From: an uncultured Desulfatitalea sp.
Lineage (GTDB): Bacteria > Desulfobacterota > Desulfobacteria > Desulfobacterales > Desulfosarcinaceae
DNA: 64,000 bases
NCBI GenBank assembly: GCA_937868765.1
Contig: CALMNL010000005.1
Location: 124,001-188,000 of the forward strand
Reading direction: 5' to 3'
How positions within the stretch are numbered: the first letter of the stretch is position 1; every line of letters begins with the position of its first letter. A program made the translations under genes and the position numbers. Below, piece by piece: positions 1-64,000 of the stretch. The notes under the pieces were generated by a model. It was given only the letters and a program-made list of their open reading frames with translations, had not been told where the DNA came from and did not search any database.

Positions 1-4
1 AGGA

Positions 5-34
5 GGGCCGGCAAACCTGAAAGTTTGCCGGCCC
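5..34. terminator. Perfect GC-rich hairpin at window start
   Basis: A 12-bp perfect stem (5-16 with 23-34) closes a 6-base loop. It is probably the terminator of a gene to the left of the window, although no clear T-run follows. The rest of the stretch up to 231 holds no open frame I can support. Confidence 0.5.
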
Positions 35-231
35 CTTCGGATTTGGGAAGAGGTCGCTTCCCCGGTTCGTAAGGTCTCTTCAGAACACACACCCATCATT
101 TCCAAAAAGGCGCCCTGAGGGAGAACCCATTCCATCCCGGGCATTAAAGCCATCGGTGAGAAAACGTGTAATATTTTCCGTGGCGCAGCGACATAAGGGC
201 AGACAACCACCGCTAAACGAAGAAGGAATAT

Positions 232-1473
232 ATGGATCAGCCTAAAATCATCGTCTACGGCGCGCATTGGTGCCCGGACTGCCGCAGGAGTAAAATGTTT
301 CTGGGCGAGCATCAGATCCCCTATCGATGGGTAGATATCGAAGAAGATCCGGCCGCGCAGCGGCTGGTGATCGAAATGAACGGCGGCAAGCGCATCGTGC
401 CGACCATCGTTTTCGAAGACGGCAGCTTTCTGGCCGAGCCCGGCAATGCCGAACTGGCCGAGAAAATCGGGCTGAAAACCAAGGCGGGCCGGACCCATTA
501 CGACCTGATCATCGTCGGTGGGGGCCCGGCCGGTCTGACCGCGGCCATTTATACGGCCAGGGAAGCCATCGATACGCTGGTGATCGAACGGGCCGCACTC
601 GGCGGACAAGCAGCCGGGACCGAAAAACTGGACAACATGCCGGGGTTCCCGGAGGGTGTCGAGGGTTTTGACTTCGCCCGTCGCCTGCGCCGGCAAGCCG
701 AGCGTTTCGGCGTCGAGTTGCTCCAGGCCCAGGAAGTCAGCGGTATCGAGCAAAAGGGCAACCTGCGGTGTGTCGTAACCGGCGTCGGGCAGCAATACAG
801 TGCGCGCGCCGTGCTGCTCGCCACCGGCAGCCGCTATAAACGGCTGAACGTACCCGGAGAGTCCCAATACATGGGCGCCGGCGTGCACTTTTGCGCGACC
901 TGCGATGGGCCGTTCTACCGGGACAAGCAGGTGGTCGTGGTGGGCGGCGGCGACAGCGCGGCCGAGGAGAGTTTGCTGCTGACCAAGTTCGCCAGGCGTG
1001 TGACCCTTCTGGTGCGTGGCGGCGCGTTCAAGGCCACGCGGTTCATTGTGGATAAAGTGCTCGCGCATGATCGCATCGACATCCGCTGGCATACGCAAGT
1101 CGCAGAATTCTCCGGCACGCGCGGCAAGCTCGACAGGATCGCCATTTTGAACAACCAGACCGGCCTGCGTGAGGAGATGGCCGTGGACGGCGCCTTCATC
1201 TTCATCGGGCTGTCGCCCAACAGCGGCTTCTTGAAAAGCAGCGGCATCGAACTGGATCCCTGGGGGTTCGTGAGGACGGGTCAATCCTTGATGCACGCGG
1301 GCCGGCGGCCGGCCGCTTTTCAAAACCGCGATCCATTCTTGCTCGAGACCAGCATCCCCGGCATTTTCGCCGCCGGCGACGTGCGCGACACCAGCACCAA
1401 GCAAGTGGTCAGCGCCGCCGGCGAAGGCGGCACGGCGGCGCTTGAGATCAGGGAATATCTCAAGCGCGCCTAA
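232..1473 (+). CDS. Glutaredoxin-thioredoxin reductase fusion (FAD/NADPH disulfide reductase)
   Basis: A 413-residue fusion. Residues 1-80 form a glutaredoxin-like domain with a CPDC redox motif (C14, C17) and a TVP-like cis-Pro segment (VPTIV). From about residue 88 a low-Mr thioredoxin reductase follows: FAD-binding GGGPAG near 96, the redox pair CATC (C221, C224), the NAD(P)-binding GGGDSA near 239 and the C-terminal FAD-contacting AAGDVRD segment. Ordinary thioredoxin reductases are about 310-320 residues, so the extra length is the N-terminal domain. The fused domain probably accepts electrons from the reductase in the same chain and passes them to cytoplasmic disulfides (inference). The start has an AAGGA ribosome site. 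The next gene is about 160 bases away. Confidence 0.9.
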   Translation: MDQPKIIVYGAHWCPDCRRSKMFLGEHQIPYRWVDIEEDPAAQRLVIEMNGGKRIVPTIVFEDGSFLAEPGNAELAEKIGLKTKAGRTHYDLIIVGGGPAGLTAAIYTAREAIDTLVIERAALGGQAAGTEKLDNMPGFPEGVEGFDFARRLRRQAERFGVELLQAQEVSGIEQKGNLRCVVTGVGQQYSARAVLLATGSRYKRLNVPGESQYMGAGVHFCATCDGPFYRDKQVVVVGGGDSAAEESLLLTKFARRVTLLVRGGAFKATRFIVDKVLAHDRIDIRWHTQVAEFSGTRGKLDRIAILNNQTGLREEMAVDGAFIFIGLSPNSGFLKSSGIELDPWGFVRTGQSLMHAGRRPAAFQNRDPFLLETSIPGIFAAGDVRDTSTKQVVSAAGEGGTAALEIREYLKRA

Positions 1474-1631
1474 CGTGGGGAGGCGGTGGGGCGCTTTCAA
1501 GAACAGCCCCCATCCCGCCACGGTCGCGAAAAGTGCTGGAAAACACGCATAGTGGGGCGAAAACGCGCGGCGCGGAAGGTGCCCTGGTTGAAGAGCGGCC
1601 CAGCGCCGACCATTTGAAGGAGCTATCCCCC

Positions 1632-2336
1632 ATGAACCAATCAAAAAGCGACAATTGGATCACCAAAGCAGCCGTGGCCGGTCTCATTGTGCTCGGCATT
1701 TTGGCGTTCCGCTATTTCGAGTTGGGGCAGTATCTCTCCCTGGACTATCTAAAAGAGTCCCAGGAGAAATTTCACCAACTGTACCAAACCCACCGGTTCG
1801 CCGTGATCGCCGCCTACATGGGCATCTATATCGCCGTCACGGCCCTGTCGCTGCCCGGCGCGGCGGTGCTGACCCTGGCCGGCGGCGCCCTGTTCGGACT
1901 GGTGGTCGGCACCGTGGCGGTATCGTTCGCCAGCACCATCGGCGCCACCCTGGCCTGCGTCGTTTTGCGGGATTGGGTCCAGGGCCGATGCGGCGATAAT
2001 CTGGCCACCATCAACGCCGGCATTGAAAAGGAGGGCGCCTTCTATCTGTTCTCCCTGCGCCTGGTGCCGGTCTTTCCATTTTTCGTCATCAACCTGCTGA
2101 TGGGGCTCACCCGCATGCGGCTGTTCACCTTCTTCTGGGTGTCCCAGATCGGCATGCTGGCCGGCACCGTGGTTTTTGTCAATGCCGGCCGGCAACTGGC
2201 CCGGATCGATTCGTTGTCCGGCATCCTCTCCCCCGGCGTGCTGGTCTCCTTTGCCGTGCTGGGCCTGTTTCCGATTACCGTGAAAAAGCTGCTCGCGCTC
2301 TACAAACGCAATTTCGATAAGGTTCCCCAAAATTAG
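1632..2336 (+). CDS. TVP38/TMEM64 (DedA-like) family membrane protein
   Basis: A 234-residue polytopic membrane protein with about five or six hydrophobic segments. It carries the family's central region with G-A-A-V-L-T-L-A-G-G-A-L-F-G and the R-L-V-P-x-F-P-F-x-x-I-N-x-x-x-G motif. Such proteins are thought to move lipids or small anions across membranes; the substrate here is unknown. An upstream in-frame ATG at 1533 exists, but only the ATG at 1632 has a good ribosome site (AAGGAG) and gives a normal N-terminus before the first membrane helix. It ends 8 bases before the DUF547 gene; the trio TVP38, DUF547 and Lpd/MerA-like flavoprotein forms one likely operon. Confidence 0.88.
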   Translation: MNQSKSDNWITKAAVAGLIVLGILAFRYFELGQYLSLDYLKESQEKFHQLYQTHRFAVIAAYMGIYIAVTALSLPGAAVLTLAGGALFGLVVGTVAVSFASTIGATLACVVLRDWVQGRCGDNLATINAGIEKEGAFYLFSLRLVPVFPFFVINLLMGLTRMRLFTFFWVSQIGMLAGTVVFVNAGRQLARIDSLSGILSPGVLVSFAVLGLFPITVKKLLALYKRNFDKVPQN

Positions 2337-2344
2337 GAGCATCC

Positions 2345-3184
2345 ATGAAAACTCACACGAAGATAGGCGTCATCCACCGGCCGACTGGCCTGCTTCTCTT
2401 CTCGGCCCTGCTCTGGACGGCGGCCATGGCGGACGCGGTGGCCTTCGACCCTGCCCACCCAGGCTACGACGCTTTGCTGAAACGGTTCGTCGTTGACGGC
2501 CGTGTGGACTACCAAGGCCTGAAAGACGGGGGCGCCGCATTGGATCGCTATCTGGACGGCCTCGCCGGCATATCGGAAGCGACCTTCAACGCATGGCCGG
2601 CATCCGAGCGGCTGGCCTTTCTGATCAACCTGTACAATGCGGCCACGCTGAAGCTGATTGTCGACCACTATCCGGTTAAGAGCATCAAGGATATCGGAAG
2701 CATTTTCAAGGGGCCTTGGGATCAGCCGGTGGTCCGGCTCTGGGGCCAAACCATTACCCTGGACACCCTGGAGCACGGTATCGTGCGCAAGCAGTACGGC
2801 GAGCCGCGCATTCACATGGCCCTGGTGTGTGCCGCGAAGAGTTGCCCGACGCTGCGCGGTGAAGCCTATGTCGCCGCTAAACTTGACGCCCAGCTCGAGG
2901 AACAGTCCCGGCGCTTTCTGGCGAGCCCGGCCGGTCTGCGCATCGACCGCGAAAAGAAGACGGTCTATTTTTCTTCTATCTTCAAATGGTATGGAGAGGA
3001 TTTCGTCGCCGGGTTCTCGCCAGCTTCAGGATTTTTAGGACTCGATAAGACTCAGCGCGCCGTCGCCAACTTTTGCGGCGGATATCTTTCCGCAGCGGAC
3101 GGCGACTACCTGAAAGCCGGCGGGTATGCGGTTAAGTACCTGGATTACGACTGGGCGTTGAACGCGATGCAGTCTATACCTTAA
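2345..3184 (+). CDS. DUF547 domain secreted protein
   Basis: 279 residues with an N-terminal signal peptide (hydrophobic about 14-34, cleavage near A-V-A-F). The rest matches the DUF547 family, including the F-L-I-N-L-Y-N-A block near 98 and the central H-M-A-L-V-C-A-A-K-S-C-P segment with two cysteines. The biochemical function of DUF547 is unsettled; some members resemble papain-fold proteins. It is preceded by TTAGGAGC eight bases after the TVP38 gene and followed 34 bases later by a flavoprotein, so it is probably co-transcribed with both. Confidence 0.85.
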   Translation: MKTHTKIGVIHRPTGLLLFSALLWTAAMADAVAFDPAHPGYDALLKRFVVDGRVDYQGLKDGGAALDRYLDGLAGISEATFNAWPASERLAFLINLYNAATLKLIVDHYPVKSIKDIGSIFKGPWDQPVVRLWGQTITLDTLEHGIVRKQYGEPRIHMALVCAAKSCPTLRGEAYVAAKLDAQLEEQSRRFLASPAGLRIDREKKTVYFSSIFKWYGEDFVAGFSPASGFLGLDKTQRAVANFCGGYLSAADGDYLKAGGYAVKYLDYDWALNAMQSIP

Positions 3185-3218
3185 AACAAGCGGTTGAGCC
3201 GTTTTTCGGAGGTGGTCC

Positions 3219-4745
3219 ATGACGGAGATGGAAAAAGACATCATCAGCCCATGGGATGCCCATAATCAACAACTGGTGTCCCACGTTCATCCGCCCGACT
3301 GGCAAAACCCCAAGCCGGCTTCGCGCTACAACCTGGTGGTCATCGGCGCAGGCACCGCCGGGCTGGTCTGCGCGGCCGGTGCGGCCGGCCTGGGGGCCAA
3401 GGTGGCCCTTATCGAGCGCCACCTGATGGGCGGCGACTGCCTGAACGTGGGCTGCGTGCCGTCCAAGGCCGTGATCCGGGCCGCGCGCGCCGCCGCCGCC
3501 GTGCGCGATGCCGGCGCCTTCGGGGTGCGCGTTCCCGAGGGCGTGACCGTCGATTTCGGCCAAGCCATGGAGCGCATGCGCCGGCTGCGGGCCGCCATCG
3601 CGCCCCACGACTCGGTCCAGCGCTTCAGTGGACTTGGCATCGACGTGTTTATCGGCGAGGGCCGGTTCGTCGACGGCCACACCGTGGAAGCGGCCGGCGA
3701 ACGGCTGAACTTCAAAAAAGCGGTGATCGCCACCGGCGCGCGGGCTGCGGCGCCGCCCATCCGAGGATTGCAGGACATTTCCTACCTGACCAATGAAACC
3801 GTTTTCTCCCTGACCGAACTGCCCAAGCGGTTGGCCGTCATCGGTGCCGGCCCCGTCGGCTGCGAGATGGCCCAGGCCTTTGCGCGCTTCGGCTCGCAAG
3901 TGCTGCTGTTGGAAACCCTGCACGGCATCCTCCCCCGGGAAGACGCCGACGCTTCGGGCATTGTTTTGGAATCCATGCAAAAGGACGGCGTGAAGCTGCT
4001 GTGCTGCGGCAAGGATCTGAAATTGGGCAGGGCCGACGGCGGCAAAATCCGCCTCACCGTGGAATCTCACGGCAAGCAGTACGATGAAGTGGTGGACCAA
4101 CTGCTGGTGGCCGTGGGACGCGCGCCGAATGTCGAAAATTTGGGACTGGAAAAAGCCGGGGTCACCTTTAACAAGAAAGGCGTGCAGGTCAACGACCGCC
4201 TGCAAACCAGCCAGCCGGACATTTACGCGGCCGGCGACATCTGCTCGCCCTACCAGTTCACCCACGCGGCCGATTTCATGGCGCGCATCGTCATCCGCAA
4301 CGCGCTGTTCTTCGGACGCGCCACGGCCAGCGCACTGACCATCCCCTGGTGCACCTATACGGAACCGGAAATCGCCCATGTGGGGCTTTACGAGAAACAG
4401 GCCCAGGAGCAGGGTCTCGCCATCGATACCTTCACGCGGGAGTTGCGCGAGGTGGACCGCGCCATCCTCGAAGGTCACGCCAAGGGCCTGGCCCGGGTGC
4501 ATGTGCGCAAGGGCACGGATAAAATCGTCGGCGCCACCATCGTGGCGGCCAACGCCGGCGACCTGATTTCGGAAATCACCCTGGCCATGACTCACAAATT
4601 GGGCCTCGGCCGGATCGCCAACACCATTCACCCCTACCCGACCCAGGCCGAGGTCATCCGGCAGCTCGGCGACGCGTATAACCGCACGCGGCTGACGCCC
4701 TTGGCCAAATTTCTCTTTTCGCGACTGATGGCCTGGCGCCGGTGA
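3219..4745 (+). CDS. MerA/dihydrolipoamide dehydrogenase-like flavoprotein disulfide reductase
   Basis: 508 residues. After about 35 extra N-terminal residues comes the FAD motif GAGTAG, then the redox-active CLNVGC (C74, C79), an NAD(P)-binding GAGPVGCE, the FAD-contacting YAAGDI segment and the C-terminal H-P-Y-P-T dyad loop. It lacks the C-terminal vicinal cysteine pair and the N-terminal HMA domain needed for mercuric ion reduction, so 'mercuric reductase' would be an over-call. The pairing with TVP38 and DUF547 proteins suggests a membrane-associated redox function rather than a 2-oxoacid dehydrogenase E3. The substrate is unknown. Confidence 0.85.
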   Translation: MTEMEKDIISPWDAHNQQLVSHVHPPDWQNPKPASRYNLVVIGAGTAGLVCAAGAAGLGAKVALIERHLMGGDCLNVGCVPSKAVIRAARAAAAVRDAGAFGVRVPEGVTVDFGQAMERMRRLRAAIAPHDSVQRFSGLGIDVFIGEGRFVDGHTVEAAGERLNFKKAVIATGARAAAPPIRGLQDISYLTNETVFSLTELPKRLAVIGAGPVGCEMAQAFARFGSQVLLLETLHGILPREDADASGIVLESMQKDGVKLLCCGKDLKLGRADGGKIRLTVESHGKQYDEVVDQLLVAVGRAPNVENLGLEKAGVTFNKKGVQVNDRLQTSQPDIYAAGDICSPYQFTHAADFMARIVIRNALFFGRATASALTIPWCTYTEPEIAHVGLYEKQAQEQGLAIDTFTRELREVDRAILEGHAKGLARVHVRKGTDKIVGATIVAANAGDLISEITLAMTHKLGLGRIANTIHPYPTQAEVIRQLGDAYNRTRLTPLAKFLFSRLMAWRR

Positions 4746-4817
4746 TGCCCCGCATCGAATATGCGCTTTGCGGACTTAGGCGGCTCATCCCTTTATCCAC
4801 AAGAAAGGAAACGTGAG

Positions 4818-5055
4818 ATGAACGAAACCTACGACGAACCCCGTGACCTGGAAGATTTCGCCAATATCGGCGAACACGCCCCCGAGGCCGGCCGCAAATT
4901 CTTCGACTACTATGCCACAGCCACCGGCGCCGGCAGGCTCACCGAACGTGAAAAAGCCTTGATCGCGTTGAAAGTGGCCACCGTGCGCCATTGCCCTACT
5001 GCATAGACGCCTACACCCACAAGTGCCTTTCGCTGGGCGCTCAGGAGCAAATGGG
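4818..5055 (+). pseudogene. Frameshifted AhpD/carboxymuconolactone decarboxylase-like gene
   Basis: Starts with ATG at 4818 after AAGGAA. The first 59 residues look like an AhpD-like alkylhydroperoxidase-fold protein of the arsenosugar-associated type, ending in R-H-C-P, then hit TAG at 5004. Adding one base near 4996 restores the active-site motif H-C-P-Y-C-I-D-A-Y-T (CxxC), so one base is missing. Similarity stops near 5053; the restored frame continues without recognisable similarity to a stop at 5159. The gene therefore carries a frameshift and a lost 3' end. Confidence 0.75.
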
Positions 5056-5150
5056 CATCATTGATACCGTTCAGCGTTTAGATGGCGAGTTTGCTTCGAT
5101 GAGCCAGATTATTGATTATTTCAATTTTTATTCGGTAGAAAGTCAATCCC

Positions 5151-5303
5151 ATGCTGGATAGCGGGTTGGCCCTGCCCGGGGTGCTGGTCGGAGGCCAGCT
5201 CGGCCCCCGGATTGCCATCCATGTCAACGACCGCTTCTTAAAAGAAATATTCATCTTCTTTTTGACCCTGGTCGGTGTCCACTTGATCTACAATTCCTTT
5301 TAA
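5151..5303 (+). pseudogene. 3' remnant of a TauE/SafE sulfite exporter
   Basis: A 50-codon open stretch resembles only the C-terminal end of TauE/SafE-type permeases: the G-V-L-V-G-G-Q-L-G-P-R loop followed by the last hydrophobic helix (about residues 33-48). The upstream 200 or more residues are absent, replaced by the broken AhpD-like gene. It is a fragment left by a deletion, not a functional transporter. Confidence 0.7.
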
Positions 5304-5445
5304 GCCCAACAAAAAACAGAGCGGCGTTTTTACGCAACGGCTTACCTTTTTGGCCACACTGGGGATGGGCCTGGATGCGAACTATCCGAGATCCCGAACC
5401 AGAAGGGGCCCGCGGCCGTTGACAGCGAGGCGAAACTTTATTGCC

Positions 5446-5484
5446 GATTAAAATTTTTATCTATTTTCTAATCGAAGATATAAT
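5446..5484 (+). promoter_or_regulatory. Candidate TetR-gene promoter with imperfect inverted repeat
   Basis: GATTA and TAATC flank an AT-rich 28-bp imperfect inverted repeat (5446-5473), followed by a perfect TATAAT at 5479-5484. No good -35 is visible. The position, about 90 bases before the TetR start, suits an autoregulatory operator. The rest of 5304-5570 holds no supported gene. Confidence 0.35.
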
Positions 5485-5570
5485 TCCTGTTGACTTCGCT
5501 GGCCCCCCGCTTTAGCCTCCATTTGAATCGGTTGTGTCCCCCAACCCCAGACACCCGGAGGCGCATCGTT

Positions 5571-6248
5571 TTGGCCAGAACCCGCAAAGCCGGTCCCCGG
5601 CGCGAGCAGATCCTCAAGGCGGCGGAGAAGGTCTTCGCCGAAAAAGGGTTCCACGAAACCACCATTTCCGAAATTGCCAGGGGCGCCGGTATTTCGGAGC
5701 CCACCCTCTACGAATATTTCGCCTCCAAGGAGGAGATCCTCTTCACGATCCCCGAGGAGACCTCCTGCCAACTGGGCGAGCTGATCGAATTTCACCTGAA
5801 AATGGCCAGGGGAACGGTTTCCAAGCTCAGGGCCATGATTTACATCCTGCTCTGGATTCACCAGACCAACCCCCACTATGCCGCCGTCAGCTATCTGATT
5901 CTCAAACAGAGCGGGCGGTTCAGCAAGAGCCGGGCCTATGAAACCCTGCGCCGCCGGCTGCGGCCCCTGATCGACGTGGTCGAGGAGGGCATCGCCGCCG
6001 GCGAGATCCGTTCCGGGTTCACCCCTTTCCTGATCCGTTCGGTGATCCTGGGGACCATCGAGCACCTGACCACCCGTAAGCTGGTGCTGGGCACCGACGA
6101 CAACCTGCTGGACCATGTCGATCCCCTGCTGGACCTGATTCTGGGCGGCATCCAGCCGGAAAGCCTGCCGGGCCCACTGCATTTCAAGGTGACCGTGGAA
6201 AGGGAACAAAGCGCCATGCCACCGGAAAGTTCCAAACCGCCAAAATAA
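5571..6248 (+). CDS. TetR/AcrR family transcriptional regulator
   Basis: 225 residues from a TTG start chosen because GGAGG lies nine bases upstream (5557-5561); a longer frame from 5490 has no ribosome site. An N-terminal TetR helix-turn-helix is visible, with [14 protein letters not shown] and T[19 protein letters not shown], followed by an all-helical ligand domain with a V-I-L-G-T-I-E-H segment typical of fatty-acid-related TetR proteins. It is followed 28 bases later by an acyl-CoA synthetase on the same strand, so an acyl-CoA or fatty acid is the likely effector (inference). Confidence 0.88.
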
Positions 6249-6276
6249 ACCATCGCAAATAACAGGAGGCACACCC

Positions 6277-7986
6277 ATGGACCGTATCTGGATGAAGCAC
6301 TGGCCCGAATTCATTCCCCAGGAAGTGACCTATCCCAAAGGCAAAAAACCTGTTTTCGAGTACCTCCGCGACAACGCCCGGGATTTTCCCGACCGCACCG
6401 CCATCATCTTCTACGGCAGGCAGGTCACCTACGCCGAGCTCGACCGCATGTCCGAGCAGTTCGCCCGCTTGCTCCTGGATCGCGGCCTGAAAAAAGGGGA
6501 TCGGGTCGCCCTCTTCATGCCCAGCTGCCCCCAGTACCACATCGCCCACTACGGCATCTGCAAGATGGGCGGCGTGATCGTGCCGTGCAGCCCGCTCTTC
6601 AAGCAGTGGGAACTGGCCTATCAGCTGCGCGATACGGATACGGCGACCATCGTCACCCTCGACCTGCTCTACCCGGTGGTGGCCGCCGCGCGTAGCGAGT
6701 GCACCAGCGACACCGTCATCTGCACCAGCTTCCACGACATGCTGCCCAAAACGCCCACCATGAACCTGATTCCCATGATGGCCGTCCCCAAGCAGACGCC
6801 CCCCGACACGCTGGATTTCATGGAGATGCTCGCGCACTACCCGAACGACCCGGTGCGCTGCGATGTGGGCCTCGACGACACCGTGCAACTGCAGTTCACC
6901 GGCGGCACCACGGGCCTGCCCAAGGGCGCCGTGCTGACCCATGGCGGCAAGCTGTTCAAGGTGGCGGCGCTGCTGAGCGTGCTGGACGGCAACATGGCGC
7001 ACCTGGGGCACCCGGGCGGCGCCGTCACCACTCTGGCCATCCTGCCCACCTTTCACATCGCCGGGATGCTGGGGGCCGTGGACACCATGATCGCCCAGGG
7101 CGCCACCCAGGTGCTGATGACCATGTTCGACCCGCTGGCCGCCATGCAGGCCATCGATCGCTACAAGGTCCAGTTCTTTCAGGCGGCCGTGCCCATGAAC
7201 CTGGGCATCATGGCCCATCCCGAGCGCCGCAAGTACGACCTTTCCTCGCTCAAACTGTGCCTGACCACCAGCTTCGGCGTGCAGCTCACCGACGAGATCG
7301 TCCGGCGCTGGACCGCCGACACCGGCGGTTGCCTGCTGGCCGAAGCCGCCTATGGATTGACCGAGACCCACACCTTCGATACCTTCATGCCCCTGAATCG
7401 GCCCAAGTACGCCCCCGGCTGCCAGGGCATCCCCATCCCCGGCCAGCAGATCAAGATCGTCTCCTGGGAAGAGCGCACCCGCGAGATGCCCGTGGGCGAG
7501 ATGGGCGAGATCGCCCTCAAGAACCCGGCCGTGCTCAGAGGCTACTGGAACCGTCCCCAGGAGACGGCCAAGGACCTTGTGGACGGATGGGTCTTTACCG
7601 GCGACATGGGCCGCTTCGACGAGGACGGCTACCTTTATTTCCTGGGACGCAAGAAGGAGATGATCAAGGTGTCGGGCTTCAGCGTCTTCCCCGAAGAGGT
7701 GGAGACCTTCCTGATGCAGCACGAGGCCGTGGACAAGGTGGCGGTCATCGGCGTCGCCGATCCCAAGAAGGGCGAGGTGATCAAGGCCTTCGTCGTACCC
7801 AAACCGGCCTTCAAGGACAAGATCGACGGAGCGGCCATCATCGAATGGGCCAAGTCGCGCATCTCGTCGTACAAGGTGCCCCAGGAGGTGGCGTTCCGGG
7901 ACGAGCTGCCCATGAGCGGCGTGGGCAAGATCCTGCGCCGGGTGCTGGTGGACGAAGAGGTGAAGAAAGGCGGGGGGGCCGCCTAG
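6277..7986 (+). CDS. AMP-forming acyl-CoA synthetase (long/medium-chain fatty acid-CoA ligase type)
   Basis: 569 residues, the usual length of class I adenylate-forming acyl-CoA ligases. The P-loop-like T-G-G-T-T-G-L-P-K-G-A motif lies near 208, Y-G-L-T-E-T near 363, the ATP-ribose aspartate motif T-G-D-M-G near 441, the hinge G-R-K-K-E-M-I-K near 457 and the C-terminal catalytic lysine in G-K-I-L-R-R. It activates a carboxylic acid with ATP and CoA in the cytoplasm. The AGGAGG ribosome site and tight spacing after the TetR gene suggest an operon. Chain length of the substrate cannot be read from sequence alone. Confidence 0.9.
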   Translation: MDRIWMKHWPEFIPQEVTYPKGKKPVFEYLRDNARDFPDRTAIIFYGRQVTYAELDRMSEQFARLLLDRGLKKGDRVALFMPSCPQYHIAHYGICKMGGVIVPCSPLFKQWELAYQLRDTDTATIVTLDLLYPVVAAARSECTSDTVICTSFHDMLPKTPTMNLIPMMAVPKQTPPDTLDFMEMLAHYPNDPVRCDVGLDDTVQLQFTGGTTGLPKGAVLTHGGKLFKVAALLSVLDGNMAHLGHPGGAVTTLAILPTFHIAGMLGAVDTMIAQGATQVLMTMFDPLAAMQAIDRYKVQFFQAAVPMNLGIMAHPERRKYDLSSLKLCLTTSFGVQLTDEIVRRWTADTGGCLLAEAAYGLTETHTFDTFMPLNRPKYAPGCQGIPIPGQQIKIVSWEERTREMPVGEMGEIALKNPAVLRGYWNRPQETAKDLVDGWVFTGDMGRFDEDGYLYFLGRKKEMIKVSGFSVFPEEVETFLMQHEAVDKVAVIGVADPKKGEVIKAFVVPKPAFKDKIDGAAIIEWAKSRISSYKVPQEVAFRDELPMSGVGKILRRVLVDEEVKKGGGAA

Positions 7987-8001
7987 GTCGGCGGGCCCCC
8001 C
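7972..8001. terminator. Hairpin between convergent genes
   Basis: GC-only arms 7972-7983 and 7990-8001 pair with a single G-G mismatch around a 6-base loop, overlapping the stop of the ligase gene and facing the end of the aminotransferase gene. Probably a bidirectional terminator, but with no long T-run on either side. Confidence 0.55.
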
Positions 8002-8015
8002 TTATCGGTTAGGAC

Positions 8016-9269
8016 TCATTGGGCGGTGCCGGCCGTGGAGGCTTCCGCCGCCGGCAACGCCATTTCCTGCTCGATCTCCTTCATGGCGCGCTTCATCTGG
8101 CGCAGGGCCTGGCGGATGCGGTGCTCGTTTTCCACCAGGGCGATGCGCAGGTAGCCTTCGCCCTCCTCGCCGAAGCCGATGCCCGGCGCCAGGGCCACGT
8201 TGGCGCGTCTCATCATCTGGATGGAAAACTCCATGGAGCCCATGCGGTCGAAGGGGGCCGGGATCTTGGCCCAGACGAACATGCCGGCCTTGGGCCGGGT
8301 GATGGGCCAGTCCATGCGTTCCAGGCCTTCGCACAGCACGTCCCGGCGGTTCTGGTAGATGTGGGCCTGGTGGATCACATCCTCGTCGCAGTGGCGCAAC
8401 GCCACGATGCCGGCCACCTGGATGGCCGAAAAGATCCCATAGTCGTAGTAGCCCTTGATCTTGCGCAAGCCGGCCACCATCTCTTTATTGCCCAGGCAGT
8501 AGCCCAGGCGCCAGCCGGCCATGTTGTAGCTCTTGGAGAACGAGCCGAACTCCACGCCCACCTCCATGGCGCCCGGCACCTGCAGGAAGCTGGGGGCCAC
8601 GTAGCCGTCGAAGGTGATCTTGTTGTAGGCGAAATCGTGGATCACCATGAAGCCGTATTTCCTGGCCAGGTAGACCACCCGCTCGTACAGTTCGAGGCTG
8701 CCCAGGACGCCCGTGGGGTTGTGGGGGTAGTTCAAAATCAGCACCTTGGGCCGGGGATAGACGTTGCTGCACATGACTTCCAGGTGCTTGATGAAGGCCT
8801 GCTCCTCTTCCAAAGGGATGCGCAGCACGCTGCCGCCGGCGATGATGGCGGCATAGATGTGCACCGGAAAGGCCGGGGCCGGCACCAGCACCGTGTCCCC
8901 CGGTCCGATGAGGGCCAGGCACAGGTGGGAGATGCCCTCCTTGGAGCCGATGGTGCACATCACCTCGGAGTCGGGCTCCAGATCCACCCCGTAATCCTTC
9001 TTGTAGGATTTGGCGATCTCGATGCGCAGGTTGCGCATGCCGTAGGCCACCGGGTAGCGATGGGTCTTGGGGTCGTTGGCCGCCTCCAGCAGCTTGGCGA
9101 TCACCGGCTCGGGGGCCGGGTCCACGGGGTTGCCCATGCCCAGATCGATGACATCGTCCCCTTTCCAGCGTTTTTCCATCTTCATCTGGTTGATCATGCC
9201 GAAAAGGTAGGGCGGCAGTTGGGACATCCGCTGGGCGAATTGAATGGATGGTTTGTCTGATGGCGCCAT
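8016..9269 (-). CDS. alaC: Class I/II PLP aminotransferase, AlaC-type (alanine-forming)
   Basis: 417 residues, fold-type I aminotransferase. The PLP lysine is K246 in S-F-S-K-S-Y-N-M-A-G-W-R. Also visible are N-Y-P-H-N-P-T-G (substrate/PLP contacts near 180-187), D211 and Y214 in H-D-F-A-Y-N-K, and the C-terminal Y-L-R-I-A-L-V-E arginine that binds the substrate carboxylate. It most resembles AlaC glutamate-pyruvate transaminases; LL-diaminopimelate aminotransferase is the main alternative in this family. The alanine-codon-rich leader peptide upstream supports alanine as the relevant product. AAGGAG precedes the ATG. It has its own promoter, so it is probably separate from the hydrolase cluster upstream on the same strand. 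Confidence 0.88.
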   Translation of the reverse strand: MAPSDKPSIQFAQRMSQLPPYLFGMINQMKMEKRWKGDDVIDLGMGNPVDPAPEPVIAKLLEAANDPKTHRYPVAYGMRNLRIEIAKSYKKDYGVDLEPDSEVMCTIGSKEGISHLCLALIGPGDTVLVPAPAFPVHIYAAIIAGGSVLRIPLEEEQAFIKHLEVMCSNVYPRPKVLILNYPHNPTGVLGSLELYERVVYLARKYGFMVIHDFAYNKITFDGYVAPSFLQVPGAMEVGVEFGSFSKSYNMAGWRLGYCLGNKEMVAGLRKIKGYYDYGIFSAIQVAGIVALRHCDEDVIHQAHIYQNRRDVLCEGLERMDWPITRPKAGMFVWAKIPAPFDRMGSMEFSIQMMRRANVALAPGIGFGEEGEGYLRIALVENEHRIRQALRQMKRAMKEIEQEMALPAAEASTAGTAQ

Positions 9270-9292
9270 CGCTCGATCTCCTTTGCAAATGA

Positions 9293-9325
9293 AAGCCCCG
9301 GACCGCTGGTTTCGATCCGGGGCTT
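9293..9325 (-). terminator. Attenuator-like hairpin in the alaC leader
   Basis: Perfect 10-bp arms (9293-9302 with 9316-9325) around a 13-base loop, 23 bases upstream of the alaC start codon. On the minus strand the stem is followed by TTTCATTT, a weak T-tract. It lies downstream of the leader peptide stop. The arm that starts AGCCCC can alternatively pair with a GGGCT segment between the leader stop and the hairpin, giving a possible antiterminator. Confidence 0.6.
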
Positions 9326-9387
9326 CAAACAGAGCGCCGCGGACCGACCGTTACAGCCCGTGGCGTGGTTTCAACGAGGTGCTTTTG

Positions 9388-9459
9388 CTACTCGCCGCCT
9401 TCCGCCCGAGCTGTGCTGCGCGCGGCGGCCGCGGCATCCAGATACTGCTTCGATCTCAT
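9388..9459 (-). CDS. Alanine-rich leader peptide upstream of alaC
   Basis: A 23-codon frame, ATG at 9459 and TAG at 9388-9390, on the same strand as alaC. Residues 9-13 are five consecutive alanines (codons GCC GCG GCC GCC GCG), with two more alanines at 17 and 19. It lies between a sigma-70-like promoter and a hairpin that precedes alaC. An AGG-containing stretch lies about eight bases before the ATG. This is the arrangement of ribosome-mediated attenuation leaders: scarce charged tRNA-Ala would stall the ribosome in the alanine run and favour read-through into the alanine-forming transaminase. The reading frame is seen directly; the mechanism is inferred. Confidence 0.65.
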   Translation of the reverse strand: MRSKQYLDAAAAARSTARAEGGE

Positions 9460-9490
9460 AAGCCCGACCTGCTTTCCTTAAAGTCCCCTG

Positions 9491-9520
9491 ACTATAAAGA
9501 GGGGCGGACAATCTTGTCAA
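9491..9520 (-). promoter_or_regulatory. Sigma-70-like promoter for the alaC leader
   Basis: On the minus strand TTGACA (9515-9520) is separated by 17 bases from TTATAG (9492-9497), or by 18 from TATAGT. It ends next to the stop codon of the upstream hydrolase gene and would give a leader of about 215 bases before alaC. Confidence 0.6.
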
Positions 9521-10462
9521 TCAAATTTTAGGGCCCAGCGCGGCCCGTTTGCGTTTGGCCGAGAGGGCATACCGGACCATGCCGCATTTCCGGCCGTACT
9601 CGGTGGAAACGCGCGATACCAGAGTCAGCGGCAGAAACCATCGGCCCCGGGGCAGGGGTTCGGCCGCCGGGGCGTGATCGTGCCCCAAATCCACCTCGGC
9701 GCAGGCCACGCCGGATTTGCCGGAAATCAGGGCAACCGCTTCGCCCCGGGCATCGACGATCACCGAGGTATCGACAAAATCCGCCGTGAATTGGAGGCCG
9801 AGACTCATGGGCAGCGTGCTGGAGAAGCGCCCCGTCTTGTTGCAGGCCACCACCGGCACCGCCAGGCGTCGGGCATAGAGCGCCGCGGTGTTTTTATACA
9901 CTTCCACCCAGTTGTCCCGGTCCCCCTTGAGGAAGAAGGCCGGCAGCGCGGGGCAGGAGTACTGCAGCAGCAAGATCTCCGGGCGGTTTTGAATCAGGCT
10001 CCTAATCGTGTGCGTCTTGGAGGTGTCGAAGCAGATGGCGATGCCGATGCGGCCGATGGGCGTGTCGAAGACGTTGGGGCTCAGCCCGCCGCCCTTGAAG
10101 AAAAAGGCTTCGCAGGCGGCCGGCTCGATCTTGCGATGGGACCATACTTCGCCGTTCGGCCCGCACAGGATGAAGGTATCGAAGAAATCCGCGCCGTCCT
10201 TTTCCAGGATGCAGGTGGCGATATAGACGCCATGCTGACGGCACAGCCCATCGAGCCATTGGCAGGTCCGTCCCCGCAGGGGCTCGGCAGCCTCCCAGAT
10301 CGTGTCGTCGTAGACGTAGCCCGCCAGGGCGAATTCGGGCAACGAAACGAGTCGGGCGCCCGCCCGCACCGCTTCGAGGATGTGGGCTTCGGCCCGCCGG
10401 CGATTGCCTTCCCAGTCGTCATTTCTGGATTCCATCTGAACTGCAGCGACGGTGAGTTTCAT
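9521..10462 (-). CDS. Carbon-nitrogen hydrolase (nitrilase superfamily)
   Basis: 313 residues with the nitrilase-superfamily catalytic triad visible in order: Glu in S-L-P-E-F, Lys in H-R-K-I-E-P, and Cys in G-I-A-I-C-F-D. It probably hydrolyses an amide or carbamoyl bond in a small cytoplasmic metabolite, and the substrate cannot be named. The start at 10462 has an AGGAG site and gives M-K-L-T-V-A-A-V-Q-M, the normal family N-terminus; the open frame extends further upstream without merit. It is the last gene of a four-gene minus-strand cluster and lies 32 bases after the DUF3786 gene. Confidence 0.87.
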   Translation of the reverse strand: MKLTVAAVQMESRNDDWEGNRRRAEAHILEAVRAGARLVSLPEFALAGYVYDDTIWEAAEPLRGRTCQWLDGLCRQHGVYIATCILEKDGADFFDTFILCGPNGEVWSHRKIEPAACEAFFFKGGGLSPNVFDTPIGRIGIAICFDTSKTHTIRSLIQNRPEILLLQYSCPALPAFFLKGDRDNWVEVYKNTAALYARRLAVPVVACNKTGRFSSTLPMSLGLQFTADFVDTSVIVDARGEAVALISGKSGVACAEVDLGHDHAPAAEPLPRGRWFLPLTLVSRVSTEYGRKCGMVRYALSAKRKRAALGPKI

Positions 10463-10494
10463 GATCGCTCCTGTCAAAGTTCTTCCGATGAGGG

Positions 10495-11433
10495 TTACGA
10501 CCCCGCGGCCGCGCGGCCGACGGAGATGTCGCCGAAGGCCAGCGCCACCCGGTTGACCAGGGCCCAGATGGCGTCCGCCGCCAGGATGGTCTCGATGGGG
10601 CGGTCGAACAGCACCTGCAGGCGGGGCTTGAACTCCTCGTCCCCCTGCCACAAGAGAAAGTAGAGTGCCAGGCGCGGAAAGGGCAGCAATTGGTAGGCGG
10701 CATCGGCCAAGGGCATGGGCTTGCCGCCCAGGGCCAGGCAGGCCTTTTGAAATCCCGGCAGATCCTGGCCGAAGCGTCTGCGGATTGGATCGGTGCGGAA
10801 TACGTGGGGGCCGGTGAAGAAATGGCCCTCCTTGAGATCCTTGCCCGAAACGATATCCTGGCCCAGGGGATGGACCGCCTGGACGTTCTTCAGATAGAGC
10901 ACGGTGGCCAGGGCCAGCAAGGGGTCTTTTACCGCTGTCCATCGGCCCCCGGGCTCCGGGCGCAAAAGGGTGCGCGCCCCCAGATCGATGCGGAGCTCTT
11001 CGTTGAGAAACCGGAACTGGAAACAGGCCGGCCCCGCCGCTTCGAAAAAGGTGAGGTTGCACACCGTCAAGGGGTCCCGTTGGGCCGCCGCCTGCCAGTA
11101 GGCTTCGTCCACCGCGAGGTGCGAACCGTCCGGGGCATAGGCCTTGGGCGCCTCTTGCAGCCGCCGGCGCTGCATGGAGAGAAAGGCCCCGCTGAAGGGG
11201 TAGGGGCCGCTGCTGAAATTCTCGCAGGGGAACTGGCTGCAATCGGCCATGCAGTGGCGCACGCGATTGAGCCGGGCGCAGGCCAGGATGGGGCAGGGGC
11301 TGCCCAGAATGCGCTCCTGGGCCGCGGCCTTGGCGGCGGCCGTATCGCCGTCGCCCGGCCCGCAGGTCGAACAGACCCCCTTGAGATTGAGCTTGCACAC
11401 ATCGCAGTCGATGCCGCAGGCGCCGGTGGGCAT
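10495..11433 (-). CDS. DUF3786 protein with N-terminal cysteine-rich domain
   Basis: 312 residues. The N-terminal 65 residues contain many cysteines in CxxC-type spacings (C6, C10, C13, C21, C24, then C-P-I-L-A-C and C-M-A-D-C-S-Q-F-P-C), as in DUF3795-type metal or Fe-S binding regions. Residues 120-300 resemble DUF3786, a family common in anaerobes and often next to corrinoid or one-carbon genes. No catalytic role is known. GAGGAGG precedes the ATG. Its position inside the NMN adenylyltransferase-like and hydrolase cluster is unusual and gives no firm functional clue. Confidence 0.8.
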   Translation of the reverse strand: MPTGACGIDCDVCKLNLKGVCSTCGPGDGDTAAAKAAAQERILGSPCPILACARLNRVRHCMADCSQFPCENFSSGPYPFSGAFLSMQRRRLQEAPKAYAPDGSHLAVDEAYWQAAAQRDPLTVCNLTFFEAAGPACFQFRFLNEELRIDLGARTLLRPEPGGRWTAVKDPLLALATVLYLKNVQAVHPLGQDIVSGKDLKEGHFFTGPHVFRTDPIRRRFGQDLPGFQKACLALGGKPMPLADAAYQLLPFPRLALYFLLWQGDEEFKPRLQVLFDRPIETILAADAIWALVNRVALAFGDISVGRAAAGS

Positions 11434-11478
11434 GGGATTACCTCCTCGGCCGTCGGGTGAATCGGATGGGGCCCTGCT

Positions 11479-12072
11479 TCATGATCGGTGCGAGCCGCCC
11501 CCTGCCTGCATCGTTTTCAGGCGTTGCTCAATGCCCCACGTCCTCATCAACGACGCCACGCAGGCCGGCACCAGGTGCTCCCAGGACCGGCCCGTGATCA
11601 TTCTCCGGCGGATGTCGCCGGCGCTGATGCCCTTTTTTTCGGGGGGCACTTCCCACAGCACGTGGACGCGCAGACCTAATGATTCGAAGTAGTGCCGCTT
11701 GCGCCGGCCCCAGTCATCGTAAATGGAGAGAAAGAAGATTGCGTCCAGGGGCACATAGTAGCGATAGCGTTCGGGCTCGCTGATTGGCAGGGGCACGATG
11801 GTGAAATCCTGCCAGGCCACGCCGGCCTGCAGCAGGGTCTCCCTGACCAGGATGTGGCGTTCGTAGTAGGTCAGGGGGTTCTCCAGCGGGTCGTGGCGCA
11901 CCGGGTCGGCGTTCTCCTTCCGGGTCAACAGCGGGTCTGGATTGGTGACGGCCACCACCAGGTGCCGGCAGAGGGCCTTGCCGGCCAGCAGGTATCTGAG
12001 GTGGTCGTTGTGCAGGATCTGGAAACGACCGTGAATGACACCAATGGGGTACGCCGGTTGGCCTTCGGTCAT
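11479..12072 (-). CDS. Nicotinamide-nucleotide adenylyltransferase-like nucleotidyltransferase
   Basis: 197 residues of the HIGH-type nucleotidyltransferase superfamily. The nucleotide-binding motif is G-R-F-Q-I-L-H-N-D-H near the N-terminus, and the C-terminal I-S-A-G-D-I-R-R-R-M corresponds to the ISxTxxR motif. The length and G-R-F-Q motif fit archaeal-type NadM enzymes making NAD+ from NMN and ATP. The second histidine of the HxGH signature is present as H-N-D-H. Its ATG overlaps the stop of the phosphoglycerate mutase-like gene by 4 bases (ATGA), indicating translational coupling. Confidence 0.78.
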   Translation of the reverse strand: MTEGQPAYPIGVIHGRFQILHNDHLRYLLAGKALCRHLVVAVTNPDPLLTRKENADPVRHDPLENPLTYYERHILVRETLLQAGVAWQDFTIVPLPISEPERYRYYVPLDAIFFLSIYDDWGRRKRHYFESLGLRVHVLWEVPPEKKGISAGDIRRRMITGRSWEHLVPACVASLMRTWGIEQRLKTMQAGGGSHRS

Positions 12073-13445
12073 CGCGCCTTCCCTCGATCGCCGCTATCGC
12101 CGCCGTCTGTCGGGGGGGGATGGTGGGTCCGTTTGCCGAGCCGAAGCGGTTCGTAGCGGCCGGGCCAGTAAGGCTGGTCCACCGGTGTGTCCATGATTCC
12201 CTGGAGCTTGGCCCGGTCCAGGTGGTTCAGGATCAGGTACATGAGCTCCTTGCCGCGCACGAAGCCCAGTGCCCCGCCGGCCGCGCTGACTTCGTCGTAA
12301 CGCTGCACCGCATCGCGCCGGATGCCGGGCCCGTGGTAGATGACCGGCACCGGTTCGCCCGAATGGATCAGCGGTCCGGCGCTGGGCGTGGAGTGATCCG
12401 CGGCCACCACCAGCAGCAACTCCGGGTCGGCCCGCAGGGCTTCCAGGACCGTCCCGAGCCCCTGGTCCAGTGCTTCGATGACCCGCATTTTGCGCTGGGG
12501 GTCCTTGGTGTGGGCGGCTTCATCCGGCGTCTTGGTGTGGACGTGAATAAAATCGTAGCGGCCTGCCAGTTCCAGGGCGGTTTGCACCCGTTGGGCCAGG
12601 TCGCGGCCCGGATCGTCACCGTCGGTGACCTGGCGGGCATCCATGCCCAGATAGGCGGCCAGGCCGAGGTAGATGATGCCGCTGGCGAGGATCAGGCCCC
12701 TCAAACCGCAGGCCTGCGAGAAGGACGCAACCGGCTTCAGGCGCCCGGCCCGCTGGGTCACCAGGCCGTTGAGCGGCACCTGGCCCTTCTCCCGCCGGCT
12801 CCGGTTCACGGGATGGTCCTGCAAGGTGTGATGGACCCACTCCAGGTAGGCGCCCAGGACCTTGGCCGTGCTGCGGGCCGCCCCATCGTCGGCGTGGTCG
12901 GCCCAGGGGCGCACGGCCATCAGCGGCGTGCCGTTCATCATGGTATCGGAGTCGGTCACGAAGGGGGCCACCTCTCCCGAAAGGGTCAGAATCCCCCCCA
13001 GTTTGCCGGTGGGGTGCAGGTGCACCTGGATGCCGTCCAGGGCGAAGTTTTCCACGGCGCCCATCAGGGACTGGATCTCCTCGGCCGTGGCCGGATGTTT
13101 CGCATCGTTGAGCAGCAGGGTGCCCTCGGAGGTGGGCGCGAGGTGCACCAGATGGGTCAGCACGGCCACGTCGCGGGCAGAAAGGGGGATGCCGGCACCC
13201 AGCGCCTCCAATGCCCCGCGGCCGGGGAAGTCCTGCATGTCGTAGCCGAACATGGTGAAATGGGCATTTTCGCTGGGCAGGGCCTGGCCCAGCAAGGCGG
13301 CATGGTACAGGCCGTTGGCGCCGTCGCGGGCCAGGCTGTCGAGCACCGGCGTCTGTGCGGCCTGCAGCGGCGTGCGGTGGCCCAGTTCGGGGTACGCGCG
13401 GTCGCCCAGCCCGTCGAGCAGAATCAGGATGCACTTCTTGGGCAT
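12069..13445 (-). CDS. Cofactor-independent phosphoglycerate mutase-like (ApgM type, alkaline phosphatase superfamily)
   Basis: 458 residues. The metal-binding L-L-D-G-L-G-D near residue 9, the nucleophile serine region S-E-N-A-H-F-T-M-F-G-Y near 58, and the distal metal ligands in V-H-T-K-T-P-D-E-A-A-H and A-A-D-H-S-T-P identify the alkaline phosphatase superfamily, closest to archaeal-type 2,3-bisphosphoglycerate-independent phosphoglycerate mutases. The length exceeds typical ApgM (about 400-410) by a C-terminal tail rich in Pro, Asp and Gly. It begins the four-gene minus-strand cluster. A related phosphotransferase role is possible, because several subfamilies share these motifs. Confidence 0.82.
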   Translation of the reverse strand: MPKKCILILLDGLGDRAYPELGHRTPLQAAQTPVLDSLARDGANGLYHAALLGQALPSENAHFTMFGYDMQDFPGRGALEALGAGIPLSARDVAVLTHLVHLAPTSEGTLLLNDAKHPATAEEIQSLMGAVENFALDGIQVHLHPTGKLGGILTLSGEVAPFVTDSDTMMNGTPLMAVRPWADHADDGAARSTAKVLGAYLEWVHHTLQDHPVNRSRREKGQVPLNGLVTQRAGRLKPVASFSQACGLRGLILASGIIYLGLAAYLGMDARQVTDGDDPGRDLAQRVQTALELAGRYDFIHVHTKTPDEAAHTKDPQRKMRVIEALDQGLGTVLEALRADPELLLVVAADHSTPSAGPLIHSGEPVPVIYHGPGIRRDAVQRYDEVSAAGGALGFVRGKELMYLILNHLDRAKLQGIMDTPVDQPYWPGRYEPLRLGKRTHHPPPTDGGDSGDRGKAR

Positions 13446-13602
13446 GGTCGGGCTCTCTCGGGTTCAGGTCCTGGGGTGGTCGGCAGGTCTTTCATACCCG
13501 CGCCACCGGATGGTGTCAATGCAGCAGGCTATCGGGGTTTTCAATCCCAGGCGGCCCTGTCATGAAAACAAAATATTTGCCTTGGGCGCGGAAATACTTA
13601 AA

Positions 13603-14223
13603 ATGGCCTCCATGCTGATCGATATGCACATCCATACGCGGCTCTCACCGTGCAGCCGCCTGCAGATCGGGGAGATTCTGGCCCACGCCAGGACGCGCGG
13701 CCTGGACGGCATCTGTATCACCGATCACAATCTCATGGATATCCGCCACGTGCTTGCCGAAGGCGTCCAGCCTGACGGCTTGTGCGTGATCTTCGGCATG
13801 GAGTACAGCACCCCCCAGGGCGATTTCCTGATCTTCGGCCCCTTCGAAAAGATCACGCCGGAGTTGCCCGCCGACCAATTGCTGCGCCATGTCCAGGAAT
13901 GCGGCGGCCTCGCCGTGGCCGCCCATCCCTTCCGCAAGGCCCGGCCGGTGGACGAACGGCTCATCCGGCAGGGGCTGTGCGGCGCCATCGAGAGCTGCAA
14001 CGGCCGCAACACCCCCCTGGAAAATGCGGCCGCCGACCAGTGGCGGCAGCGCTGCGGCCTGACCGCCTGCGGCGGCAGCGACGCCCACACCCTGCCCGAA
14101 CTGGGTGCCTGCGCCACGCGCTTCTGCGTTCCCATCCAGACCCGAGCGGACCTGATCCAGGCCCTGAAACAGGGTCGGTGCCGGCCGGAAATTCCCTCTT
14201 TCGGGAAAGCGGCTGCAATCTGA
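13603..14223 (+). CDS. PHP domain metal-dependent hydrolase
   Basis: 206 residues, or 203 if the in-frame ATG at 13612 is used; neither start has a strong ribosome site. PHP motifs run in order: D-M-H-I-H-T (metal ligands), T-D-H-N, G-M-E-Y, A-A-H-P-F, and G-G-S-D-A-H near the C-terminus. Such stand-alone proteins are phosphoesterases; the substrate is unknown. It lies divergent to the phosphoglycerate mutase-like gene and ends 18 bases before the convergent rubrerythrin gene. Confidence 0.85.
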   Translation: MASMLIDMHIHTRLSPCSRLQIGEILAHARTRGLDGICITDHNLMDIRHVLAEGVQPDGLCVIFGMEYSTPQGDFLIFGPFEKITPELPADQLLRHVQECGGLAVAAHPFRKARPVDERLIRQGLCGAIESCNGRNTPLENAAADQWRQRCGLTACGGSDAHTLPELGACATRFCVPIQTRADLIQALKQGRCRPEIPSFGKAAAI

Positions 14224-14241
14224 ATTCAGCGCGCCGGGCGG

Positions 14242-14763
14242 CTAAATATCCAGGTCGGCGGGCTCATAAAATTTCTGCGGATGCTCGCAGGAGGGGCATT
14301 TCTGGGGCGGCTCGGTCCCCTCGACGATATAGCCGCACATGGTGCACTTCCATTTGATGGGCTGCGCGCGTTGGTAGACCGTTCCCGCCTCGACCATGGC
14401 CAGCAGCTTCTTGTAGCGCTCCCGGTGATGGGCTTCGATCCTGGCCACCTGCCGGAAGGCGTTGGCGGCCCTGGTGTTGCCCTCGGCTTCGGCCTCCCGC
14501 ACGAACTGCGGGTACATGCTCTGGACCTCGTGATCCTCGCCGCCGATGGCCTCCTTCAGGTTGGCCACCGTGTCGCCGATCCCCTGCAGCAGCAACAGAT
14601 GGTCCTTGGCATGCTGGCGCTCGTTTTCAGCCGTCTCTTCGAAGAGCTTGGCAATATACAGGTAGCCCTCCTTGCGGGCCACCTCGGCGAAGAAGGTGTA
14701 CTTGTTGCGGGCCTGGGATTCCCCGGCAAAGGCGGCTTTCAGGTTCTCGATGGTCTTGCTCAT
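14242..14763 (-). CDS. rbr: Rubrerythrin
   Basis: 173 residues. The N-terminal four-helix ferritin-like domain shows E-S-Q-A-R-N-K-Y, E-N-E-R-Q-H-A and R-I-E-A-H-H-R-E-R-Y diiron ligand motifs. The C-terminal rubredoxin domain has C140/C143 (C-T-M-C-G-Y) and C156/C159 (C-P-S-C). It reduces hydrogen peroxide in anaerobes, taking electrons through rubredoxin or NADH-dependent partners. It stands alone, divergent from the CoA-ligase gene. Confidence 0.96.
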   Translation of the reverse strand: MSKTIENLKAAFAGESQARNKYTFFAEVARKEGYLYIAKLFEETAENERQHAKDHLLLLQGIGDTVANLKEAIGGEDHEVQSMYPQFVREAEAEGNTRAANAFRQVARIEAHHRERYKKLLAMVEAGTVYQRAQPIKWKCTMCGYIVEGTEPPQKCPSCEHPQKFYEPADLDI

Positions 14764-14954
14764 GATGTGCTCCTGGTGGATGGGGGATAGTATCGTCGGT
14801 TGCTTCCACTCAACAGAAACCGCCGGTGTTTGTCAATGGAATAGACCCGTGGCGGCCCTGGTCTTTTCCCTTGCCAAAACCAGAAGCTACCCATAATCTG
14901 CCAACCATCCTCACCGAATTGGTTCAAGGACCCTGAAACAAGGACGTTTCGCCC

Positions 14955-16388
14955 ATGCAGCTCATGCCCGATGACATGCAGAAATTCTTCAGTCCCCGCA
15001 GTATCGCCTTCGTTGGCGTTTCCCGTTCCGCCGGCCGCTTCGGCGGCCTGAGCTTCCTGACCAGGTACCAGGAGTCGGGCTATGCCGGGGGCTTGTACCC
15101 TATCAATCCCAAAGCCGATCACATTCTGGGCATCAAGGCCTGGCCCGATCTCGGGGCCCTGCCCGAAACGCCGGACCTGGCCATGGTGGCGGTGGCGGCC
15201 GACAAAGTCCCCGAGGTGGTGATCGCTTGCGCCCGCAGGGGGATCCACCACGTCCACCTGTTGACCTCGGGCTTCGACGAGCTGGGCAGCGAACAGGGCA
15301 ATCTGTTGGAGGCGCGTCTGGTGGCGGTCTGCCAGGAGCACGCGGTACGCCTTATCGGGCCCAACTGCATGGGGCCCTACCGGCCGGCATCGCGGCTCAC
15401 CGCCTGGGGGGCCATCCCCGGCCTGCCGGGGCCGCTGGGCATCATCTCCCAATCGGGCGGCATGACCCAGCGTCTCACCGAATATGCCGCGTCGCTGGGC
15501 CTGGGGGTCGAAAAGGCGGTCAGCGTCGGCAACGGCAGCGTGCTCGATGCCCTGGATTTTCTCGAGGCGTTCGGCCAGGACCCGGCTGTTCGCGTCATCG
15601 GCATGTACCTGGAGAGCGTGTCCGACGGCCGCCGGCTGATGGAACTGGCCGGCCGCATCGGCCGAACCAAACCCATCGTCGTGATCAAAGGCGGCCAGAG
15701 CGAGGTGGGGGCGCGCACCGCCGCCTCCCACACCGGCGCCATGGCAGGCCGCCGTGCCGTTTGGGACGCCGTGATGCGCCAGGCCAAAATGATTGCCGTG
15801 GAGACCATGGATGAATGGCTGGATGCCCTGATGATCTTCGCCCATATTCCCACGCCCTGCACTCAAAGTGTGTTCATCATCGGCGGAGGCGGCGGCAGCA
15901 GCGTGATCTACGGCGATACCTGCGCCCGCGAAGGGCTGCAAGTGCCGCCCCTGGCGCCCGGGACCATGCAGTCGCTGCGGCAGATCACGCCCGAAGCCGG
16001 CTCCATTGCCGGCAATCCCCTGGATCACTGGCTGGTCTTCAGCGACGCGCCCCACCTGGCCCGCTTGGTCGACCTGGCCGAGCAGGACCCGGGGATTTCC
16101 CTGATTCTCGTGGACCGTCTCATCCCCCGCAAGGCCTTTCACGGCCAGGATGATTCGGACAACACCGCCGACACCATCGCCCGGCTCCAGCAGCGCCAGG
16201 GCACCAAACCCATCATCTTCGTGGTCGACTCCGAAGGCGGCGACGCGGACCTGGCCGCCCGGGGCGCAGCGGTCCGCGCCCTTTATGGTACCGCAGGGTA
16301 TGCCGTTTTCCCCGGCATCGTGCGCGCGGCCCGGGCCATCAAACGGCATTGTCGTTATTTTGAAAAGCGATCGCGGAAGATTCAATAA
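14955..16388 (+). CDS. CoA-binding NDP-forming acyl-CoA ligase, alpha-type subunit
   Basis: 477 residues. A CoA-binding Rossmann domain (S-I-A-F-V-G-V-S near 16-24) is followed by succinyl-CoA-ligase-like domains with I-I-S-Q-S-G-G near 161 and the phosphohistidine loop A-A-S-H-T-G-A-M-A-G near 255-264. This matches the alpha part of ADP-forming acetyl-CoA synthetases (AcdA/Pat-like). The ATP-grasp (beta) domain normally fused or adjacent is not present here, so a separate subunit elsewhere is expected. ATG at 14955 is chosen, with M-P at residue 4 as an alternative. It lies convergent with the TRAP permease gene. Confidence 0.82.
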   Translation: MQLMPDDMQKFFSPRSIAFVGVSRSAGRFGGLSFLTRYQESGYAGGLYPINPKADHILGIKAWPDLGALPETPDLAMVAVAADKVPEVVIACARRGIHHVHLLTSGFDELGSEQGNLLEARLVAVCQEHAVRLIGPNCMGPYRPASRLTAWGAIPGLPGPLGIISQSGGMTQRLTEYAASLGLGVEKAVSVGNGSVLDALDFLEAFGQDPAVRVIGMYLESVSDGRRLMELAGRIGRTKPIVVIKGGQSEVGARTAASHTGAMAGRRAVWDAVMRQAKMIAVETMDEWLDALMIFAHIPTPCTQSVFIIGGGGGSSVIYGDTCAREGLQVPPLAPGTMQSLRQITPEAGSIAGNPLDHWLVFSDAPHLARLVDLAEQDPGISLILVDRLIPRKAFHGQDDSDNTADTIARLQQRQGTKPIIFVVDSEGGDADLAARGAAVRALYGTAGYAVFPGIVRAARAIKRHCRYFEKRSRKIQ

Positions 16389-16405
16389 CGGCTGACCGAC
16401 GGTGA

Positions 16406-18496
16406 TCAACCCCTGGGGATCAGTGCGACGGTCGAGCGGGTCCGGATGAACGTGCGGACCAGCATCGGCGTGGCAACGGCCACCGCGACCACGCTCAGCA
16501 GATATGAAGGGTAGAACAGCAGGACGGAGCAGATGCCAATGACGATTCTTTCCAATGCACTCAAGTTCCTGCGAAAATAGCCCACCACGGCCACATTCAG
16601 AAGTATTACCGCCAGGATCGTGAAGAGGAAAGTAAAGACGATATGGGCGATGGCCTGGCCGGTGGGCAGCGTCTGAACCACCGGAACGATCAGCAGGGCG
16701 GTTCCGCTCAACGATAAAATGAAGGTGGTTCCGATCAGGTATTTGGGCAGCGCCACACGGGCGGCATAGACGCCGGTGCGGATCGGGTCGGTGCCCATCA
16801 CCGAACTGGCGGCGTAGGCGGAGAGCGCCACCGGAGGCGTCACCTCGGCCAGGACGGCGAAGTAGAAGAGGAACATGTGGGTCGCCAGCAGGGCCGCTTC
16901 CTCGGGGATGCCGTTCAGGATGGCCAATTGCTGGATGGTGGGGGCCGTCAACGCCGAGGTCAGGACATAGGTGGCGATGGGCGGCACGCCCATACCCAGG
17001 ATGAGGCTGAAAATGCCGGTGAACAGGACGGCCAGCAGAATGCTGCTTCCGGAGATGTTGAGCATGATGATGGAAAATTTGGAGGCCAGGCCGCTCATGA
17101 CCATCATGGACATGATCATGTTGGCGGCGATCACCGCGCTGGCGATGGGCAGCAGGCTGATGATGCCCTCTTCGAGGGCCTGCATCAGGTTGCGCAGCGG
17201 CGGCCGGATGCCGGGATCGGCATAAGCGAACACCACATAGAGAAGGGCGGCCGCGGTCACGGTGATGTTGATGGAGAACCCCTTGTAGATCATGTAGATG
17301 ATAAGGGCGATGGGAATGAAGACGTAGCAGTAGCGCTTGAAGTAGGAGAAATCGATCAGGGCCGGTATTTCGAGTTGGGGCAGGTTCACCTTGCGGACAT
17401 ACAGTTCGTTGAAGGTGACGATGCCCAGAAGGTAGAGCAGCATGGGGCCGATGGCCATGAGGATGATCAAGGCGTAGGGAATCGAGAGCAGTTCCACCAT
17501 GATGAACGAAATCGATCCCATCATCGGCGGGGTGATGTAGGCGATCGATCCCACAGTGGCGATCACACCGGCGGCCGTCAGCTTGTCGTAGCCCACCTTT
17601 TCGAACAACGGTTTGGTCAGAGTGGCCACAAATTGGGTGTCCGCGGCCCCCGACCCGGAGAACATGCCCATGAGCACCGCCATCACCGAGCAGGCCCGGC
17701 CCGGCGAGGCGGGGCTGCGGCCGACGAAGAGCAGGGCGATGTTGGCGATGATCTTGCCGAAATTGAGGCGCGCCACGATGGCGCCCATGATGGTGAAGTA
17801 GATCAGATACTTGAGCGAAACCCCGGTGATCGAGCCGAAGATGCCGGCTTCGGTCTCGCAGTACATCTTGCCCAGCAGCATGTCGAAATCGAAACCGGGA
17901 TTGGCGAACAGGCCCGGAATGCGGTCGCCATAGAGATTGTACAGCAGAAAGACCATCACGATGCTCGGCATGATCGGCCCGCTCAGGCGGAAGATGACGC
18001 CCAGCACCAGCAGGATCTCGCTGTAGGACATGAGCAGATCCCAGGGCTCGGGCATGATGGCCCGGTAAATCAGTTTTTCATAATTGACGACCAGATAGAG
18101 AAACGGCAGAAAGCTGAGCAATGCGCAGAACAGGCTCGACCATCGCTGGGATGCGGGCACGATCGCCGTCGGCATGGTGCAGACCCAGATGACCGCCGCA
18201 AAGCCTTTGAGCGGGACGGGCACATCCAGGCGCATGAATTCGATCATGATCAGAAAGCTCATGGCGAAAAGCGGCAGTGCGCCGATCCTGCTGCGCGCCC
18301 GGATGCGCAGAAAGCTGAGCATGTATCCCAGCAGGGCGATCAGGAAGACATGGACGGCGCGCTGCACCTGGGTGAGGTCCAGCACCGAAATACGCAAATC
18401 GGCGAGGGGGGTAAAGGGATGGATGACCAGATACAAATGGTAGAGGGTGCCGATGATCGCCGTAACGGTCAGCAGTCTTTTTACCACAGGGTCCAT
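16406..18496 (-). CDS. TRAP transporter permease, fused 4TM/12TM (DctQ-DctM) subunit
   Basis: 696 residues, almost entirely hydrophobic, with around 16-18 predicted helices. The C-terminal two thirds carry DctM features such as S-G-S-G-A-A-D-T-Q-F-V and G-M-G-V-P-P-I-A-T-Y; the N-terminal third replaces the small DctQ subunit. It imports an organic acid together with Na+, with the TAXI binding protein encoded upstream. The start overlaps the end of the DUF1850 gene by 16 bases, indicating coupled translation. The substrate is not deducible. Confidence 0.9.
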   Translation of the reverse strand: MDPVVKRLLTVTAIIGTLYHLYLVIHPFTPLADLRISVLDLTQVQRAVHVFLIALLGYMLSFLRIRARSRIGALPLFAMSFLIMIEFMRLDVPVPLKGFAAVIWVCTMPTAIVPASQRWSSLFCALLSFLPFLYLVVNYEKLIYRAIMPEPWDLLMSYSEILLVLGVIFRLSGPIMPSIVMVFLLYNLYGDRIPGLFANPGFDFDMLLGKMYCETEAGIFGSITGVSLKYLIYFTIMGAIVARLNFGKIIANIALLFVGRSPASPGRACSVMAVLMGMFSGSGAADTQFVATLTKPLFEKVGYDKLTAAGVIATVGSIAYITPPMMGSISFIMVELLSIPYALIILMAIGPMLLYLLGIVTFNELYVRKVNLPQLEIPALIDFSYFKRYCYVFIPIALIIYMIYKGFSINITVTAAALLYVVFAYADPGIRPPLRNLMQALEEGIISLLPIASAVIAANMIMSMMVMSGLASKFSIIMLNISGSSILLAVLFTGIFSLILGMGVPPIATYVLTSALTAPTIQQLAILNGIPEEAALLATHMFLFYFAVLAEVTPPVALSAYAASSVMGTDPIRTGVYAARVALPKYLIGTTFILSLSGTALLIVPVVQTLPTGQAIAHIVFTFLFTILAVILLNVAVVGYFRRNLSALERIVIGICSVLLFYPSYLLSVVAVAVATPMLVRTFIRTRSTVALIPRG

Positions 18497-18879
18497 AGCA
18501 GAGCCAGCTCCAGGCAGCCGTCTTTGACGGCAAAAGTATAAAATCCCACGCGCAAAGAGATACCCTTTACCGAGCAGAAGCGGAGTTGGTCGGTGTATTC
18601 TTCGGCGATCCTCGTGTTCATGTCGTAAGTGCCGCTGGTATAGTAGGCCTCGGTGGTTTCGTCCGTGCGCACCGAGAAGGCCTGGAACCGACGGCCGATC
18701 TGAAAGTCGATGGCGACGGGCCGGCCCGTGACGGAATTGACGAATCGGATTTCACCCGACTGCCAGCGAAAGAAAACTGCCAGTCGGGTGTCGCGGTCGG
18801 TTCGAATCACGGCCGGCTTGCAGAGCCCCAGAATGCCGGCAACGATAATGGCTGCTATCGCCAGGCGGCGCCTTTTCAT
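18481..18879 (-). CDS. DUF1850 protein of a TAXI-TRAP operon
   Basis: 132 residues with one N-terminal hydrophobic segment (about 6-21) that could be a signal anchor, then a small beta-rich domain of the DUF1850 type. DUF1850 genes are regularly placed between TAXI binding proteins and fused TRAP permeases, as here. The role is unknown, perhaps a periplasmic accessory. It begins 9 bases after the TAXI gene and overlaps the permease gene. A homologue with the same gene order is at 34738. Confidence 0.82.
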   Translation of the reverse strand: MKRRRLAIAAIIVAGILGLCKPAVIRTDRDTRLAVFFRWQSGEIRFVNSVTGRPVAIDFQIGRRFQAFSVRTDETTEAYYTSGTYDMNTRIAEEYTDQLRFCSVKGISLRVGFYTFAVKDGCLELALLWTLW

Positions 18880-18888
18880 GTGCTGCGG

Positions 18889-19881
18889 TTACTGCTTCAT
18901 TCCCTTTTCGGCGAAGTATTTGGCGGCCCCCGGTTGGAACGGGATGGCGGTTTTGCCGACGAAGCGGGCGGAATTTTCGATGGTGGTGTCCTTGGCCGCT
19001 TTTACCGATGCCTGCAGTGTCCCCACGTTTTCGAAGACCGCCTTGGTGATGGCATAGGCCAGGTCGTCGGGCATCGAGGCCGGGGCGACGAACATGTTCC
19101 AGAAGGCCAGGGTGGGCGTGTCTTCCGCGGTGCCATAGACGCTCTTGGCAATCGTCTGGCTGTCCGCCAGGCCGGCAAATTCCTTCTTGAAAGCGGCCAC
19201 GGCCGGGTCGCTGTCCGGCAGGGGCACGATGAAGAGATTGCTGCCTTTCCTTTTCAATGTATTGGCCAGTTCCACGATCGAACCGGTGGGCAGCCCGCCG
19301 GACCACACATAGGCGTCCAGGGTGCCGTTGGCCAGGGCCTCGTCGGACTCTTTGGCCCCCAGTTTTTCCCATTTCTTGAATTTGGCCGGGTCGATGTTGG
19401 CGGCCTTGAGCAGGTTCAGGGCGGTGAATTCGGTTCCGGAACCCGGTGCGCCGGTGGAGACCCGCTTGCCGTCGAGATCGGCCAGTTTGGTGATGCCGGC
19501 CTTGTCGGTGGTGACGATGTGCAGATAGTTGGGGTACATCATCCACAGGATCCTGCCCGGGGCCGGTTTGTCGGCGAATTTTTCATGTTTGCCGGTCACC
19601 GTGAAATAGGCCGTGTCGGGCAGTACGGTGCCGACGTAATAGGTGGATTTGTCCGGATTGCTCTTGTCGCGCAGCAGCAGCATGTTGTCCACCGAAGCGG
19701 CGGTCTGCATGGCCGTGGCACTGGCGATGTTGTTCTTGCTCAGGATTTCCGATATCTGGGTTCCATAGTAATAGTAAACGCCGCCGATACCGCCGGTGGT
19801 GATGACCACCTTGGCGGACGCCGCGTATCCGTTGGCGGTAAACAGCATCAATGCCAGGGCCACCATGAGCACTCTTTTCAT
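18889..19881 (-). CDS. TAXI-family TRAP transporter solute-binding protein
   Basis: 330 residues with a signal peptide (about 1-20, cleavage after Y-A-A-S-A). The TAXI fold is indicated by V-V-I-T-T-G-G-I-G-G-V-Y-Y-Y-Y-G near 26-41, the G-K-R-V-S-T-G-A-P-G-S-G-T-E-F-T segment, and C-terminal F-Q-P-G-A-A-K-Y-F-A-E-K-G. Periplasmic receptor for the fused permease encoded two genes downstream. It is the first gene of the operon and is divergent from the CoA-transferase genes. The tyrosine run in the N-terminal motif, where many TAXI proteins have G-T-W-Y, may mark a different ligand. Confidence 0.9.
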   Translation of the reverse strand: MKRVLMVALALMLFTANGYAASAKVVITTGGIGGVYYYYGTQISEILSKNNIASATAMQTAASVDNMLLLRDKSNPDKSTYYVGTVLPDTAYFTVTGKHEKFADKPAPGRILWMMYPNYLHIVTTDKAGITKLADLDGKRVSTGAPGSGTEFTALNLLKAANIDPAKFKKWEKLGAKESDEALANGTLDAYVWSGGLPTGSIVELANTLKRKGSNLFIVPLPDSDPAVAAFKKEFAGLADSQTIAKSVYGTAEDTPTLAFWNMFVAPASMPDDLAYAITKAVFENVGTLQASVKAAKDTTIENSARFVGKTAIPFQPGAAKYFAEKGMKQ

Positions 19882-19989
19882 ACGCTTCTCCTTTTGCGAA
19901 CACAGGCCGCAGCCAACCGATGCGGCGGTTAGGGGACGGGACGGAAGGGGTCTCGGCCGGAGACCGGATTTGAAAATTGCACGTGCGTT

Positions 19990-20019
19990 TATTTACTAAC
20001 GGCCATTCATTGATGTCAA
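19990..20019 (-). promoter_or_regulatory. Sigma-70-like promoter for the first TAXI-TRAP operon
   Basis: On the minus strand TTGACA (20014-20019) and TAAATA (19990-19995) are separated by 18 bases, about 110 bases upstream of the TAXI start. The divergent region to 20140 shows no other clear signal. Confidence 0.5.
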
Positions 20020-20140
20020 GGGCGATCGACGCCCCATTTGAATTACGAATTGACTTAATCTGTTCACTTTTTCCCCGGCGCAGGGTAAAAAACCGGAGAT
20101 ACGTAGCGATGTGGACCCACTAAAAGATAAAGGAGTCATC

Positions 20141-21118
20141 GTGACCAGGCTCAAAAAAGATAAGGTCATGAACTTGAAGGCGGCGGTGAGCGCCTTCGTC
20201 CGCGACGGGTGCCATCTGTCCATCGGCGGATTTACCCTCAACCGCAATCCCATGGCGGCCGTGTATGAGATTATTCGTCAGAATATCAAGAAGCTGCACC
20301 TATACGTGCATTCCAACGGCCAGGGGGTCGATGAGCTGATCGGCGCGGGCTGCGTGGCCAGAATCGAGGTGGCCTACGGCGGCACCGGCAAGTTCGCCGC
20401 CACCTGCATCCGTTTCCGAAAGGCCGTGGAGCAGGGCGCCATTCAGATCGAGGATTACACCAACTATCAGATGACCCTGCGCTTTTTGGCCGGCGCCATG
20501 GGGGTGCCCTTCCTGCCCACACGATCCTCCCTGGGCACCGATATCATTGCCAAATGGGGCTTTTCCAGAGAGATACGGCGGGCCGAGCCCGGCCTTCCGG
20601 ACCATAAACTGGTGGTGATGGACAACCCCTTCCCCGGTTGGGGCGATACCGACCAGGTGGTGCTGGTGCCGGCCATTTGTCCGGATGTCACCATCATCCA
20701 TGTGCACGAGGCCGATCGCCGGGGCAACTGCCGCATGCAGGGGTTGACCTTCGCCGATGTGGAACAGGCCAAGGCGGCCCGCCACGTGATCGTGACCTGC
20801 GAACGGCTGGCAGGGGACGACGAATTGCGCCATCATTCGGATCAGAACCAGATTCCGTTCATCCATGTGGATGCCGTGGTGCCGGTGCCCTACGGCGCCT
20901 ATCCCACGGCCTGCTACCGGTATTACGACTACGATCCGGTCTATTTGAAGGATTATGCCGGTGCCGCCAAGAATGACGAGCGTTACGCCGCCTACCTGGC
21001 CCGGCTCCGTGCCACGGCTGATCATCAGGCCTTGCTCGATGGCGTGGGCCCTGCACGGCTCGCCATGATCCAGGCCGATCCGACTACCGGTTATGCGGTC
21101 GACCTGGACCGGCGCTGA
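20141..21118 (+). CDS. Class I CoA-transferase, alpha subunit (glutaconate CoA-transferase A-like)
   Basis: 325 residues from a GTG start chosen because AGGAG lies five bases upstream (20131-20135); ATG at 20168 is an alternative. The D-G-C-H-L-S-I-G-G-F start and G-G-T-G-K-F-A-A region resemble the alpha subunit of glutaconate-type class I CoA-transferases (about 320 residues). With the beta subunit 14 bases downstream it would transfer CoA from an acyl-CoA donor to a carboxylic acid. The proximity of Gcd and glutaryl-CoA dehydrogenase genes makes glutarate or glutaconate a plausible acceptor. Confidence 0.83.
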   Translation: MTRLKKDKVMNLKAAVSAFVRDGCHLSIGGFTLNRNPMAAVYEIIRQNIKKLHLYVHSNGQGVDELIGAGCVARIEVAYGGTGKFAATCIRFRKAVEQGAIQIEDYTNYQMTLRFLAGAMGVPFLPTRSSLGTDIIAKWGFSREIRRAEPGLPDHKLVVMDNPFPGWGDTDQVVLVPAICPDVTIIHVHEADRRGNCRMQGLTFADVEQAKAARHVIVTCERLAGDDELRHHSDQNQIPFIHVDAVVPVPYGAYPTACYRYYDYDPVYLKDYAGAAKNDERYAAYLARLRATADHQALLDGVGPARLAMIQADPTTGYAVDLDRR

Positions 21119-21132
21119 TCGGGGAGAAAGGT

Positions 21133-21894
21133 ATGGAATACACACTGAAAGAGATGATGGCCATCACGGCCGCCCGGGAGATCAAGAACGACGACATCGT
21201 CTTCTGCGGCACCGGCATATCGATGCTGGCCGCCATGGCGGCCAAGAATATCCACGCCCCCGAATGCGTCATCTTCTTCGAGACCGGCGCCATCGACGCC
21301 AAACTCGAAGAGATTCCCCTGGCCGTGGCCGATTCGCGGGTGATGTATCACACCGCGGCCAACGGTGGATTGCTCGAGGCGTTCGCCACCATGCAGAACC
21401 GTGTCACCGGCGCCCAGGTGCTCGGCATTCTGGGGGCAGCCCAGATCGACAAATTCGGCAACCTCAACTCCACCGTCATCGGCGACTACTTCTCGCCGGA
21501 AACCCGTTTTTCCGGAAGCGGCGGCGGCTGCGACGTGGCCTCCTTCGTGCCGCGCAGCATGATCTTCATGCAGCACGAAAAGCGCAAGTTCGTGAAGCAG
21601 TTGGACTACCTGACCAGCCCGGGCCACCTGGACGGTCCCGACGGCCGGCGCAAAGCGGGCCTGCCCGCCGGCGGCCCCCAGTGCGTGGTCACCAACCTGG
21701 CGGTGATGCGTTTCGACGACCATACCAAGGAGATGTACCTGGACGGCTGCTACCCCGGCATAGAACCCAGGACCGTTCTGGATCACATGGCCTTCGTGGT
21801 GGACGTCTCCCGGGCCCGGCCGCTGGCGCCGCCCTCGGCCCGGGAGTTGAAGATCCTGCGGGAAAAGTGCGATCCCCAGCGGTTGATTCTCTAA
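21133..21894 (+). CDS. Class I CoA-transferase, beta subunit (glutaconate CoA-transferase B-like)
   Basis: 253 residues. The probable catalytic glutamate is E50 in F-F-E-T-G-A, matching the position of the active-site Glu54 of Acidaminococcus glutaconate CoA-transferase beta subunit, where the CoA thioester forms. It pairs with the alpha subunit upstream to form the active complex. GGAGAAAGG precedes the ATG. The gene ends at 21894, followed by a 305-base stretch with a gene remnant and regulatory sites. Confidence 0.83.
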   Translation: MEYTLKEMMAITAAREIKNDDIVFCGTGISMLAAMAAKNIHAPECVIFFETGAIDAKLEEIPLAVADSRVMYHTAANGGLLEAFATMQNRVTGAQVLGILGAAQIDKFGNLNSTVIGDYFSPETRFSGSGGGCDVASFVPRSMIFMQHEKRKFVKQLDYLTSPGHLDGPDGRRKAGLPAGGPQCVVTNLAVMRFDDHTKEMYLDGCYPGIEPRTVLDHMAFVVDVSRARPLAPPSARELKILREKCDPQRLIL

Positions 21895-21959
21895 AAAGAC
21901 GGCAACGCCCCCACAGGCCATCGCCATTCCGGCTGGCGCGCGAGGCCTTGCGGTACCAG

Positions 21960-22070
21960 TGGCTTGCGGCCCAAAGGTACTCCTCGGTAAAATCGGGTCG
22001 ATTTTCCGGTAGGCCTTGAACCGCGCTTCAAATCTATGCTCAATGTCCAACCATGGCCAACATCGCCTCC
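21960..22070 (-). pseudogene. 3'-end remnant of the HExxS protein family (see 39894)
   Basis: About 55 bases (21969-22025) are nearly the same as the 3' end of the gene at 39894-40775: both read as antisense of F-K/L-x-x-Y-x-x-I-D-P-I, then T-E-E-Y-L after correcting one missing T in this copy. The segment is cut off upstream and downstream, so it is a non-functional relic between the CoA-transferase and FadR genes. Confidence 0.6.
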
Positions 22071-22143
22071 TGATAGGATTTTTCAGGCGGCCGATCAGGG
22101 GGACAACGGTTCGGGCATCGTTCAAAATGGCGAAAGGTTTTTC

Positions 22144-22181
22144 TTGACACGAATAAATGTCATACATTAAATGTTTAACAT
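22144..22181 (+). promoter_or_regulatory. FadR-type operator pair overlapping a promoter
   Basis: TTGACA at 22144-22149 is followed by two 11-bp perfect half-site palindromes of the form ATGT-N3-ACAT, at 22157-22167 and 22171-22181, with centres 14 bases apart. They overlap the expected -10 region and sit 19 bases before the GTG of the GntR/FadR-type gene. The symmetric TGT-N3-ACA core resembles FadR-subfamily operators, so autorepression is likely. Confidence 0.6.
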
Positions 22182-22199
22182 ATAACAAATGGGGGCGCC

Positions 22200-22934
22200 G
22201 TGTTCAAAATCGTCAAAGAGAGCCGTATTTACGAAAATATTGTGGACCAGATCTATCAGGCGATACTTCGCGGCGATCTGAAACCAAAGGACAAGCTTCC
22301 GTCCGAGAACGATTTGTGCACCCTGTTTGGGGTGAGCCGCGGGACCGTCCGGGAGGCGATCCGTTATCTCGAACAACTCGGCACCCTGGAGGTCCGGCAG
22401 GGCAGCACCGGCGGCGCCTATGTCAAAGAGGTCAATCTCGAGGACATTGCGCTGCAAATGTGCAACGCGCTGAGAATGGCCAATGTGACCTTCCTGCACA
22501 TGGCCGAGGCGCGTGCCTCGCTGGAACACATGATCCTGAGAGAATTGATCCCGTCGCAAAAGGTAAATGATCTGGTGGACCTCCTGGAAAAAAACATCGA
22601 GAAAGCCAGTAAATGCTACCAAAATGAAGACGAACAGGGCCGCCTGGATGCCAACTTCGAGTTTCACGGGTTGATCGCCAAAACCACGGACAACCCGATT
22701 ATCATTCTCATGCACAAAATCATCGTTGAACTCTCGCAGGGCTTTTTCGAGAACGTGAAGCCGTCTACTTCCATCGGCGAAAGCACGCTTGAGCATCATC
22801 GGCAAATCGTCGAGCTGCTGAAAAAGGGAGAGATGCAAGCGGCAGCGGATTTATGTGCGGAGCATATTGGAAAGGTCAGCGGACGAATTGTCGATAAATC
22901 GAACCGACAGTCTTCTTTGTTCAGAAGAACATGA
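22200..22934 (+). CDS. GntR family regulator, FadR subfamily
   Basis: 244 residues from GTG with a G-rich ribosome site. The N-terminal winged helix shows L-P-S-E-N-D-L-C-x-L-F-G-V-S-R-G-T-V-R-E-A-I-R-Y-L (about 38-62) and the wing G-G-A-Y-V. The C-terminal FCD-type helical domain carries E-x-R-x-x-L-E, H-x-x-I-A-K-T-T-D-N-P and E-H-H-R-Q-I-V-E histidines that bind metal and an organic acid. Its position ahead of the ligase-to-TRAP gene run and its two operator-like palindromes suggest that it controls itself and perhaps the catabolic genes downstream, with a carboxylic acid or CoA ester as signal. Confidence 0.9.
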   Translation: MFKIVKESRIYENIVDQIYQAILRGDLKPKDKLPSENDLCTLFGVSRGTVREAIRYLEQLGTLEVRQGSTGGAYVKEVNLEDIALQMCNALRMANVTFLHMAEARASLEHMILRELIPSQKVNDLVDLLEKNIEKASKCYQNEDEQGRLDANFEFHGLIAKTTDNPIIILMHKIIVELSQGFFENVKPSTSIGESTLEHHRQIVELLKKGEMQAAADLCAEHIGKVSGRIVDKSNRQSSLFRRT

Positions 22935-23018
22935 CTTTTCGTAGCTTTTGGCTGTGATTCATTCTTTTCCGGCCGCCGCCCTGCGGCTGAAGACCGGATC
23001 AAATGGAAGGGTGCGGCT

Positions 23019-24551
23019 GTGAAGGAAAACGTTCGTACCATCGGTGCGCTCATCGAGTGCAATGCACGCCGCTACGGCGACAAACCCTTTCTTTGTTTCG
23101 GCCATCAGCAAGTGTCCTATGCCCAAATTCATCGCATCACCAACAAGTTGGCCAATGGGTTGCTCAAAATGGGAATCCGCAAAACCGACAAGGTTTGCGT
23201 GATGATGAACAACCGGCCCGAATTTCTCTACAGTTGGTTTGCCATCAACAAGATCGGGGCCATCATGGTTCCGGTGAACACCGCTTTCCGGGGACCCGAG
23301 TTAACTTACATCATCCGGCATGCCGAATCCAAAGCCATCATCAGCGAAGCGCTCTATGCGCCGGCGCTCCATGAAATCAGCGGCGCCGGCCCGTTTCCCC
23401 CGATCATCGCCATCGGTGACGTCGAGGGCGACGGAATCGTCAGCTACCTGGGTCTATTGGATGGCTCACCCGAAGACCTGCCCGGTCTGGACGTTTCGGA
23501 ATGCGATCATGCGGTTTATCCCTATACCTCCGGAACGACCGGCCTGCCCAAGGGGGTGATGCTTTCCCACCGGTCCTATATCCAGACGGCGCGTTCATTT
23601 GTAACCGCCATCGGAGCCGGCGCGGAGGACCGCATCATGACCCCCAATCCGCTGTTCCACATCAATGCGGAATGCTACTCCACCATGGGGAGCATGGCCG
23701 CAGGCGCCACCTTGATTCTGCTCGACCGGTTCAGTGCTTCCGGGCTTGCGGCCGAGATCGAGCGCCACCGTCCGACCATTCTGGTGCTGGTGTTGGCCTC
23801 GGCCACGATCCTTTACAACAAGTACCGCCAGGCCGATCCTTGGCGCACCAGCCTGCGCACGATCATGGCCGGAGGCGTGCCCCGCGGCGAATATCGTAAC
23901 TTCGAGCGGCTGTTCGGGGTCAAGTTGCAGAACATCTACAGCATGACCGAAACGCCCATGGGGTTGATGAGCCCGCTGGATGCGCCCGCCCGCGAGGGCG
24001 GCGTGGGGTATCCCATGCCGGCTCCCGAAGGATATGGTCAAAATCGGCTGCGGCTGCTCAATGACCAGGGCAACGATTGCGCCGTTGACGAAATCGGCGA
24101 AATCGTCCTCCAGAATCCGGCTCTCATGGATGGCTACTTCAAGGATCCGGCCGCCACCCGCCAAGCCCTGCGGGACGGATTTTTCTACACCGGGGATAAA
24201 GGCCGCCGGGACGCGGATGGATATGTTTACTTCGTCGGTCGGGCCCGCGATATCCTGCGCAAAAAGGGGCACAACATCTCCGCCGCCGAAGTGGAAGGGG
24301 TTTTGAATGCCCACCCGGCGGTGGCCGAAGCGGCGGTCATCGGCATTGCTTCCGACTATGGCGATGATGAAGTCAAAGCGGTGGTCGTGTTTCGACAGGG
24401 AAACGCCATCGAGTGGAACGAGTTGCGGCAGTGGTGCGCCGATCGACTGGCGGCCTACAAGGTCCCGCAGGTGTTTGCGGCCATTGATGCCTTGCCGAAA
24501 AACGCCATGGGCCGCGTCATGAAGAACAAGTTGCCCAAGACGGCGGCCTGA
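23019..24551 (+). CDS. AMP-forming acyl-CoA synthetase (CaiC-like)
   Basis: 510 residues from a GTG start. The class I adenylate-forming motifs Y-T-S-G-T-T-G-L-P-K-G near 170, Y-S-M-T-E-T near 308, Y-T-G-D-K-G near 390 and G-R-A-R-D-I-L-R-K-K-G near 407 are present, and the C-terminal catalytic lysine is in A-M-G-R-V-M-K-N-K. It resembles crotonobetaine/carnitine-CoA ligases, which activate short polar carboxylates. As the first enzyme gene after the FadR regulator it probably activates the acid taken up by the nearby TRAP system. It ends 35 bases before the dehydrogenase gene. Confidence 0.88.
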   Translation: MKENVRTIGALIECNARRYGDKPFLCFGHQQVSYAQIHRITNKLANGLLKMGIRKTDKVCVMMNNRPEFLYSWFAINKIGAIMVPVNTAFRGPELTYIIRHAESKAIISEALYAPALHEISGAGPFPPIIAIGDVEGDGIVSYLGLLDGSPEDLPGLDVSECDHAVYPYTSGTTGLPKGVMLSHRSYIQTARSFVTAIGAGAEDRIMTPNPLFHINAECYSTMGSMAAGATLILLDRFSASGLAAEIERHRPTILVLVLASATILYNKYRQADPWRTSLRTIMAGGVPRGEYRNFERLFGVKLQNIYSMTETPMGLMSPLDAPAREGGVGYPMPAPEGYGQNRLRLLNDQGNDCAVDEIGEIVLQNPALMDGYFKDPAATRQALRDGFFYTGDKGRRDADGYVYFVGRARDILRKKGHNISAAEVEGVLNAHPAVAEAAVIGIASDYGDDEVKAVVVFRQGNAIEWNELRQWCADRLAAYKVPQVFAAIDALPKNAMGRVMKNKLPKTAA

Positions 24552-24586
24552 GAGCGGCCGCAATAGCTGATGAGCAGGAGGTCTTA

Positions 24587-25684
24587 ATGGCGAGAAAAAC
24601 ACGTTCCATGGTGCTGGAAGGGCCGCGGTCCTTGCACCTGCAGGAATTCGATCTGCCGGTCATCTCCCAAGACGATGCCCTCCTGAAGGTCGAAATGACC
24701 GGCATCTGCGGGTCCGACCCGGGCATATACAACGGCAAGGCCTTCAAGGCCCCCCGACCGTACCCGATCATCATGGGGCATGAAATCATCGGTCATATCG
24801 AAGAGATCGGAGAAGCATTCGCCGCCCGCAACCATCTTCGGGTGGGTGACCGGGTAATCGTGGAATATGCTTTTGGTTGTGGCCAGTGCCTCTCCTGCCT
24901 GACCGGGCACTATGTGACCTGCGAAAAGCATTACAATTATGGTTCCATGATTTCCTGCAAGAATCCGCCTCATCTGTTCGGCGGATATGGCGAGCATGTC
25001 TACCTGCATCCGCGCGCGATGGTTCACAAGGTCAGCGAGGCCATTTCCCCCGAAGCCGGTATCCTCATTTGCGCGGTGCTGGGCAACGCCGTGCGCTGGC
25101 TGCGCCACAAGGGCAATATTTCCATCGGAGAGACGGTGGTGATCCTGGGGCCGGGGCAGCAGGGGCTGGCGGCGGCGATGATCGCCCGGGAGGCCGGCGC
25201 CGGCAGGATCATCGTGGCCGGCATGACCAGAGACAAGCGCCGGCTCGATCTGGCCCGGCGCTTTGGCGCGCACCATGTCGTCGATGTGGAAAAAGAAGAC
25301 CTGGCCGGCTTCGTGCGCCAGATCACGGACGGCCGGATGGCCGATGTGGCCATGGATGTCACCGGAAGCGCCGGCGGGGCGAAAATGCTTCTGGATCTGG
25401 TCAAGCAGCAGGGCCGCGTTATTCTGCCGGGCCTGTACGGCGCGACCAAGGAAATTCCGCTGGTTCTGGACAAAATCGTCACCAAAGAGTTGACGGTTCT
25501 CGGGGTTTTCAGCCAGGACCTGACCTCTGTACTTCCGGCGATAGCGATCGCCGAGTCCAAAAAATATCCGTTAGAGGAGATCATCACCCACCGCTTTCCA
25601 ATCGAGCAGGCCGAACGGGCCGTTCAGATTGCCGGCGGAGAATTTCCAGAGGAAGCCCCGGTCAAGGTGGTTTTGGTTCCCTGA
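24587..25684 (+). CDS. Zinc-dependent medium-chain alcohol dehydrogenase
   Basis: 365 residues of the MDR family. Catalytic zinc ligands C41 (G-I-C-G-S-D) and H65-E66 (G-H-E) and the structural zinc cysteines C98, C101, C104 and C112 are all present. The cofactor fold has G-P-G-Q-Q-G near 188. It oxidises an alcohol or reduces an aldehyde or ketone with NAD(P). In this operon it could act on a hydroxy- or keto-acid or its CoA ester; the substrate is not evident. AGGAGG precedes the ATG. Confidence 0.88.
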   Translation: MARKTRSMVLEGPRSLHLQEFDLPVISQDDALLKVEMTGICGSDPGIYNGKAFKAPRPYPIIMGHEIIGHIEEIGEAFAARNHLRVGDRVIVEYAFGCGQCLSCLTGHYVTCEKHYNYGSMISCKNPPHLFGGYGEHVYLHPRAMVHKVSEAISPEAGILICAVLGNAVRWLRHKGNISIGETVVILGPGQQGLAAAMIAREAGAGRIIVAGMTRDKRRLDLARRFGAHHVVDVEKEDLAGFVRQITDGRMADVAMDVTGSAGGAKMLLDLVKQQGRVILPGLYGATKEIPLVLDKIVTKELTVLGVFSQDLTSVLPAIAIAESKKYPLEEIITHRFPIEQAERAVQIAGGEFPEEAPVKVVLVP

Positions 25685-25802
25685 GGGGCGATCTTTTAGC
25701 TGAATACAATTCAATATTTGAGCCGCCAAGTATTTCGCAGCGGTGGGGTATGGTCTTGCCTCATAGGGTCCACCGCAAAGATTTTGAGAAGGAGAGATTC
25801 AA

Positions 25803-26972
25803 ATGGGCAAAGTCGCAATTATCGGTGTAGGGCAAAGCAAATTTGTCCGCAGTTATCCCGGATCGATTCGGGAACTGGCCTTCGAGGCGTTCAAGGAGGC
25901 CGCGCTCGATGCCGGGATCAGCGCCAAACAGATCGATGCGTCGGTGCTTTGCTCGGCGCCGGAGTATGACAAGCAGCGCTCCCCGTCGGCGATTGTCGCC
26001 GAGTACCTGGGCCTGAATCCACAGCCGACCTTTTACGTCGAGACCTTGTGTTCATCCAGCAGTACCGGGCTCAAACTGGCCTACAGCCTGGTGGCCGCCG
26101 GGCTGCACGAGGTGGTGGCGGTGATCGGCCTGCAGAAAATGTCCGAAATCTCCTCGGCCGAATCTCAGGAGCGCATGGGCCGTGGCGGCGACATTCAGTG
26201 GGAGAGTCCCTTCGGCACCATGATGCCGGCCTACTATGCCATGTACGCCAAGGCGCATATGGCCAGATACGGCACGACCCTGGAAGATCTGGCCGCCGTC
26301 CGCGTCAAGGCGGCCACTTACGGCCAGATCAATGATCGCGCGGTGTACCGCAAGGCGGTGACGCCGCAGATGTTTACCGATCCGGCGGAGATGATGGCCG
26401 GTCCGGTGGCCAGTCCGCTGCGCGTGGGCGATTGCTGCGCCAATGCGGACGGCGCCTCATGCATCATCGTCGCCAGCAAAGCGAAAGCGGCCGATTTGAG
26501 CAAGAAGCCGGTCTGGATTTTAGGCGTCGGTTCGGCCACCGCCAGCGTCAATTTGAGCGGCCGTGATCTTTTCACCGGCTTGCGGGCGGCCGAGCAGGCG
26601 GCCCGGCAAGCCTATGCCATGGCCGGCGTGGGGCCTCGGGACATCGATGTCGCCGAAGTGCACGATTGCTTCACCATTGCCGAGATCATGGCCTACGAAA
26701 ACCTCGGCTTTGCCGAGCCTGGCGAGGGGCCGGAGCTGATCCGCACCCGGCAGACCTACAAAGAAGGCCGCATCCCCGTCAATGTGGACGGCGGGCTGCT
26801 CTCCAAGGGCCATCCCATCGGCGCCACCGGGGGGAGCCAGATTCGCACCATCGTGCTGCAACTGCGCGGCGAAGCCGGTCCGATGCAAGTCAAAGATCCG
26901 CGGATCGGCCTGGTGCACAACATCGGCGGCGTCGGCGTCTATGGCAACGTAACCATTCTGGGCAACCAGTAG
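25803..26972 (+). CDS. Thiolase-fold acyl-CoA acyltransferase (SCP2-thiolase type)
   Basis: 389 residues. The nucleophile is C83 in E-T-L-C-S-S-S-S-T-G; the H-D-C-F motif near 284 and the G-H-P-I-G-A-T-G-G near 339 complete the active site. It belongs to the SCP2/acetoacetyl-type thiolases that are usually encoded with a small DUF35 OB-fold protein, which follows 17 bases downstream. Role: thiolytic cleavage or condensation of a 3-oxoacyl-CoA, or acyl transfer. The pairing resembles archaeal and anaerobe thiolase complexes. Confidence 0.88.
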   Translation: MGKVAIIGVGQSKFVRSYPGSIRELAFEAFKEAALDAGISAKQIDASVLCSAPEYDKQRSPSAIVAEYLGLNPQPTFYVETLCSSSSTGLKLAYSLVAAGLHEVVAVIGLQKMSEISSAESQERMGRGGDIQWESPFGTMMPAYYAMYAKAHMARYGTTLEDLAAVRVKAATYGQINDRAVYRKAVTPQMFTDPAEMMAGPVASPLRVGDCCANADGASCIIVASKAKAADLSKKPVWILGVGSATASVNLSGRDLFTGLRAAEQAARQAYAMAGVGPRDIDVAEVHDCFTIAEIMAYENLGFAEPGEGPELIRTRQTYKEGRIPVNVDGGLLSKGHPIGATGGSQIRTIVLQLRGEAGPMQVKDPRIGLVHNIGGVGVYGNVTILGNQ

Positions 26973-26989
26973 CAGGGGGAGACACAGCG

Positions 26990-27430
26990 ATGAGCAAAAC
27001 CGCAAAACAGGAAGACGTGCGTTTCGGCAAGTTCGGCACGGTCAGCTTCACCAAGACCACGCGCGTCAATGACTTCATCGATCACCTGGAAAACGGCAAG
27101 GTGATGGCCACGCGTTGTTCACAATGCGGCGAGGTGTTCTTCCCTCCCCGCGCCGACTGCTGTCGCTGCCTGTCGAGCGCCATGCAGTGGCAAGAGGTGT
27201 CCGGCAGCGGCACGCTGGTATCCTTCAGCCAATTGAAATTCGCCCCGATCGGGTTCGACGGCGACCTGCCCTACAGCATCGCCTTGTTGGACTACGGCGC
27301 ATTTCGCGTTTTCGGCCGCATCGACAGCCGCCTGGATATCGCGCGGCTTCGAATCGGCATGGCCATGCAGACCGTGGTCAACAGACTGCCCAACGGGCAG
27401 CTCAACTATGTGTTCGAACCGGTGGACTAA
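26990..27430 (+). CDS. DUF35 zinc-ribbon/OB-fold protein, thiolase partner
   Basis: 146 residues. A rubredoxin-like zinc ribbon (C-S-Q-C and C-C-R-C near 43-60) precedes an OB-fold domain with the G-S-G-T-L-V-S-F and L-P-Y-S-I-A-L-L-D-Y segments. Known relatives bridge thiolase and HMG-CoA synthase or stabilise SCP2 thiolases by binding CoA. ATG at 26990 is seven bases downstream of an AGGGGGAG site and 17 bases after the thiolase stop. Confidence 0.87.
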   Translation: MSKTAKQEDVRFGKFGTVSFTKTTRVNDFIDHLENGKVMATRCSQCGEVFFPPRADCCRCLSSAMQWQEVSGSGTLVSFSQLKFAPIGFDGDLPYSIALLDYGAFRVFGRIDSRLDIARLRIGMAMQTVVNRLPNGQLNYVFEPVD

Positions 27431-27465
27431 ACGATTTACCTCGTATCGAAAAGGATGGTGGCAGC

Positions 27466-28629
27466 ATGGATTTCGGATTGACCAAAGAACAGGCGATGTT
27501 GAAAAAGGCGGTGGCGGAGTTTGCCAAGAAGAAGATCGCGCCCTTCGCCGACGAATGGGATGCCAACAACTACTTTCCGTACAAGGAAGCGGTCAGGCCC
27601 ATGGGTGAGCTGGGCTTTTTCGGCACGGTGATCCCGGAAGAATACGGCGGCGACAACCTGGGCTGGCTGGCGGCCATGATCGTCACCGAAGAGATCGCCA
27701 AAGCCTCCAGCTCCCTGCGCGTGCAGGTCAACATGCAGGTGCTGGGCTGCGCGTACACGATCTACAAATACGGCAGCGAGACCCTGAAACAGAAGTACAT
27801 CCAGAAGTTGTGCACGGCCGAGTACCTGGGCGGCTTCGGCATCACCGAGGCCGATGCGGGCTCGGACACCATGTCCATGAAGACCACGGCCGAAGAGCAG
27901 GCCGATTGTTTTCTGCTCAACGGTTCGAAGACCTGGATCTCCAACGCGCACCTGGCCGACGTGTTGATCTGCTATGCCTACACCGACAAGGCTCTAGGCT
28001 CCAAGGGCCTTTCGGCCTTCGTGATCGAGCCCAAGAATTTCCCCGGCATCAAAACCTCGATTCTGGAAAAGCTGGGCTCCCATTCTTCGCCGACCGGGGA
28101 ACTGTTCTTCGACAACGTCCGGATCCCCAAGGAAAACCTGCTCGGCAAGACGGGCGACGGCGCGCGGATCCTGTTCGGCTCGCTGAACAACACGCGGCTG
28201 TCGGCGGCGGCCGGCGGCGTCGGGCTGGCACAGGCCTGTCTGGAGGAAGCAATCAAGTACTGCAACACGCGCACGCAGTTCGGCCAGAAGATCGGCCAGT
28301 TCCAGATGAACCAGGACATGATCGCGCAGATGGCCACCGATATCGAGTCCGCGCGCCTGCTGGTCTACAAAGCCGCCGTGGCCAAGGACAACGGCCAGCT
28401 CAACAACGGGCTGGATGTGGCCCAGGCCAAACTTGCCGCCGGCGAGACCGCCGCCAAGTGCGCCCAGTTCGCCATGCGCATCCTGGGGGCCTACGGCTAT
28501 TCGACCGAATACCCGGTGGCGCGCTACTACCGCGATGCGCCCACCTACAGCATGGTCGAAGGCTCCACCAACATCTGCAAGATGATCATCGCCCTGGACC
28601 AGCTGGGGATCAAAAAGGCCAATCGGTAA
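27466..28629 (+). CDS. Acyl-CoA dehydrogenase, probable non-decarboxylating glutaryl-CoA dehydrogenase
   Basis: 387 residues with acyl-CoA dehydrogenase signatures (G-G-F-G-I-T-E-x-D-A-G-S-D near 125, W-I-S-N-A near 160, catalytic E365 in M-V-E-G-S-T-N-I). The protein looks very close to the Desulfococcus multivorans glutaryl-CoA dehydrogenase that stops at glutaconyl-CoA; this is recall, not alignment. The residue before the catalytic glutamate is V364, where decarboxylating enzymes such as human GCDH have tyrosine; that valine is reported for non-decarboxylating enzymes. The Gcd decarboxylase genes directly downstream supply the missing decarboxylation. It oxidises glutaryl-CoA to glutaconyl-CoA, probably passing electrons to an ETF. 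Confidence 0.82.
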   Translation: MDFGLTKEQAMLKKAVAEFAKKKIAPFADEWDANNYFPYKEAVRPMGELGFFGTVIPEEYGGDNLGWLAAMIVTEEIAKASSSLRVQVNMQVLGCAYTIYKYGSETLKQKYIQKLCTAEYLGGFGITEADAGSDTMSMKTTAEEQADCFLLNGSKTWISNAHLADVLICYAYTDKALGSKGLSAFVIEPKNFPGIKTSILEKLGSHSSPTGELFFDNVRIPKENLLGKTGDGARILFGSLNNTRLSAAAGGVGLAQACLEEAIKYCNTRTQFGQKIGQFQMNQDMIAQMATDIESARLLVYKAAVAKDNGQLNNGLDVAQAKLAAGETAAKCAQFAMRILGAYGYSTEYPVARYYRDAPTYSMVEGSTNICKMIIALDQLGIKKANR

Positions 28630-28640
28630 GGAGCGCTGAA

Positions 28641-28772
28641 ATGAGCGAGGCATTTGTGATTTTCACGGCCGGCATTACCGGCGTCTTTGTCGGGATGGCC
28701 CTGCTGGTGGGGTCGGTGAAACTGACGGCCGTCGTGGTGGCCCGGTGGTTTCCGGAAAAGGAAGCAAAATGA
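28641..28772 (+). CDS. gcdD: Small OadG/GcdD-type subunit of sodium-pumping decarboxylase
   Basis: A 43-residue protein with one transmembrane helix (about 5-35) and a short charged tail, as in the gamma/delta subunits of Na+-translocating decarboxylases. AAGGAGC lies upstream. Its stop overlaps the start of the beta subunit (ATGA at 28769), strong evidence that it is real despite its size. It probably stabilises the membrane complex. Confidence 0.75.
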   Translation: MSEAFVIFTAGITGVFVGMALLVGSVKLTAVVVARWFPEKEAK

Positions 28773-29890
28773 TCGAAAAGCTCTCCGCCCTGCTCGACAC
28801 CACCGGATTTGTGCATCTGACCCCCGGCATGGCGTTCATGTGGCTGATCGGCCTGACGCTGATCTGGCTGGCCATCGCCAAGGAGTATGAGCCGATGCTG
28901 CTGCTGCCGATCGGCTTCGGCATCATCCTGGCCAACCTGCCGCTGGCCGGCCTGATGGAACCCGGCACCGGCCTTCTGTGGCGCTTTTACGAATACGGCA
29001 TCCACTGGGAGGTCATCCCGCCGCTCATCTTCCTGGGGCTGGGGGCCCTGACCGATTTCGGCCCCATGCTGGCCAAGCCCTCGTTGATCTTTCTGGGGGC
29101 CGGCGCCCAGGGCGGCGTTTATATCGCCTTTTTCATCGCGCATCTGCTGCTGGGCTTTTCGCTCCCGGAGGCGGCCACCATCGGCATCATCGGCGGGGCC
29201 GACGGGCCGACGACCATTTTTCTGGCGTCCAAGATCGCCCCGCACATGCTGGGCACCTGCGCCGTGGCGGCCTATTCGTACATGGCCCTGGTGCCGATCA
29301 TCCTGCCGCCGGTCATGCGCCTGTTGACCTCCGAGCAGGAAAGAAAGATCGGCATGGCCAAGACGCGCAAGGTGGGCCGGCTGGAGAAGATGTTGTTTCC
29401 CGTCGTCGCGGTGCTGGTGATCATCCTGCTGGTCCCGGCCTCCGCGCCTCTGATGGCGATGTTCATGGTGGGCAACCTGTTTCGCGAAAGCAAGGTGGTC
29501 GAACGGCTCAACCTGGCTTCCCAGAACGAACTGCTCAACATCGTGACCATCTTCCTGGGGCTTCCGGTGGGCGCCACCATGAACGCCGACAATTTCCTGC
29601 GCTGGGACGTGATCTTCATCTTCGTCCTGGGGCTGGTGGCCTTCATCGCCAGCACCGCCACCGGCATTCTGGTCGCCAAGGCCATGAACTGCTTCACCAA
29701 GACCAAAATCAATCCGCTGCTGGGGGCCGCCGGCGTGTCGGCGGTGCCCATGGCCGCGCGCGTCGTGCACAAGGTGGGTCAGCAGGCCGACAAGAAGAAC
29801 TACCTGCTCATGTACGCCATGGGGCCCAATGTCGCCGGCGTCATCGGCACAGTCATCGCGGCGGGCATTTTTCTCACGTTTTTAAAATAA
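28769..29890 (+). CDS. gcdB: Sodium-translocating decarboxylase beta subunit
   Basis: 373 residues with about nine or more helices. The conserved ion-path motifs I-G-I-I-G-G-A-D-G-P-T (region with the essential Asp) and V-G-A-T-M-N-A-D-N-F-L-R are present. It couples decarboxylation of carboxybiotin to Na+ export across the cytoplasmic membrane. The start chosen overlaps gcdD by 4 bases; an in-frame codon eight residues upstream is unlikely. Confidence 0.92.
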   Translation: MIEKLSALLDTTGFVHLTPGMAFMWLIGLTLIWLAIAKEYEPMLLLPIGFGIILANLPLAGLMEPGTGLLWRFYEYGIHWEVIPPLIFLGLGALTDFGPMLAKPSLIFLGAGAQGGVYIAFFIAHLLLGFSLPEAATIGIIGGADGPTTIFLASKIAPHMLGTCAVAAYSYMALVPIILPPVMRLLTSEQERKIGMAKTRKVGRLEKMLFPVVAVLVIILLVPASAPLMAMFMVGNLFRESKVVERLNLASQNELLNIVTIFLGLPVGATMNADNFLRWDVIFIFVLGLVAFIASTATGILVAKAMNCFTKTKINPLLGAAGVSAVPMAARVVHKVGQQADKKNYLLMYAMGPNVAGVIGTVIAAGIFLTFLK

Positions 29891-29909
29891 TTCATCGAGG
29901 AGGTTCGGT

Positions 29910-30131
29910 ATGCAGGCAAAGATGACGGCCCCTATGGCCGGCAAGGTGATTCAAATCCACTTCAATGCGGGGCAGACGGTGGAGGAAGACGACGAGGGCA
30001 TCGTGATCGAAGCCATGAAGATGGAGACCATGATCTACGTCCCCCACACCGGCTTGGTCGAGGAAATCAAAGTCAAGGTGGGCGACCGCGTCGAGGAAGA
30101 TGACGAGCTGGCCGTCATTCAAACCGCTTAG
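29910..30131 (+). CDS. gcdC: Biotin carrier protein of the decarboxylase
   Basis: 73 residues, only the biotinyl domain. The biotin site is K37 in E-A-M-K-M-E-T. The long Pro/Ala linker seen in Acidaminococcus GcdC is absent, so this is a minimal carrier. It shuttles the carboxyl group from the carboxyltransferase (30141) to the membrane beta subunit (28769). AGGAGG precedes the ATG. Confidence 0.92.
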   Translation: MQAKMTAPMAGKVIQIHFNAGQTVEEDDEGIVIEAMKMETMIYVPHTGLVEEIKVKVGDRVEEDDELAVIQTA

Positions 30132-30140
30132 GAGCGTGCC

Positions 30141-31874
30141 ATGCGACCGTATTTTGCGAAAATGGCCGACTTCGGCACCCCCCTGAAAAAGGGCCAGATC
30201 AAACGCGGCGAAGAGAACCAGGCGCCGCTGCGGCAGGTGGAAGATCAGATCGCTCGGGCAGGCGCGGCCATCCAGCAGCTGGGACTTGCCGCCGAAAAAG
30301 TCAACGCCCGGGGCGAGATGACCGTCTGGCAGCGCATCGCGCACCTGGTCGACCCGGGCAGCTTTCACCCCCTGCACACCCTGTTCAACCCGGCCGACAA
30401 CGCCGAGGGCGCCACCAACGTGGTGGACGGGATCGGCCGCATCGCCGGCCGCTGGGCCGTGATCATCGGCTTCGACAACAAGGTGATGGCCGGCGCCTGG
30501 CTGGCCGGCCAAGCGGAGAACATCCTGCGCGTCACGGACCTGGCCAAACGGCTCAACGTGCCGCTGGTGTGGCTGGTCAACTGCTCGGGGGCCAAACTGT
30601 CCGAGCAGCACAAGTTCTACGCCAACCGGCGCGGCGCGGGCGCGCCCTTTTACCGGCACGCCCAGCTCAACCAGCTGGGCGTGCCGGTGCTGGCCGCGAT
30701 CTTCGGCACCAACCCGGCCGGCGGCGGCTATCAGGCCATCAGCCCCACCGTGCTCTTCGCCCACAAAGACGCCAACATGGCCGTGGGCGGGGCCGGCATC
30801 GTCAGCGGTATGGCGCCCAAGGGCGGCTTCGACGTCGAATCGGCCCAGGAGCTGATCGAAAACACACGGCACTTCAAAAGCCACCCGCCCGGCAGCGCAG
30901 GTATTCACCATGCGCAGACCGGATTTTTCCGCTATCTTTACGAAGATGACCAGCAGGTGCTCGACGGGCTCAAGCAGTACATGCGCACGCTGCCGGCCTA
31001 CGATCCCGAGTTCTTCCGCGTGGCCCCGGCGGCCGCGCCCAAGTTCGATCCCCGGGAACTCTACGCGCTGCTGCCCTTCGATCAGAAGATGGTCTACGCG
31101 TTCGACGAAATCCTGGCCCGCCTGGTGGACAACAGCGAGCACCTGGAGTTCCGGCCCGATTACGGCCCCGAGGTCTACACCGGGCTGTGCAAGGTCGACG
31201 GCTACCTGGTGGCCTGCATCGGCAACCGCCAGGGCTACCTGGGCAAGAACTATCCCGAGTACGCCGACTACCCCGGCATGGGCGGCAAGCTCTACCGTCA
31301 GGGGATGATCAAGATGAACGAGTTCGTGATCTTGTGCGCCCGGGACCGCATCCCGATCATCTGGTTCCAGGACACCTCGGGCATCGACGTGGGCGATGCG
31401 GCCGAAAAAGCCGAACTGCTGGCCATCGGCCAAAGCCTGATCTACTCGATCCAGTCCAGCGATGTGCCCCAGATGCTGGTGCTGCTGCGCAAAGGCTCGG
31501 CCGCGGCGCACTACCTGCTGGGCGGCCCCCAGGGCAACGATACCAATGCCTTCAGCATCGGAACGGCGGCCACCGAAGTGTATGTGATGCACGGGGAGAC
31601 CGCCGCGGTGGCCATGTACTCCCGGCGCCTGGTCAAGGAACACGACGGCGGCAAACCCCTTGCGCCGGTGATCGATCAGATGAACCAGATCGTGGCCGAC
31701 TACAAAGCGTTTTCCCGGCCGCAGTACTGCGCCCAGGTGGGCTACGTCGACGAGATCGTCGATCTGCCCGCGATCCGACGCTATATGGCCGCTTTCTGCG
31801 GCTGCGCCTACCAGAATCCCAGATCCATCTGCCCGCAGCACCAGATGGTGCTGCCGCGGGTCATCAAAGGATAA
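30141..31874 (+). CDS. gcdA: Glutaconyl-CoA decarboxylase carboxyltransferase (alpha) subunit
   Basis: 577 residues, the expected length for GcdA, with two crotonase-like carboxyltransferase halves. Oxyanion-hole loops are visible as F-G-T-N-P-A-G-G-G-Y-Q-A in the N-terminal half and R-K-G-S-A-A-A-H-Y-L-L-G-G-P-Q-G in the C-terminal half. It moves the carboxyl group of glutaconyl-CoA to biotin, releasing crotonyl-CoA. Located 9 bases after the biotin carrier. An acetyl-, propionyl- or methylmalonyl-CoA-specific transferase is less likely given the length and the glutaryl-CoA dehydrogenase nearby. Confidence 0.88.
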   Translation: MRPYFAKMADFGTPLKKGQIKRGEENQAPLRQVEDQIARAGAAIQQLGLAAEKVNARGEMTVWQRIAHLVDPGSFHPLHTLFNPADNAEGATNVVDGIGRIAGRWAVIIGFDNKVMAGAWLAGQAENILRVTDLAKRLNVPLVWLVNCSGAKLSEQHKFYANRRGAGAPFYRHAQLNQLGVPVLAAIFGTNPAGGGYQAISPTVLFAHKDANMAVGGAGIVSGMAPKGGFDVESAQELIENTRHFKSHPPGSAGIHHAQTGFFRYLYEDDQQVLDGLKQYMRTLPAYDPEFFRVAPAAAPKFDPRELYALLPFDQKMVYAFDEILARLVDNSEHLEFRPDYGPEVYTGLCKVDGYLVACIGNRQGYLGKNYPEYADYPGMGGKLYRQGMIKMNEFVILCARDRIPIIWFQDTSGIDVGDAAEKAELLAIGQSLIYSIQSSDVPQMLVLLRKGSAAAHYLLGGPQGNDTNAFSIGTAATEVYVMHGETAAVAMYSRRLVKEHDGGKPLAPVIDQMNQIVADYKAFSRPQYCAQVGYVDEIVDLPAIRRYMAAFCGCAYQNPRSICPQHQMVLPRVIKG

Positions 31875-31908
31875 GTAAAGAAATCAAAGACAACGATTCG
31901 GAGGAGAC

Positions 31909-33690
31909 ATGGGAAGTTTCAAAATCAACAGCCGCGATGTGATGTTCATCCTCAAGGAGCAGCTCGGCTATGGCCGTCTGTGTGAACTGCCGCGCTACAA
32001 AGACCAGAACGAACGCACCTTCGACATGCTGGTCAAGGAAGCCATCGAGTTCGCCAAAGGGGTCGTGGACCCCCTGAACGAAATCGGCGAGACGGTCGGC
32101 CTGCGCTTCGAAAACAACCAGGTGATCTGCCCGCCGCAGTTCCGGACCGCCTTCGCCCAGTACGGCCGCGACGGCTGGACAGCGGCCGCGCGCGACCCGG
32201 AACACGGCGGGCAGGGTTTCCCGCACATGATGCGCATCGTGATCAACGACTTCATGTACGGCGCCTGCCAATCCTTCAACATGGCGCCCAGCCTGACCCA
32301 CGGGGCGGCGCATCTGATCGAAAGCTTCGGCGCGCCGGAGCTGGTCAAGACCTATGTGCCGAAGATGTTCGACGGCACCTGGGCCGGCACGATGTGCCTG
32401 ACCGAACCCAACGCCGGCTCGAACCTGGCCGCGCTTGAGACCACGGCCTACCCCGAAGGAGATCACTACCGGATCAAAGGCTCGAAGATCTTCATCTCCT
32501 GGGGCGAGCACGACCTGACCGACAACATCGTGCACCTGGTGCTGGCGCGCATCGACGGCGAGCCTGCGGGCGTGCGCGGCATTTCGCTCTTCGTCGTGCC
32601 CAAGGTGCGGGTCAACCCCGACGGCTCCCTGGGCGCGCCCAACGATGTGGTCTGCACCGGCATCGAGGAGAAACTGGGATTGCACGCCTCGCCGACCGCG
32701 GCCCTGAGCTTCGGCGCCAAAGACGGCTGCATCGGCTATTTATGCGGCGAGAAGAACAAGGGGCTGGCCCACATGTTCCAGATGATGAACCAGGCGCGCA
32801 TCAACACCGGCGTCAGCGGCATGACCATGGCCAGCTGCGCCTACCTCAACGCCCTGGCCTACGTCAAGGAGCGCGTTCAGGGAAGGGACGTCGCCGCGCG
32901 CAGCAAGGGCGATGTGAAGATCATCAACCATCCGGATGTCCGCCGCATGCTGCTGTCGATGAAAGCCCGGGTGGACGGCATGCGCTCCATGATCTACACC
33001 GGGGCCTTCTGGTCGGACCTGGCCCTGGAGCTGCCGGAGGGCGAAGAAAAGCAGCACTATCAGGACCTGGTCGATTTCATGACCCCGATCATCAAGGCCT
33101 ACTGCTCGGACACCGGCTTCGACGTCTGCGAAACCGCCATCCAGTGCCTGGGCGGCTACGGCTACTGCAAGGACTACCCCCTGGAGCAGTATCTGCGCGA
33201 TGCCAAGATCATGTCCCTGTACGAGGGCACCAACGGCATCCAGTCCGCCGATCTGATGGGCCGCAAAATGAGCCTGCGCAACGGCGCCTGCCTGCAGGCC
33301 TTCAAAAAGGAGCTCGCCGATTTTTGCGGGCGGCACCGCGAACATCCGCAACTGGGCGCCCAAGTGCAGCTCCTGGAAAAGGTAGTTCTGCGGCTGCTGG
33401 AAGTGGCCGCCGTCATGCGCGCTCGCATGGACGCCGACCCGCTGCAGTGGGCCTCTTACACCTACCCGGCGCTGATGGCCTTCGGGGATGTGGTCATGAG
33501 CTGGCGGCTGCTGGACTTGGCGCGGATCGCCGCGGCCAATCTGGAGAAGAAGGCCTCCGATTTTTACCAGGGCAAGCTCTACGCGGCGACCTTCTTCGTG
33601 GACACGACGCTGCCGCAGACCCAGGCGGTGATCGAGACGTGCCTGCGCACGGAACGCGAAATCGTGGATATGCCGGAGGGTGCGTTCTGA
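31909..33690 (+). CDS. Large acyl-CoA dehydrogenase (DmdC-like)
   Basis: 593 residues, about 200 longer than a classical acyl-CoA dehydrogenase. Core motifs: M-C-L-T-E-P-N-A-G-S-N near 161, the F-I-S-W-G-E-H-D segment and Y-E-G-T-N-G-I-Q with the catalytic glutamate. The extra C-terminal domain (from about 465) and the N-terminal extension fit the 3-methylmercaptopropionyl-CoA dehydrogenase-like group, whose members have varied substrates. It is between the Gcd genes and the TRAP genes, so it may act on the same imported acid or on its degradation products. AGGAG precedes the ATG. Confidence 0.86.
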   Translation: MGSFKINSRDVMFILKEQLGYGRLCELPRYKDQNERTFDMLVKEAIEFAKGVVDPLNEIGETVGLRFENNQVICPPQFRTAFAQYGRDGWTAAARDPEHGGQGFPHMMRIVINDFMYGACQSFNMAPSLTHGAAHLIESFGAPELVKTYVPKMFDGTWAGTMCLTEPNAGSNLAALETTAYPEGDHYRIKGSKIFISWGEHDLTDNIVHLVLARIDGEPAGVRGISLFVVPKVRVNPDGSLGAPNDVVCTGIEEKLGLHASPTAALSFGAKDGCIGYLCGEKNKGLAHMFQMMNQARINTGVSGMTMASCAYLNALAYVKERVQGRDVAARSKGDVKIINHPDVRRMLLSMKARVDGMRSMIYTGAFWSDLALELPEGEEKQHYQDLVDFMTPIIKAYCSDTGFDVCETAIQCLGGYGYCKDYPLEQYLRDAKIMSLYEGTNGIQSADLMGRKMSLRNGACLQAFKKELADFCGRHREHPQLGAQVQLLEKVVLRLLEVAAVMRARMDADPLQWASYTYPALMAFGDVVMSWRLLDLARIAAANLEKKASDFYQGKLYAATFFVDTTLPQTQAVIETCLRTEREIVDMPEGAF

Positions 33691-33773
33691 TCGAACGCTT
33701 CCGCGGCCACAACCGGAGGGAAACCTCCACTGTCAGGAATGTTCCCCTAAAGACTCTCAGGAAGGAGCGTATC

Positions 33774-34736
33774 ATGAAAAAATGGATCGGTATCAACGTG
33801 TGGGCGATCAGCGTGGTGTTGTTGCTGTCGATGGGCGCGACCGGCTGGGCGGCCGATCAGCGCCTGGCGATCGGCACGGCCTCGACGGGCGGCACCTGGT
33901 ACCCGCTGGGCGGCGGGGTGGCCAACATGATCAACAAGTACATCAAAGGCTACTATGCCGCGGCGCACCCATCCGGCGCCTCGCTGGAAAACATCCGCGC
34001 GATCGCCAAGAAACAGGACGCCTTGTCTTTGTCGATGCCGGACACCGCCTTTCAGGCCTACAACGGCCTGGAAGCGTACGCCGGCAAGCCGGTGAAGGAG
34101 CTGCGCGGGTTGATGTCGACCTACCCGATCGACATCCAGTTCTTCGCCCTGGCCGGCGGGCCCATCAAAACCATCGCGGATCTCAAAGGCAAGAAAGTGG
34201 CGGTGGGGGCGCCGGGCAGCGGCACGGAAGCTATGGCGCGCTATGTACTGAAAGTGTACGGCCTGACCTATGACGATATCGACGAGCAGTTCCTGTCGGC
34301 CACCGAAACGGCCGAAGCCCTCAAAGACGGCAACATCGACGCGGGCATCGTCACGCTCGGCACGCCGGCACCGGCCCTGATCGATCTGGCCACCCAGCGC
34401 GACATCGTGTTCCTGGACATCGCGCCGGACATCGCGGACAAAATCAACAAGGAGTTTCCGGCCTACTTCCCCACGACCATCCCGGCCGGGACCTACAAGG
34501 GCCAGGACAAGCCGCATCACACCCTGTCGTGGATGGGCATCTTCATCGTGCACCAGGACATGACCGACCAACTGGCCTACGACATTCTCAAGGCGGTTTT
34601 CGATCATAAAGAAGAGTTGAATCAGATCCACGCCCAGTTCAAGGGGATCACCCTGGAAAACGCGGTCAAAGGCATGCCCATTCCGTTCCACCCGGGCGCC
34701 GAGAAGTTCTACAAGGAAAAAGGATTGATCCAGTAG
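33774..34736 (+). CDS. TAXI-family TRAP transporter solute-binding protein
   Basis: 320 residues with a signal peptide (1-26, cleavage after G-W-A). TAXI features are G-T-A-S-T-G-G-T-W-Y-P-L-G-G-G near 34-48, G-K-K-V-A-V-G-A-P-G-S-G-T-E near 137-150, and C-terminal F-H-P-G-A-E-K-F-Y-K-E-K-G. Periplasmic receptor for the permease at 35300. GGAAGGAG precedes the ATG. It is only moderately like the one at 18889, so the two systems probably bind different acids. Confidence 0.92.
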   Translation: MKKWIGINVWAISVVLLLSMGATGWAADQRLAIGTASTGGTWYPLGGGVANMINKYIKGYYAAAHPSGASLENIRAIAKKQDALSLSMPDTAFQAYNGLEAYAGKPVKELRGLMSTYPIDIQFFALAGGPIKTIADLKGKKVAVGAPGSGTEAMARYVLKVYGLTYDDIDEQFLSATETAEALKDGNIDAGIVTLGTPAPALIDLATQRDIVFLDIAPDIADKINKEFPAYFPTTIPAGTYKGQDKPHHTLSWMGIFIVHQDMTDQLAYDILKAVFDHKEELNQIHAQFKGITLENAVKGMPIPFHPGAEKFYKEKGLIQ

Positions 34737-34737
34737 C

Positions 34738-35250
34738 ATGACCGATCGTGAAGCCAGGAAACCCCGGCAGGTCGACGGCAGGCGCCGCATCTTTTGCGGT
34801 GCGGCGCTTGCCCTGCTGCTGCTCGCGAACGGTTGCGCCACCAGGCCCGGACAGCTCTTCCTGGAAGTGGCCGAGTGCGACTCGGGGCGCGTCGTGCTGC
34901 GCTGCGAGACGCAGCCGCAAGCCGAGTTTACGGTGCGCTTCCTGCATTCCTACGACCGGGCCTTCTTCGCGGAGCACTACCGCGTGCTCGCAGCGGGCAG
35001 GATTCTGTTGACCCACATGACCTTCAAATCCTCCTTGAACGGGCAGGGGTTCGCCATGGGCACCTACCGGGCCAGACCCGACGGATCGTCGGAGCTGGCC
35101 GACATCGATCAGGAACTGGAAAAAGTGTTCTTCCGACTCGGTTCACCGGATCTGGCCAACCACACGCTGACGACCGGCGGGCGGACGCTGCGCCTGCTGG
35201 ATTACGCGCAGGCCGGCGATCTGCTGTGCATCCGGGTGCGGACACAATGA
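34738..35250 (+). CDS. DUF1850 lipoprotein of the second TAXI-TRAP operon
   Basis: 170 residues. A hydrophobic stretch followed by L-L-L-A-N-G-C-A forms a lipobox, so it is probably a lipoprotein; the mature part is DUF1850-like with F-L-H-S-Y-D-R-A-F-F-A-E-H-Y near 77. It starts 1 base after the TAXI stop. Function unknown. The copy at 18481 has a membrane anchor but no lipobox cysteine. Confidence 0.8.
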   Translation: MTDREARKPRQVDGRRRIFCGAALALLLLANGCATRPGQLFLEVAECDSGRVVLRCETQPQAEFTVRFLHSYDRAFFAEHYRVLAAGRILLTHMTFKSSLNGQGFAMGTYRARPDGSSELADIDQELEKVFFRLGSPDLANHTLTTGGRTLRLLDYAQAGDLLCIRVRTQ

Positions 35251-35299
35251 TGTGCTTCGCTTTAATGAAAAATTCGCTCAGTAACCAATAGGAGGGCTC

Positions 35300-37207
35300 A
35301 TGGCTCAACCCAACCCCACCCCCAGCAGTCGCCCGCCCCTCATGCAGGTCGTGCGGGTCGTCGCGCTCGGCATGGCCGTGTTCCAGATCTACACGGCCCA
35401 GTTCGGTCTTTTTTCGGCGCTGGTGCAGCGCTCGATCCACCTGGCATTCGCCTGTACATTGGTTTTCCTGCTGAATCCGCTGCGCCGGTATAAAGACAAA
35501 CAACCCCCGCTGGGGCAGCGCCTGTTCGACTGGGGGCTGGCAGCGGCTGCGGTGGTCACGCTGGTCCACTTGTGCCTCAGTTACAAGAACCTGGCCATGC
35601 GCGGGGGCGAAGCCGCGCCCATCGATTTGTGGATGGGCGGCCTGCTGCTCCTGCTGGTGCTCGAAGCCACCCGCCGTCTGATGGGTCCGGCCCTGCCGAT
35701 CATCACGATCGTGGCCGTGCTGTACACTTTTTTCGGGGACCGCATCCCCGGCATGTGGGGCCACTTCCCCATCGATCACGAGCAGTTCATCACCTACCAG
35801 TACCTGTCCACCGAGGGGTTGTTCGGCATCCCGCTGGGCGTCAGCGCCAGCTTCATTTTCCTCTTCATCATGTTCGGCGCGTTTCTGGTCAAATCGGGCA
35901 CCGGCGAGTTCTTCATCAATTTCGCCAATGCGATAGCCGGGGATTATCGTGGCGGACCGGCCAAGGTGTCGGTGGTCAGCAGCGGGTTTTTCGGAACGAT
36001 CAGCGGCTCGGCGGTGGCCAACGTGGTCAGCACGGGTTCGTTCACCATCCCGCTGATGAAAAAAATCGGCTATCGCCGCCGCTTCGCCGGTGCGGTGGAG
36101 TCCGTGGCCTCCACCGGAGGCCAGTTCATGCCGCCGGTGATGGGCGCGGGCGCCTTTATCATGGCCGATATGCTCGGCGTGGGCTATCTGGAGGTAGTCA
36201 AGGCGGCCATCCTGCCCGGTGTGCTCTTCTACCTGGCGCTCTTCTGGATGGTTCACATGGAAGCCCTCAAGGCCGGCCTGCAGGGCATGAAGCGCGAGGA
36301 TCTGCCCCGCCTGGGCGCCACCCTCAAAAACGGCGGCCATTTGCTGCTGCCCGCCTTTTTGCTGATTCTTTTTCTGACGTTGGGCTATTCCGCCATGAAA
36401 GCGGGTCTGTGGGCCATCATCGCGGTCTGGGTGGTCAGCGCGTTCCGCAAGGCCACCCGCATGGGCTGGCGTGACGTGCTGGACGCCATGGAAAAGGGCG
36501 CCACCGGCTCATTGGAGGTCGCCCTGGCCTGCGCCTGCGCCGGCATCGTCATTGGCTGCGTCACCCAGACCGGCCTGGGGCTCAAATTTTCGGGACTGCT
36601 GATCGATGCCGCCGGCGGCAATCTGTTGCTGTCGCTCATTTTCGTCATGATCGCCTCGCTGATCCTCGGGATGGGGCTCACCACCTCGGCAGCCTACATC
36701 CTGACCGTCATCCTGGGCGGGCCGGTCCTGATCGGGCTGGGCGTCGACCCGCTGGCCGCCCACATGTTCGTTTTCTACTACGCCTGCCTGTCGACCATCA
36801 CCCCGCCGGTGGCCCTGGCCTCGTTCGCCGGCGCGGCCATCGCCGGCTCCAGTCCGTTCAAAACCGGGTTCGAATCGATGCGCCTGGCCTCGGTGGCCTA
36901 CCTGGTTCCCTTTTTCTTCGTCTACACCCCGGTGCTGATCTGGAAGGGGTCGATGGCCGAAATCGGCCTGGCCGCTTTGACCGCTTCCATCGGCACGATC
37001 GCGCTGGGGTCGGGCATGATGGGCTATCTGCTCGACCGCCTGGGCTGGCTTTCACGGCTGTTGCTGCTGGGGGCCGGGCTGGCGCTGATCAAACCCGGTC
37101 TTTACACGGACATCGCCGGGTTCCTGCTGCTCGCCGGCCTGGGAGGCTACCAGTACTGGAAGAGTCGCGCCGCTGGGCGCACGCTGGCCGGCAGTGCGGT
37201 CGTGTAG
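35300..37207 (+). CDS. TRAP transporter permease, fused 4TM/12TM subunit
   Basis: 635 residues with numerous helices. DctM-type features are S-G-F-F-G-T-I-S-G-S-A-V-A-N-V, T-G-G-Q-F-M-P-P-V-M-G-A-G-A-F and G-M-G-L-T-T-S-A-A-Y-I. The N-terminal helices replace DctQ. It uses the Na+ gradient, which the Gcd pump a few genes upstream could supply, to import an acid presented by the TAXI protein. AGGAGGG precedes the ATG. Confidence 0.92.
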   Translation: MAQPNPTPSSRPPLMQVVRVVALGMAVFQIYTAQFGLFSALVQRSIHLAFACTLVFLLNPLRRYKDKQPPLGQRLFDWGLAAAAVVTLVHLCLSYKNLAMRGGEAAPIDLWMGGLLLLLVLEATRRLMGPALPIITIVAVLYTFFGDRIPGMWGHFPIDHEQFITYQYLSTEGLFGIPLGVSASFIFLFIMFGAFLVKSGTGEFFINFANAIAGDYRGGPAKVSVVSSGFFGTISGSAVANVVSTGSFTIPLMKKIGYRRRFAGAVESVASTGGQFMPPVMGAGAFIMADMLGVGYLEVVKAAILPGVLFYLALFWMVHMEALKAGLQGMKREDLPRLGATLKNGGHLLLPAFLLILFLTLGYSAMKAGLWAIIAVWVVSAFRKATRMGWRDVLDAMEKGATGSLEVALACACAGIVIGCVTQTGLGLKFSGLLIDAAGGNLLLSLIFVMIASLILGMGLTTSAAYILTVILGGPVLIGLGVDPLAAHMFVFYYACLSTITPPVALASFAGAAIAGSSPFKTGFESMRLASVAYLVPFFFVYTPVLIWKGSMAEIGLAALTASIGTIALGSGMMGYLLDRLGWLSRLLLLGAGLALIKPGLYTDIAGFLLLAGLGGYQYWKSRAAGRTLAGSAVV

Positions 37208-37257
37208 CGGTGGCGCAATTATCGTTCGTTTGAAAGAGAACCGGAAAGGATAAACAG

Positions 37258-38655
37258 ATGGAAGATTTACAACTTTCCCAGGAATACAACCGCAAACGGA
37301 TCACCCCCGAACAGGCGGCCGGGCTGGTGCAGTCCGGCATGAGTATTTTCCTGGGCATCGGGGCCAATATGGCCAGCATCATCGACAAGCACCTGGCCGC
37401 CCGCAAAAATGAGCTCAGGGATGTCTCGATCCAGACATCTCTGGACACTCTGGAGCATGAATTTCTCAAAGCCGACCCGCAGGGCGAGGTGTTCAAATGG
37501 AACAGCGGGTTTTTCCTGCACTCGGTGCGGCGCCAGCTCGCCGAACGCGGCAGCGGGATCTACTGGGCCCAGTCCTGGCACCTGGCGCCCGGCGTGATCC
37601 GCGAGCAGAGCACCAAAGATATCGCGTTCATCGTCACCGCCCCCATGGATGCCCACGGCAACTTCAACTTCGGGCTGTCGGTCACGGAGCTCATGGCCTT
37701 CTGCGAGGTGTCGAAGAAGGTGGTGGTGATCGTGCGCGAGGACATGCCGGTGGTCTGCGGCGGTCAGGAAGAAGCCATCCACATCTCCAAGGTGGACCAC
37801 ATCGTGGAAGACCGGGAGTATAAGACGTTCTGTCTGCCGGCGGTGCCGGCCAAGGAAGAAGACCGCTGGATCGCCAGGAACATCGTGTCCGCCGGCCTGA
37901 TCCGGGATGGCGCGACCCTGCAGATCGGCATCGGCGGTCTGCCCAACTCGGTGTTGGAGGCGCTGGCGGACGCAGGGGCGCAGCACCTGGGCATCCATTC
38001 CGAAATGCTGACCGACAAGATGTTCGACCTGATCCAGGCCGGGGTGGTCGACAACACCTGCAAGAAAATCGACCGCTACAAATCCACCTTCGCGTTCTGC
38101 CTGGGCAGCCGCCGCCTGTACGACTTCATCGACCACAACCCGATGTTTGCTTCCTACCCGGTGGATTATGTCAACAACCCTCTGGTGATCGCCCAGCAGC
38201 CCCGCATGTTCTCCTTGAACACGACCATGCAGGTCGATCTGGTGGGCCAGGTCGCCTCGGAGCAGATCGGCGGCGACCGTCCCCGCCAGATCAGCGGCAC
38301 GGGCGGCCAACTCGATTTCGTCATGGGGACCATGCTGTCCCAGGACCGACAGGGGGCCAGCGTTTTGGCCCTCTACTCCCAATACAAGGGCCGTTCGCGC
38401 ATCGTGCCGGTCCTGGAAAAGGGAACCGTAGTGACCGTTCCCCGATCGATAGTGGATTATATCGCCACCGAATGGGGCGTGATCAAATCCAGGGGATTGT
38501 CGATCAGCGATCGCGCCCAGGCCTTGATCCGCATCGCCCACCCGGCGCATCGCGATACGCTGATGCGCCAGGCCGTGGACGCGGGGTTCATTGCATACCG
38601 CGCCGGGCAAAGCAATCAACTGCCCAAGGGGGTGATCATGGCCCGCGACGAATAG
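37258..38655 (+). CDS. Acetyl-CoA hydrolase/transferase family CoA-transferase
   Basis: 465 residues in one chain, as in 4-hydroxybutyrate or butyrate:acetate CoA-transferases. The catalytic glutamate is E249 in H-S-E-M-L-T-D; the CoA-binding G-I-G-G-L-P-N-S-V near 224 and the C-terminal G-T-G-G-Q-L-D-F-V glycine loop are present. It could activate the imported acid at the expense of acetyl- or crotonyl/butyryl-CoA. Last gene of the catabolic run; 50 bases after the permease. Confidence 0.88.
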   Translation: MEDLQLSQEYNRKRITPEQAAGLVQSGMSIFLGIGANMASIIDKHLAARKNELRDVSIQTSLDTLEHEFLKADPQGEVFKWNSGFFLHSVRRQLAERGSGIYWAQSWHLAPGVIREQSTKDIAFIVTAPMDAHGNFNFGLSVTELMAFCEVSKKVVVIVREDMPVVCGGQEEAIHISKVDHIVEDREYKTFCLPAVPAKEEDRWIARNIVSAGLIRDGATLQIGIGGLPNSVLEALADAGAQHLGIHSEMLTDKMFDLIQAGVVDNTCKKIDRYKSTFAFCLGSRRLYDFIDHNPMFASYPVDYVNNPLVIAQQPRMFSLNTTMQVDLVGQVASEQIGGDRPRQISGTGGQLDFVMGTMLSQDRQGASVLALYSQYKGRSRIVPVLEKGTVVTVPRSIVDYIATEWGVIKSRGLSISDRAQALIRIAHPAHRDTLMRQAVDAGFIAYRAGQSNQLPKGVIMARDE

Positions 38656-38669
38656 CCGCCATCGTATTG

Positions 38670-38882
38670 TTAAAAGGGAGGGGAGGTGTCATCGGAATGA
38701 TAGGCGCCGCCGATGCCGCGGTGGCACACCCCTCCCGAAACTGATGGGGGATAACGCGCCATATCCCGCGCAAACAGGTGGATGGCCGTGCCGCTCTTCA
38801 AGGCAAAGCACGCCTGCTTGGCCACGCAGGGCAGCAACGCCACCATCAGGCGCACCTGTTCAGTATAAAGGTTGTTCTTCAC
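38670..38882 (-). pseudogene. Truncated AbiEii-type toxin gene
   Basis: The frame from a GTG at 38882 reads L-Y-T-E-Q-V-R-L-M, then C-F-A-L-K-S-G-T-A-I-H-L-F-A-R-D-M-A-R, the N-terminal nucleotidyltransferase start of AbiEii/AbiGii toxins. Similarity ends near 38755, just where the catalytic D-x-D segment should follow; about 27 unrelated codons and a stop come next. The toxin core is deleted. It overlaps the end of the antitoxin frame, as in intact AbiE loci. Confidence 0.7.
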
Positions 38883-39606
38883 CAACAGCCATCTTCCTGG
38901 CAACCGTTATTAGATAGGCGGCATCATAGGCGCCGCCCTTGACCAGCAGCCGCTTGCCCCGGCCCAGATCGACCCCTTGGGTATCCAGCGCCTGGCGCCA
39001 GGCATGCCTTCGGCGGTCGCTGAACCATAAAAAAAGCCGCTTGGCCTTGACCTGGGTGCAGGCCAGCAACTGGTCGCGCAGCACACCGGGCCGCAGGTTG
39101 ACCGCCGATTCGAAGAACTTGTCGGCCATGTAAAAATCAACCCCATGGCGTACCCCGGCCAGCAGCTCCAACAGGGCCAGCTCCGGCAGGCTGAACGGTA
39201 TGGGCCAATCCCAGGCCCTGAACGGACGGTGGTGCATGGCCGCGCCGGGCAGCGGATCAAAAAATTGCACGGTGTGAAGGGTAAATTGAATCGACGCCTG
39301 AAACGACCGCACCCATGGGGGCACCTTGCCCCCGCCGTAAAGATCGATGCGTTGGGTGTCGCCCAGGGGCAGATAATGGGCCATACCCTGTAACTCCAGG
39401 GCACTGCGGCCTCCCACGCGCACCGGCCAACCCATCTGGTTCAGGGAGTAGACCACATGCTCCCACTTGAACGCCGGTCCCGGCCGACGGTAGATGCCGT
39501 GGGCCACGGCGGTCAACTTGCCTGCCCGCAAGGCATAGTCCACCCTGGGCCGGTTGAAGCCGCGCGCCTTCAACCAGGCACGGTTCACCAACTGCCCTTC
39601 GGGCAA
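38860..39606 (-). CDS. AbiEi-type antitoxin (probably damaged at its 5' end)
   Basis: 248 residues from a TTG at 39606. An N-terminal winged-helix segment (N-R-A-W-L-K-A-R-G-F-N-R-P-R-V-D-Y-A-L-R-A-G-type) and the AbiEi antitoxin body with G-R-S-A-L-E-L-Q-G are visible; the end reads Y-D-A-A-Y-L-I-T-V. The better start is the ATG at 39642, but a TAA interrupts that frame at codon 10 (39613-39615). Either translation restarts at the TTG or the gene is a pseudogene. AbiEi normally represses its own operon and blocks the AbiEii toxin; the toxin here is deleted. Confidence 0.7.
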   Translation of the reverse strand: MPEGQLVNRAWLKARGFNRPRVDYALRAGKLTAVAHGIYRRPGPAFKWEHVVYSLNQMGWPVRVGGRSALELQGMAHYLPLGDTQRIDLYGGGKVPPWVRSFQASIQFTLHTVQFFDPLPGAAMHHRPFRAWDWPIPFSLPELALLELLAGVRHGVDFYMADKFFESAVNLRPGVLRDQLLACTQVKAKRLFLWFSDRRRHAWRQALDTQGVDLGRGKRLLVKGGAYDAAYLITVARKMAVGEEQPLY

Positions 39607-39665
39607 GGCCTGTTATAGGGTGGGTTCGGGTTGGGGCGCCATGGCTTATCAAACCACTCCAAGGC

Positions 39666-39712
39666 ATAGTTTAAAAATGCATTGGAGGCCTTTGGCAAAC
39701 TGATAGTTTAAA
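39666..39712 (-). promoter_or_regulatory. Direct repeats upstream of the AbiEi gene
   Basis: The ten bases ATAGTTTAAA occur at 39666-39675 and again at 39703-39712, 37 bases apart, just ahead of the antitoxin gene (minus strand). They may be binding sites for AbiEi autoregulation. Confidence 0.3.
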
Positions 39713-39735
39713 CAAGTTTGATTTTGCATAAGGAA

Positions 39736-39897
39736 TCACTGCAAAAAAGTGAATTTGTAAACCTTTACTAGTAGAGGGTCACCAGCCTGCTCCACTGTTA
39801 AAGTATCTGGCGCGGCGAATTTCTCCTGCGCCAAACCGCATCCGGGGCAAAGGATACAAACGAACCATACCAAAAGCGCCAAGACACTTCGCATCAT
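39736..39897 (-). pseudogene. 5' remnant of a secreted immunity-like gene
   Basis: A 53-codon frame starting with two ATGs at 39897. A signal peptide is followed by G-L-A-Q-E-K-x-A-A-P and T-V-E-Q-A-G-D-P. This is clearly the same as the start of the 182-residue protein at 42822-43370 (A-L-A-Q-E-K-T-T-A-P ... T-V-E-Q-A-G-D-P), but the similarity ends after about 40 residues. The start overlaps the stop of the HExxS gene, so it is a relic of an adjacent cassette. Confidence 0.65.
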
Positions 39898-40775
39898 CCC
39901 CCCTGTGGCTCCGCGCCCAAAAGGTACTCCTCGGTAAAGATCGGGTCGATCTCCTGGTAGAATTTGAGCCAAACCAGAAACTTGCCCCGCACCCGGGCAT
40001 GGCGCGCCATGATCTGTTTGAACTTCTCCGGGTAGGTGAAGATCATGGCGCTGTATTCGTTGAAGTCGTTTTCGAATTCCGTTTGGCCGTAGGTGTTCAT
40101 GAAGCCTTTTTCATAGTCCGGCTCAGTGCCATCCAAAGAAGAATTATTAAAAGTTTTTAGTTTGTCTGTATTTGTATCGTAAAGATATTTAAAATCCTTT
40201 GGATTTTGTTCGAACCAAGGGTTGAGTAAGAGGGAGTGGCGGCTTAGAAGCAGAGAGCTGAACTCGTGATGAAAGGTACCCATACCTGCTTCCGGCTTCT
40301 GCGCTCCATGATCCACTATAAATATGACCCTCCTGAAAGGATCGAAGGAACCTGCATAGAAGAAACCGTCACGATTGATTTCTCCGGCAAAATGTATGGC
40401 ATTCAGGTAATCTTTAATTACCGTCATAGGGTATTTTTTAAAGGCTGTTTCCAAAATTTCGGGATATCGGATAAGCACGCTCCGGCGGATGGGCTTGACT
40501 TTGCTTTGCGGGGGAGGGCCGGCGGGCACAATAGCGGTCCCCTTGTCTGACAGGAATTCTTTGTTCACATCGTAAACGATGTCAACACCGTATTTGTCTT
40601 TGAGTGAAGCAAAAAGCGCTTCAATTTTTTCGTCTGAGCAGGTTTTGTCCAAAAAATATCCGTAAATTTTTGGGGATATAACAAGACTCGATGCACAAAG
40701 CAGCAAAATCGATAGAATACGTCGCGACTTTGGCGAACGAAAAAATTTTAAAGCGGATGGAAGAATTTGATTCAT
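39894..40775 (-). CDS. Membrane-anchored HExxS protein (metallopeptidase-like, unknown)
   Basis: 293 residues, one N-terminal transmembrane segment (about 19-41) and a large extracytoplasmic domain. H169-H170-E171-F-S-S174 resembles the HExxH zinc motif of peptidases, but the second histidine is serine; an N-E-Y motif with E240 follows 69 residues later, where gluzincins have a third ligand. Activity is therefore uncertain. Its start overlaps the LysM gene by 4 bases and it ends in an overlap with an immunity-like relic. It could be a secreted effector or accessory of the Hcp operon. A 3' fragment of a relative is at 21960. Confidence 0.55.
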   Translation of the reverse strand: MNQILPSALKFFRSPKSRRILSILLLCASSLVISPKIYGYFLDKTCSDEKIEALFASLKDKYGVDIVYDVNKEFLSDKGTAIVPAGPPPQSKVKPIRRSVLIRYPEILETAFKKYPMTVIKDYLNAIHFAGEINRDGFFYAGSFDPFRRVIFIVDHGAQKPEAGMGTFHHEFSSLLLSRHSLLLNPWFEQNPKDFKYLYDTNTDKLKTFNNSSLDGTEPDYEKGFMNTYGQTEFENDFNEYSAMIFTYPEKFKQIMARHARVRGKFLVWLKFYQEIDPIFTEEYLLGAEPQGG

Positions 40776-41734
40776 ATACTGCCGGGGCCAAGTCCTCGGT
40801 GTCGAGGATGATTCATGTCAATGTGATGCAAAAAAGGGCCTATGGATGTAGTGCCGCCCATAGCTCCAGCCATTCGCGAAGGCCATGCAGCCGCGCTGAG
40901 CAAGAGCAGTGTGACGAATACTGCGAAGGTGACATCTTCATTGGTTCCTATTTTGTATCGAGCAGGTTCTTTTTCGGGTACGGTTACTTTAACAGTTTCC
41001 GGGGTCACCTTGGGCAGAGTTGGATGGAGGGTTACGGTAACATCAAACGCAATGTCGGCGGTATATTTATACTTCCTGCCCTCCACATCCGCAGTGGCAC
41101 TGATGGTCTCCGGCTTTAGAGATCCCTTCAGCTTCATGGGGTTCTCGGCCACCACCTTGATCGTGTAAGGCCCCAGACCGGCCTGGGCCATGATCGGTGC
41201 CTTAAGAGTGACATGTCCATCTTGGAACCCCAGTTCCACCCCCTTGGTCAAATCCCGGAACGCATGGTCACTGAACTGACCGAGCTTCTGCTTGACCGCC
41301 GGTGCATCCTTGCTCAGGACCAGCTCCAGGTTGTGACGGTAGCGGCCGTGGGTCATGTTCTGGATGGCGATGGTGCCGCTGAGCTTGGCCTCGATGGTGC
41401 AGTGGGGCAGCACCTGCTTGTATTGGCTCTGGCCGTCCTCGATTTTGTATACCACCTTGAGGTCCAATCCGGTAGCCGGTTTGGTCACCGTCACCTTGGG
41501 CCAGGGCTTGCCCTGGGATAGGGTGTATGGCTTTTGCGAGCGCGGCGGGATGAAGATCTCCTGGCCGATGAAAATCAGGTTGGGGTCCTTGATGGGCAGC
41601 AATTGCGGGTATTTGCCGCCCAGGGCGAACTCATCGTGAAATTTGTGGATCTCGGGCCAGCGCGCCCCGCTGCCCAGGTATTGGCCGGCCAGGCCCCATA
41701 AGCTGTCTCCCCGTCGGACGACGTGTCGAATCAT
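40772..41734 (-). CDS. LysM domain protein linked to Hcp
   Basis: 320 residues. Residues 2-62 are a LysM domain (H-V-V-R-R-G-D-S-L-W-G-L-A, then I-F-I-G-Q-E-I-F-I-P). The middle 70-255 is beta-rich and unknown. A hydrophobic stretch is near 273-288. The gene lies 29 bases downstream of hcp and overlaps the HExxS gene by 4 bases (ATGA). LysM proteins beside tube proteins occur in contractile injection systems as baseplate or adaptor parts; an adaptor between Hcp and the downstream protein is one possibility. No experimental role is known to me. Confidence 0.75.
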   Translation of the reverse strand: MIRHVVRRGDSLWGLAGQYLGSGARWPEIHKFHDEFALGGKYPQLLPIKDPNLIFIGQEIFIPPRSQKPYTLSQGKPWPKVTVTKPATGLDLKVVYKIEDGQSQYKQVLPHCTIEAKLSGTIAIQNMTHGRYRHNLELVLSKDAPAVKQKLGQFSDHAFRDLTKGVELGFQDGHVTLKAPIMAQAGLGPYTIKVVAENPMKLKGSLKPETISATADVEGRKYKYTADIAFDVTVTLHPTLPKVTPETVKVTVPEKEPARYKIGTNEDVTFAVFVTLLLLSAAAWPSRMAGAMGGTTSIGPFLHHIDMNHPRHRGLGPGSI

Positions 41735-41763
41735 CTCCTGCTCCTTTCATACTATCGATGGTT

Positions 41764-42249
41764 CTAAGCCTTGCAGTTGCGTTGCAGGTTCCAGCCGGTG
41801 GCGGCGTTGCCGCTGGCCTGGCCGCCGCTGCGGTTCTGGCGGGTGTAGGCCCACCGCACCTGGCCGTACACGAAGGCCACGTCGTCCTGCGGAAAGCCGG
41901 TGTCGGAACTGCTGGTGATTTTGCTGAGCAGGCAATTGCGAAAGGTGTACTGCATGAAGCGCTGCTTGTCGATGCCGGCCCGGCACAGCTCCACGGTGAT
42001 GGTGTCGATATGCGTGCCCGCCGCGCAGGCCAGGGCCAATTGTGGCGTGGCCTGGTCGAGCAGCTTGGAAAAGGAGAAGACCGCAAACCCGGCTCGCTCG
42101 GCCCCGGCCCCGCCCGCGCTGCTGGCCGTGCCCGAAGCCTTCTGGCTGAGACCCAGGTCGTAATCCGTGATTTCGATCCAGCCCGGATGCTTTGCATCGG
42201 AGCTCTCACCCTCGATCCCGTCGATCTTGATGAAGCCGTCGAACGCCAT
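41764..42249 (-). CDS. hcp: Hcp-family type VI secretion tube protein
   Basis: 161 residues, the usual Hcp length. The N-terminus M-A-F-D-G-F-I-K-I-D-G-I-E-G-E-S and the C-terminal V-x-W-A-Y-T-R-Q fit Hcp1. ATG at 42249 has AAGGAGG just upstream. Hcp forms hexameric rings of the T6SS tube and can carry effectors in its lumen. No other T6SS core gene (TssB/C, VgrG, ClpV) is in the window, so this is an auxiliary or orphan hcp island. Confidence 0.88.
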   Translation of the reverse strand: MAFDGFIKIDGIEGESSDAKHPGWIEITDYDLGLSQKASGTASSAGGAGAERAGFAVFSFSKLLDQATPQLALACAAGTHIDTITVELCRAGIDKQRFMQYTFRNCLLSKITSSSDTGFPQDDVAFVYGQVRWAYTRQNRSGGQASGNAATGWNLQRNCKA

Positions 42250-42821
42250 CCATCTTCCTCCTTGAGAAGTTGGTTGAAAAGAAATGAGAAATTTCAAACG
42301 ATGAAGGAAAACACCCGTGGGCGGGGTGGCGCTCAAGTCATGGGATGAAATCAAATGCGAAGGAGTGGGTGCCGCCTAACCGGGTTCATCCAATGCCAAA
42401 GGAGGGGAGAGGTGTCAACGATAATCTCGAGTTCGTTGATGATGACCGGCGCCCTTTCTTTATAGCTAAGGGTGATTTCGAACTGTCCCTTATTTGTGGA
42501 TGAATGTTTGTTACCGAATCGAACCGGATTCGATCCATATCAAAGGAATGGCAACTGCCAAAATACCCATTGGGGTATCATTGATCGATTTCTTAGTGGT
42601 TTCTATGTGGTTTTTCGGGAAAACGAATATTTTCCGGGTAATTTCTTGGGTAGTAGCCGATTGTTCATCCCACATTCATGAGCCTCAACCTGAGATTATG
42701 CCGATTCATGGTTGGGATGCAGAAGGCTTGAGGCGGAATACCATAACAAGCTCCCTTGAAAGATAGTGCCTATAAGAGGAACCTTCCGGGATTCCCGGAG
42801 AGTTGGCGGTGGAACGGTTGG
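42250..42821. other. AT-rich interval with possible short or broken gene
   Basis: No long frame. On the minus strand, 42511-42675 reads as 54 codons with a hydrophobic end, and the next frame (about 42358-42540) reads protein-like, with I-T-L-S-Y-K-E-R-A-P-V-I-I-N-E-L-E-I-I-V. The two would join through a frameshift near 42540. It may be a decayed gene between the hcp and effector cassettes. Plus-strand frames here look random. Confidence 0.3.
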
Positions 42822-43370
42822 CTATCGCATAAGGCCATAGGCTTCAAGCAATGGGCAAATGCCTTGGTGTTTGCCCGATTGGATATAGACCGACAAGCAA
42901 TCCGCGTTCAATTGAGTCTTGCCCCGTTCTGCTTTTGGCATCGTCTCAAGAGCGCTGTCGGCCGCCAATGCGGACCGGATGTAATTCAATGCGTGCGCCA
43001 GGTCCGGCAGCTTGTTTTGTTCGTAACTCTTATCCCTTGATCGAATTTCACCCAGCATCTGCAGCTCTGCTTCGGCATATTCCGCTAATGCCTGAGGGCT
43101 CGGATAGCGAATCATGCTCTCGCCGAAGGCCTTGGTGGCGGCAGACCAATTCTTCTTCTGTTTTTCACGCATGCCCACCTCAAAGAACCTGTTGGCTTCC
43201 GTCCGATCCACCACCGTACCATTCTGCTTCAGCCAATCGGCCACAAATGAAGGGTCACCGGCTTGTTCCACAGTCGAGAAGCCGGGCGCGGTCGTCTTCT
43301 CTTGTGCCAAAGCACATCCGAACCAAAGGACACCAAGGCACCACAACAATAGTACCCACCGTTTTTCCAT
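42822..43370 (-). CDS. Secreted protein, probable immunity to the L,D-transpeptidase-like effector
   Basis: 182 residues with a signal peptide (hydrophobic 6-20, cleavage near A-L-A-Q). The rest is charged and helical with a possible TPR-like repeat (N-R-F-F-E-V-G-M-R-E-K-Q-K-K-N-W-S-A-A). AGGAGG precedes the ATG at 43370. It overlaps the 3' end of the upstream gene by 116 bases. A periplasm-directed partner directly after a wall-active enzyme gene is the pattern of T6SS immunity proteins. This is inference; I do not recognise the family. Confidence 0.6.
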   Translation of the reverse strand: MEKRWVLLLWCLGVLWFGCALAQEKTTAPGFSTVEQAGDPSFVADWLKQNGTVVDRTEANRFFEVGMREKQKKNWSAATKAFGESMIRYPSPQALAEYAEAELQMLGEIRSRDKSYEQNKLPDLAHALNYIRSALAADSALETMPKAERGKTQLNADCLSVYIQSGKHQGICPLLEAYGLMR

Positions 43371-43914
43371 CACCCCTCCTGCAAAGGATCAGATATTGGT
43401 AGAGTTTGGTCCATCCGGATGGATCGACCGTAACGCAGCCCGCGCTCACCGAGCCGGTATGAAGGTAGCGATCATTATTACCAGGTACTGCATTGCCGTT
43501 CCCGAGATAAAGCCAGCTTTTCGCATAGGATGATTGCGCCATGTACATGGCCCCGAGGGAATGGGGAAAGTCTGGTATCTGGATTGGGTGCGCCCCAACT
43601 GGAATAGGATTACGGGCATGCGTAACGGCTTTGACCTGCCCACCAGGGTATGTGATCAACTCCCTTGTAAGATTGAACTGAATGTTGGCCGCCGTTCGAT
43701 ACGCCGGGGTGCCGGGCTTGAGGTTCCCTGCTTTGACAGAGAATTTTTTACCACGTTCGACCCCTTCCAGAACTTTAAAATGGTCCCTGCCGTTTTCGGT
43801 ATCATCAAGTTCGGCCTGGGTATATTCGGGGATTGCTACAACTACTCCGGACGGCTCACGTTTGACATTCAGCCAGCCATCCGTACCTCCAATTGCATAC
43901 CTTTTTTCTGGCAT
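43255..43914 (-). CDS. L,D-transpeptidase-like protein, probable T6SS effector
   Basis: 219 residues without a signal peptide. H152-T-G-S-V-S157-A-G159-C160-V matches the YkuD/DUF2778 active-site pattern H-x4-S-x-G-C, with C160 as nucleophile. DUF2778 includes Tlde1, a T6SS effector that alters peptidoglycan. Lack of a signal peptide fits delivery by Hcp rather than Sec export. The family-like part ends at about residue 191 (G-T-I-V-V); the last 28 residues are read in the overlap with the next gene's signal peptide. AAGGAG lies before the ATG. Confidence 0.7.
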   Translation of the reverse strand: MPEKRYAIGGTDGWLNVKREPSGVVVAIPEYTQAELDDTENGRDHFKVLEGVERGKKFSVKAGNLKPGTPAYRTAANIQFNLTRELITYPGGQVKAVTHARNPIPVGAHPIQIPDFPHSLGAMYMAQSSYAKSWLYLGNGNAVPGNNDRYLHTGSVSAGCVTVDPSGWTKLYQYLILCRRGDGKTVGTIVVVPWCPLVRMCFGTREDDRARLLDCGTSR

Positions 43915-44195
43915 TTTGTCTCCTTTGGATATTATTGCGAAGGAGCAATTAAAGCAATTTGCTATAAAGGCAAGACGCTTTGATTAAACTGTTCGGTTAC
44001 GCCGCGGTCCAAGCCGATGCAGAAAATTGACGAAGCGTATCGTATCTTGCGTTTAATTTTTATTTGTCGAGTAAAAGAGGCGACAGAGAGAAGAGGGGAC
44101 TACAGCTTATCCGGTAGTGTCGCACATCTCATCTGAAAAAGTGTGGAAACACCTAGACCATAAAAAGCTTTACTGTCAACAGGTATAAGGAATTT

Positions 44196-44414
44196 TCAAA
44201 AGCTCCTCACGATATTCGCCGAATATCGAGTCGGGCCTCGATTGACCGGTAAAATTTTGACGTTTGCTTCTTGATGGACGGTGGGCTCTTTGCGTCCGGT
44301 TGGAATCAGCGTATATGGATTTTGGTCAATATGCGGAACAAAGGCCCATATGAAGCGTCCCCGCTCGAAGCCGCGGTTTTCATCCACGACCCACCATGGG
44401 TCCGGTGCGATCAT
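44196..44414 (-). CDS. Small protein downstream of Panacea-like antitoxin
   Basis: 72 residues from an ATG at 44414; a longer frame from a TTG at 44510 would overlap the Panacea-like gene by 80 bases. The sequence contains G-R-F-I-W-A-F-V-P-H-I-D-Q-N-P-Y-T-L-I-P-T-G-R-K-E-P-T. I do not recognise a domain with confidence. It begins 16 bases after the antitoxin-like gene, so it is the obvious toxin candidate, perhaps truncated at its 3' end. Confidence 0.4.
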   Translation of the reverse strand: MIAPDPWWVVDENRGFERGRFIWAFVPHIDQNPYTLIPTGRKEPTVHQEANVKILPVNRGPTRYSANIVRSF

Positions 44415-44430
44415 GGACTGCAATGAGACA

Positions 44431-45021
44431 TCAGGATGAACCAGGGTCGGACCTCGCCTTTGACTTCCATATATCTTCCGAGAAGGATGCCCGATAGTCA
44501 CCAGGGTCAATGCTTTCGCCTACCGCGGCATCGAGCTGCTCCAAACCTTGAAAGAAAATTTCATCGTAACGGGGTGCCGTGTATTTGAATTTGGGTTGTA
44601 CCCTGGTGCTCAATCTTTCCTTCAGCTTGGATTTCAACTGCGAAAGCTGTTCGCTTCTCTTCTTTTCCTGCCGTCGGGTAAGTGGTTCGTATTCAGTGGC
44701 CGGCGCCGTCTCCACGGGAGCAGTTTCTGTTTTGGCAAGTTTAAAATCCAAGGGGTCTCCCGGTGTCGCATTGAGCATGGACCGCAATGCAGGCTCGAGT
44801 CTTTGAAAGGCCTCTTGGCAATAGGGGCCATGGTGGTGAAAACGCCAGGGCAAACCGGTATATGTTCGCCCCTCATGGGAGGCGGCATAGGCAAGATCCG
44901 ACAAGTAAAGATATTTGATTAGGTGAATCGGCCCCAACTCGCGATCAAAGGCTTCATCCTTCTGGCCCGCAACCAGGACGATATATTGGATCAGCTTGTC
45001 GATTTTTGATATTTCAATCAT
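44431..45021 (-). CDS. Panacea/SocA-like domain protein (probable antitoxin)
   Basis: 196 residues. Residues 28-75 hold the Panacea-type pattern: L-G-P-I-H-L-I-K-Y-L-Y-L-S-D-L-A, then G-L-P-W-R-F-H-H-H-G-P-Y-C-Q-E. Residues 98-150 are charged and Pro/Ala-rich, probably a linker. Panacea domains neutralise many unrelated toxins when fused or encoded next to them. Here it is followed by a 72-residue gene. The region is AT-richer than neighbours, consistent with transfer. Confidence 0.6.
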   Translation of the reverse strand: MIEISKIDKLIQYIVLVAGQKDEAFDRELGPIHLIKYLYLSDLAYAASHEGRTYTGLPWRFHHHGPYCQEAFQRLEPALRSMLNATPGDPLDFKLAKTETAPVETAPATEYEPLTRRQEKKRSEQLSQLKSKLKERLSTRVQPKFKYTAPRYDEIFFQGLEQLDAAVGESIDPGDYRASFSEDIWKSKARSDPGSS

Positions 45022-45287
45022 TTTATATGCTTAATAATGGCTTGCAGTGAAGAACCGTTTTCAGAGACCGCAATATACATATTGGCTGAAAACCCATCAA
45101 CCTGCGTGAACCAATGCAGGGCGATTCCCTCTTTGTGGTTTCATTGATGTTTCTTTGGGGTTATTTTTGGCAAAGGGGCACTTATTGGGAAGTTGCTGAT
45201 TTTGTTATTTTGGTATCGGCCCCTTCATGCTTCTTTTTCTAACTCAACGTTGTTTAGAATGTGTCCGTACTTTTCAGCAGCGTGATT

Positions 45288-46916
45288 CTAAACCGTGTAC
45301 AGCACCACCAGACACCGCGTCGGTTGAGTCGACAAGCTCTTGAGCTTGTGCGGCACGTCCGAGTTGAAGTGGATCGATTCGCCGGGTTTGAGGGTGTGCT
45401 CCTTGGCGTCGAGGGTCAGGCCCAGGTCGCCTTCCAGGACGTAGATGAACTCTTCGCCTTCGTGCTTGTAGGCCACGGGTTTGTGGTCGCGCTGGGCTTC
45501 GATGGTGATCATGAAGGCGCGCAGGTGGCTGTTGGCCGCCTCGGGGGTGAGGGTGACGTAGCTGTAGGCCTGGGTGCGCTGGTAGTAAGCCTGGGCGCGG
45601 CGGTCGCGCAGGACGGCGCGCTCTTCCTTGCGCAGGAAGGTGCCGGGGTCGATCTTCATGGCCTGGGCCATGCCGAGGATGAAGCTCACGGGCGGGGAGA
45701 GTTTGTCTTCTTCGACATGGGCGATAAACTCCGGCGTCTGGCCGGTGGCGTGGGCCAGGTCGGCCTGGCTCCAGTTGCGGGCTTCGCGCAGTTGGCGCAC
45801 GATGGCGCCGAAGCCGGCCTTGGGGGCTTCTTCTGTTTCGGACGGCGTGAGGGCGCAGGTGGCGTCGGCCAGCCGGCGCAGGGCGCTCTGTTGGGCGCGC
45901 TGGTTGAGGATGGGCAGCAATGTCTTCGCGTCGGCCACGATGCCGATGTCGGCGATCTGGAAGATGGGGGCCGCGGGGTCGCGGTCGATGGCCACGATGG
46001 TTTCGGACTCCATGATGCCGGCGGTGTACTGCACAGCCCCCGAGGTGCCGGCGGAGACCAGCAGCCTGGGCCGCACCGTCTTGCCGGTCTGGCCGATGAG
46101 GCGCTCTTCGTCCACCCAGTGGTTCATCACCGGCGGACGGGTGGCGCCCACTTCGCCGCCCAGGGCCCCGGCCAGCTCGCGCACCAGGCCGAAGCCCTGC
46201 ATGTCGCCCAGGCCGGCGCCGCCCACCACCACGGTTTCGGCCTCTTCCAGGCGCTTGCCTTCCTCCGACTCCAGCCCGCGCTGCACCAGGCTCAACCCCT
46301 CGGGCAGGGCGATGCGGGAGAGGGCGATGGTTTCGATGCGGCCCACGGCGCTGGGATTGACCGGGATCTGCACCCCGTGGGGCGGCACGGTGACGAAGGC
46401 AGTGGGCCAGCCGTCGGCCAGGACGATGTCGGCCAGGATCTGGCCGCCCCAGGCCGGGCAGCGGCCCACGAAGCGGCCGTTTTCGATGAGCGGTGCGACG
46501 CAGTCGGCGATGAGGCCGGCCTGGCAGCGCTGGGCGCCGATGGCCGCGGTCTCGCGGCCGAAGTCGTTGAGCGGCAGGAAGATCAGCCAGGGTTTGCGCT
46601 GCTGGACGAAGTCGGCCAGCACGCGGGCGTAAAGGTCGGCCCGCGGCGCGGCCAGCAGGGGATGGGTCAGGCAGTAGACCGTCTGGGCGCCGATGGCTGC
46701 GGCCTGGGCGGCGGCCTCTTTCAAGCCGACGCAGGCACCGGGATCGTTCAGCGGCGAGGCCGCGGGCGTGCCTTCGGGGGCGCCGATGAGGATCATGCTC
46801 ACGGCCGCATCGGCCTCCTTGGCCACCGTCAGGGCCTTGACCAGCACCTTTTGGCTGGCGCGCCACTGCTGGGCGGTGCGCAGGTCGCCGAATGTCCAGA
46901 TCTCTGCTCTGCTCAT
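45288..46916 (-). CDS. etfA: ETF alpha subunit fused to XRE helix-turn-helix and cupin domains
   Basis: 542 residues in one uninterrupted frame. 1-345 is an electron transfer flavoprotein alpha subunit with the FAD-binding segment S-A-G-T-S-G-A-V-Q-Y at 288-297 and D-I-G-I-V-A-D at 323-329. About 368-425 is an XRE helix-turn-helix (N-W-S-Q-A-D-L-A-H-A-T-G-Q-T-P-E-F-I), and about 455-540 a cupin (H-E-G-E-E-F-I-Y-V-L-E-G near 485). XRE-cupin proteins are ligand-sensing repressors. The start at 46916 overlaps etfB by 4 bases. Either the ETF also regulates genes or the fused part senses redox or acyl-CoA state. Confidence 0.85.
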   Translation of the reverse strand: MSRAEIWTFGDLRTAQQWRASQKVLVKALTVAKEADAAVSMILIGAPEGTPAASPLNDPGACVGLKEAAAQAAAIGAQTVYCLTHPLLAAPRADLYARVLADFVQQRKPWLIFLPLNDFGRETAAIGAQRCQAGLIADCVAPLIENGRFVGRCPAWGGQILADIVLADGWPTAFVTVPPHGVQIPVNPSAVGRIETIALSRIALPEGLSLVQRGLESEEGKRLEEAETVVVGGAGLGDMQGFGLVRELAGALGGEVGATRPPVMNHWVDEERLIGQTGKTVRPRLLVSAGTSGAVQYTAGIMESETIVAIDRDPAAPIFQIADIGIVADAKTLLPILNQRAQQSALRRLADATCALTPSETEEAPKAGFGAIVRQLREARNWSQADLAHATGQTPEFIAHVEEDKLSPPVSFILGMAQAMKIDPGTFLRKEERAVLRDRRAQAYYQRTQAYSYVTLTPEAANSHLRAFMITIEAQRDHKPVAYKHEGEEFIYVLEGDLGLTLDAKEHTLKPGESIHFNSDVPHKLKSLSTQPTRCLVVLYTV

Positions 46917-47692
46917 GATCCCATCAATCCTTTGGCGGTCAGAATTTCCACCAGGGCCTCGACCTGATCCCTGGGTTCGCCGCTCAGCATGCGGCAACTG
47001 CGTTTGCGCACGATCTTCTGCAACTTGGCCACCCGGGTGGGCGATCCGGCCAGGCCGGCGCGGTCGGCGGCGATGCCCAGGTCCGAGAGCCGCCAGGTTT
47101 GTACGTCCAGATGGTCGTGGGCCTGGGCGATGCCGCCCAGGGGAATCGATCGCGGCGCATAGAAGCGGGGATGGATGGTCACCGCCGCCGGTACGCTCAC
47201 CCGCCACAGCTCCTGCCAGTCGTCCATCAGGCGCGTCAGCTCCCAGGCCTTTTCCCGGGGATTCATCTGCTTGACGCCGGAGACGAAGGGAATTTCCAAT
47301 AAGGTGGCGGTCTGGGGGCCCACCTGGCCGGTGTCGCTATCCGAGGTGCGCGTGCCGAAGAAGACGAAGGCAAAGGGCGCCAGGCGCTGGACCGCCGCGG
47401 CCAGCACCCGGGCGGTGACCAGGGTGTCCGAGCCGGCCAGGGCCGGGTCGCAGATCAAGACGGCGCGGTCGGCGCCCATGGCCCGGGCTTCGGCCAGGGC
47501 CTCGACGCCCACGGGCGGCCCCATGGAAAGGGCGGTCACCGTGCCGCCCAGCGTCTCCTTGAGGCGCAGGGCCGCCTCCAGGGCCGGGCGGTCGAAGGGA
47601 TTCAACTCGCTGTTCTCCGGCGTGCGGCGGCCGACGCCGTCAGGCGCGGTCCGCACCACCGATTTGATGCACACGATGCTGTGGAGGGCCAT
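46913..47692 (-). CDS. etfB: Electron transfer flavoprotein beta subunit
   Basis: 259 residues with the EtfB fold: N-P-F-D-R-P-A-L-E-A-A-L-R-L near 31, G-A-D-R-A-V-L-I near 73, and F-G-T-R-T-S-D-S-D-T-G-Q-V-G-P near 108, which binds the nucleotide. It takes electrons from acyl-CoA dehydrogenases. Start at 47692 gives the usual N-terminus M-A-L-H-S-I-V-C-I-K. It lies 11 bases after the acyl-CoA dehydrogenase stop, in one operon with the ETF alpha fusion. Confidence 0.92.
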   Translation of the reverse strand: MALHSIVCIKSVVRTAPDGVGRRTPENSELNPFDRPALEAALRLKETLGGTVTALSMGPPVGVEALAEARAMGADRAVLICDPALAGSDTLVTARVLAAAVQRLAPFAFVFFGTRTSDSDTGQVGPQTATLLEIPFVSGVKQMNPREKAWELTRLMDDWQELWRVSVPAAVTIHPRFYAPRSIPLGGIAQAHDHLDVQTWRLSDLGIAADRAGLAGSPTRVAKLQKIVRKRSCRMLSGEPRDQVEALVEILTAKGLMGS

Positions 47693-47703
47693 TTGTCTAC
47701 CTT

Positions 47704-48852
47704 TCACTGTCCCGCCAATACTTCCCGGGCGATGACCATGCGGTGCACTTCGGAAGTGCCTTCGTAGATGCGCGTCACCCGGGCATCGCGGTAGTAACGC
47801 TCCACGGCATAGGCCTTGGAGTAGCCGTAGCCGCCGTGGATCTGCACGGCGAGATCGGTGACCAGGCAGGCCGCCTCGGCCGCGAAGAGCTTGGCCTGGG
47901 CCGCGGCTTTGCCCACCGGCGCGCCCTGGTCCTTGAGCGAGGCCGCGCGGTAGACCAGCAGTCGCGCCGCATCCACCTGGGTGGCCATGTCGGCGATCAT
48001 CATCTGGATCGCCTGGTGGCGGCCGATGGGCACGCCGAACTGCTGGCGCTGGTTGGCGTAACGCACCGCTTCCTCCAGGGCCGCCTGGGCGATGCCCAGG
48101 GCCTGGGCCGCGATGCCGATGCGGCCGGTGTCCAGGGCGGCCAGGCCGATGGCCAGCCCCTGGCCGGGGCGGCCGAGCAGGTTCTCCCTGGGCACCTGGC
48201 AGTCGTAGAGCCGGATGGACGAGACCGGGTTGGCGCGCATGCCGCACAGGTCCTCCAGGTCGCCCACCACGAAGCCCTTGGTGCCGCGCTCGGCCACCAC
48301 CACGCTGATGCCTTTGCGGCCGGCGGAAGGATCGGTGCGGGCGAAGATCAGGCAGATGTCGGCGATGCCGCCGTTGGTCACGAAGACCTTGTTGGCGTTG
48401 ACCCGCCAGCTGCCGTCTTCGGGCAGGGCCGTGGCCGTGATGGCGCTGGCGTCCGAGCCCACGTTGGGTTCGGTGAGGCAGAAGGCGCCGATCTTCTTGC
48501 CGCTGGCCAGGTCCGGCACCCAGCGTTGGTGCTGTTCGCGGTTGCCGAAGGCCAGGATGGGGTAGAGGGCCACGCTGTTGTGCACGCTCAGGCACAGGCC
48601 GATGGAGGCGCTCACCCGGGAGATCTCTTCGATGGTGACGGCGTAGCTGATGCTGTCCAGGCCGGCGCCGCCCAGTTCGGCGGGCGCCTGGATGCCGAAG
48701 TAGCCCAGGCGCCCCATCTTCTCCATCACTTCCCAGGGGAAGCGGGCCTCCTGATCGATCTCGGCGGCGATGGGGCGCAGCTCCTGCTCGCAAAAGGCGC
48801 GCACGGTGCGCCGCAGCACACGGTGCTTGGCATTCAAAAAGGGTTCGCTCAT
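47704..48852 (-). CDS. Acyl-CoA dehydrogenase (short-chain/butyryl type)
   Basis: 382 residues. The signatures are F-C-L-T-E-P-N-V-G-S-D-A near 116, V-F-V-T-N-G-G near 150, R-Q-Q-F-G-V-P-I-G and the catalytic E364 in Y-E-G-T-S-E-V-H. Length and motifs suit short-chain acyl-CoA dehydrogenases. First gene of a three-gene operon with etfB and the etfA fusion, so it probably feeds that ETF directly. Confidence 0.92.
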   Translation of the reverse strand: MSEPFLNAKHRVLRRTVRAFCEQELRPIAAEIDQEARFPWEVMEKMGRLGYFGIQAPAELGGAGLDSISYAVTIEEISRVSASIGLCLSVHNSVALYPILAFGNREQHQRWVPDLASGKKIGAFCLTEPNVGSDASAITATALPEDGSWRVNANKVFVTNGGIADICLIFARTDPSAGRKGISVVVAERGTKGFVVGDLEDLCGMRANPVSSIRLYDCQVPRENLLGRPGQGLAIGLAALDTGRIGIAAQALGIAQAALEEAVRYANQRQQFGVPIGRHQAIQMMIADMATQVDAARLLVYRAASLKDQGAPVGKAAAQAKLFAAEAACLVTDLAVQIHGGYGYSKAYAVERYYRDARVTRIYEGTSEVHRMVIAREVLAGQ

Positions 48853-49199
48853 GGGGACCTTTTCCTGGGGACCGCCGCGACGCGGCGGGGTTTGAATGGG
48901 CGGGACATTACCCGTTCCGGCCGCCGTTGTAAATACTTGATTGGCGCTTGCCCAGTTGCGTCAAAATACCAGCCGAAACCGTCAGTTGCGCGGCTGCGGG
49001 CGACCCGGTGAAAGGCCCCGCGACCGGTGCCGTGCGTCCCTGGAAAGTCAAAACACCTTATTTATCGGCCCCTGGTCCGTCGGCCAGCCGCTCCAAGGCT
49101 CGGGCTGAGTTGGCTTGCTTTTTGCTCAACATTGCCAGTGCGGCCGGAAACTCCGGCGCCGGCCGCTTTCGATGTTTGCCGCAGAAAGTATGAGACGCC
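48853..49199. other. Divergent intergenic region with 17-bp palindrome
   Basis: A perfect inverted repeat with 8-bp GC arms and one central base spans 48872-48888, 20 bases ahead of the acyl-CoA dehydrogenase start. It could be a hairpin in the leader or an operator, for example for the XRE-cupin part of the EtfA fusion. No promoter or small gene is convincing in the rest. Confidence 0.4.
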
Positions 49200-50297
49200 A
49201 TGCGCCCAAGGGTTTTCCGCACCTTGTTTTTGCTCCTGATCTGCCCGTGGGCAGTCGCTCCGCCGCCCGCCGTGGCCAATCCCACCCGGGCTGTCTTCGA
49301 TACCGACCGCCTGCTGGCCTACATCCAGAGCGAAAACCGCGAGGAGCCGCTGCTCCTGCTCAACGACGGCACCGGCGAATTCGACCCGCGGCTCAACCAG
49401 GCCAATCGGGACTATCTAAACGAAAACAATGGGTTGCTTGCCCAGATCCAGGAGCGGCTGGCGGCCGCAAAGGTATCCTGGCGCCTGGCCGGTTCGTCCA
49501 AGCGGCTGCTGGTGGTGCCGGAAAAACGCGAAGAGTATGCCGTGCTTTTCGAGCAGTATTGCCGGGAGTCCGTGGCCTACGCCCTGGCCGTCACGCAACT
49601 GCCCAATCCCTATGCGGCCATCGCCACCTTGCGCGAGCCGCCGGCGACGCCCGCGGTTTCGGCCGCCCAGGGGGTGACGGCCTATGTGGTCCACAACATC
49701 GCTGACGAATACATCGAGGAGTACCTTTTCTTCGACCAGGCCAACGATCAGACGATGATCAAAATCAAGCTGAGCAATCGCGTATTCACCGGCCGTATCG
49801 GATCGTATACGTCGCGCCTTACCTTCGGCGAGCAGCAACATATCGAATTCGTCCACGATCCCTACACCCTCTGGCAGAACAGCGCCAAGAACCCGGTCAA
49901 CGTCCTGGTGGCGCCCGTCGAGGAGACCTTGCATATCGATCTGCGGGCCGCCACCGAGTCGGCCATCCGCCAGACGCTGCGTCAGGCGCCGCCCAGGAAC
50001 CTGGACGAGGTGCGGCAGGTGGTGGATGAGTGGATGGCCGTGGAAGAGGCTATCGTCGGCGGCCTGGTGGCCCGTTTGATGCCCGATATCTTTGCCCGGC
50101 TGCTATCCGGGCCGCTGCAAAAAGAGATGACCGAGTCCCTGGCCCAGCGGCAGGTGCATGCGCAGTACCGCTATCTGGAACAGGGCGTGCGCCTGGTGGG
50201 CGAACTGGGCGTGCGGCCGGCCATTGAACTGTACACGTCCGAACCGGCGCGTTTCCGCCAGATGGTCCAATCGGCGGAAATCGCCGCTTCTCTTTAG
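49200..50297 (+). CDS. Secreted protein of unknown function
   Basis: 365 residues with a signal peptide (hydrophobic 8-22, cleavage near A-V-A-N). No family recognised. It contains A-Y-V-V-H-N-I-A-D-E-Y-I-E-E-Y-L-F-F near 161 and V-A-P-V-E-E-T-L-H near 236, which could be an altered metal-binding pair, but the pattern is not a standard peptidase motif. Monocistronic, between divergent and convergent neighbours. Confidence 0.7.
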   Translation: MRPRVFRTLFLLLICPWAVAPPPAVANPTRAVFDTDRLLAYIQSENREEPLLLLNDGTGEFDPRLNQANRDYLNENNGLLAQIQERLAAAKVSWRLAGSSKRLLVVPEKREEYAVLFEQYCRESVAYALAVTQLPNPYAAIATLREPPATPAVSAAQGVTAYVVHNIADEYIEEYLFFDQANDQTMIKIKLSNRVFTGRIGSYTSRLTFGEQQHIEFVHDPYTLWQNSAKNPVNVLVAPVEETLHIDLRAATESAIRQTLRQAPPRNLDEVRQVVDEWMAVEEAIVGGLVARLMPDIFARLLSGPLQKEMTESLAQRQVHAQYRYLEQGVRLVGELGVRPAIELYTSEPARFRQMVQSAEIAASL

Positions 50298-50350
50298 AAA
50301 AGGGTTTCTGGATGTTTGGGATAACGTGTCGAACGGGAAATAAAATGCAA

Positions 50351-50379
50351 GGGACGCCGGCGGCGGTCACCGGCGTCCC
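50351..50379 (-). terminator. Terminator of the CheY gene
   Basis: Perfect 10-bp arms (50351-50360 with 50370-50379) and a 9-base loop. On the minus strand it is followed by TTGCATTTTATTT, making it a good rho-independent terminator for the CheY gene; it may also stop the convergent gene. Confidence 0.7.
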
Positions 50380-50394
50380 GTTGGCAGCGGAAGG

Positions 50395-50775
50395 CTATTC
50401 GACGGCGATGAGTTTCAGGATGGCCTTGGCTCGGTCCAGCAGTTGATCCCCCTTGAACGGTTTAACCACGTAGTCGCGCACGCCCATCTTGACGATCTTC
50501 ATCACGTTCTCTTTGCCCGATTCGGCGGTGAGCATGATGACCGGAATGTTCTTGAGATCTTTCTCGGCTTTGAGCTTGGCCAGCATTTCGATGCCAGTCA
50601 TCACCGGCATGGTGATGTCCAGGATGATCAGGTCGGGTTTCTCCTTGGCGGCGATGGCCAGACCCTCAACTCCGTTTTCACCTTCGAAAAGCTCGCAGTT
50701 GTAAGGCGCGAACGCTTTTTTCACGATCATCCGGATGGTCTTACTGTCATCCACCGTCAATATTTTATAGGCCAT
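50395..50775 (-). CDS. cheY: CheY-like single-domain response regulator
   Basis: 126 residues, receiver domain only. Acidic pocket D9-D10, phospho-acceptor D53 (I-L-D-I-T-M-P), Thr in M-L-T-A-E-S and Lys in V-V-K-P-F are all present. AGGAGG lies seven bases before the ATG. A sigma-28-like promoter upstream suggests that it is expressed with flagellar genes and controls the motor; other CheY-like signalling roles are possible. Confidence 0.9.
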   Translation of the reverse strand: MAYKILTVDDSKTIRMIVKKAFAPYNCELFEGENGVEGLAIAAKEKPDLIILDITMPVMTGIEMLAKLKAEKDLKNIPVIMLTAESGKENVMKIVKMGVRDYVVKPFKGDQLLDRAKAILKLIAVE

Positions 50776-50855
50776 TTGGTTCCTCCTAAAAATTCACCAT
50801 CTCACAGTCATGGCACCAGGCGCGATCGGCGGCCCCGGGCGCGCGGTCATATTGT

Positions 50856-50882
50856 TTAACGGCAATTCCGGGGATTTCTTTA
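50856..50882 (-). promoter_or_regulatory. Sigma-28 (FliA)-like promoter of cheY
   Basis: On the minus strand TAAAGAAA (50875-50882), an 11-base spacer and GCCGTTAA (50856-50863). The consensus is TAAAGTTT-N11-GCCGATAA, so the -35 core and seven of eight -10 bases match. The leader before the cheY ATG would be about 75 bases. Confidence 0.6.
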
Positions 50883-50934
50883 GATCTTTTCTAAGGTTTG
50901 CGAAAAATAAACAATATAAGCGGGATAGGGCCGT

Positions 50935-51354
50935 TCAAAATTTCATGGCGCGGTGGACCCGCTCCAGGATTTCCGCTTTGGTGTACAGCCGGCCCTGGTC
51001 GATGCCGGGGCATTCCCGGTGCAGGGCGCACCAGCTCTTTTCGGATCGTATGTTACTGAACCAAAAGGGATAACTGCTGCACTGGACGGGGCGTACGGGG
51101 TAGATGGCGCACCCCTGGTCGTAAAAATGGCAGCTGCCGTTGGGGTCTTCCCGGATGCTGTAGCTCCCCTTGAACGGATAGAGGTGGTTTTCGATCAAAC
51201 GCTCCGAGGGCATGCCCAGGTAGGCGGCCATGGGCGCGATCTCCTCCGGGCCCACGTAGATCGTGCCGGATTCACCCGTGCAGCATCGACCGCAGCGCTG
51301 GCATTCGAAGCGCAGGCCCTGGTCGAAGAAGTAGGCGCGATCGAAAAAGTCCAT
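50935..51354 (-). CDS. YkgJ-family cysteine cluster protein
   Basis: 139 residues. The pattern C-Q-R-C-G-R-C-C near 20, later C-H-F-Y-D-Q-G-C-A-I-Y-P-V-R-P-V-Q-C-S-S-Y-P-F and C-A-L-H-R-E-C-P-G identifies the family, thought to bind zinc or Fe-S. Function unknown. ATG at 51354 is preferred over an in-frame ATG 33 codons upstream because it begins just before the conserved part. Confidence 0.8.
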   Translation of the reverse strand: MDFFDRAYFFDQGLRFECQRCGRCCTGESGTIYVGPEEIAPMAAYLGMPSERLIENHLYPFKGSYSIREDPNGSCHFYDQGCAIYPVRPVQCSSYPFWFSNIRSEKSWCALHRECPGIDQGRLYTKAEILERVHRAMKF

Positions 51355-51470
51355 GTCGCCAGGGTAGCCTTCCGGCAGTGGTTTTACAAGCAGAATAGAT
51401 GCGTTATCTTGTCGCGACCGTGCGGGCCAGCTCCGGCGGACGATGGATTTCACAAGGATAGGGGAAAGCC

Positions 51471-52040
51471 ATGAACATCTGGACTTGCAACCATTGTGGC
51501 GCCAAAAACCGGGTTCCCTCCGATAAAGAGGGCACTGCCAAATGCGGCCGCTGCGGGCAGGTGCTCACCCGGCCCCGGGAGGCCGAAGCCGCGGGGGAGA
51601 AGCTGACCCTGCGGTGCGGCCAGTGCCGCGCCAAGAACCGCGTCCCTGCGGCCAAGCTCCAGGAAGGACCCAAATGCGGCCGCTGCGGCGCGGCCCTGGA
51701 ATGCCGGGGTCTAACGAATGGACGGACGGTGATGGTCACCGATGCCGATTTCGACGCCAAAGTGCTGCGGTCGCCCTTGCCGGTGCTGCTCTATGCCTGG
51801 GCCCCCTGGTGCAGCGTATGCAGCGGCACCGGCCCCATGGTGGAGCAGTTGGCCCAGACAGTGAAAGGCAAGGTGCGTGTGGCCAAGGTCAACATCGACG
51901 CCAATCCCCGATTGGCCCAGCACTACAACATCCTGAGCGTACCCGCCTTTTTCATCTTCGATGGGGGCGAGCTGAAGCTGCACATTCCGGGGGCCGTACC
52001 AGCGCATGATTTGATGCTTAAGCTGGCCCCATTCATTTAG
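51471..52040 (+). CDS. Thioredoxin with two N-terminal zinc ribbons (TrxC-like)
   Basis: 189 residues. Two four-cysteine ribbons in tandem (C6/C9 with C25/C28, and C49/C52 with C68/C71), sharing the A-K-N-R-V-P spacer, precede a thioredoxin domain from about 85. The active site is W-C-S-V-C where typical thioredoxins have W-C-G-P-C, and the cis-Pro motif is S-V-P-A-F. E. coli Trx2 has one such ribbon. The altered dipeptide should shift its redox potential. AGGGGAAAGC precedes the ATG. Confidence 0.87.
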   Translation: MNIWTCNHCGAKNRVPSDKEGTAKCGRCGQVLTRPREAEAAGEKLTLRCGQCRAKNRVPAAKLQEGPKCGRCGAALECRGLTNGRTVMVTDADFDAKVLRSPLPVLLYAWAPWCSVCSGTGPMVEQLAQTVKGKVRVAKVNIDANPRLAQHYNILSVPAFFIFDGGELKLHIPGAVPAHDLMLKLAPFI

Positions 52041-52070
52041 GCGCCGGCCTTGCCCCATCCGGAATCGGCC

Positions 52071-52105
52071 CGGCCCCAGGCATCGGCAACAGCCGGCCTG
52101 GGCCG
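52071..52105 (+). terminator. Hairpin after the thioredoxin gene
   Basis: Arms 52071-52081 and 52096-52105 pair over 10 bp with one bulged C. No T-run follows, so termination is only suggested. Confidence 0.35.
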
Positions 52106-52200
52106 GCAAATCGGAAAAAACCGGTCAGCCCCCTTCTAAAGTGCACTCCGCGCCGGACCGATAATAGCTTCGGCGTATATGAGGGCCGGAGTGTTTCGGA

Positions 52201-54270
52201 ATGTCTGAAAAAGCTACCATTCTAGAACTGGTCAAGCGCGTCAAGGCGCTGGAGACCGAGCAGGAGAAGACACGCGAGGCCCAGGCTGCGCTCAAGCAGA
52301 GCGAAGAGCGCTTTCGCCTGATCTCGGAAACCATCCATTTCGGCGTCTTCGAAATCGACGATGCCGGCAGCTGTTTGTACACCAATACCCGTTACCAGGA
52401 AATCTTCGGCATCAGTCTGGTCGAGAGCCTGACCACCCCCTGGCACGCCTTCGTGGCCGCCGCGGATCGCGTTGCCATCGCGGACCGCTGGCAGGCGGCC
52501 GTCAACGAACTGAAGCTGTTCTCCGAAGACTGCCGCATCGGGGATGATCACGTCGGCTGCCGTTGGGTTCACGTGCATGCCTCGCCGGTCTTTTCCGATG
52601 TCGGCGCGCGCTACACCGGCACCGTGGAAGATATCACCGACCGCAAGCATAACGAAGAAGAGCTGAAAAAAGCCAAAGAAGCGGCCGAAATGGGGAGCCG
52701 GGCCAAAAGCCAGTTTCTGGCCAACATGAGCCATGAAATCCGGACGCCCATGAACGGCATCATCGGCTTTACCGAAATGCTGCTGGAGACCGGGCTCAAC
52801 GAAATCCAAGCCGATTACACCAGCACCATCAAGCGCAGCGGCGAAGCGTTGCTGCTGCTGATCAACGACATCCTCGACTTTTCAAAAATCGAAGCCGGCG
52901 AAATGGAGTTCGAGACCATCGACTTCGATCCGGAGCTGCTGGTATATGATGTGTGCGAGCTGGTACGGCCCAAAATCGGCGCCAAACCCATCGAACTGCT
53001 GTGCAACATCGATGACGATGTGCCGCCCCTGGTCAAGGGTGATCCGTTGCGCTATCGCCAGGTGATCACCAACCTGCTCGGCAACGCACCCAAATTCACC
53101 GAGCAGGGGGAGATCGCCGTGCAGCTCTCGGTGGCGGACCAGACCGAGCATGCGCTTCTGTTGCATGCCACCATCAGCGATACCGGCATCGGCATTCCCA
53201 AAGACAAGCTGGAGGTGGTCTTCGAGGCTTTCCAGCAGGCCGACGGATCGACCTCGCGCAAGTATGGCGGCACCGGCCTGGGGCTCTCCATCTGCAAGAC
53301 CCTGGCGACCCTGATGGGCGGCAATACCTGGGTGGAGAGCGAGATGGGCAAGGGCAGCGTCTTTCATTTCACGGCCTGGTTGCAGAAGACCGAGGCCCAG
53401 CTGCCGGCCCGGGTACCGCCCGCCTCGCTGGCAGGCAAGCGGGTGCTGGTGGCCGATGACCATGCCGGCACGCGCAGGATCCTCGAACGGATGCTCGAGG
53501 CCGCCCGGATGCGGGTGGTGGGGCTGGCCGAGGGCCGCCAGGTGGTGCCTGCCCTGCAACAGGCCCAGGCCCGGGGGGAGGCTTTCGACATCTGCCTCAT
53601 CGATCTGGGCATGCCCGACATGAACGGTTACCAGGTGGCCGAACGCCTGCGGGTCGCCCTGGACCGGCCGCCCTACCTGATCGCCCTCTCTTCGGCTCTA
53701 GAACGGGATGCCGCCAAGTGCGAAGCGGCCGGCTTCGACGGTTTCCAGGCCAAGCCCGTGCGCCGGCCGCGTCTGGTCCAGATGATGGGCCGGCTGCTGG
53801 GCGAGGGCGCCAAGGCCAGAGATGCCGCGGTCGAAGACGGACGCCGCAAGATGCACACCCAGTACTCGGTGCGCGAAGCCATGAAGCATTCGGTGAGCAT
53901 CCTGCTGGCCGAGGACAATCCGGTCAACCAGAAGCTGGCCACGCTCATGCTGGGCAAGGCCGGTTACCAGGTCGAGGTGGCCGGCAACGGGCGCGAAGCG
54001 GTGGAGAAGTATTCGACCGCCCCCGAGAAGTACGACCTGATCTTCATGGATGTGCAGATGCCCGAAATGGACGGCCAGGAGGCCTCCCGGAAGCTGCGTG
54101 AATCGGGATACGCCGACGTGCCCATCGTGGCCATGACCGCCAACGCCATGAAGGGCGACCGCGAACAGTGCATCGCCGCGGGCATGAACGACTATGTGAC
54201 CAAACCGATCAAACGGGAACAGGTTTTTGAAATGATCGCCAAATATGTTTTAAACAGGAGCGCCGCATGA
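52201..54270 (+). CDS. Hybrid sensor histidine kinase (PAS-HisKA-HATPase-REC-REC)
   Basis: 689 residues, no membrane segment. Coiled coil at 5-35, PAS about 36-150, HisKA with H178 in [11 protein letters not shown], HATPase with the N-box [11 protein letters not shown] (Pro where most have Ile or Val), G1 D-T-G-I-G and G2 G-T-G-L-G-L-S-I. Two receiver domains follow: the first with [11 protein letters not shown], the second a full receiver with [16 protein letters not shown] and K-P-I. The stop overlaps an Hpt gene, so a His-Asp-His phosphorelay is likely. The signal is cytoplasmic and unknown. Confidence 0.92.
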
Positions 54271-54581
54271 ACTTCAATGAACTGGCAGCCAATCTCGGGC
54301 TGGAAGAAGAGGAGTACCGCGAATTGATCGATCTGTTCATCTCATCCAGTGCCGAGGATCTGCAAAAGATCGCAGACGGTCTTGCGGCCGGCGAAGCCGA
54401 GCAGATCATGCGCGCCGCCCATACCGTCAAGGGCGCCTCCGCCAATCTGGGTCTGGTGGACGTCAGCGCCGCCGCCAAGGTCATCGAGATGCGCGCCATG
54501 AACCATCAACTCGATGGATTGGTCCGGGCATTGGAGACCTTGCAGAACCAAATCAAGCGAATCAGCGGGGGTGTGTCTTAA
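54267..54581 (+). CDS. Histidine phosphotransfer (Hpt) protein
   Basis: 104 residues, four-helix Hpt domain; the phospho-histidine is in A-A-H-T-V-K-G-A-S-A-N-L-G. Its ATG overlaps the kinase stop by 4 bases, so it is made in step with the kinase and probably carries phosphate from its second receiver to an unlinked regulator. Confidence 0.9.
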   Translation: MNFNELAANLGLEEEEYRELIDLFISSSAEDLQKIADGLAAGEAEQIMRAAHTVKGASANLGLVDVSAAAKVIEMRAMNHQLDGLVRALETLQNQIKRISGGVS

Positions 54582-54718
54582 GCCCGGGTGATCTCCCCAT
54601 CATCACCAGCGCCCCATAAAGGTACCCCTGAAAGACGCCAATAACGGACGCAGCAGGCCAAATTGCCTCGGCAGCGGGCCTTGTGGCCAAAATTGAACGT
54701 CCGTGCTATCTATGGTCC

Positions 54719-55579
54719 ATGACCGAGTGTGCTGCAGTGACCGACCTGGCCGGTTGGGTGCGGGAAGTCCTGGCGCGTGGCATCCATCTGGCGGCCGATC
54801 TGCTGGCCTGCCTGGAAAGCTTGATCGGCAGTGCGGATATCGAAGTGCTGTTGGCCGATATCGAATCGAGCGAGGCGGCCTCGTTTCTGGACCTGCTCTT
54901 CTCCCCGGATGCCGAAACCCGATATGCCTATGAGGCGCGTTGGGGTGCGCGTCGTTTTGCCCAACAGGACGTCCGAGCCGTGGTGGCAGCGTTGGCGCGC
55001 GGGCGTGTGACCGCTCCCCTTTACGCCCCAGGCCGGCGTGATCCCTGGTATCTGGCGGTGCCGGCCGATGCCCGGGAAGCCTTTGTTCAGCGATTGAACA
55101 TCACCTGGCAGCCGCCGCCGGATCTGGAGCGGATGCTTGCCACGCGTCTCGGCGACACCCATCGGCACCGGGTGCGTGCGGTCCTGCGCCATGTTCGCGC
55201 ACCGTGGCATGCCCACCAGGTGGCCTTCATCGACCTGCTGCTGGCCAAGCTGGCGCCCACGACGGCTGATTTCGAAAAAGACCTGGCGTTTCTCTGCAGC
55301 CTCCTGGACGAGTTCGGCCCGGGCCAGACGCCCTTCGACTTTCTCATGGCCAAGAAGCACTTTTACTTCCAGGCGTTGTGCAAGTCCATGGCCTTCGAAC
55401 GACGGCTGCGTACAGGCAGCATGGAGGTGATGATGCTCCAGGGCGTCCGGGCCGCTTACGGTGACGTCGAACGATGGCGCGCCTGGATGCGCCAGGTGGA
55501 CCGGATCAGCCTGGTCCTGTTCGGCGGCACGCGCTATTTCCAGGCGCCCCTGATGGTTTCGGTGGACCCGGAGGCTTAG
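54719..55579 (+). CDS. Hypothetical cytoplasmic protein
   Basis: 286 residues from ATG at 54719; an upstream GTG at 54683 is possible, and neither has a clear ribosome site. Mostly helical, no signal peptide or membrane helix. Noted segments: R-R-D-P-W-Y-L-A-V-P and F-D-F-L-M-A-K-K-H-F-Y-F-Q-A-L. I do not recognise the family. It stands alone between the Hpt gene and lolA. Confidence 0.6.
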   Translation: MTECAAVTDLAGWVREVLARGIHLAADLLACLESLIGSADIEVLLADIESSEAASFLDLLFSPDAETRYAYEARWGARRFAQQDVRAVVAALARGRVTAPLYAPGRRDPWYLAVPADAREAFVQRLNITWQPPPDLERMLATRLGDTHRHRVRAVLRHVRAPWHAHQVAFIDLLLAKLAPTTADFEKDLAFLCSLLDEFGPGQTPFDFLMAKKHFYFQALCKSMAFERRLRTGSMEVMMLQGVRAAYGDVERWRAWMRQVDRISLVLFGGTRYFQAPLMVSVDPEA

Positions 55580-55699
55580 GCGAGGCGCGGCAGCTGGGGA
55601 AATTTGTTCGCCAAGCCTATTTACAAACCCGTACAGCTTCAATAAAAATAAGCGTTTGATATACAAGTTGGTTTCAATGGCGCAAAGGAAGATGAGGCG

Positions 55700-56374
55700 A
55701 TGATGAGATCAAGATCCATGCTGGTATTGTTGATGATTATGGTGACGCTGGGGGCGCTGCCGGTCTTTGCCCAGACCGCCGGTGGCCCCGTCACCCTGGA
55801 TCAGATCCTCGACGGCATCGAGCGGCGTTATGACGGCAAGGGGTTTTCGGCCGCCTTTTTTCAGGAGTCGATTCTCAAGGCGATGCAGATCACCGACACC
55901 GCCGAAGGAAGCTTGACGGTCAAGCGGCCGGGCAAGATGCGCTGGGAATATACCATACCGGAGCCCCAGAGCATCATCACCGACGGCCGCACCATGTGGA
56001 TCCACCGGCCGGCGGACAACCAGGTGATGGTGGGCAAGGCGCCCGAATATTTCGGTGGCGGCAGGGGGGCCGGCTTTTTGTCGGACATCCGGCAGGTGCG
56101 CAAAAGTTTCAGCATCCAGATGCAGGCGGCCGAGAACAAGGATTACTATCGCCTGAAACTGATACCGAACAAACCCACCGCCGAACTGGCCGACATTCTG
56201 ATTTCCGTAGACAAGCAGACCTACCGCATCGACCAGGTAGTGACGCACAACGCCTACGGCGACGAGACGCGCATCGTTTTGAGCGATTACCGGTTCAACA
56301 TCGACCCCGATGATGCGCAATTCACCTTTACCATCCCTAAAGGTGCGGATGTGATCAAAATGGATCAACAATAG
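55700..56374 (+). CDS. lolA: Outer-membrane lipoprotein carrier protein LolA
   Basis: 224 residues with signal peptide (cleavage after V-F-A). LolA features: F-S-A-A-F-F-Q-E-S, the L-T-V-K-R-P-G-K-M-R-W-E-Y block near 72-84, and the D-P-D-D-A-Q-F-T-F-T-I-P-K-G-A-D-V end. It carries lipoproteins across the periplasm to LolB. AAGGAAGATGAGG precedes two adjacent ATGs. nadA follows 12 bases later, probably co-transcribed. Confidence 0.92.
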   Translation: MMRSRSMLVLLMIMVTLGALPVFAQTAGGPVTLDQILDGIERRYDGKGFSAAFFQESILKAMQITDTAEGSLTVKRPGKMRWEYTIPEPQSIITDGRTMWIHRPADNQVMVGKAPEYFGGGRGAGFLSDIRQVRKSFSIQMQAAENKDYYRLKLIPNKPTAELADILISVDKQTYRIDQVVTHNAYGDETRIVLSDYRFNIDPDDAQFTFTIPKGADVIKMDQQ

Positions 56375-56386
56375 AACGGAGCGACC

Positions 56387-57328
56387 ATGCAAGCGGAACA
56401 GACCCGGCGCAGCGCCCGGGAGATCGACCAGCGGATCGAAAAGATCAAGGCCCTGGGCAAGCGGCGCAACGCGATTATTTTAGCCCATAATTACCAGCCG
56501 CCCGAGATTCAGGACCTGGCCGATTTATGTGGCGATTCGCTGGAATTGAGCCGTAAGGCGGCCCAGACCGATGCGGCGGTGATCGTTTTTTGCGGCGTGC
56601 ATTTCATGGCCGAGACCGCTTCGATCCTGAGCCCCCGAAAAAAGGTGCTGCTGCCGCGCCTGGACGCCGGCTGTCTGATGGCCGACATGATCACCGCCGA
56701 GTCCCTGCGGCACAAGATCGCGAGCCTACCGCCCATGCCGGTGGTCACCTATGTCAACTCCACGGCCGACGTGAAGGCCCTCTCCACGGTCTGCTGCACC
56801 TCGGCCAACGTGGTCCAGGTGGTCAACAGCCTTTCGGCGGACGAAATGCTGCTCACCCCCGACCGCAACCTGGCCAGGTACGCCGCCGCGCGCACCGGCA
56901 AGAAGATCCACATCTGGGAAGGGTACTGTCCCACCCATGAATGGCTCAAGCCCGCGGACGTGGCCGAAGCCCGGGCCGCCCATCCCCAGGCAGCATTCCT
57001 GGCCCACCCCGAATGCCGGCCGGAGATCCTGGAACTGGCCGACGTCATCGCCAGCACATCGGGCATGTTGCGCCATGTGGCCCAGGCCAGGGAGCGGGAA
57101 TTCATCATCGGTACCGAGCAGGGGTTGCTCCATCCGCTGCAAAAAGCCAATCCCGACAAACGCTTCTATCCGGCCTCGAGGAAGATGATCTGCAAGAACA
57201 TGAAAAAGATCGGCCTGGACGACGTCGAACATTGCCTGGAAAACCTTACCAACGAGGTCAAGGTGCCCGAGCCGATCCGCCTGCCGGCCCTCAAGGCGGT
57301 GGAGCGGATGATCGCCATGAACGCGTGA
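56387..57328 (+). CDS. nadA: Quinolinate synthase
   Basis: 313 residues. The three [4Fe-4S] ligands are C96 (A-G-C-L-M-A-D), C181 (G-Y-C-P-T-H) and C269 (M-I-C-K-N), with spacing as in Thermotoga NadA (81, 168, 254). It condenses iminoaspartate with dihydroxyacetone phosphate in de novo NAD synthesis. Located after lolA with GAGCG near the start. It lies 42 bases before the phosphatidyltransferase gene. Confidence 0.95.
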   Translation: MQAEQTRRSAREIDQRIEKIKALGKRRNAIILAHNYQPPEIQDLADLCGDSLELSRKAAQTDAAVIVFCGVHFMAETASILSPRKKVLLPRLDAGCLMADMITAESLRHKIASLPPMPVVTYVNSTADVKALSTVCCTSANVVQVVNSLSADEMLLTPDRNLARYAAARTGKKIHIWEGYCPTHEWLKPADVAEARAAHPQAAFLAHPECRPEILELADVIASTSGMLRHVAQAREREFIIGTEQGLLHPLQKANPDKRFYPASRKMICKNMKKIGLDDVEHCLENLTNEVKVPEPIRLPALKAVERMIAMNA

Positions 57329-57369
57329 CGGTCCTGTCGGACCGACCCAAATCAAGGAACGAAGAAGCG

Positions 57370-58845
57370 ATGCCTGACACGCCTCAATTTTCCGCGCGAC
57401 TGGCCGCGCTGCTGGTTTACAGCCGGCCGGTGCTCGTCTTCGGGAGTATGGTGTGCGCCGTGGCGATGATGTGGCGCTGGGAGCCGATTTTTTACACCGT
57501 CGGACTGTGCTTCCTGTTGATCTCCATGACCTTCGACCTGGTGGACGGATGGTTCGCGGCCCGCTTCCGGCCCAATGCGCCCCTGGCCCATCTGGCTGAC
57601 CGGCTCATGGACAAGCTGGTCTATTCCATCATCTTTCCTGTGATCGCCGTGGGTACCATGTGGCGTCTGGTGGTCTCCCATGGGGATCCGACCCGGGCCC
57701 AACTGTTGCACGCCGTGTTCGTGTTATTGTTATGTGTCACGGTGCTTGTCCGTGATAATTTCGCGGCTTTCATGCGCAGTTTCGCCATGCGCCAAGGCAC
57801 GGAGCCCGAATCGGTGGAGTTCAACCGGCTGCGCACCATCGTGGCGGCGCCGGTCGCCGCGTTGCTGTACGCCCACGCCTTTCATGTGCCCGAAAGCCCC
57901 TCGTCCTGGATCTATTTCTGGACCGCCTGGATGGGCACCCTGCCGCTGCGCTATTTGTTCTTCGTGGAGATTCTGTTCCTGGTGATCAACTTCGGATCGA
58001 TCGCGGCCTACTGTCGTAAATATGGCACCACCTGTCTGGACGAGTTGTGCTTCGGGGACCAGGTGCTCCGGCGACGAATCCTTTCGGTGCTGCCCAACGC
58101 CTTGACCTGCATGAACGCCGTCATGGGGCTCATTGCCGTCTTTTTCGCCTACCAGGGACGGCTGCGGGAATCCTACCTCATGATCATCGGCGCCGCCACC
58201 TTCGACAAGCTGGATGGGGCCGTGGCCCGGCGCCTGGGCCTGACCGAACCGCTGCCCGACGCCCCATCCCAGCGGAAGTTCAATCTGGGAAACATCATGG
58301 ACGATTTCGCCGACGGCGTGAGTTTCTGCATCGTGCCGGGCTGGATCTTCTACATCGCCCTGGATCATCTGACCCCGGCCGGCTTCGCCGCCGCCCTGCC
58401 GGTGGGCTGGATCGCCTTTTTCTATTCTCTCATGGGCATTGCCCGGCTGACTTATTTCACCCTGGACAAGCATCCCATTCCCGGATTTTTCAAGGGATTG
58501 CCATCGCCGGCCGCCGCCCTGCTGGTGCTTTCGCCCCTGGTGATCCTCGATCAGGGCGTCGGCGAGCCGTTGCCCTGGCTCACCTTCTGGAGCTGGTTCG
58601 CCGTGGGCACCGTGCTCTTCGGGGCGGTGATCATGAACGTCTACCCCATCCATTTCATCCATATGGGGCGCGCCATGAGCCGCAACGTCTGGCTGGGGCG
58701 GCTGGCGCTCCTGCTGATCGTCGTGGGCCTTTTTTCGCCCTTTTTCGGATACATCTGCCTCGGCTGCATGACGCTCTACCTGCTGTCGCCCCTGGTGACC
58801 GGCAACATCCAACCCGAAGTGGCGGCCCGGGAAAGGCGCGCCTGA
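57370..58845 (+). CDS. Tandem CDP-alcohol phosphatidyltransferase membrane protein
   Basis: 491 residues with about 12 helices and two CDP-alcohol phosphatidyltransferase domains. The C-terminal one (from about 238) has the full motif D-x2-D-G-x2-A-R (F-D-K-L-D-G-A-V-A-R) with G-N-I-M-D-D-F-A-D. The N-terminal one has D-L-V-D-G-W-F-A-A-R, with one extra residue before the arginine, and alanine in place of the usual glycine four residues before the third Asp. One active and one degenerate site is the likely state. It probably makes a phospholipid head-group linkage; phosphatidylserine-type synthases are the nearest guess. Confidence 0.82.
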   Translation: MPDTPQFSARLAALLVYSRPVLVFGSMVCAVAMMWRWEPIFYTVGLCFLLISMTFDLVDGWFAARFRPNAPLAHLADRLMDKLVYSIIFPVIAVGTMWRLVVSHGDPTRAQLLHAVFVLLLCVTVLVRDNFAAFMRSFAMRQGTEPESVEFNRLRTIVAAPVAALLYAHAFHVPESPSSWIYFWTAWMGTLPLRYLFFVEILFLVINFGSIAAYCRKYGTTCLDELCFGDQVLRRRILSVLPNALTCMNAVMGLIAVFFAYQGRLRESYLMIIGAATFDKLDGAVARRLGLTEPLPDAPSQRKFNLGNIMDDFADGVSFCIVPGWIFYIALDHLTPAGFAAALPVGWIAFFYSLMGIARLTYFTLDKHPIPGFFKGLPSPAAALLVLSPLVILDQGVGEPLPWLTFWSWFAVGTVLFGAVIMNVYPIHFIHMGRAMSRNVWLGRLALLLIVVGLFSPFFGYICLGCMTLYLLSPLVTGNIQPEVAARERRA

Positions 58846-58860
58846 TCCCGATGTGAACCC

Positions 58861-58890
58861 TTGACAGGGGCTATTCCAACCCATTATAGG
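58861..58890 (+). promoter_or_regulatory. Sigma-70-like promoter of the YchJ-family gene
   Basis: TTGACA at 58861-58866, 18 bases, then TATAGG at 58885-58890. It is 75 bases ahead of the ATG. Confidence 0.55.
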
Positions 58891-58964
58891 CGGTGGCCGG
58901 AAGCCGGCGCCCGGACTGATGCCGACGCGCCCGCAACCATCATCGATGAACAGGAGATAGCACT

Positions 58965-59453
58965 ATGGAAGCATGCCCTTGCGGCAGCGGCAAGACCTAT
59001 GCAGAGTGTTGCCAACCCTTGATTCAGGGCACCCAGCCTGCGGCCACGGCCGAGGCCCTGATGCGTTCGCGCTACAGTGCCCACGTGAAATCCGAAGTGG
59101 ATTACATCTACGAAACGACCCATCCTTCCCAGCGCCGCCAGGTCAACAAGGAGAGCGTCGCGGCCTGGTGCAAAAATGCCGAATGGCAAGGGTTCGAGGT
59201 GGTGGAGCGCCAGGGTGGCGGTCCGGACGATGAGACCGGCACGGTGCAGTTCATGGCCCGCTACCGGGAAAAGGGCAAAACCATCGAACACAGCGAAGTG
59301 GCCGAGTTCAGGCGCAGCGACGGCCGCTGGTATTTTTACGACGGCAAGGCCCCCAAGACCGTGCAGTTCGTGCGCCAGGGCCCCAAGATCGGCCGCAACG
59401 ATCCGTGCGCCTGCGGCAGCGGCAAGAAATACAAGAAATGCTGCGGCGCTTAA
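58965..59453 (+). CDS. YchJ-family protein with two SEC-C motifs
   Basis: 162 residues. SEC-C zinc motifs at both ends: [13 protein letters not shown] near 4-16 and [13 protein letters not shown] near 148-160. Between them is the NTF2-like YchJ central domain with [11 protein letters not shown]. Function unknown; SEC-C motifs often bind ribosomes or SecB. AGGAG precedes the ATG. Its stop overlaps the convergent MoaD-like gene by 4 bases. Confidence 0.9.
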
Positions 59454-59692
59454 CCGCCGTGGGCCACGGGAAAAATGCGCAGGCTGGCGCCGTTTTCGAC
59501 AGGATCGTCGCGGCGGGCCACCCGGCCGGCCATGGCGATCACCGCCTCTTCATCGGCGCCGATTCCCAACCGGGCCGCCAGATCCGAGATGCGGGCTCCC
59601 GGGTCGAGTTCCAGGGTCACTCCTTTTTCAGGATCGTACCCCGGAACCCGTCCGGGCAGAGAGCCGTATAGTTTGATGTGAACGGTGAGCAT
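59450..59692 (-). CDS. MoaD/ThiS-like sulfur carrier protein
   Basis: 80 residues, ubiquitin-like beta-grasp. The C-terminus ends in Gly-Gly, as needed for adenylation and thiocarboxylate formation, after the R-I-F-P-V-A-H segment. It starts 3 bases after the aldehyde:ferredoxin oxidoreductase stop and is co-transcribed with it, so it probably serves in tungstopterin/molybdopterin synthesis for that enzyme. Confidence 0.82.
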
Positions 59693-59695
59693 CTC

Positions 59696-61414
59696 TTAAA
59701 AATTGTGTAGTTTGTCCAGATCTTCGTCGCTGACCAGGAACACCTTGTTGTGGGGCGGCAGCGGCTCTTCCCGGAAAAAGCGCGGCAATCGGTCGTCCTG
59801 GCTGGTCAGGCCCGCTTTTCGATTGAACTCCCTCTCCACCTTGAGCACGCGCATGCCCATGCCGGCGTAGTCGGCCGCGGAAAAGGGCTTGCCCAGCTTG
59901 GCGCCGATCATCTTGAACATGGCCTCGGTGGCGGCCGGGGTGGCCATGCCCATGCCGGCCAGGATGCACATGCCGGTGCAATCCATGGCCGCCATGCCGA
60001 TCTGCACCTTGCGCGAGCCGTCCACCTGGCCTTCGGGGGCCAAGGGGTCGAGCTTCTTGCCCAAATAAAGTCCGAGCATGTTGCCGGCGGTGTGGTCGGC
60101 GCCCATGGGGGAGGTGGCATAGGTGACGCCGTTGCCCTGCATGCCGCGCGGATCGTAGGCCGCGATGCTCTGGCCCTTCACCGTGGGGACCCGGTGGTGG
60201 TTGAAATGCTTGCCTACGGCATCCGGTCCGTTGCCGATCAATCGGCCCATCTCAGTACCCCGGGCTACCTCTTCCACCATCTGGATCGCCGCCTCGCGGT
60301 CGCCGAAGGGCTTGTAACCGGCATCCATGGCCACGGCCACGGCCACGCCGGTGTTGATGGTGTCCAGGCCGATGTCGTCGCACAGGTAGTCGAGGCGGGC
60401 GATGGTGTCCAGGTCGTCGATGCCCAGCATGCCGCCCATGGACCAGAGGGTTTCGTACTCCAGCGACGAGGTGACGTACCGGCCCTTTTCATCCACGAAG
60501 ACGTTGGAGCACTGCACGATGCACTGAGCGCAGCCCATGTGCTGGGCCTGCCCGCCGCGGGCGGTGATGGTCTTGGCCAGGGCGTCGCCGTTGATCTTCT
60601 CCCAGCCGTCGAAAACCCCCTTGGTGGCGTTGTAGCTGGGAAAGGCGCCCAGGGCGTTGACGGCGGCCATGGTCGAGGCCGTGCCGTAGCGCGGCAACAC
60701 CTTGCTGGTGAATGGGTTGTTGCGCAGTTCCTGGGCGAAGAGCTTGGCCTGTTCCTTGAAGGTCTCGGGATCGGCCATTTCATCGGGGCTGCGGCCTTCG
60801 GTGCTGACCACCACGGCCTTGAGGCCTTTAGCGCCCATCACCGCTCCCAGGCCGCCCCGGCCCGCCGCCCGGCAGGGACGATCGTCCACATCCGTCGTCT
60901 GGATGCTGGCCGAAAGCATTTGCGCTTCGCCGGCCGGGCCGATGCAGGCGATGGTGTTTTTGGCCCCGTGGGTTTCGAGCAGCTTGGCGCACAGGGCATA
61001 GGTGCGCAGGCCCCTGTAGTTCGTGCCGTCCAGCAGGGCGGCCTTGCCCTGGGCATCCACGGTCAACACGAAAAGCTTGCCCGCCGGCGCCCGGCCCTCC
61101 ACCACGATGGCTGTGATACCCAGCTTGCCCAGGCAGGCCGCGATCTTGCCGCCGGAGTTGCTCTCTTTGATCGTTCCGGTAAGCGGGCTTTTGGCGCCGA
61201 TGGAGATGCGGCTGGTGTTGACCAGGGAGGTGCCGCTGAGCAGGCCCGGGGCAAAGACCAGTTTGTTTTCGGGCCCCAGCGCATCGCAGCGCGCCGGCAC
61301 CTCGGCATCGATGAGCAGGGCGGTCAGCCCGCGGCCGCCGATGCCGCTGTAGGCCTCCGGAACGTTTTCTTCCCGGATCTGCTGGCGGGTCATGTCGATT
61401 CGGATCAGTTTCAT
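59696..61414 (-). CDS. aor: Aldehyde:ferredoxin oxidoreductase (tungsten type)
   Basis: 572 residues with the AOR N-terminal domain (G-G-R-G-L-T-A near 26, S-G-G-K-I-A-A-C near 87) and C-terminal domains. The [4Fe-4S] ligands begin C-A-Q-C-I-V-Q-C near 297; the fourth lies in D-C-T-G-M-C. It oxidises aldehydes to acids, or runs in reverse, with ferredoxin. Co-transcribed with the MoaD-like gene. Good AAGGAG before the ATG. Confidence 0.93.
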   Translation of the reverse strand: MKLIRIDMTRQQIREENVPEAYSGIGGRGLTALLIDAEVPARCDALGPENKLVFAPGLLSGTSLVNTSRISIGAKSPLTGTIKESNSGGKIAACLGKLGITAIVVEGRAPAGKLFVLTVDAQGKAALLDGTNYRGLRTYALCAKLLETHGAKNTIACIGPAGEAQMLSASIQTTDVDDRPCRAAGRGGLGAVMGAKGLKAVVVSTEGRSPDEMADPETFKEQAKLFAQELRNNPFTSKVLPRYGTASTMAAVNALGAFPSYNATKGVFDGWEKINGDALAKTITARGGQAQHMGCAQCIVQCSNVFVDEKGRYVTSSLEYETLWSMGGMLGIDDLDTIARLDYLCDDIGLDTINTGVAVAVAMDAGYKPFGDREAAIQMVEEVARGTEMGRLIGNGPDAVGKHFNHHRVPTVKGQSIAAYDPRGMQGNGVTYATSPMGADHTAGNMLGLYLGKKLDPLAPEGQVDGSRKVQIGMAAMDCTGMCILAGMGMATPAATEAMFKMIGAKLGKPFSAADYAGMGMRVLKVEREFNRKAGLTSQDDRLPRFFREEPLPPHNKVFLVSDEDLDKLHNF

Positions 61415-61835
61415 CAGTTTTCTCCTTATGCGGTCAAATCGTCTTTTTGTTCAGAATGGTTCAACACCATAACATGGATCGACGAATGGACCAAGAGCCG
61501 ACGAGGGGATTCAGGACGCGGAGTGCTTCGCAGAAAGAGGGAGTCGCTTTATGGGCTTATTTGATCAGCAATGAAACATACACCTTAATTGCATCGCGAG
61601 TGCCCGGGACGCAACAGAGCCGGTTTCTGCCATGGCGCCGCAGGGAGCGTTTTGCGCGAGGCCGCCCCTGGCGCCGGCCGTCACCATCATCTCATGCAGT
61701 GTTTGCGCAAGGGATGATGCGCCCTTCGCCGGATTGACGGCCGACTGAGGCGATGGTAATAAAATGCAGACAATTTCGGATAGATTCATCGCAGCATGTC
61801 TTCTTACCCCCATGAAAGGTACTGGAGGCCGGTAA
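61415..61835 (+). promoter_or_regulatory. Divergent intergenic region with OmpA-gene promoter
   Basis: Long divergent spacer. On the plus strand TTGACG (61734-61739), 17 bases and TAATAA (61757-61762) form a likely promoter, giving a leader of about 65 bases before the OmpA-family gene. Short frames here look random; no small gene is supported. Confidence 0.45.
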
Positions 61836-62684
61836 ATGAAGAAAATGGTTCTGGTGTGGACAAGTGTTCTCTTCGTGATGCTCGGGGCAGGTGTGCTTTC
61901 GGCTGCGGACCCCAACGACAAGCCAGGCAGCAGCGACCCGGCCCTTTTCAGCCGCATGTCCGGCTTCCATATCTACAATTATGAACTGCTCGATTTCGAC
62001 CGCTACGAATTTGCCGTCGGTCCCGGCAAGACTGAAGCCGTAGAAGGGCGCCACACCTACGTGGACTACTATGCCAACGACGGCATCAAAATTCCCAGTG
62101 CGCTGCAGATCACGCGCAACTATGCCAACGCCGCCAAGGCCATCGGCGGCGAGACGGTGTATGAATTCGAGGATGGCGGTTCACAGTTCCTGACCCTCAA
62201 GGTCGTCAAGGAGAATGTAGAGGCCTGGGCCGCAGTGGAGGCCGCCGGCAATGGCATGTACAAGATCCATGTGATCGAGAAGGAGTTAATGCGCCAGGAT
62301 GTGCAAGCCAACGCCGAAAGCCTGGCCGGCAGCATCCGCGCCTCCGGCAGGGCCGCTGTGTACGGCATTTACTTCGACACCGGCAGATCCGAGATCAAAC
62401 CGGCCTCGGAACAGGCCATCGGCGAGATCGCCAAGCTGCTCAAAAGCGACCCCGGTCTGAAGCTTTACGTAGTCGGCCACACCGACAACGTGGGCGCCTT
62501 CGACTACAACGTCAAACTCTCCCAGTCTCGGGCTGCGGCCGTGGTCGGCGCCCTGACCGGCAAGCACGGCATCGCCCCCGCCCGCCTGACACCCTTCGGT
62601 GCCGGACCCACGGCACCGGTGGCGGCCAATACCAGCGAGGAAGGGCGCGCCAAGAACCGGCGCGTGGAACTCGTGGCGCAATAG
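61836..62684 (+). CDS. OmpA-family outer-membrane/peptidoglycan-associated protein
   Basis: 282 residues with a signal peptide (cleavage after L-S-A-A). The C-terminal OmpA-like domain (about 175-280) shows I-Y-F-D-T-G-R-S-E-I, G-H-T-D-N-V-G and N-R-R-V-E-L, which bind peptidoglycan. The N-terminal part (25-165) is a separate domain, not a beta-barrel. Anchors the envelope. ATG follows GGAGG at a spacing of about eight bases. Confidence 0.9.
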   Translation: MKKMVLVWTSVLFVMLGAGVLSAADPNDKPGSSDPALFSRMSGFHIYNYELLDFDRYEFAVGPGKTEAVEGRHTYVDYYANDGIKIPSALQITRNYANAAKAIGGETVYEFEDGGSQFLTLKVVKENVEAWAAVEAAGNGMYKIHVIEKELMRQDVQANAESLAGSIRASGRAAVYGIYFDTGRSEIKPASEQAIGEIAKLLKSDPGLKLYVVGHTDNVGAFDYNVKLSQSRAAAVVGALTGKHGIAPARLTPFGAGPTAPVAANTSEEGRAKNRRVELVAQ

Positions 62685-62801
62685 TCTGAAATCTAATACT
62701 TGCCTTCGGCACGCTGCTTCGCCGCATTATGGGAGTGCGGCCGAAGGGGCCGGCTGCCGCTTTGACTGCGGCACCGCTGCTTCCCGGAAAGGAGTCGATC
62801 G

Positions 62802-63593
62802 ATGTTCTACCGCCACTGCTTGTACTGCCTTTTGTGCCTGACTGCCTGGCTGCCCGTTTGCGGCTGGGCGGATCCACTATGTGTGCCGCAGGGTAGCGTC
62901 CCCGAACTGCCGGATAATCCCTCCCACGGATGGCTCACCCGCCAGGATGCCGATCAGACCAGAGCCTATCTCCAGCAGTTCGCCGCCGGCGAGAGCCGCT
63001 GGGAGGGCGGGGCGCTGATCGTCCGCTGCGAAATCGAAGGCTCGGAGTCCAACGATATGACCGTGGCCCATGTGGAAAGCGCCGGCCCGCCCATGCCCGG
63101 AGTGGGTTTCGACAAGAAGTATTTCACCGACCTGGCCCAGCGCACGGGCCATACGGATCAGGAAGCCGATGTGTTGTACAACAAATACACGCGGCTCCAG
63201 GGCGTCTACTTCCGGCAGGTCCCCGATGGCCAGGGAGGCTTTATGAGCGAGGGGCAGGCGATATTCGACCGGCACAAGGCCCAGGCGCCGAGTGCTCCCG
63301 CACCCCCCTCGGCCGGCGAGCGGCAGAGCAAAGAAATGCAGGCCAAGGCCCTTAAAGAAAAGATCAAGGCCGCCCAGGCGAGAGGCGACATGCAGGAGAT
63401 GATGCGCCTGGCGGCCGAGGCTCAGCAACTCAATGCCCCCATGATGGCGCAGGCTGAACGGATCAACCAGGGCGCCGCCGACGAGCAGTGGCGCATGCTG
63501 GAAAACGCATACGGCGAGTTGGCGCAGGCCGCCTACCGCGTGCGCGTTACGCCAGCCTTTTCCGCCTGCCTGCAGTGCAGTTGGTCCGAATAG
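62802..63593 (+). CDS. Secreted protein of unknown function
   Basis: 263 residues with a signal peptide (hydrophobic 8-21, cleavage near G-W-A-D). A Pro/Ala-rich linker near 165-175 leads to a charged helical stretch (180-230), possibly coiled coil. Several cysteines near the C-terminus (A-C-L-Q-C-S-W). No family recognised. AAAGGAG precedes the ATG; the next gene starts 18 bases on. Confidence 0.72.
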   Translation: MFYRHCLYCLLCLTAWLPVCGWADPLCVPQGSVPELPDNPSHGWLTRQDADQTRAYLQQFAAGESRWEGGALIVRCEIEGSESNDMTVAHVESAGPPMPGVGFDKKYFTDLAQRTGHTDQEADVLYNKYTRLQGVYFRQVPDGQGGFMSEGQAIFDRHKAQAPSAPAPPSAGERQSKEMQAKALKEKIKAAQARGDMQEMMRLAAEAQQLNAPMMAQAERINQGAADEQWRMLENAYGELAQAAYRVRVTPAFSACLQCSWSE

Positions 63594-63611
63594 ACATCCG
63601 GGGGCGTGCCC

Positions 63612-64000
63612 ATGTCCTATAGAACCGTATTGATGACTTTCGTTCTGATTTTGTTACAAATACAGGGGCCAGGCGCGGTGAACGCCTTGGCGCGAGAGGC
63701 AGAACGCTTTAACCGCATCGAAATCTGGCGGCTGCATGTGATGTGGCGCTGCATCCACCACGACAGCCAGGTCCGGGACCACCCGGCCAGCGACACTATC
63801 GAGGAACTCACCCAGAAAGGCGAGCTGAGCGGAACGGTGGATTTCAAACTGGTCAAGGCCAGGGACAGCAATGCCAATTTCTATCAATGGGAGACGCCGG
63901 ACGAAGAGAAGCCCGCCGGCCAGATCGCATTTGCCGCGGAAAACATGTCCAAATCCAAAAACAAGCGCACCGGCAAGTCAAGCTGGTTCAAGATGGCGGC
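63612..64000 (+). CDS. Secreted protein, partial at window end
   Basis: 129 codons from ATG at 63612 are open to the edge. A signal peptide is likely at 1-25 (V-L-M-T-F-V-L-I-L-L). The mature part is charged with a W-R-L-H-V-M-W-R-C-I-H-H segment. The gene continues beyond the window. It appears to be co-transcribed with the gene at 62802. Confidence 0.65.
   Translation, partial: MSYRTVLMTFVLILLQIQGPGAVNALAREAERFNRIEIWRLHVMWRCIHHDSQVRDHPASDTIEELTQKGELSGTVDFKLVKARDSNANFYQWETPDEEKPAGQIAFAAENMSKSKNKRTGKSSWFKMA

Follow-up and report, generated by a model that had tools for sequence, protein, structure and literature searches.

The minus strand of the window, by which we mean the whole stretch of 64,000 nucleotides that was analysed, very probably carries a ribosome-mediated transcription attenuator that senses the charging of tRNA-Ala and controls a single, probably alanine-forming transaminase gene. 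In its most likely form, the element is a classical cis-acting alanine attenuator with a hairpin chain resembling that of the his leader, which is old in Desulfobacterota and absent in some of its clades. The features of the locus are listed in Table 1.

Table 1. Features of the leader and its surroundings in the window
Feature	Position	Strand	Remarks
Sigma-70-like promoter (putative)	9491..9520	(-)	TTGACA 9520-9515, 18-nt spacer, TATAGT 9496-9491; recognised by sequence only
Predicted leader ORF, 23 aa, MRSKQYLDAAAAARSTARAEGGE	9388..9459	(-)	stop TAG 9390-9388; Ala run kept in orthologues, N-terminus varies
Putative regulatory codons GCC GCG GCC GCC GCG (segment 1)	9421..9435	(-)	can pair with GGCGGC 9399-9394 (pairing 1:2)
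Segment 2 (ACAGCTCGGGCG), left arm of the putative antiterminator	9403..9414	(-)	pairs with segment 3 (9365-9353)
Hairpin P3 (segments 3:4), CGCCACGG ... CCGCGGCG	9335..9365	(-)	terminator-like, covarying stem
Alternative pairing 4:5	9312..9347	(-)	would block P4; arms TCGGTCCG 9347-9340 plus GGC 9338-9336, with GCC 9323-9321 plus CGGATCGA 9319-9312
Hairpin P4 (segments 5:6), AAGCCCCGGA ... TCCGGGGCTT	9293..9325	(-)	10 perfect pairs; proposed terminator
Shine-Dalgarno sequence (SD) AAAGGAG	9284-9278	(-)	outside P4, which ends 8 nt before it
AlaC-type class I aminotransferase, 417 aa	8016..9269	(-)	ATG at 9269; proposed regulated gene
Acyl-CoA synthetase-like gene after the aminotransferase	6277-7986	other strand	

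A preliminary description of this DNA had claimed a promoter of the sigma-70 type, a 23-residue frame with five consecutive alanines and a perfect 10-bp hairpin, in this order on the minus strand before the aminotransferase gene. All three were found again in that arrangement, and the promoter matches 11 of the 12 consensus letters. A second hairpin (9365-9335) and a segment complementary to its left arm (segment 2, 9414-9403) had been missed. The attenuation layout proposed at the time is supported by the conservation and by the covarying pairings described below, but it consists of two alternating hairpins of the his type, not of one; a single hairpin as the whole switch was replaced by the two-hairpin chain after relatives had been compared.

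Neighbouring segments of the leader can pair in a chain, in which the Ala codons pair with the end of the ORF (1:2), followed by 2:3, 3:4 (P3), 4:5 and 5:6 (P4). The calculated duplex energies in the window are − 22.2 kcal/mol for 2:3 and − 19.0 kcal/mol for 4:5, while P4 reaches − 25.8 kcal/mol with borders set one base wider on each side. P3 of the window contains a single A x C mismatch (9361/9339). The folding of the 215-nt leader as a whole gave z = − 3.46, and none of 200 shuffles was as good. The acyl-CoA synthetase-like gene that follows lies on the other strand, and the aminotransferase unit therefore looks monocistronic. The gene upstream of the promoter (9521-11398, minus strand) matches the nitrilase / N-carbamoylputrescine amidase families with 80 bits, which is below the cut-offs, and its open frame extends about 310 codons upstream beyond the matched nitrilase-type domain.

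The leader recurs upstream of orthologous aminotransferase genes. For the close set, 60 related genomes were searched, all of which gave some match at E 0.001, and 21 orthologous loci with about 64% identity or more, including that of the window, were collected. As L021 is cut off before the gene start, 20 were assessable, and a leader with four or five consecutive Ala codons lies upstream in 19 of these, the window included. L017 has a TTGACA promoter-like site near the gene and no leader, which makes it a natural comparison for constitutive expression. The Desulfatitalea-like L009 carries the intact Ala leader and both hairpins, with about 200 nt extra before the aminotransferase start. None of nine paralogues at about 50% identity (L022-L030), which served as a negative control, has a short ORF with an Ala run or any other four-residue run upstream.

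A second set comprised the best 80 of 569 relatives, from which four (L068, L087, L095 and L101) with at most 101 nt of upstream sequence were excluded. Among the 76 assessable orthologues of this named set, 30 have an Ala-run leader and 46 do not. The hairpin model described below matches with E < 1e-4 on the gene strand in the same 30, and the other 46 have neither leader nor hairpins; since 28 of the 30 hairpin sequences are part of the model's own alignment, this is a joint presence-absence table and not a blind test. Nine carriers of the named set are genomes also present in the close set. L036 has three alanines only, and L045, with an AAA frame elsewhere and no hairpin match, was not counted among the 30. 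Carriers include Desulfatitalea, Desulfosarcina, Desulfoluna, Desulfobulbus elongatus, Desulfogranum, Desulforhabdus and Desulfacinum. The non-carriers include the Desulfobacula/Desulfotignum/Desulfamplus clade, nine rows labelled Desulfocapsaceae, Desulfobulbus alkaliphilus and 12 assessable orthologues from Planctomycetes.

Relatives with the gene but without frame and hairpin had been named in the preliminary description as evidence against the attenuator. Such relatives are the 46 of 76 given above (best 80 of 569), but they are clustered. On a tree of 77 aminotransferases, presence and absence are explained by five changes, and none of 500 label shuffles was as low, so that loss by clade accounts for the absences better than chance presence does. 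The Desulfobacterota branches nearest to the root carry the element, on a tree that was midpoint-rooted and in which several forks are weakly supported. The simplest reading is one old gain followed by several losses, with regains possible. A scan of viral contigs yielded six matches, which are distant or partial.

The run of alanines comprises three residues in one, four in eight, five in 23 and six in seven of 39 distinct leaders. A GC-rich leader might encode alanines and lie next to an ordinary hairpin by chance, given that Ala runs arise more easily in GC-rich DNA and that the upstream frame ends immediately before the promoter of the window. We regard this as practically negligible. When 40 leader regions were each shuffled 200 times at the dinucleotide level, a short ORF with AAAA arose in a mean of 0.14% and a maximum of 1% of cases, and in none of the 200 shuffles for the leader region of the window. 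The recurrence in close and named orthologues as well as the covarying alternative stems also argue against coincidence. A chance Ala run was thus ruled out by shuffles and conservation. For the promoter, the scan found two promoter-like sites in 3.2 kb, compared to a mean of 0.4 in shuffles. When the rule for the -10 box was loosened, sites matching 9 or more of the 12 letters were present in 37 of the 39 leaders whose upstream sequence was long enough (one of the 40 was omitted), against a shuffle background of 438/1950.

Covariation was tested on 40 leaders in 21 lineage groups, by comparing the native duplexes with duplexes dealt between groups in 5000 permutations. Permutations as good as the native state numbered one for 1:2, four for 2:3 and none for 3:4, 4:5 and 5:6, with lineage groups set by the authors and P3 borders drawn by hand in 25 of the 40 leaders. 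The corresponding numbers for non-neighbouring controls were 1872 (1:4), 3611 (2:5), 426 (3:6) and 848 (2:4). All five neighbouring pairings co-vary, whereas the four controls do not. For L090 and L091, the P4 border had been misplaced by the automatic procedure; both entered the permutations uncorrected and were corrected for folding and for the 1:2 test. The compensation can be followed in single lineages: in the Desulfoluna group, segment 3 reads GGGTTGAC and is matched by GTCAACCC or GTCAACTC in segment 2, and in L074 GGACTG in segment 3 faces CAGTCC in segment 2.

A hairpin-model alignment was built from 36 of the 40 leaders (L009, L011, L016 and L036 were left out). In this alignment, 91.1% of the cells in the P3 and P4 stems are paired, compared to 31.9-55.1% for slid structures, and 42 double changes were counted in these cells versus 13.9 in shuffled data. 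The covariation score of both stems is 0.288 versus 0.186 (0/500 shuffles).

The pairing between segment 1 and the end of the ORF co-varies, and translation of the leader is a prediction. The leader could accordingly be an untranslated riboswitch or protein-binding RNA, in which the Ala codons are merely one arm of the structure. This is very improbable in light of the codons themselves. The 192 Ala codons of 39 distinct leaders are distributed over GCC (84), GCG (71), GCA (27) and GCT (10), so that GC is kept at codon positions 1-2 while all four Ala codons are used. Both the residues before the Ala run and the distance from the start to the run vary among the leaders, while the run itself is kept. 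Neither the window nor 16 leader loci contain an Rfam leader, riboswitch or T-box at gathering score, and all ten sub-threshold Rfam matches are below the gathering scores; a riboswitch or T-box was rejected as a candidate for this reason. The hairpin model also finds runs of Trp, Phe/Tyr and Leu codons before fitting genes, which a fixed aptamer would not be expected to show. The preliminary description had suggested looking in relatives for conservation of the alanine run and of alternative stems. Both are conserved, with different Ala codons and N-termini and with the five covarying pairings.

According to the proposed mechanism, RNA polymerase would start at the promoter at 9520-9491 and a ribosome would follow on the leader ORF. 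With ample Ala-tRNA, the ribosome would pass the Ala codons and reach the stop, 3:4 and 5:6 would pair, and transcription would end at P4, helped by P3 where the latter has a U-tract. Under a shortage of Ala-tRNA, the ribosome would wait on the Ala codons, segment 2 would be free and 2:3 would pair. The freed segment 4 would then pair with segment 5 as the RNA grows, the terminator would form too late, and the aminotransferase would be made.

Folding of complete leaders favours 5:6 over 4:5 in 30 to 39 of 40 cases regardless of the ribosome position. An equilibrium switch is therefore unsupported, and the switch would have to be kinetic. In complete leaders without a ribosome, 2:3 is favoured over 3:4 in 16 of 40, including the window, which speaks against default termination there through 1:2 and 3:4. 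Growing transcripts were folded as a more favourable test, chosen after the folding of complete leaders had given no clear switching. If the ribosome is placed on the second Ala codon, all 40 leaders form 2:3 when segment 3 is out. Only 9 of 40 favour 2:3 over 3:4 when segment 4 has just emerged, compared to 30 of 40 when segment 5 is out. In this last state, 30 of the 40 leaders also form four or more pairs of 4:5. For a ribosome at the stop, 3:4 has a mean of 10.4 pairs, and four or more pairs of 4:5 form in 4 of 40; these folds removed all upstream RNA, so that 2:3 had no possibility of forming. The distance from the Ala run to the stop is 30-45 nt in most leaders (33 nt in the window) and 18 nt in L040 and most members of the Desulfosarcina group. 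Where it is 30-45 nt, segment 2 may be covered only partly by a ribosome that has reached the stop.

In the window, 4:5 wins over 3:4 after segment 5 has emerged, even if the ribosome has reached the stop. The mismatch in P3 is the probable cause. P3 and P4 do form in the complete leader with the ribosome at the same position. The folding of the window shows no clean switch.

The tails of the hairpins bear on how the signal would be executed. P3 is followed by CUCUGUUUG in the window and by a U-tract in many relatives. The tail of P4 is UCAUUUG in the window, without a clean U-tract, while the Desulfosarcina group and several further relatives have a run of T behind P4. Neither P3 nor P4 is among the calls of a terminator scan of the window. 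An alternative is that alanyl-tRNA is indeed the signal and that control acts mainly on translation or via Rho, with the stalled ribosome altering access to the start or shielding Rho sites. The interrupted U-tracts of the window and its genus and the spacing of 8 nt between P4 and the SD are in favour of this; nevertheless, the SD lies outside P4, and T runs directly follow P3 or P4 in several relatives. We consider such control unlikely, with a small share of probability left to it. For transcription attenuation, which we prefer, the broken tails indicate that termination may be weaker or assisted in the genus of the window.

A covariance model of P3-P4, which does not include the Ala codons, was used to scan 30 family, 389 order and 395 phylum genomes, the sets of which overlap. 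Matches were obtained in 17 family genomes (E 0.01), 76 order genomes and 48 phylum genomes (E 0.001 for both); in the order and phylum scans, 12 candidates per genome were scored under strict filters. At or above 49.8 bits, a limit set after the fact by where loci returned, 39 distinct places with loci were found, 16 of which are outside the training set, several being close relatives of training sequences. Fifteen of the 16 have an Ala-run leader and the aminotransferase downstream, with L125 being the L009 locus and the gene match of L148 being broken. At the remaining place, L167, a Trp leader precedes a TrpB-like gene. In L156, the aminotransferase follows 1.7 kb further on, behind an insertion with a resolvase-like ORF and another long ORF (L200:520-2421). 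An insertion of this size should uncouple the Ala attenuator from the aminotransferase in that genome. Six leaders of this aminotransferase gene (L127-L132) score below the limit, at 32-49 bits. The genome of the window itself has one strong match of 68 bits, with the next at 23 bits, which suggests a regulon of one gene.

A further 27 matches that were examined (L133-L138, L167, L169-L188) are not located before this aminotransferase. An AAAA ORF is absent from the 170 nt upstream of every one of them, and the AAA found in L173 is part of a Trp leader. Among the other loci, 25 were examined as siblings, and the repeated codons fit the gene behind them in 13. Nine of these are Trp siblings (L167, L169-L171, L173-L175, L178 and L187) with runs such as WIWW, WWWW and WVWWW. 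Their proteins share similar starts, and the four that were run against NCBIfam are TrpB-like. They have two tandem GCCATGG-type hairpins and come from other families of Desulfobacterota, and judging from these features they are apparently trp attenuators on a similar scaffold. L177, L182 and L186 have tandem hairpins and Tyr/Phe-rich leaders (RFYFYYF, YWFYYG and YFYWFYTYF) before the gene for DAHP synthase (3-deoxy-7-phosphoheptulonate synthase), and L180 has tandem hairpins and a MRLFQLLTLCLKLLVPG leader before leuA (2-isopropylmalate synthase). The remaining 12 of the 25 loci comprise the Ala leader L156, L172, which is TrpB-like by its protein start and shows no run, L185, with a short WWW frame before a protein unlike a tryptophan gene, and others without a clear link.

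A common attenuator design for several amino acids in Desulfobacterota is suggested by these loci. Tentatively, and with limited confidence, we propose that a two-hairpin scaffold as old as the phylum serves as a modular attenuator in which the sensor codons were swapped (Ala for AlaC, Trp for TrpB-like proteins, Phe/Tyr for DAHP synthase and Leu for leuA), the alanine member being the first classical cis alanine attenuator. If this were true, the codons of a leader could reveal the amino acid made by an unassigned transaminase.

The best NCBIfam match of the window aminotransferase is the alanine transaminase PRK08175, with 505.3 bits and thus below the cut-off of 647. Models of LL-diaminopimelate (LL-DAP) aminotransferase follow closely (PRK09148 with 478.8 bits, cut-off 648), and none of the 25 matches listed reaches its curated cut-off. 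The nearest solved chain is 2x5d with 415 bits, which is named P. aeruginosa AlaC in the portion of the source consulted (PMC4094517). Based on its family, the enzyme probably forms alanine. The attenuator might instead read alanine as a general gauge of nitrogen or pyruvate while the enzyme mainly performs another transamination, for example in LL-diaminopimelate synthesis; the nearly equal scores and the lack of a match over cut-off among those 25 are in line with this. To such a role we assign a low probability. The window aminotransferase scores only 129.1 bits with TIGR03542 (LL-DAP aminotransferase, cut-off 364.7), whereas a separate gene in the same genome reaches 577.7 bits against the same cut-off, so the LL-DAP role seems to be filled. 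In addition, the repeated residue matches the gene behind it in just over half of the sibling loci (13 of 25), which supports the Ala run as a sign of an alanine enzyme. An alanine-forming enzyme is hence the preferred assignment, and the leader independently suggests this product for an aminotransferase subfamily that the models place between alanine transaminase and LL-diaminopimelate aminotransferase.

Among the matches listed from the open-licence literature, we found no cis leader-peptide attenuator for alanine synthesis, with an earlier mention being possible, and no attenuator paper on bacteria of the Desulfobacterota type. A comparative survey of attenuation reportedly published by Lopatovskaya et al. 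in 2010 could hold an alanine case. The element would extend ribosome-mediated attenuation to alanine and appears to be old in one phylum.

The his operon attenuator of enteric bacteria (Rfam His_leader) consists of a leader ORF with cognate codons, alternating segments and a terminator before the structural gene. The window element shares the run of cognate codons, the chain of alternating segments and the putative terminator before the structural gene, but it has Ala instead of His codons, precedes one aminotransferase gene, gives no Rfam match and belongs to a different phylum. T-box leaders of alanyl-tRNA synthetase genes in Firmicutes read the charging of tRNA-Ala, as the window element would; they differ in that they bind the tRNA directly and have no leader ORF. 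The trp, leu, ilv and thr leaders of proteobacteria act by ribosome-mediated attenuation, with stalling on cognate codons. Leader peptides of Actinobacteria are likewise described, in the parts of the source seen, as acting by ribosome-mediated attenuation (PMC1262725), and its main text contains neither 'alanine' nor 'ala'. The principle of stalling is the same in these leaders, and the amino acid sensed is another one.

The preliminary description had stated that no alanine attenuator of this type was known. This holds for cis-acting control of an alanine gene among the literature matches listed, but an alanine-linked case exists in the mycobacterial whiB7 leader. According to the passages seen of PMC13236596, this leader is a uORF attenuator tied to alanine, in which stalling in the uORF induces expression. 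The same passages describe whiB7 as a transcription factor that also responds to an antibiotic and whose programme includes the alanine biosynthesis gene aspC, and the title of Poulton et al. 2024, cited therein, links whiB7 to alanine starvation. Both systems would thus use ribosome stalling in a uORF to induce expression, with a connection to alanine starvation; as far as those passages go, whiB7 differs in being a trans-acting circuit of Actinobacteria that runs via a transcription factor instead of attenuating an alanine gene in cis. The Trp, Phe/Tyr and Leu siblings from the same phylum are found by the same model and have the two tandem GCCATGG-type hairpins in common with the window element, from which they differ in their codons, their genes and their mostly lower scores (32-55 bits).
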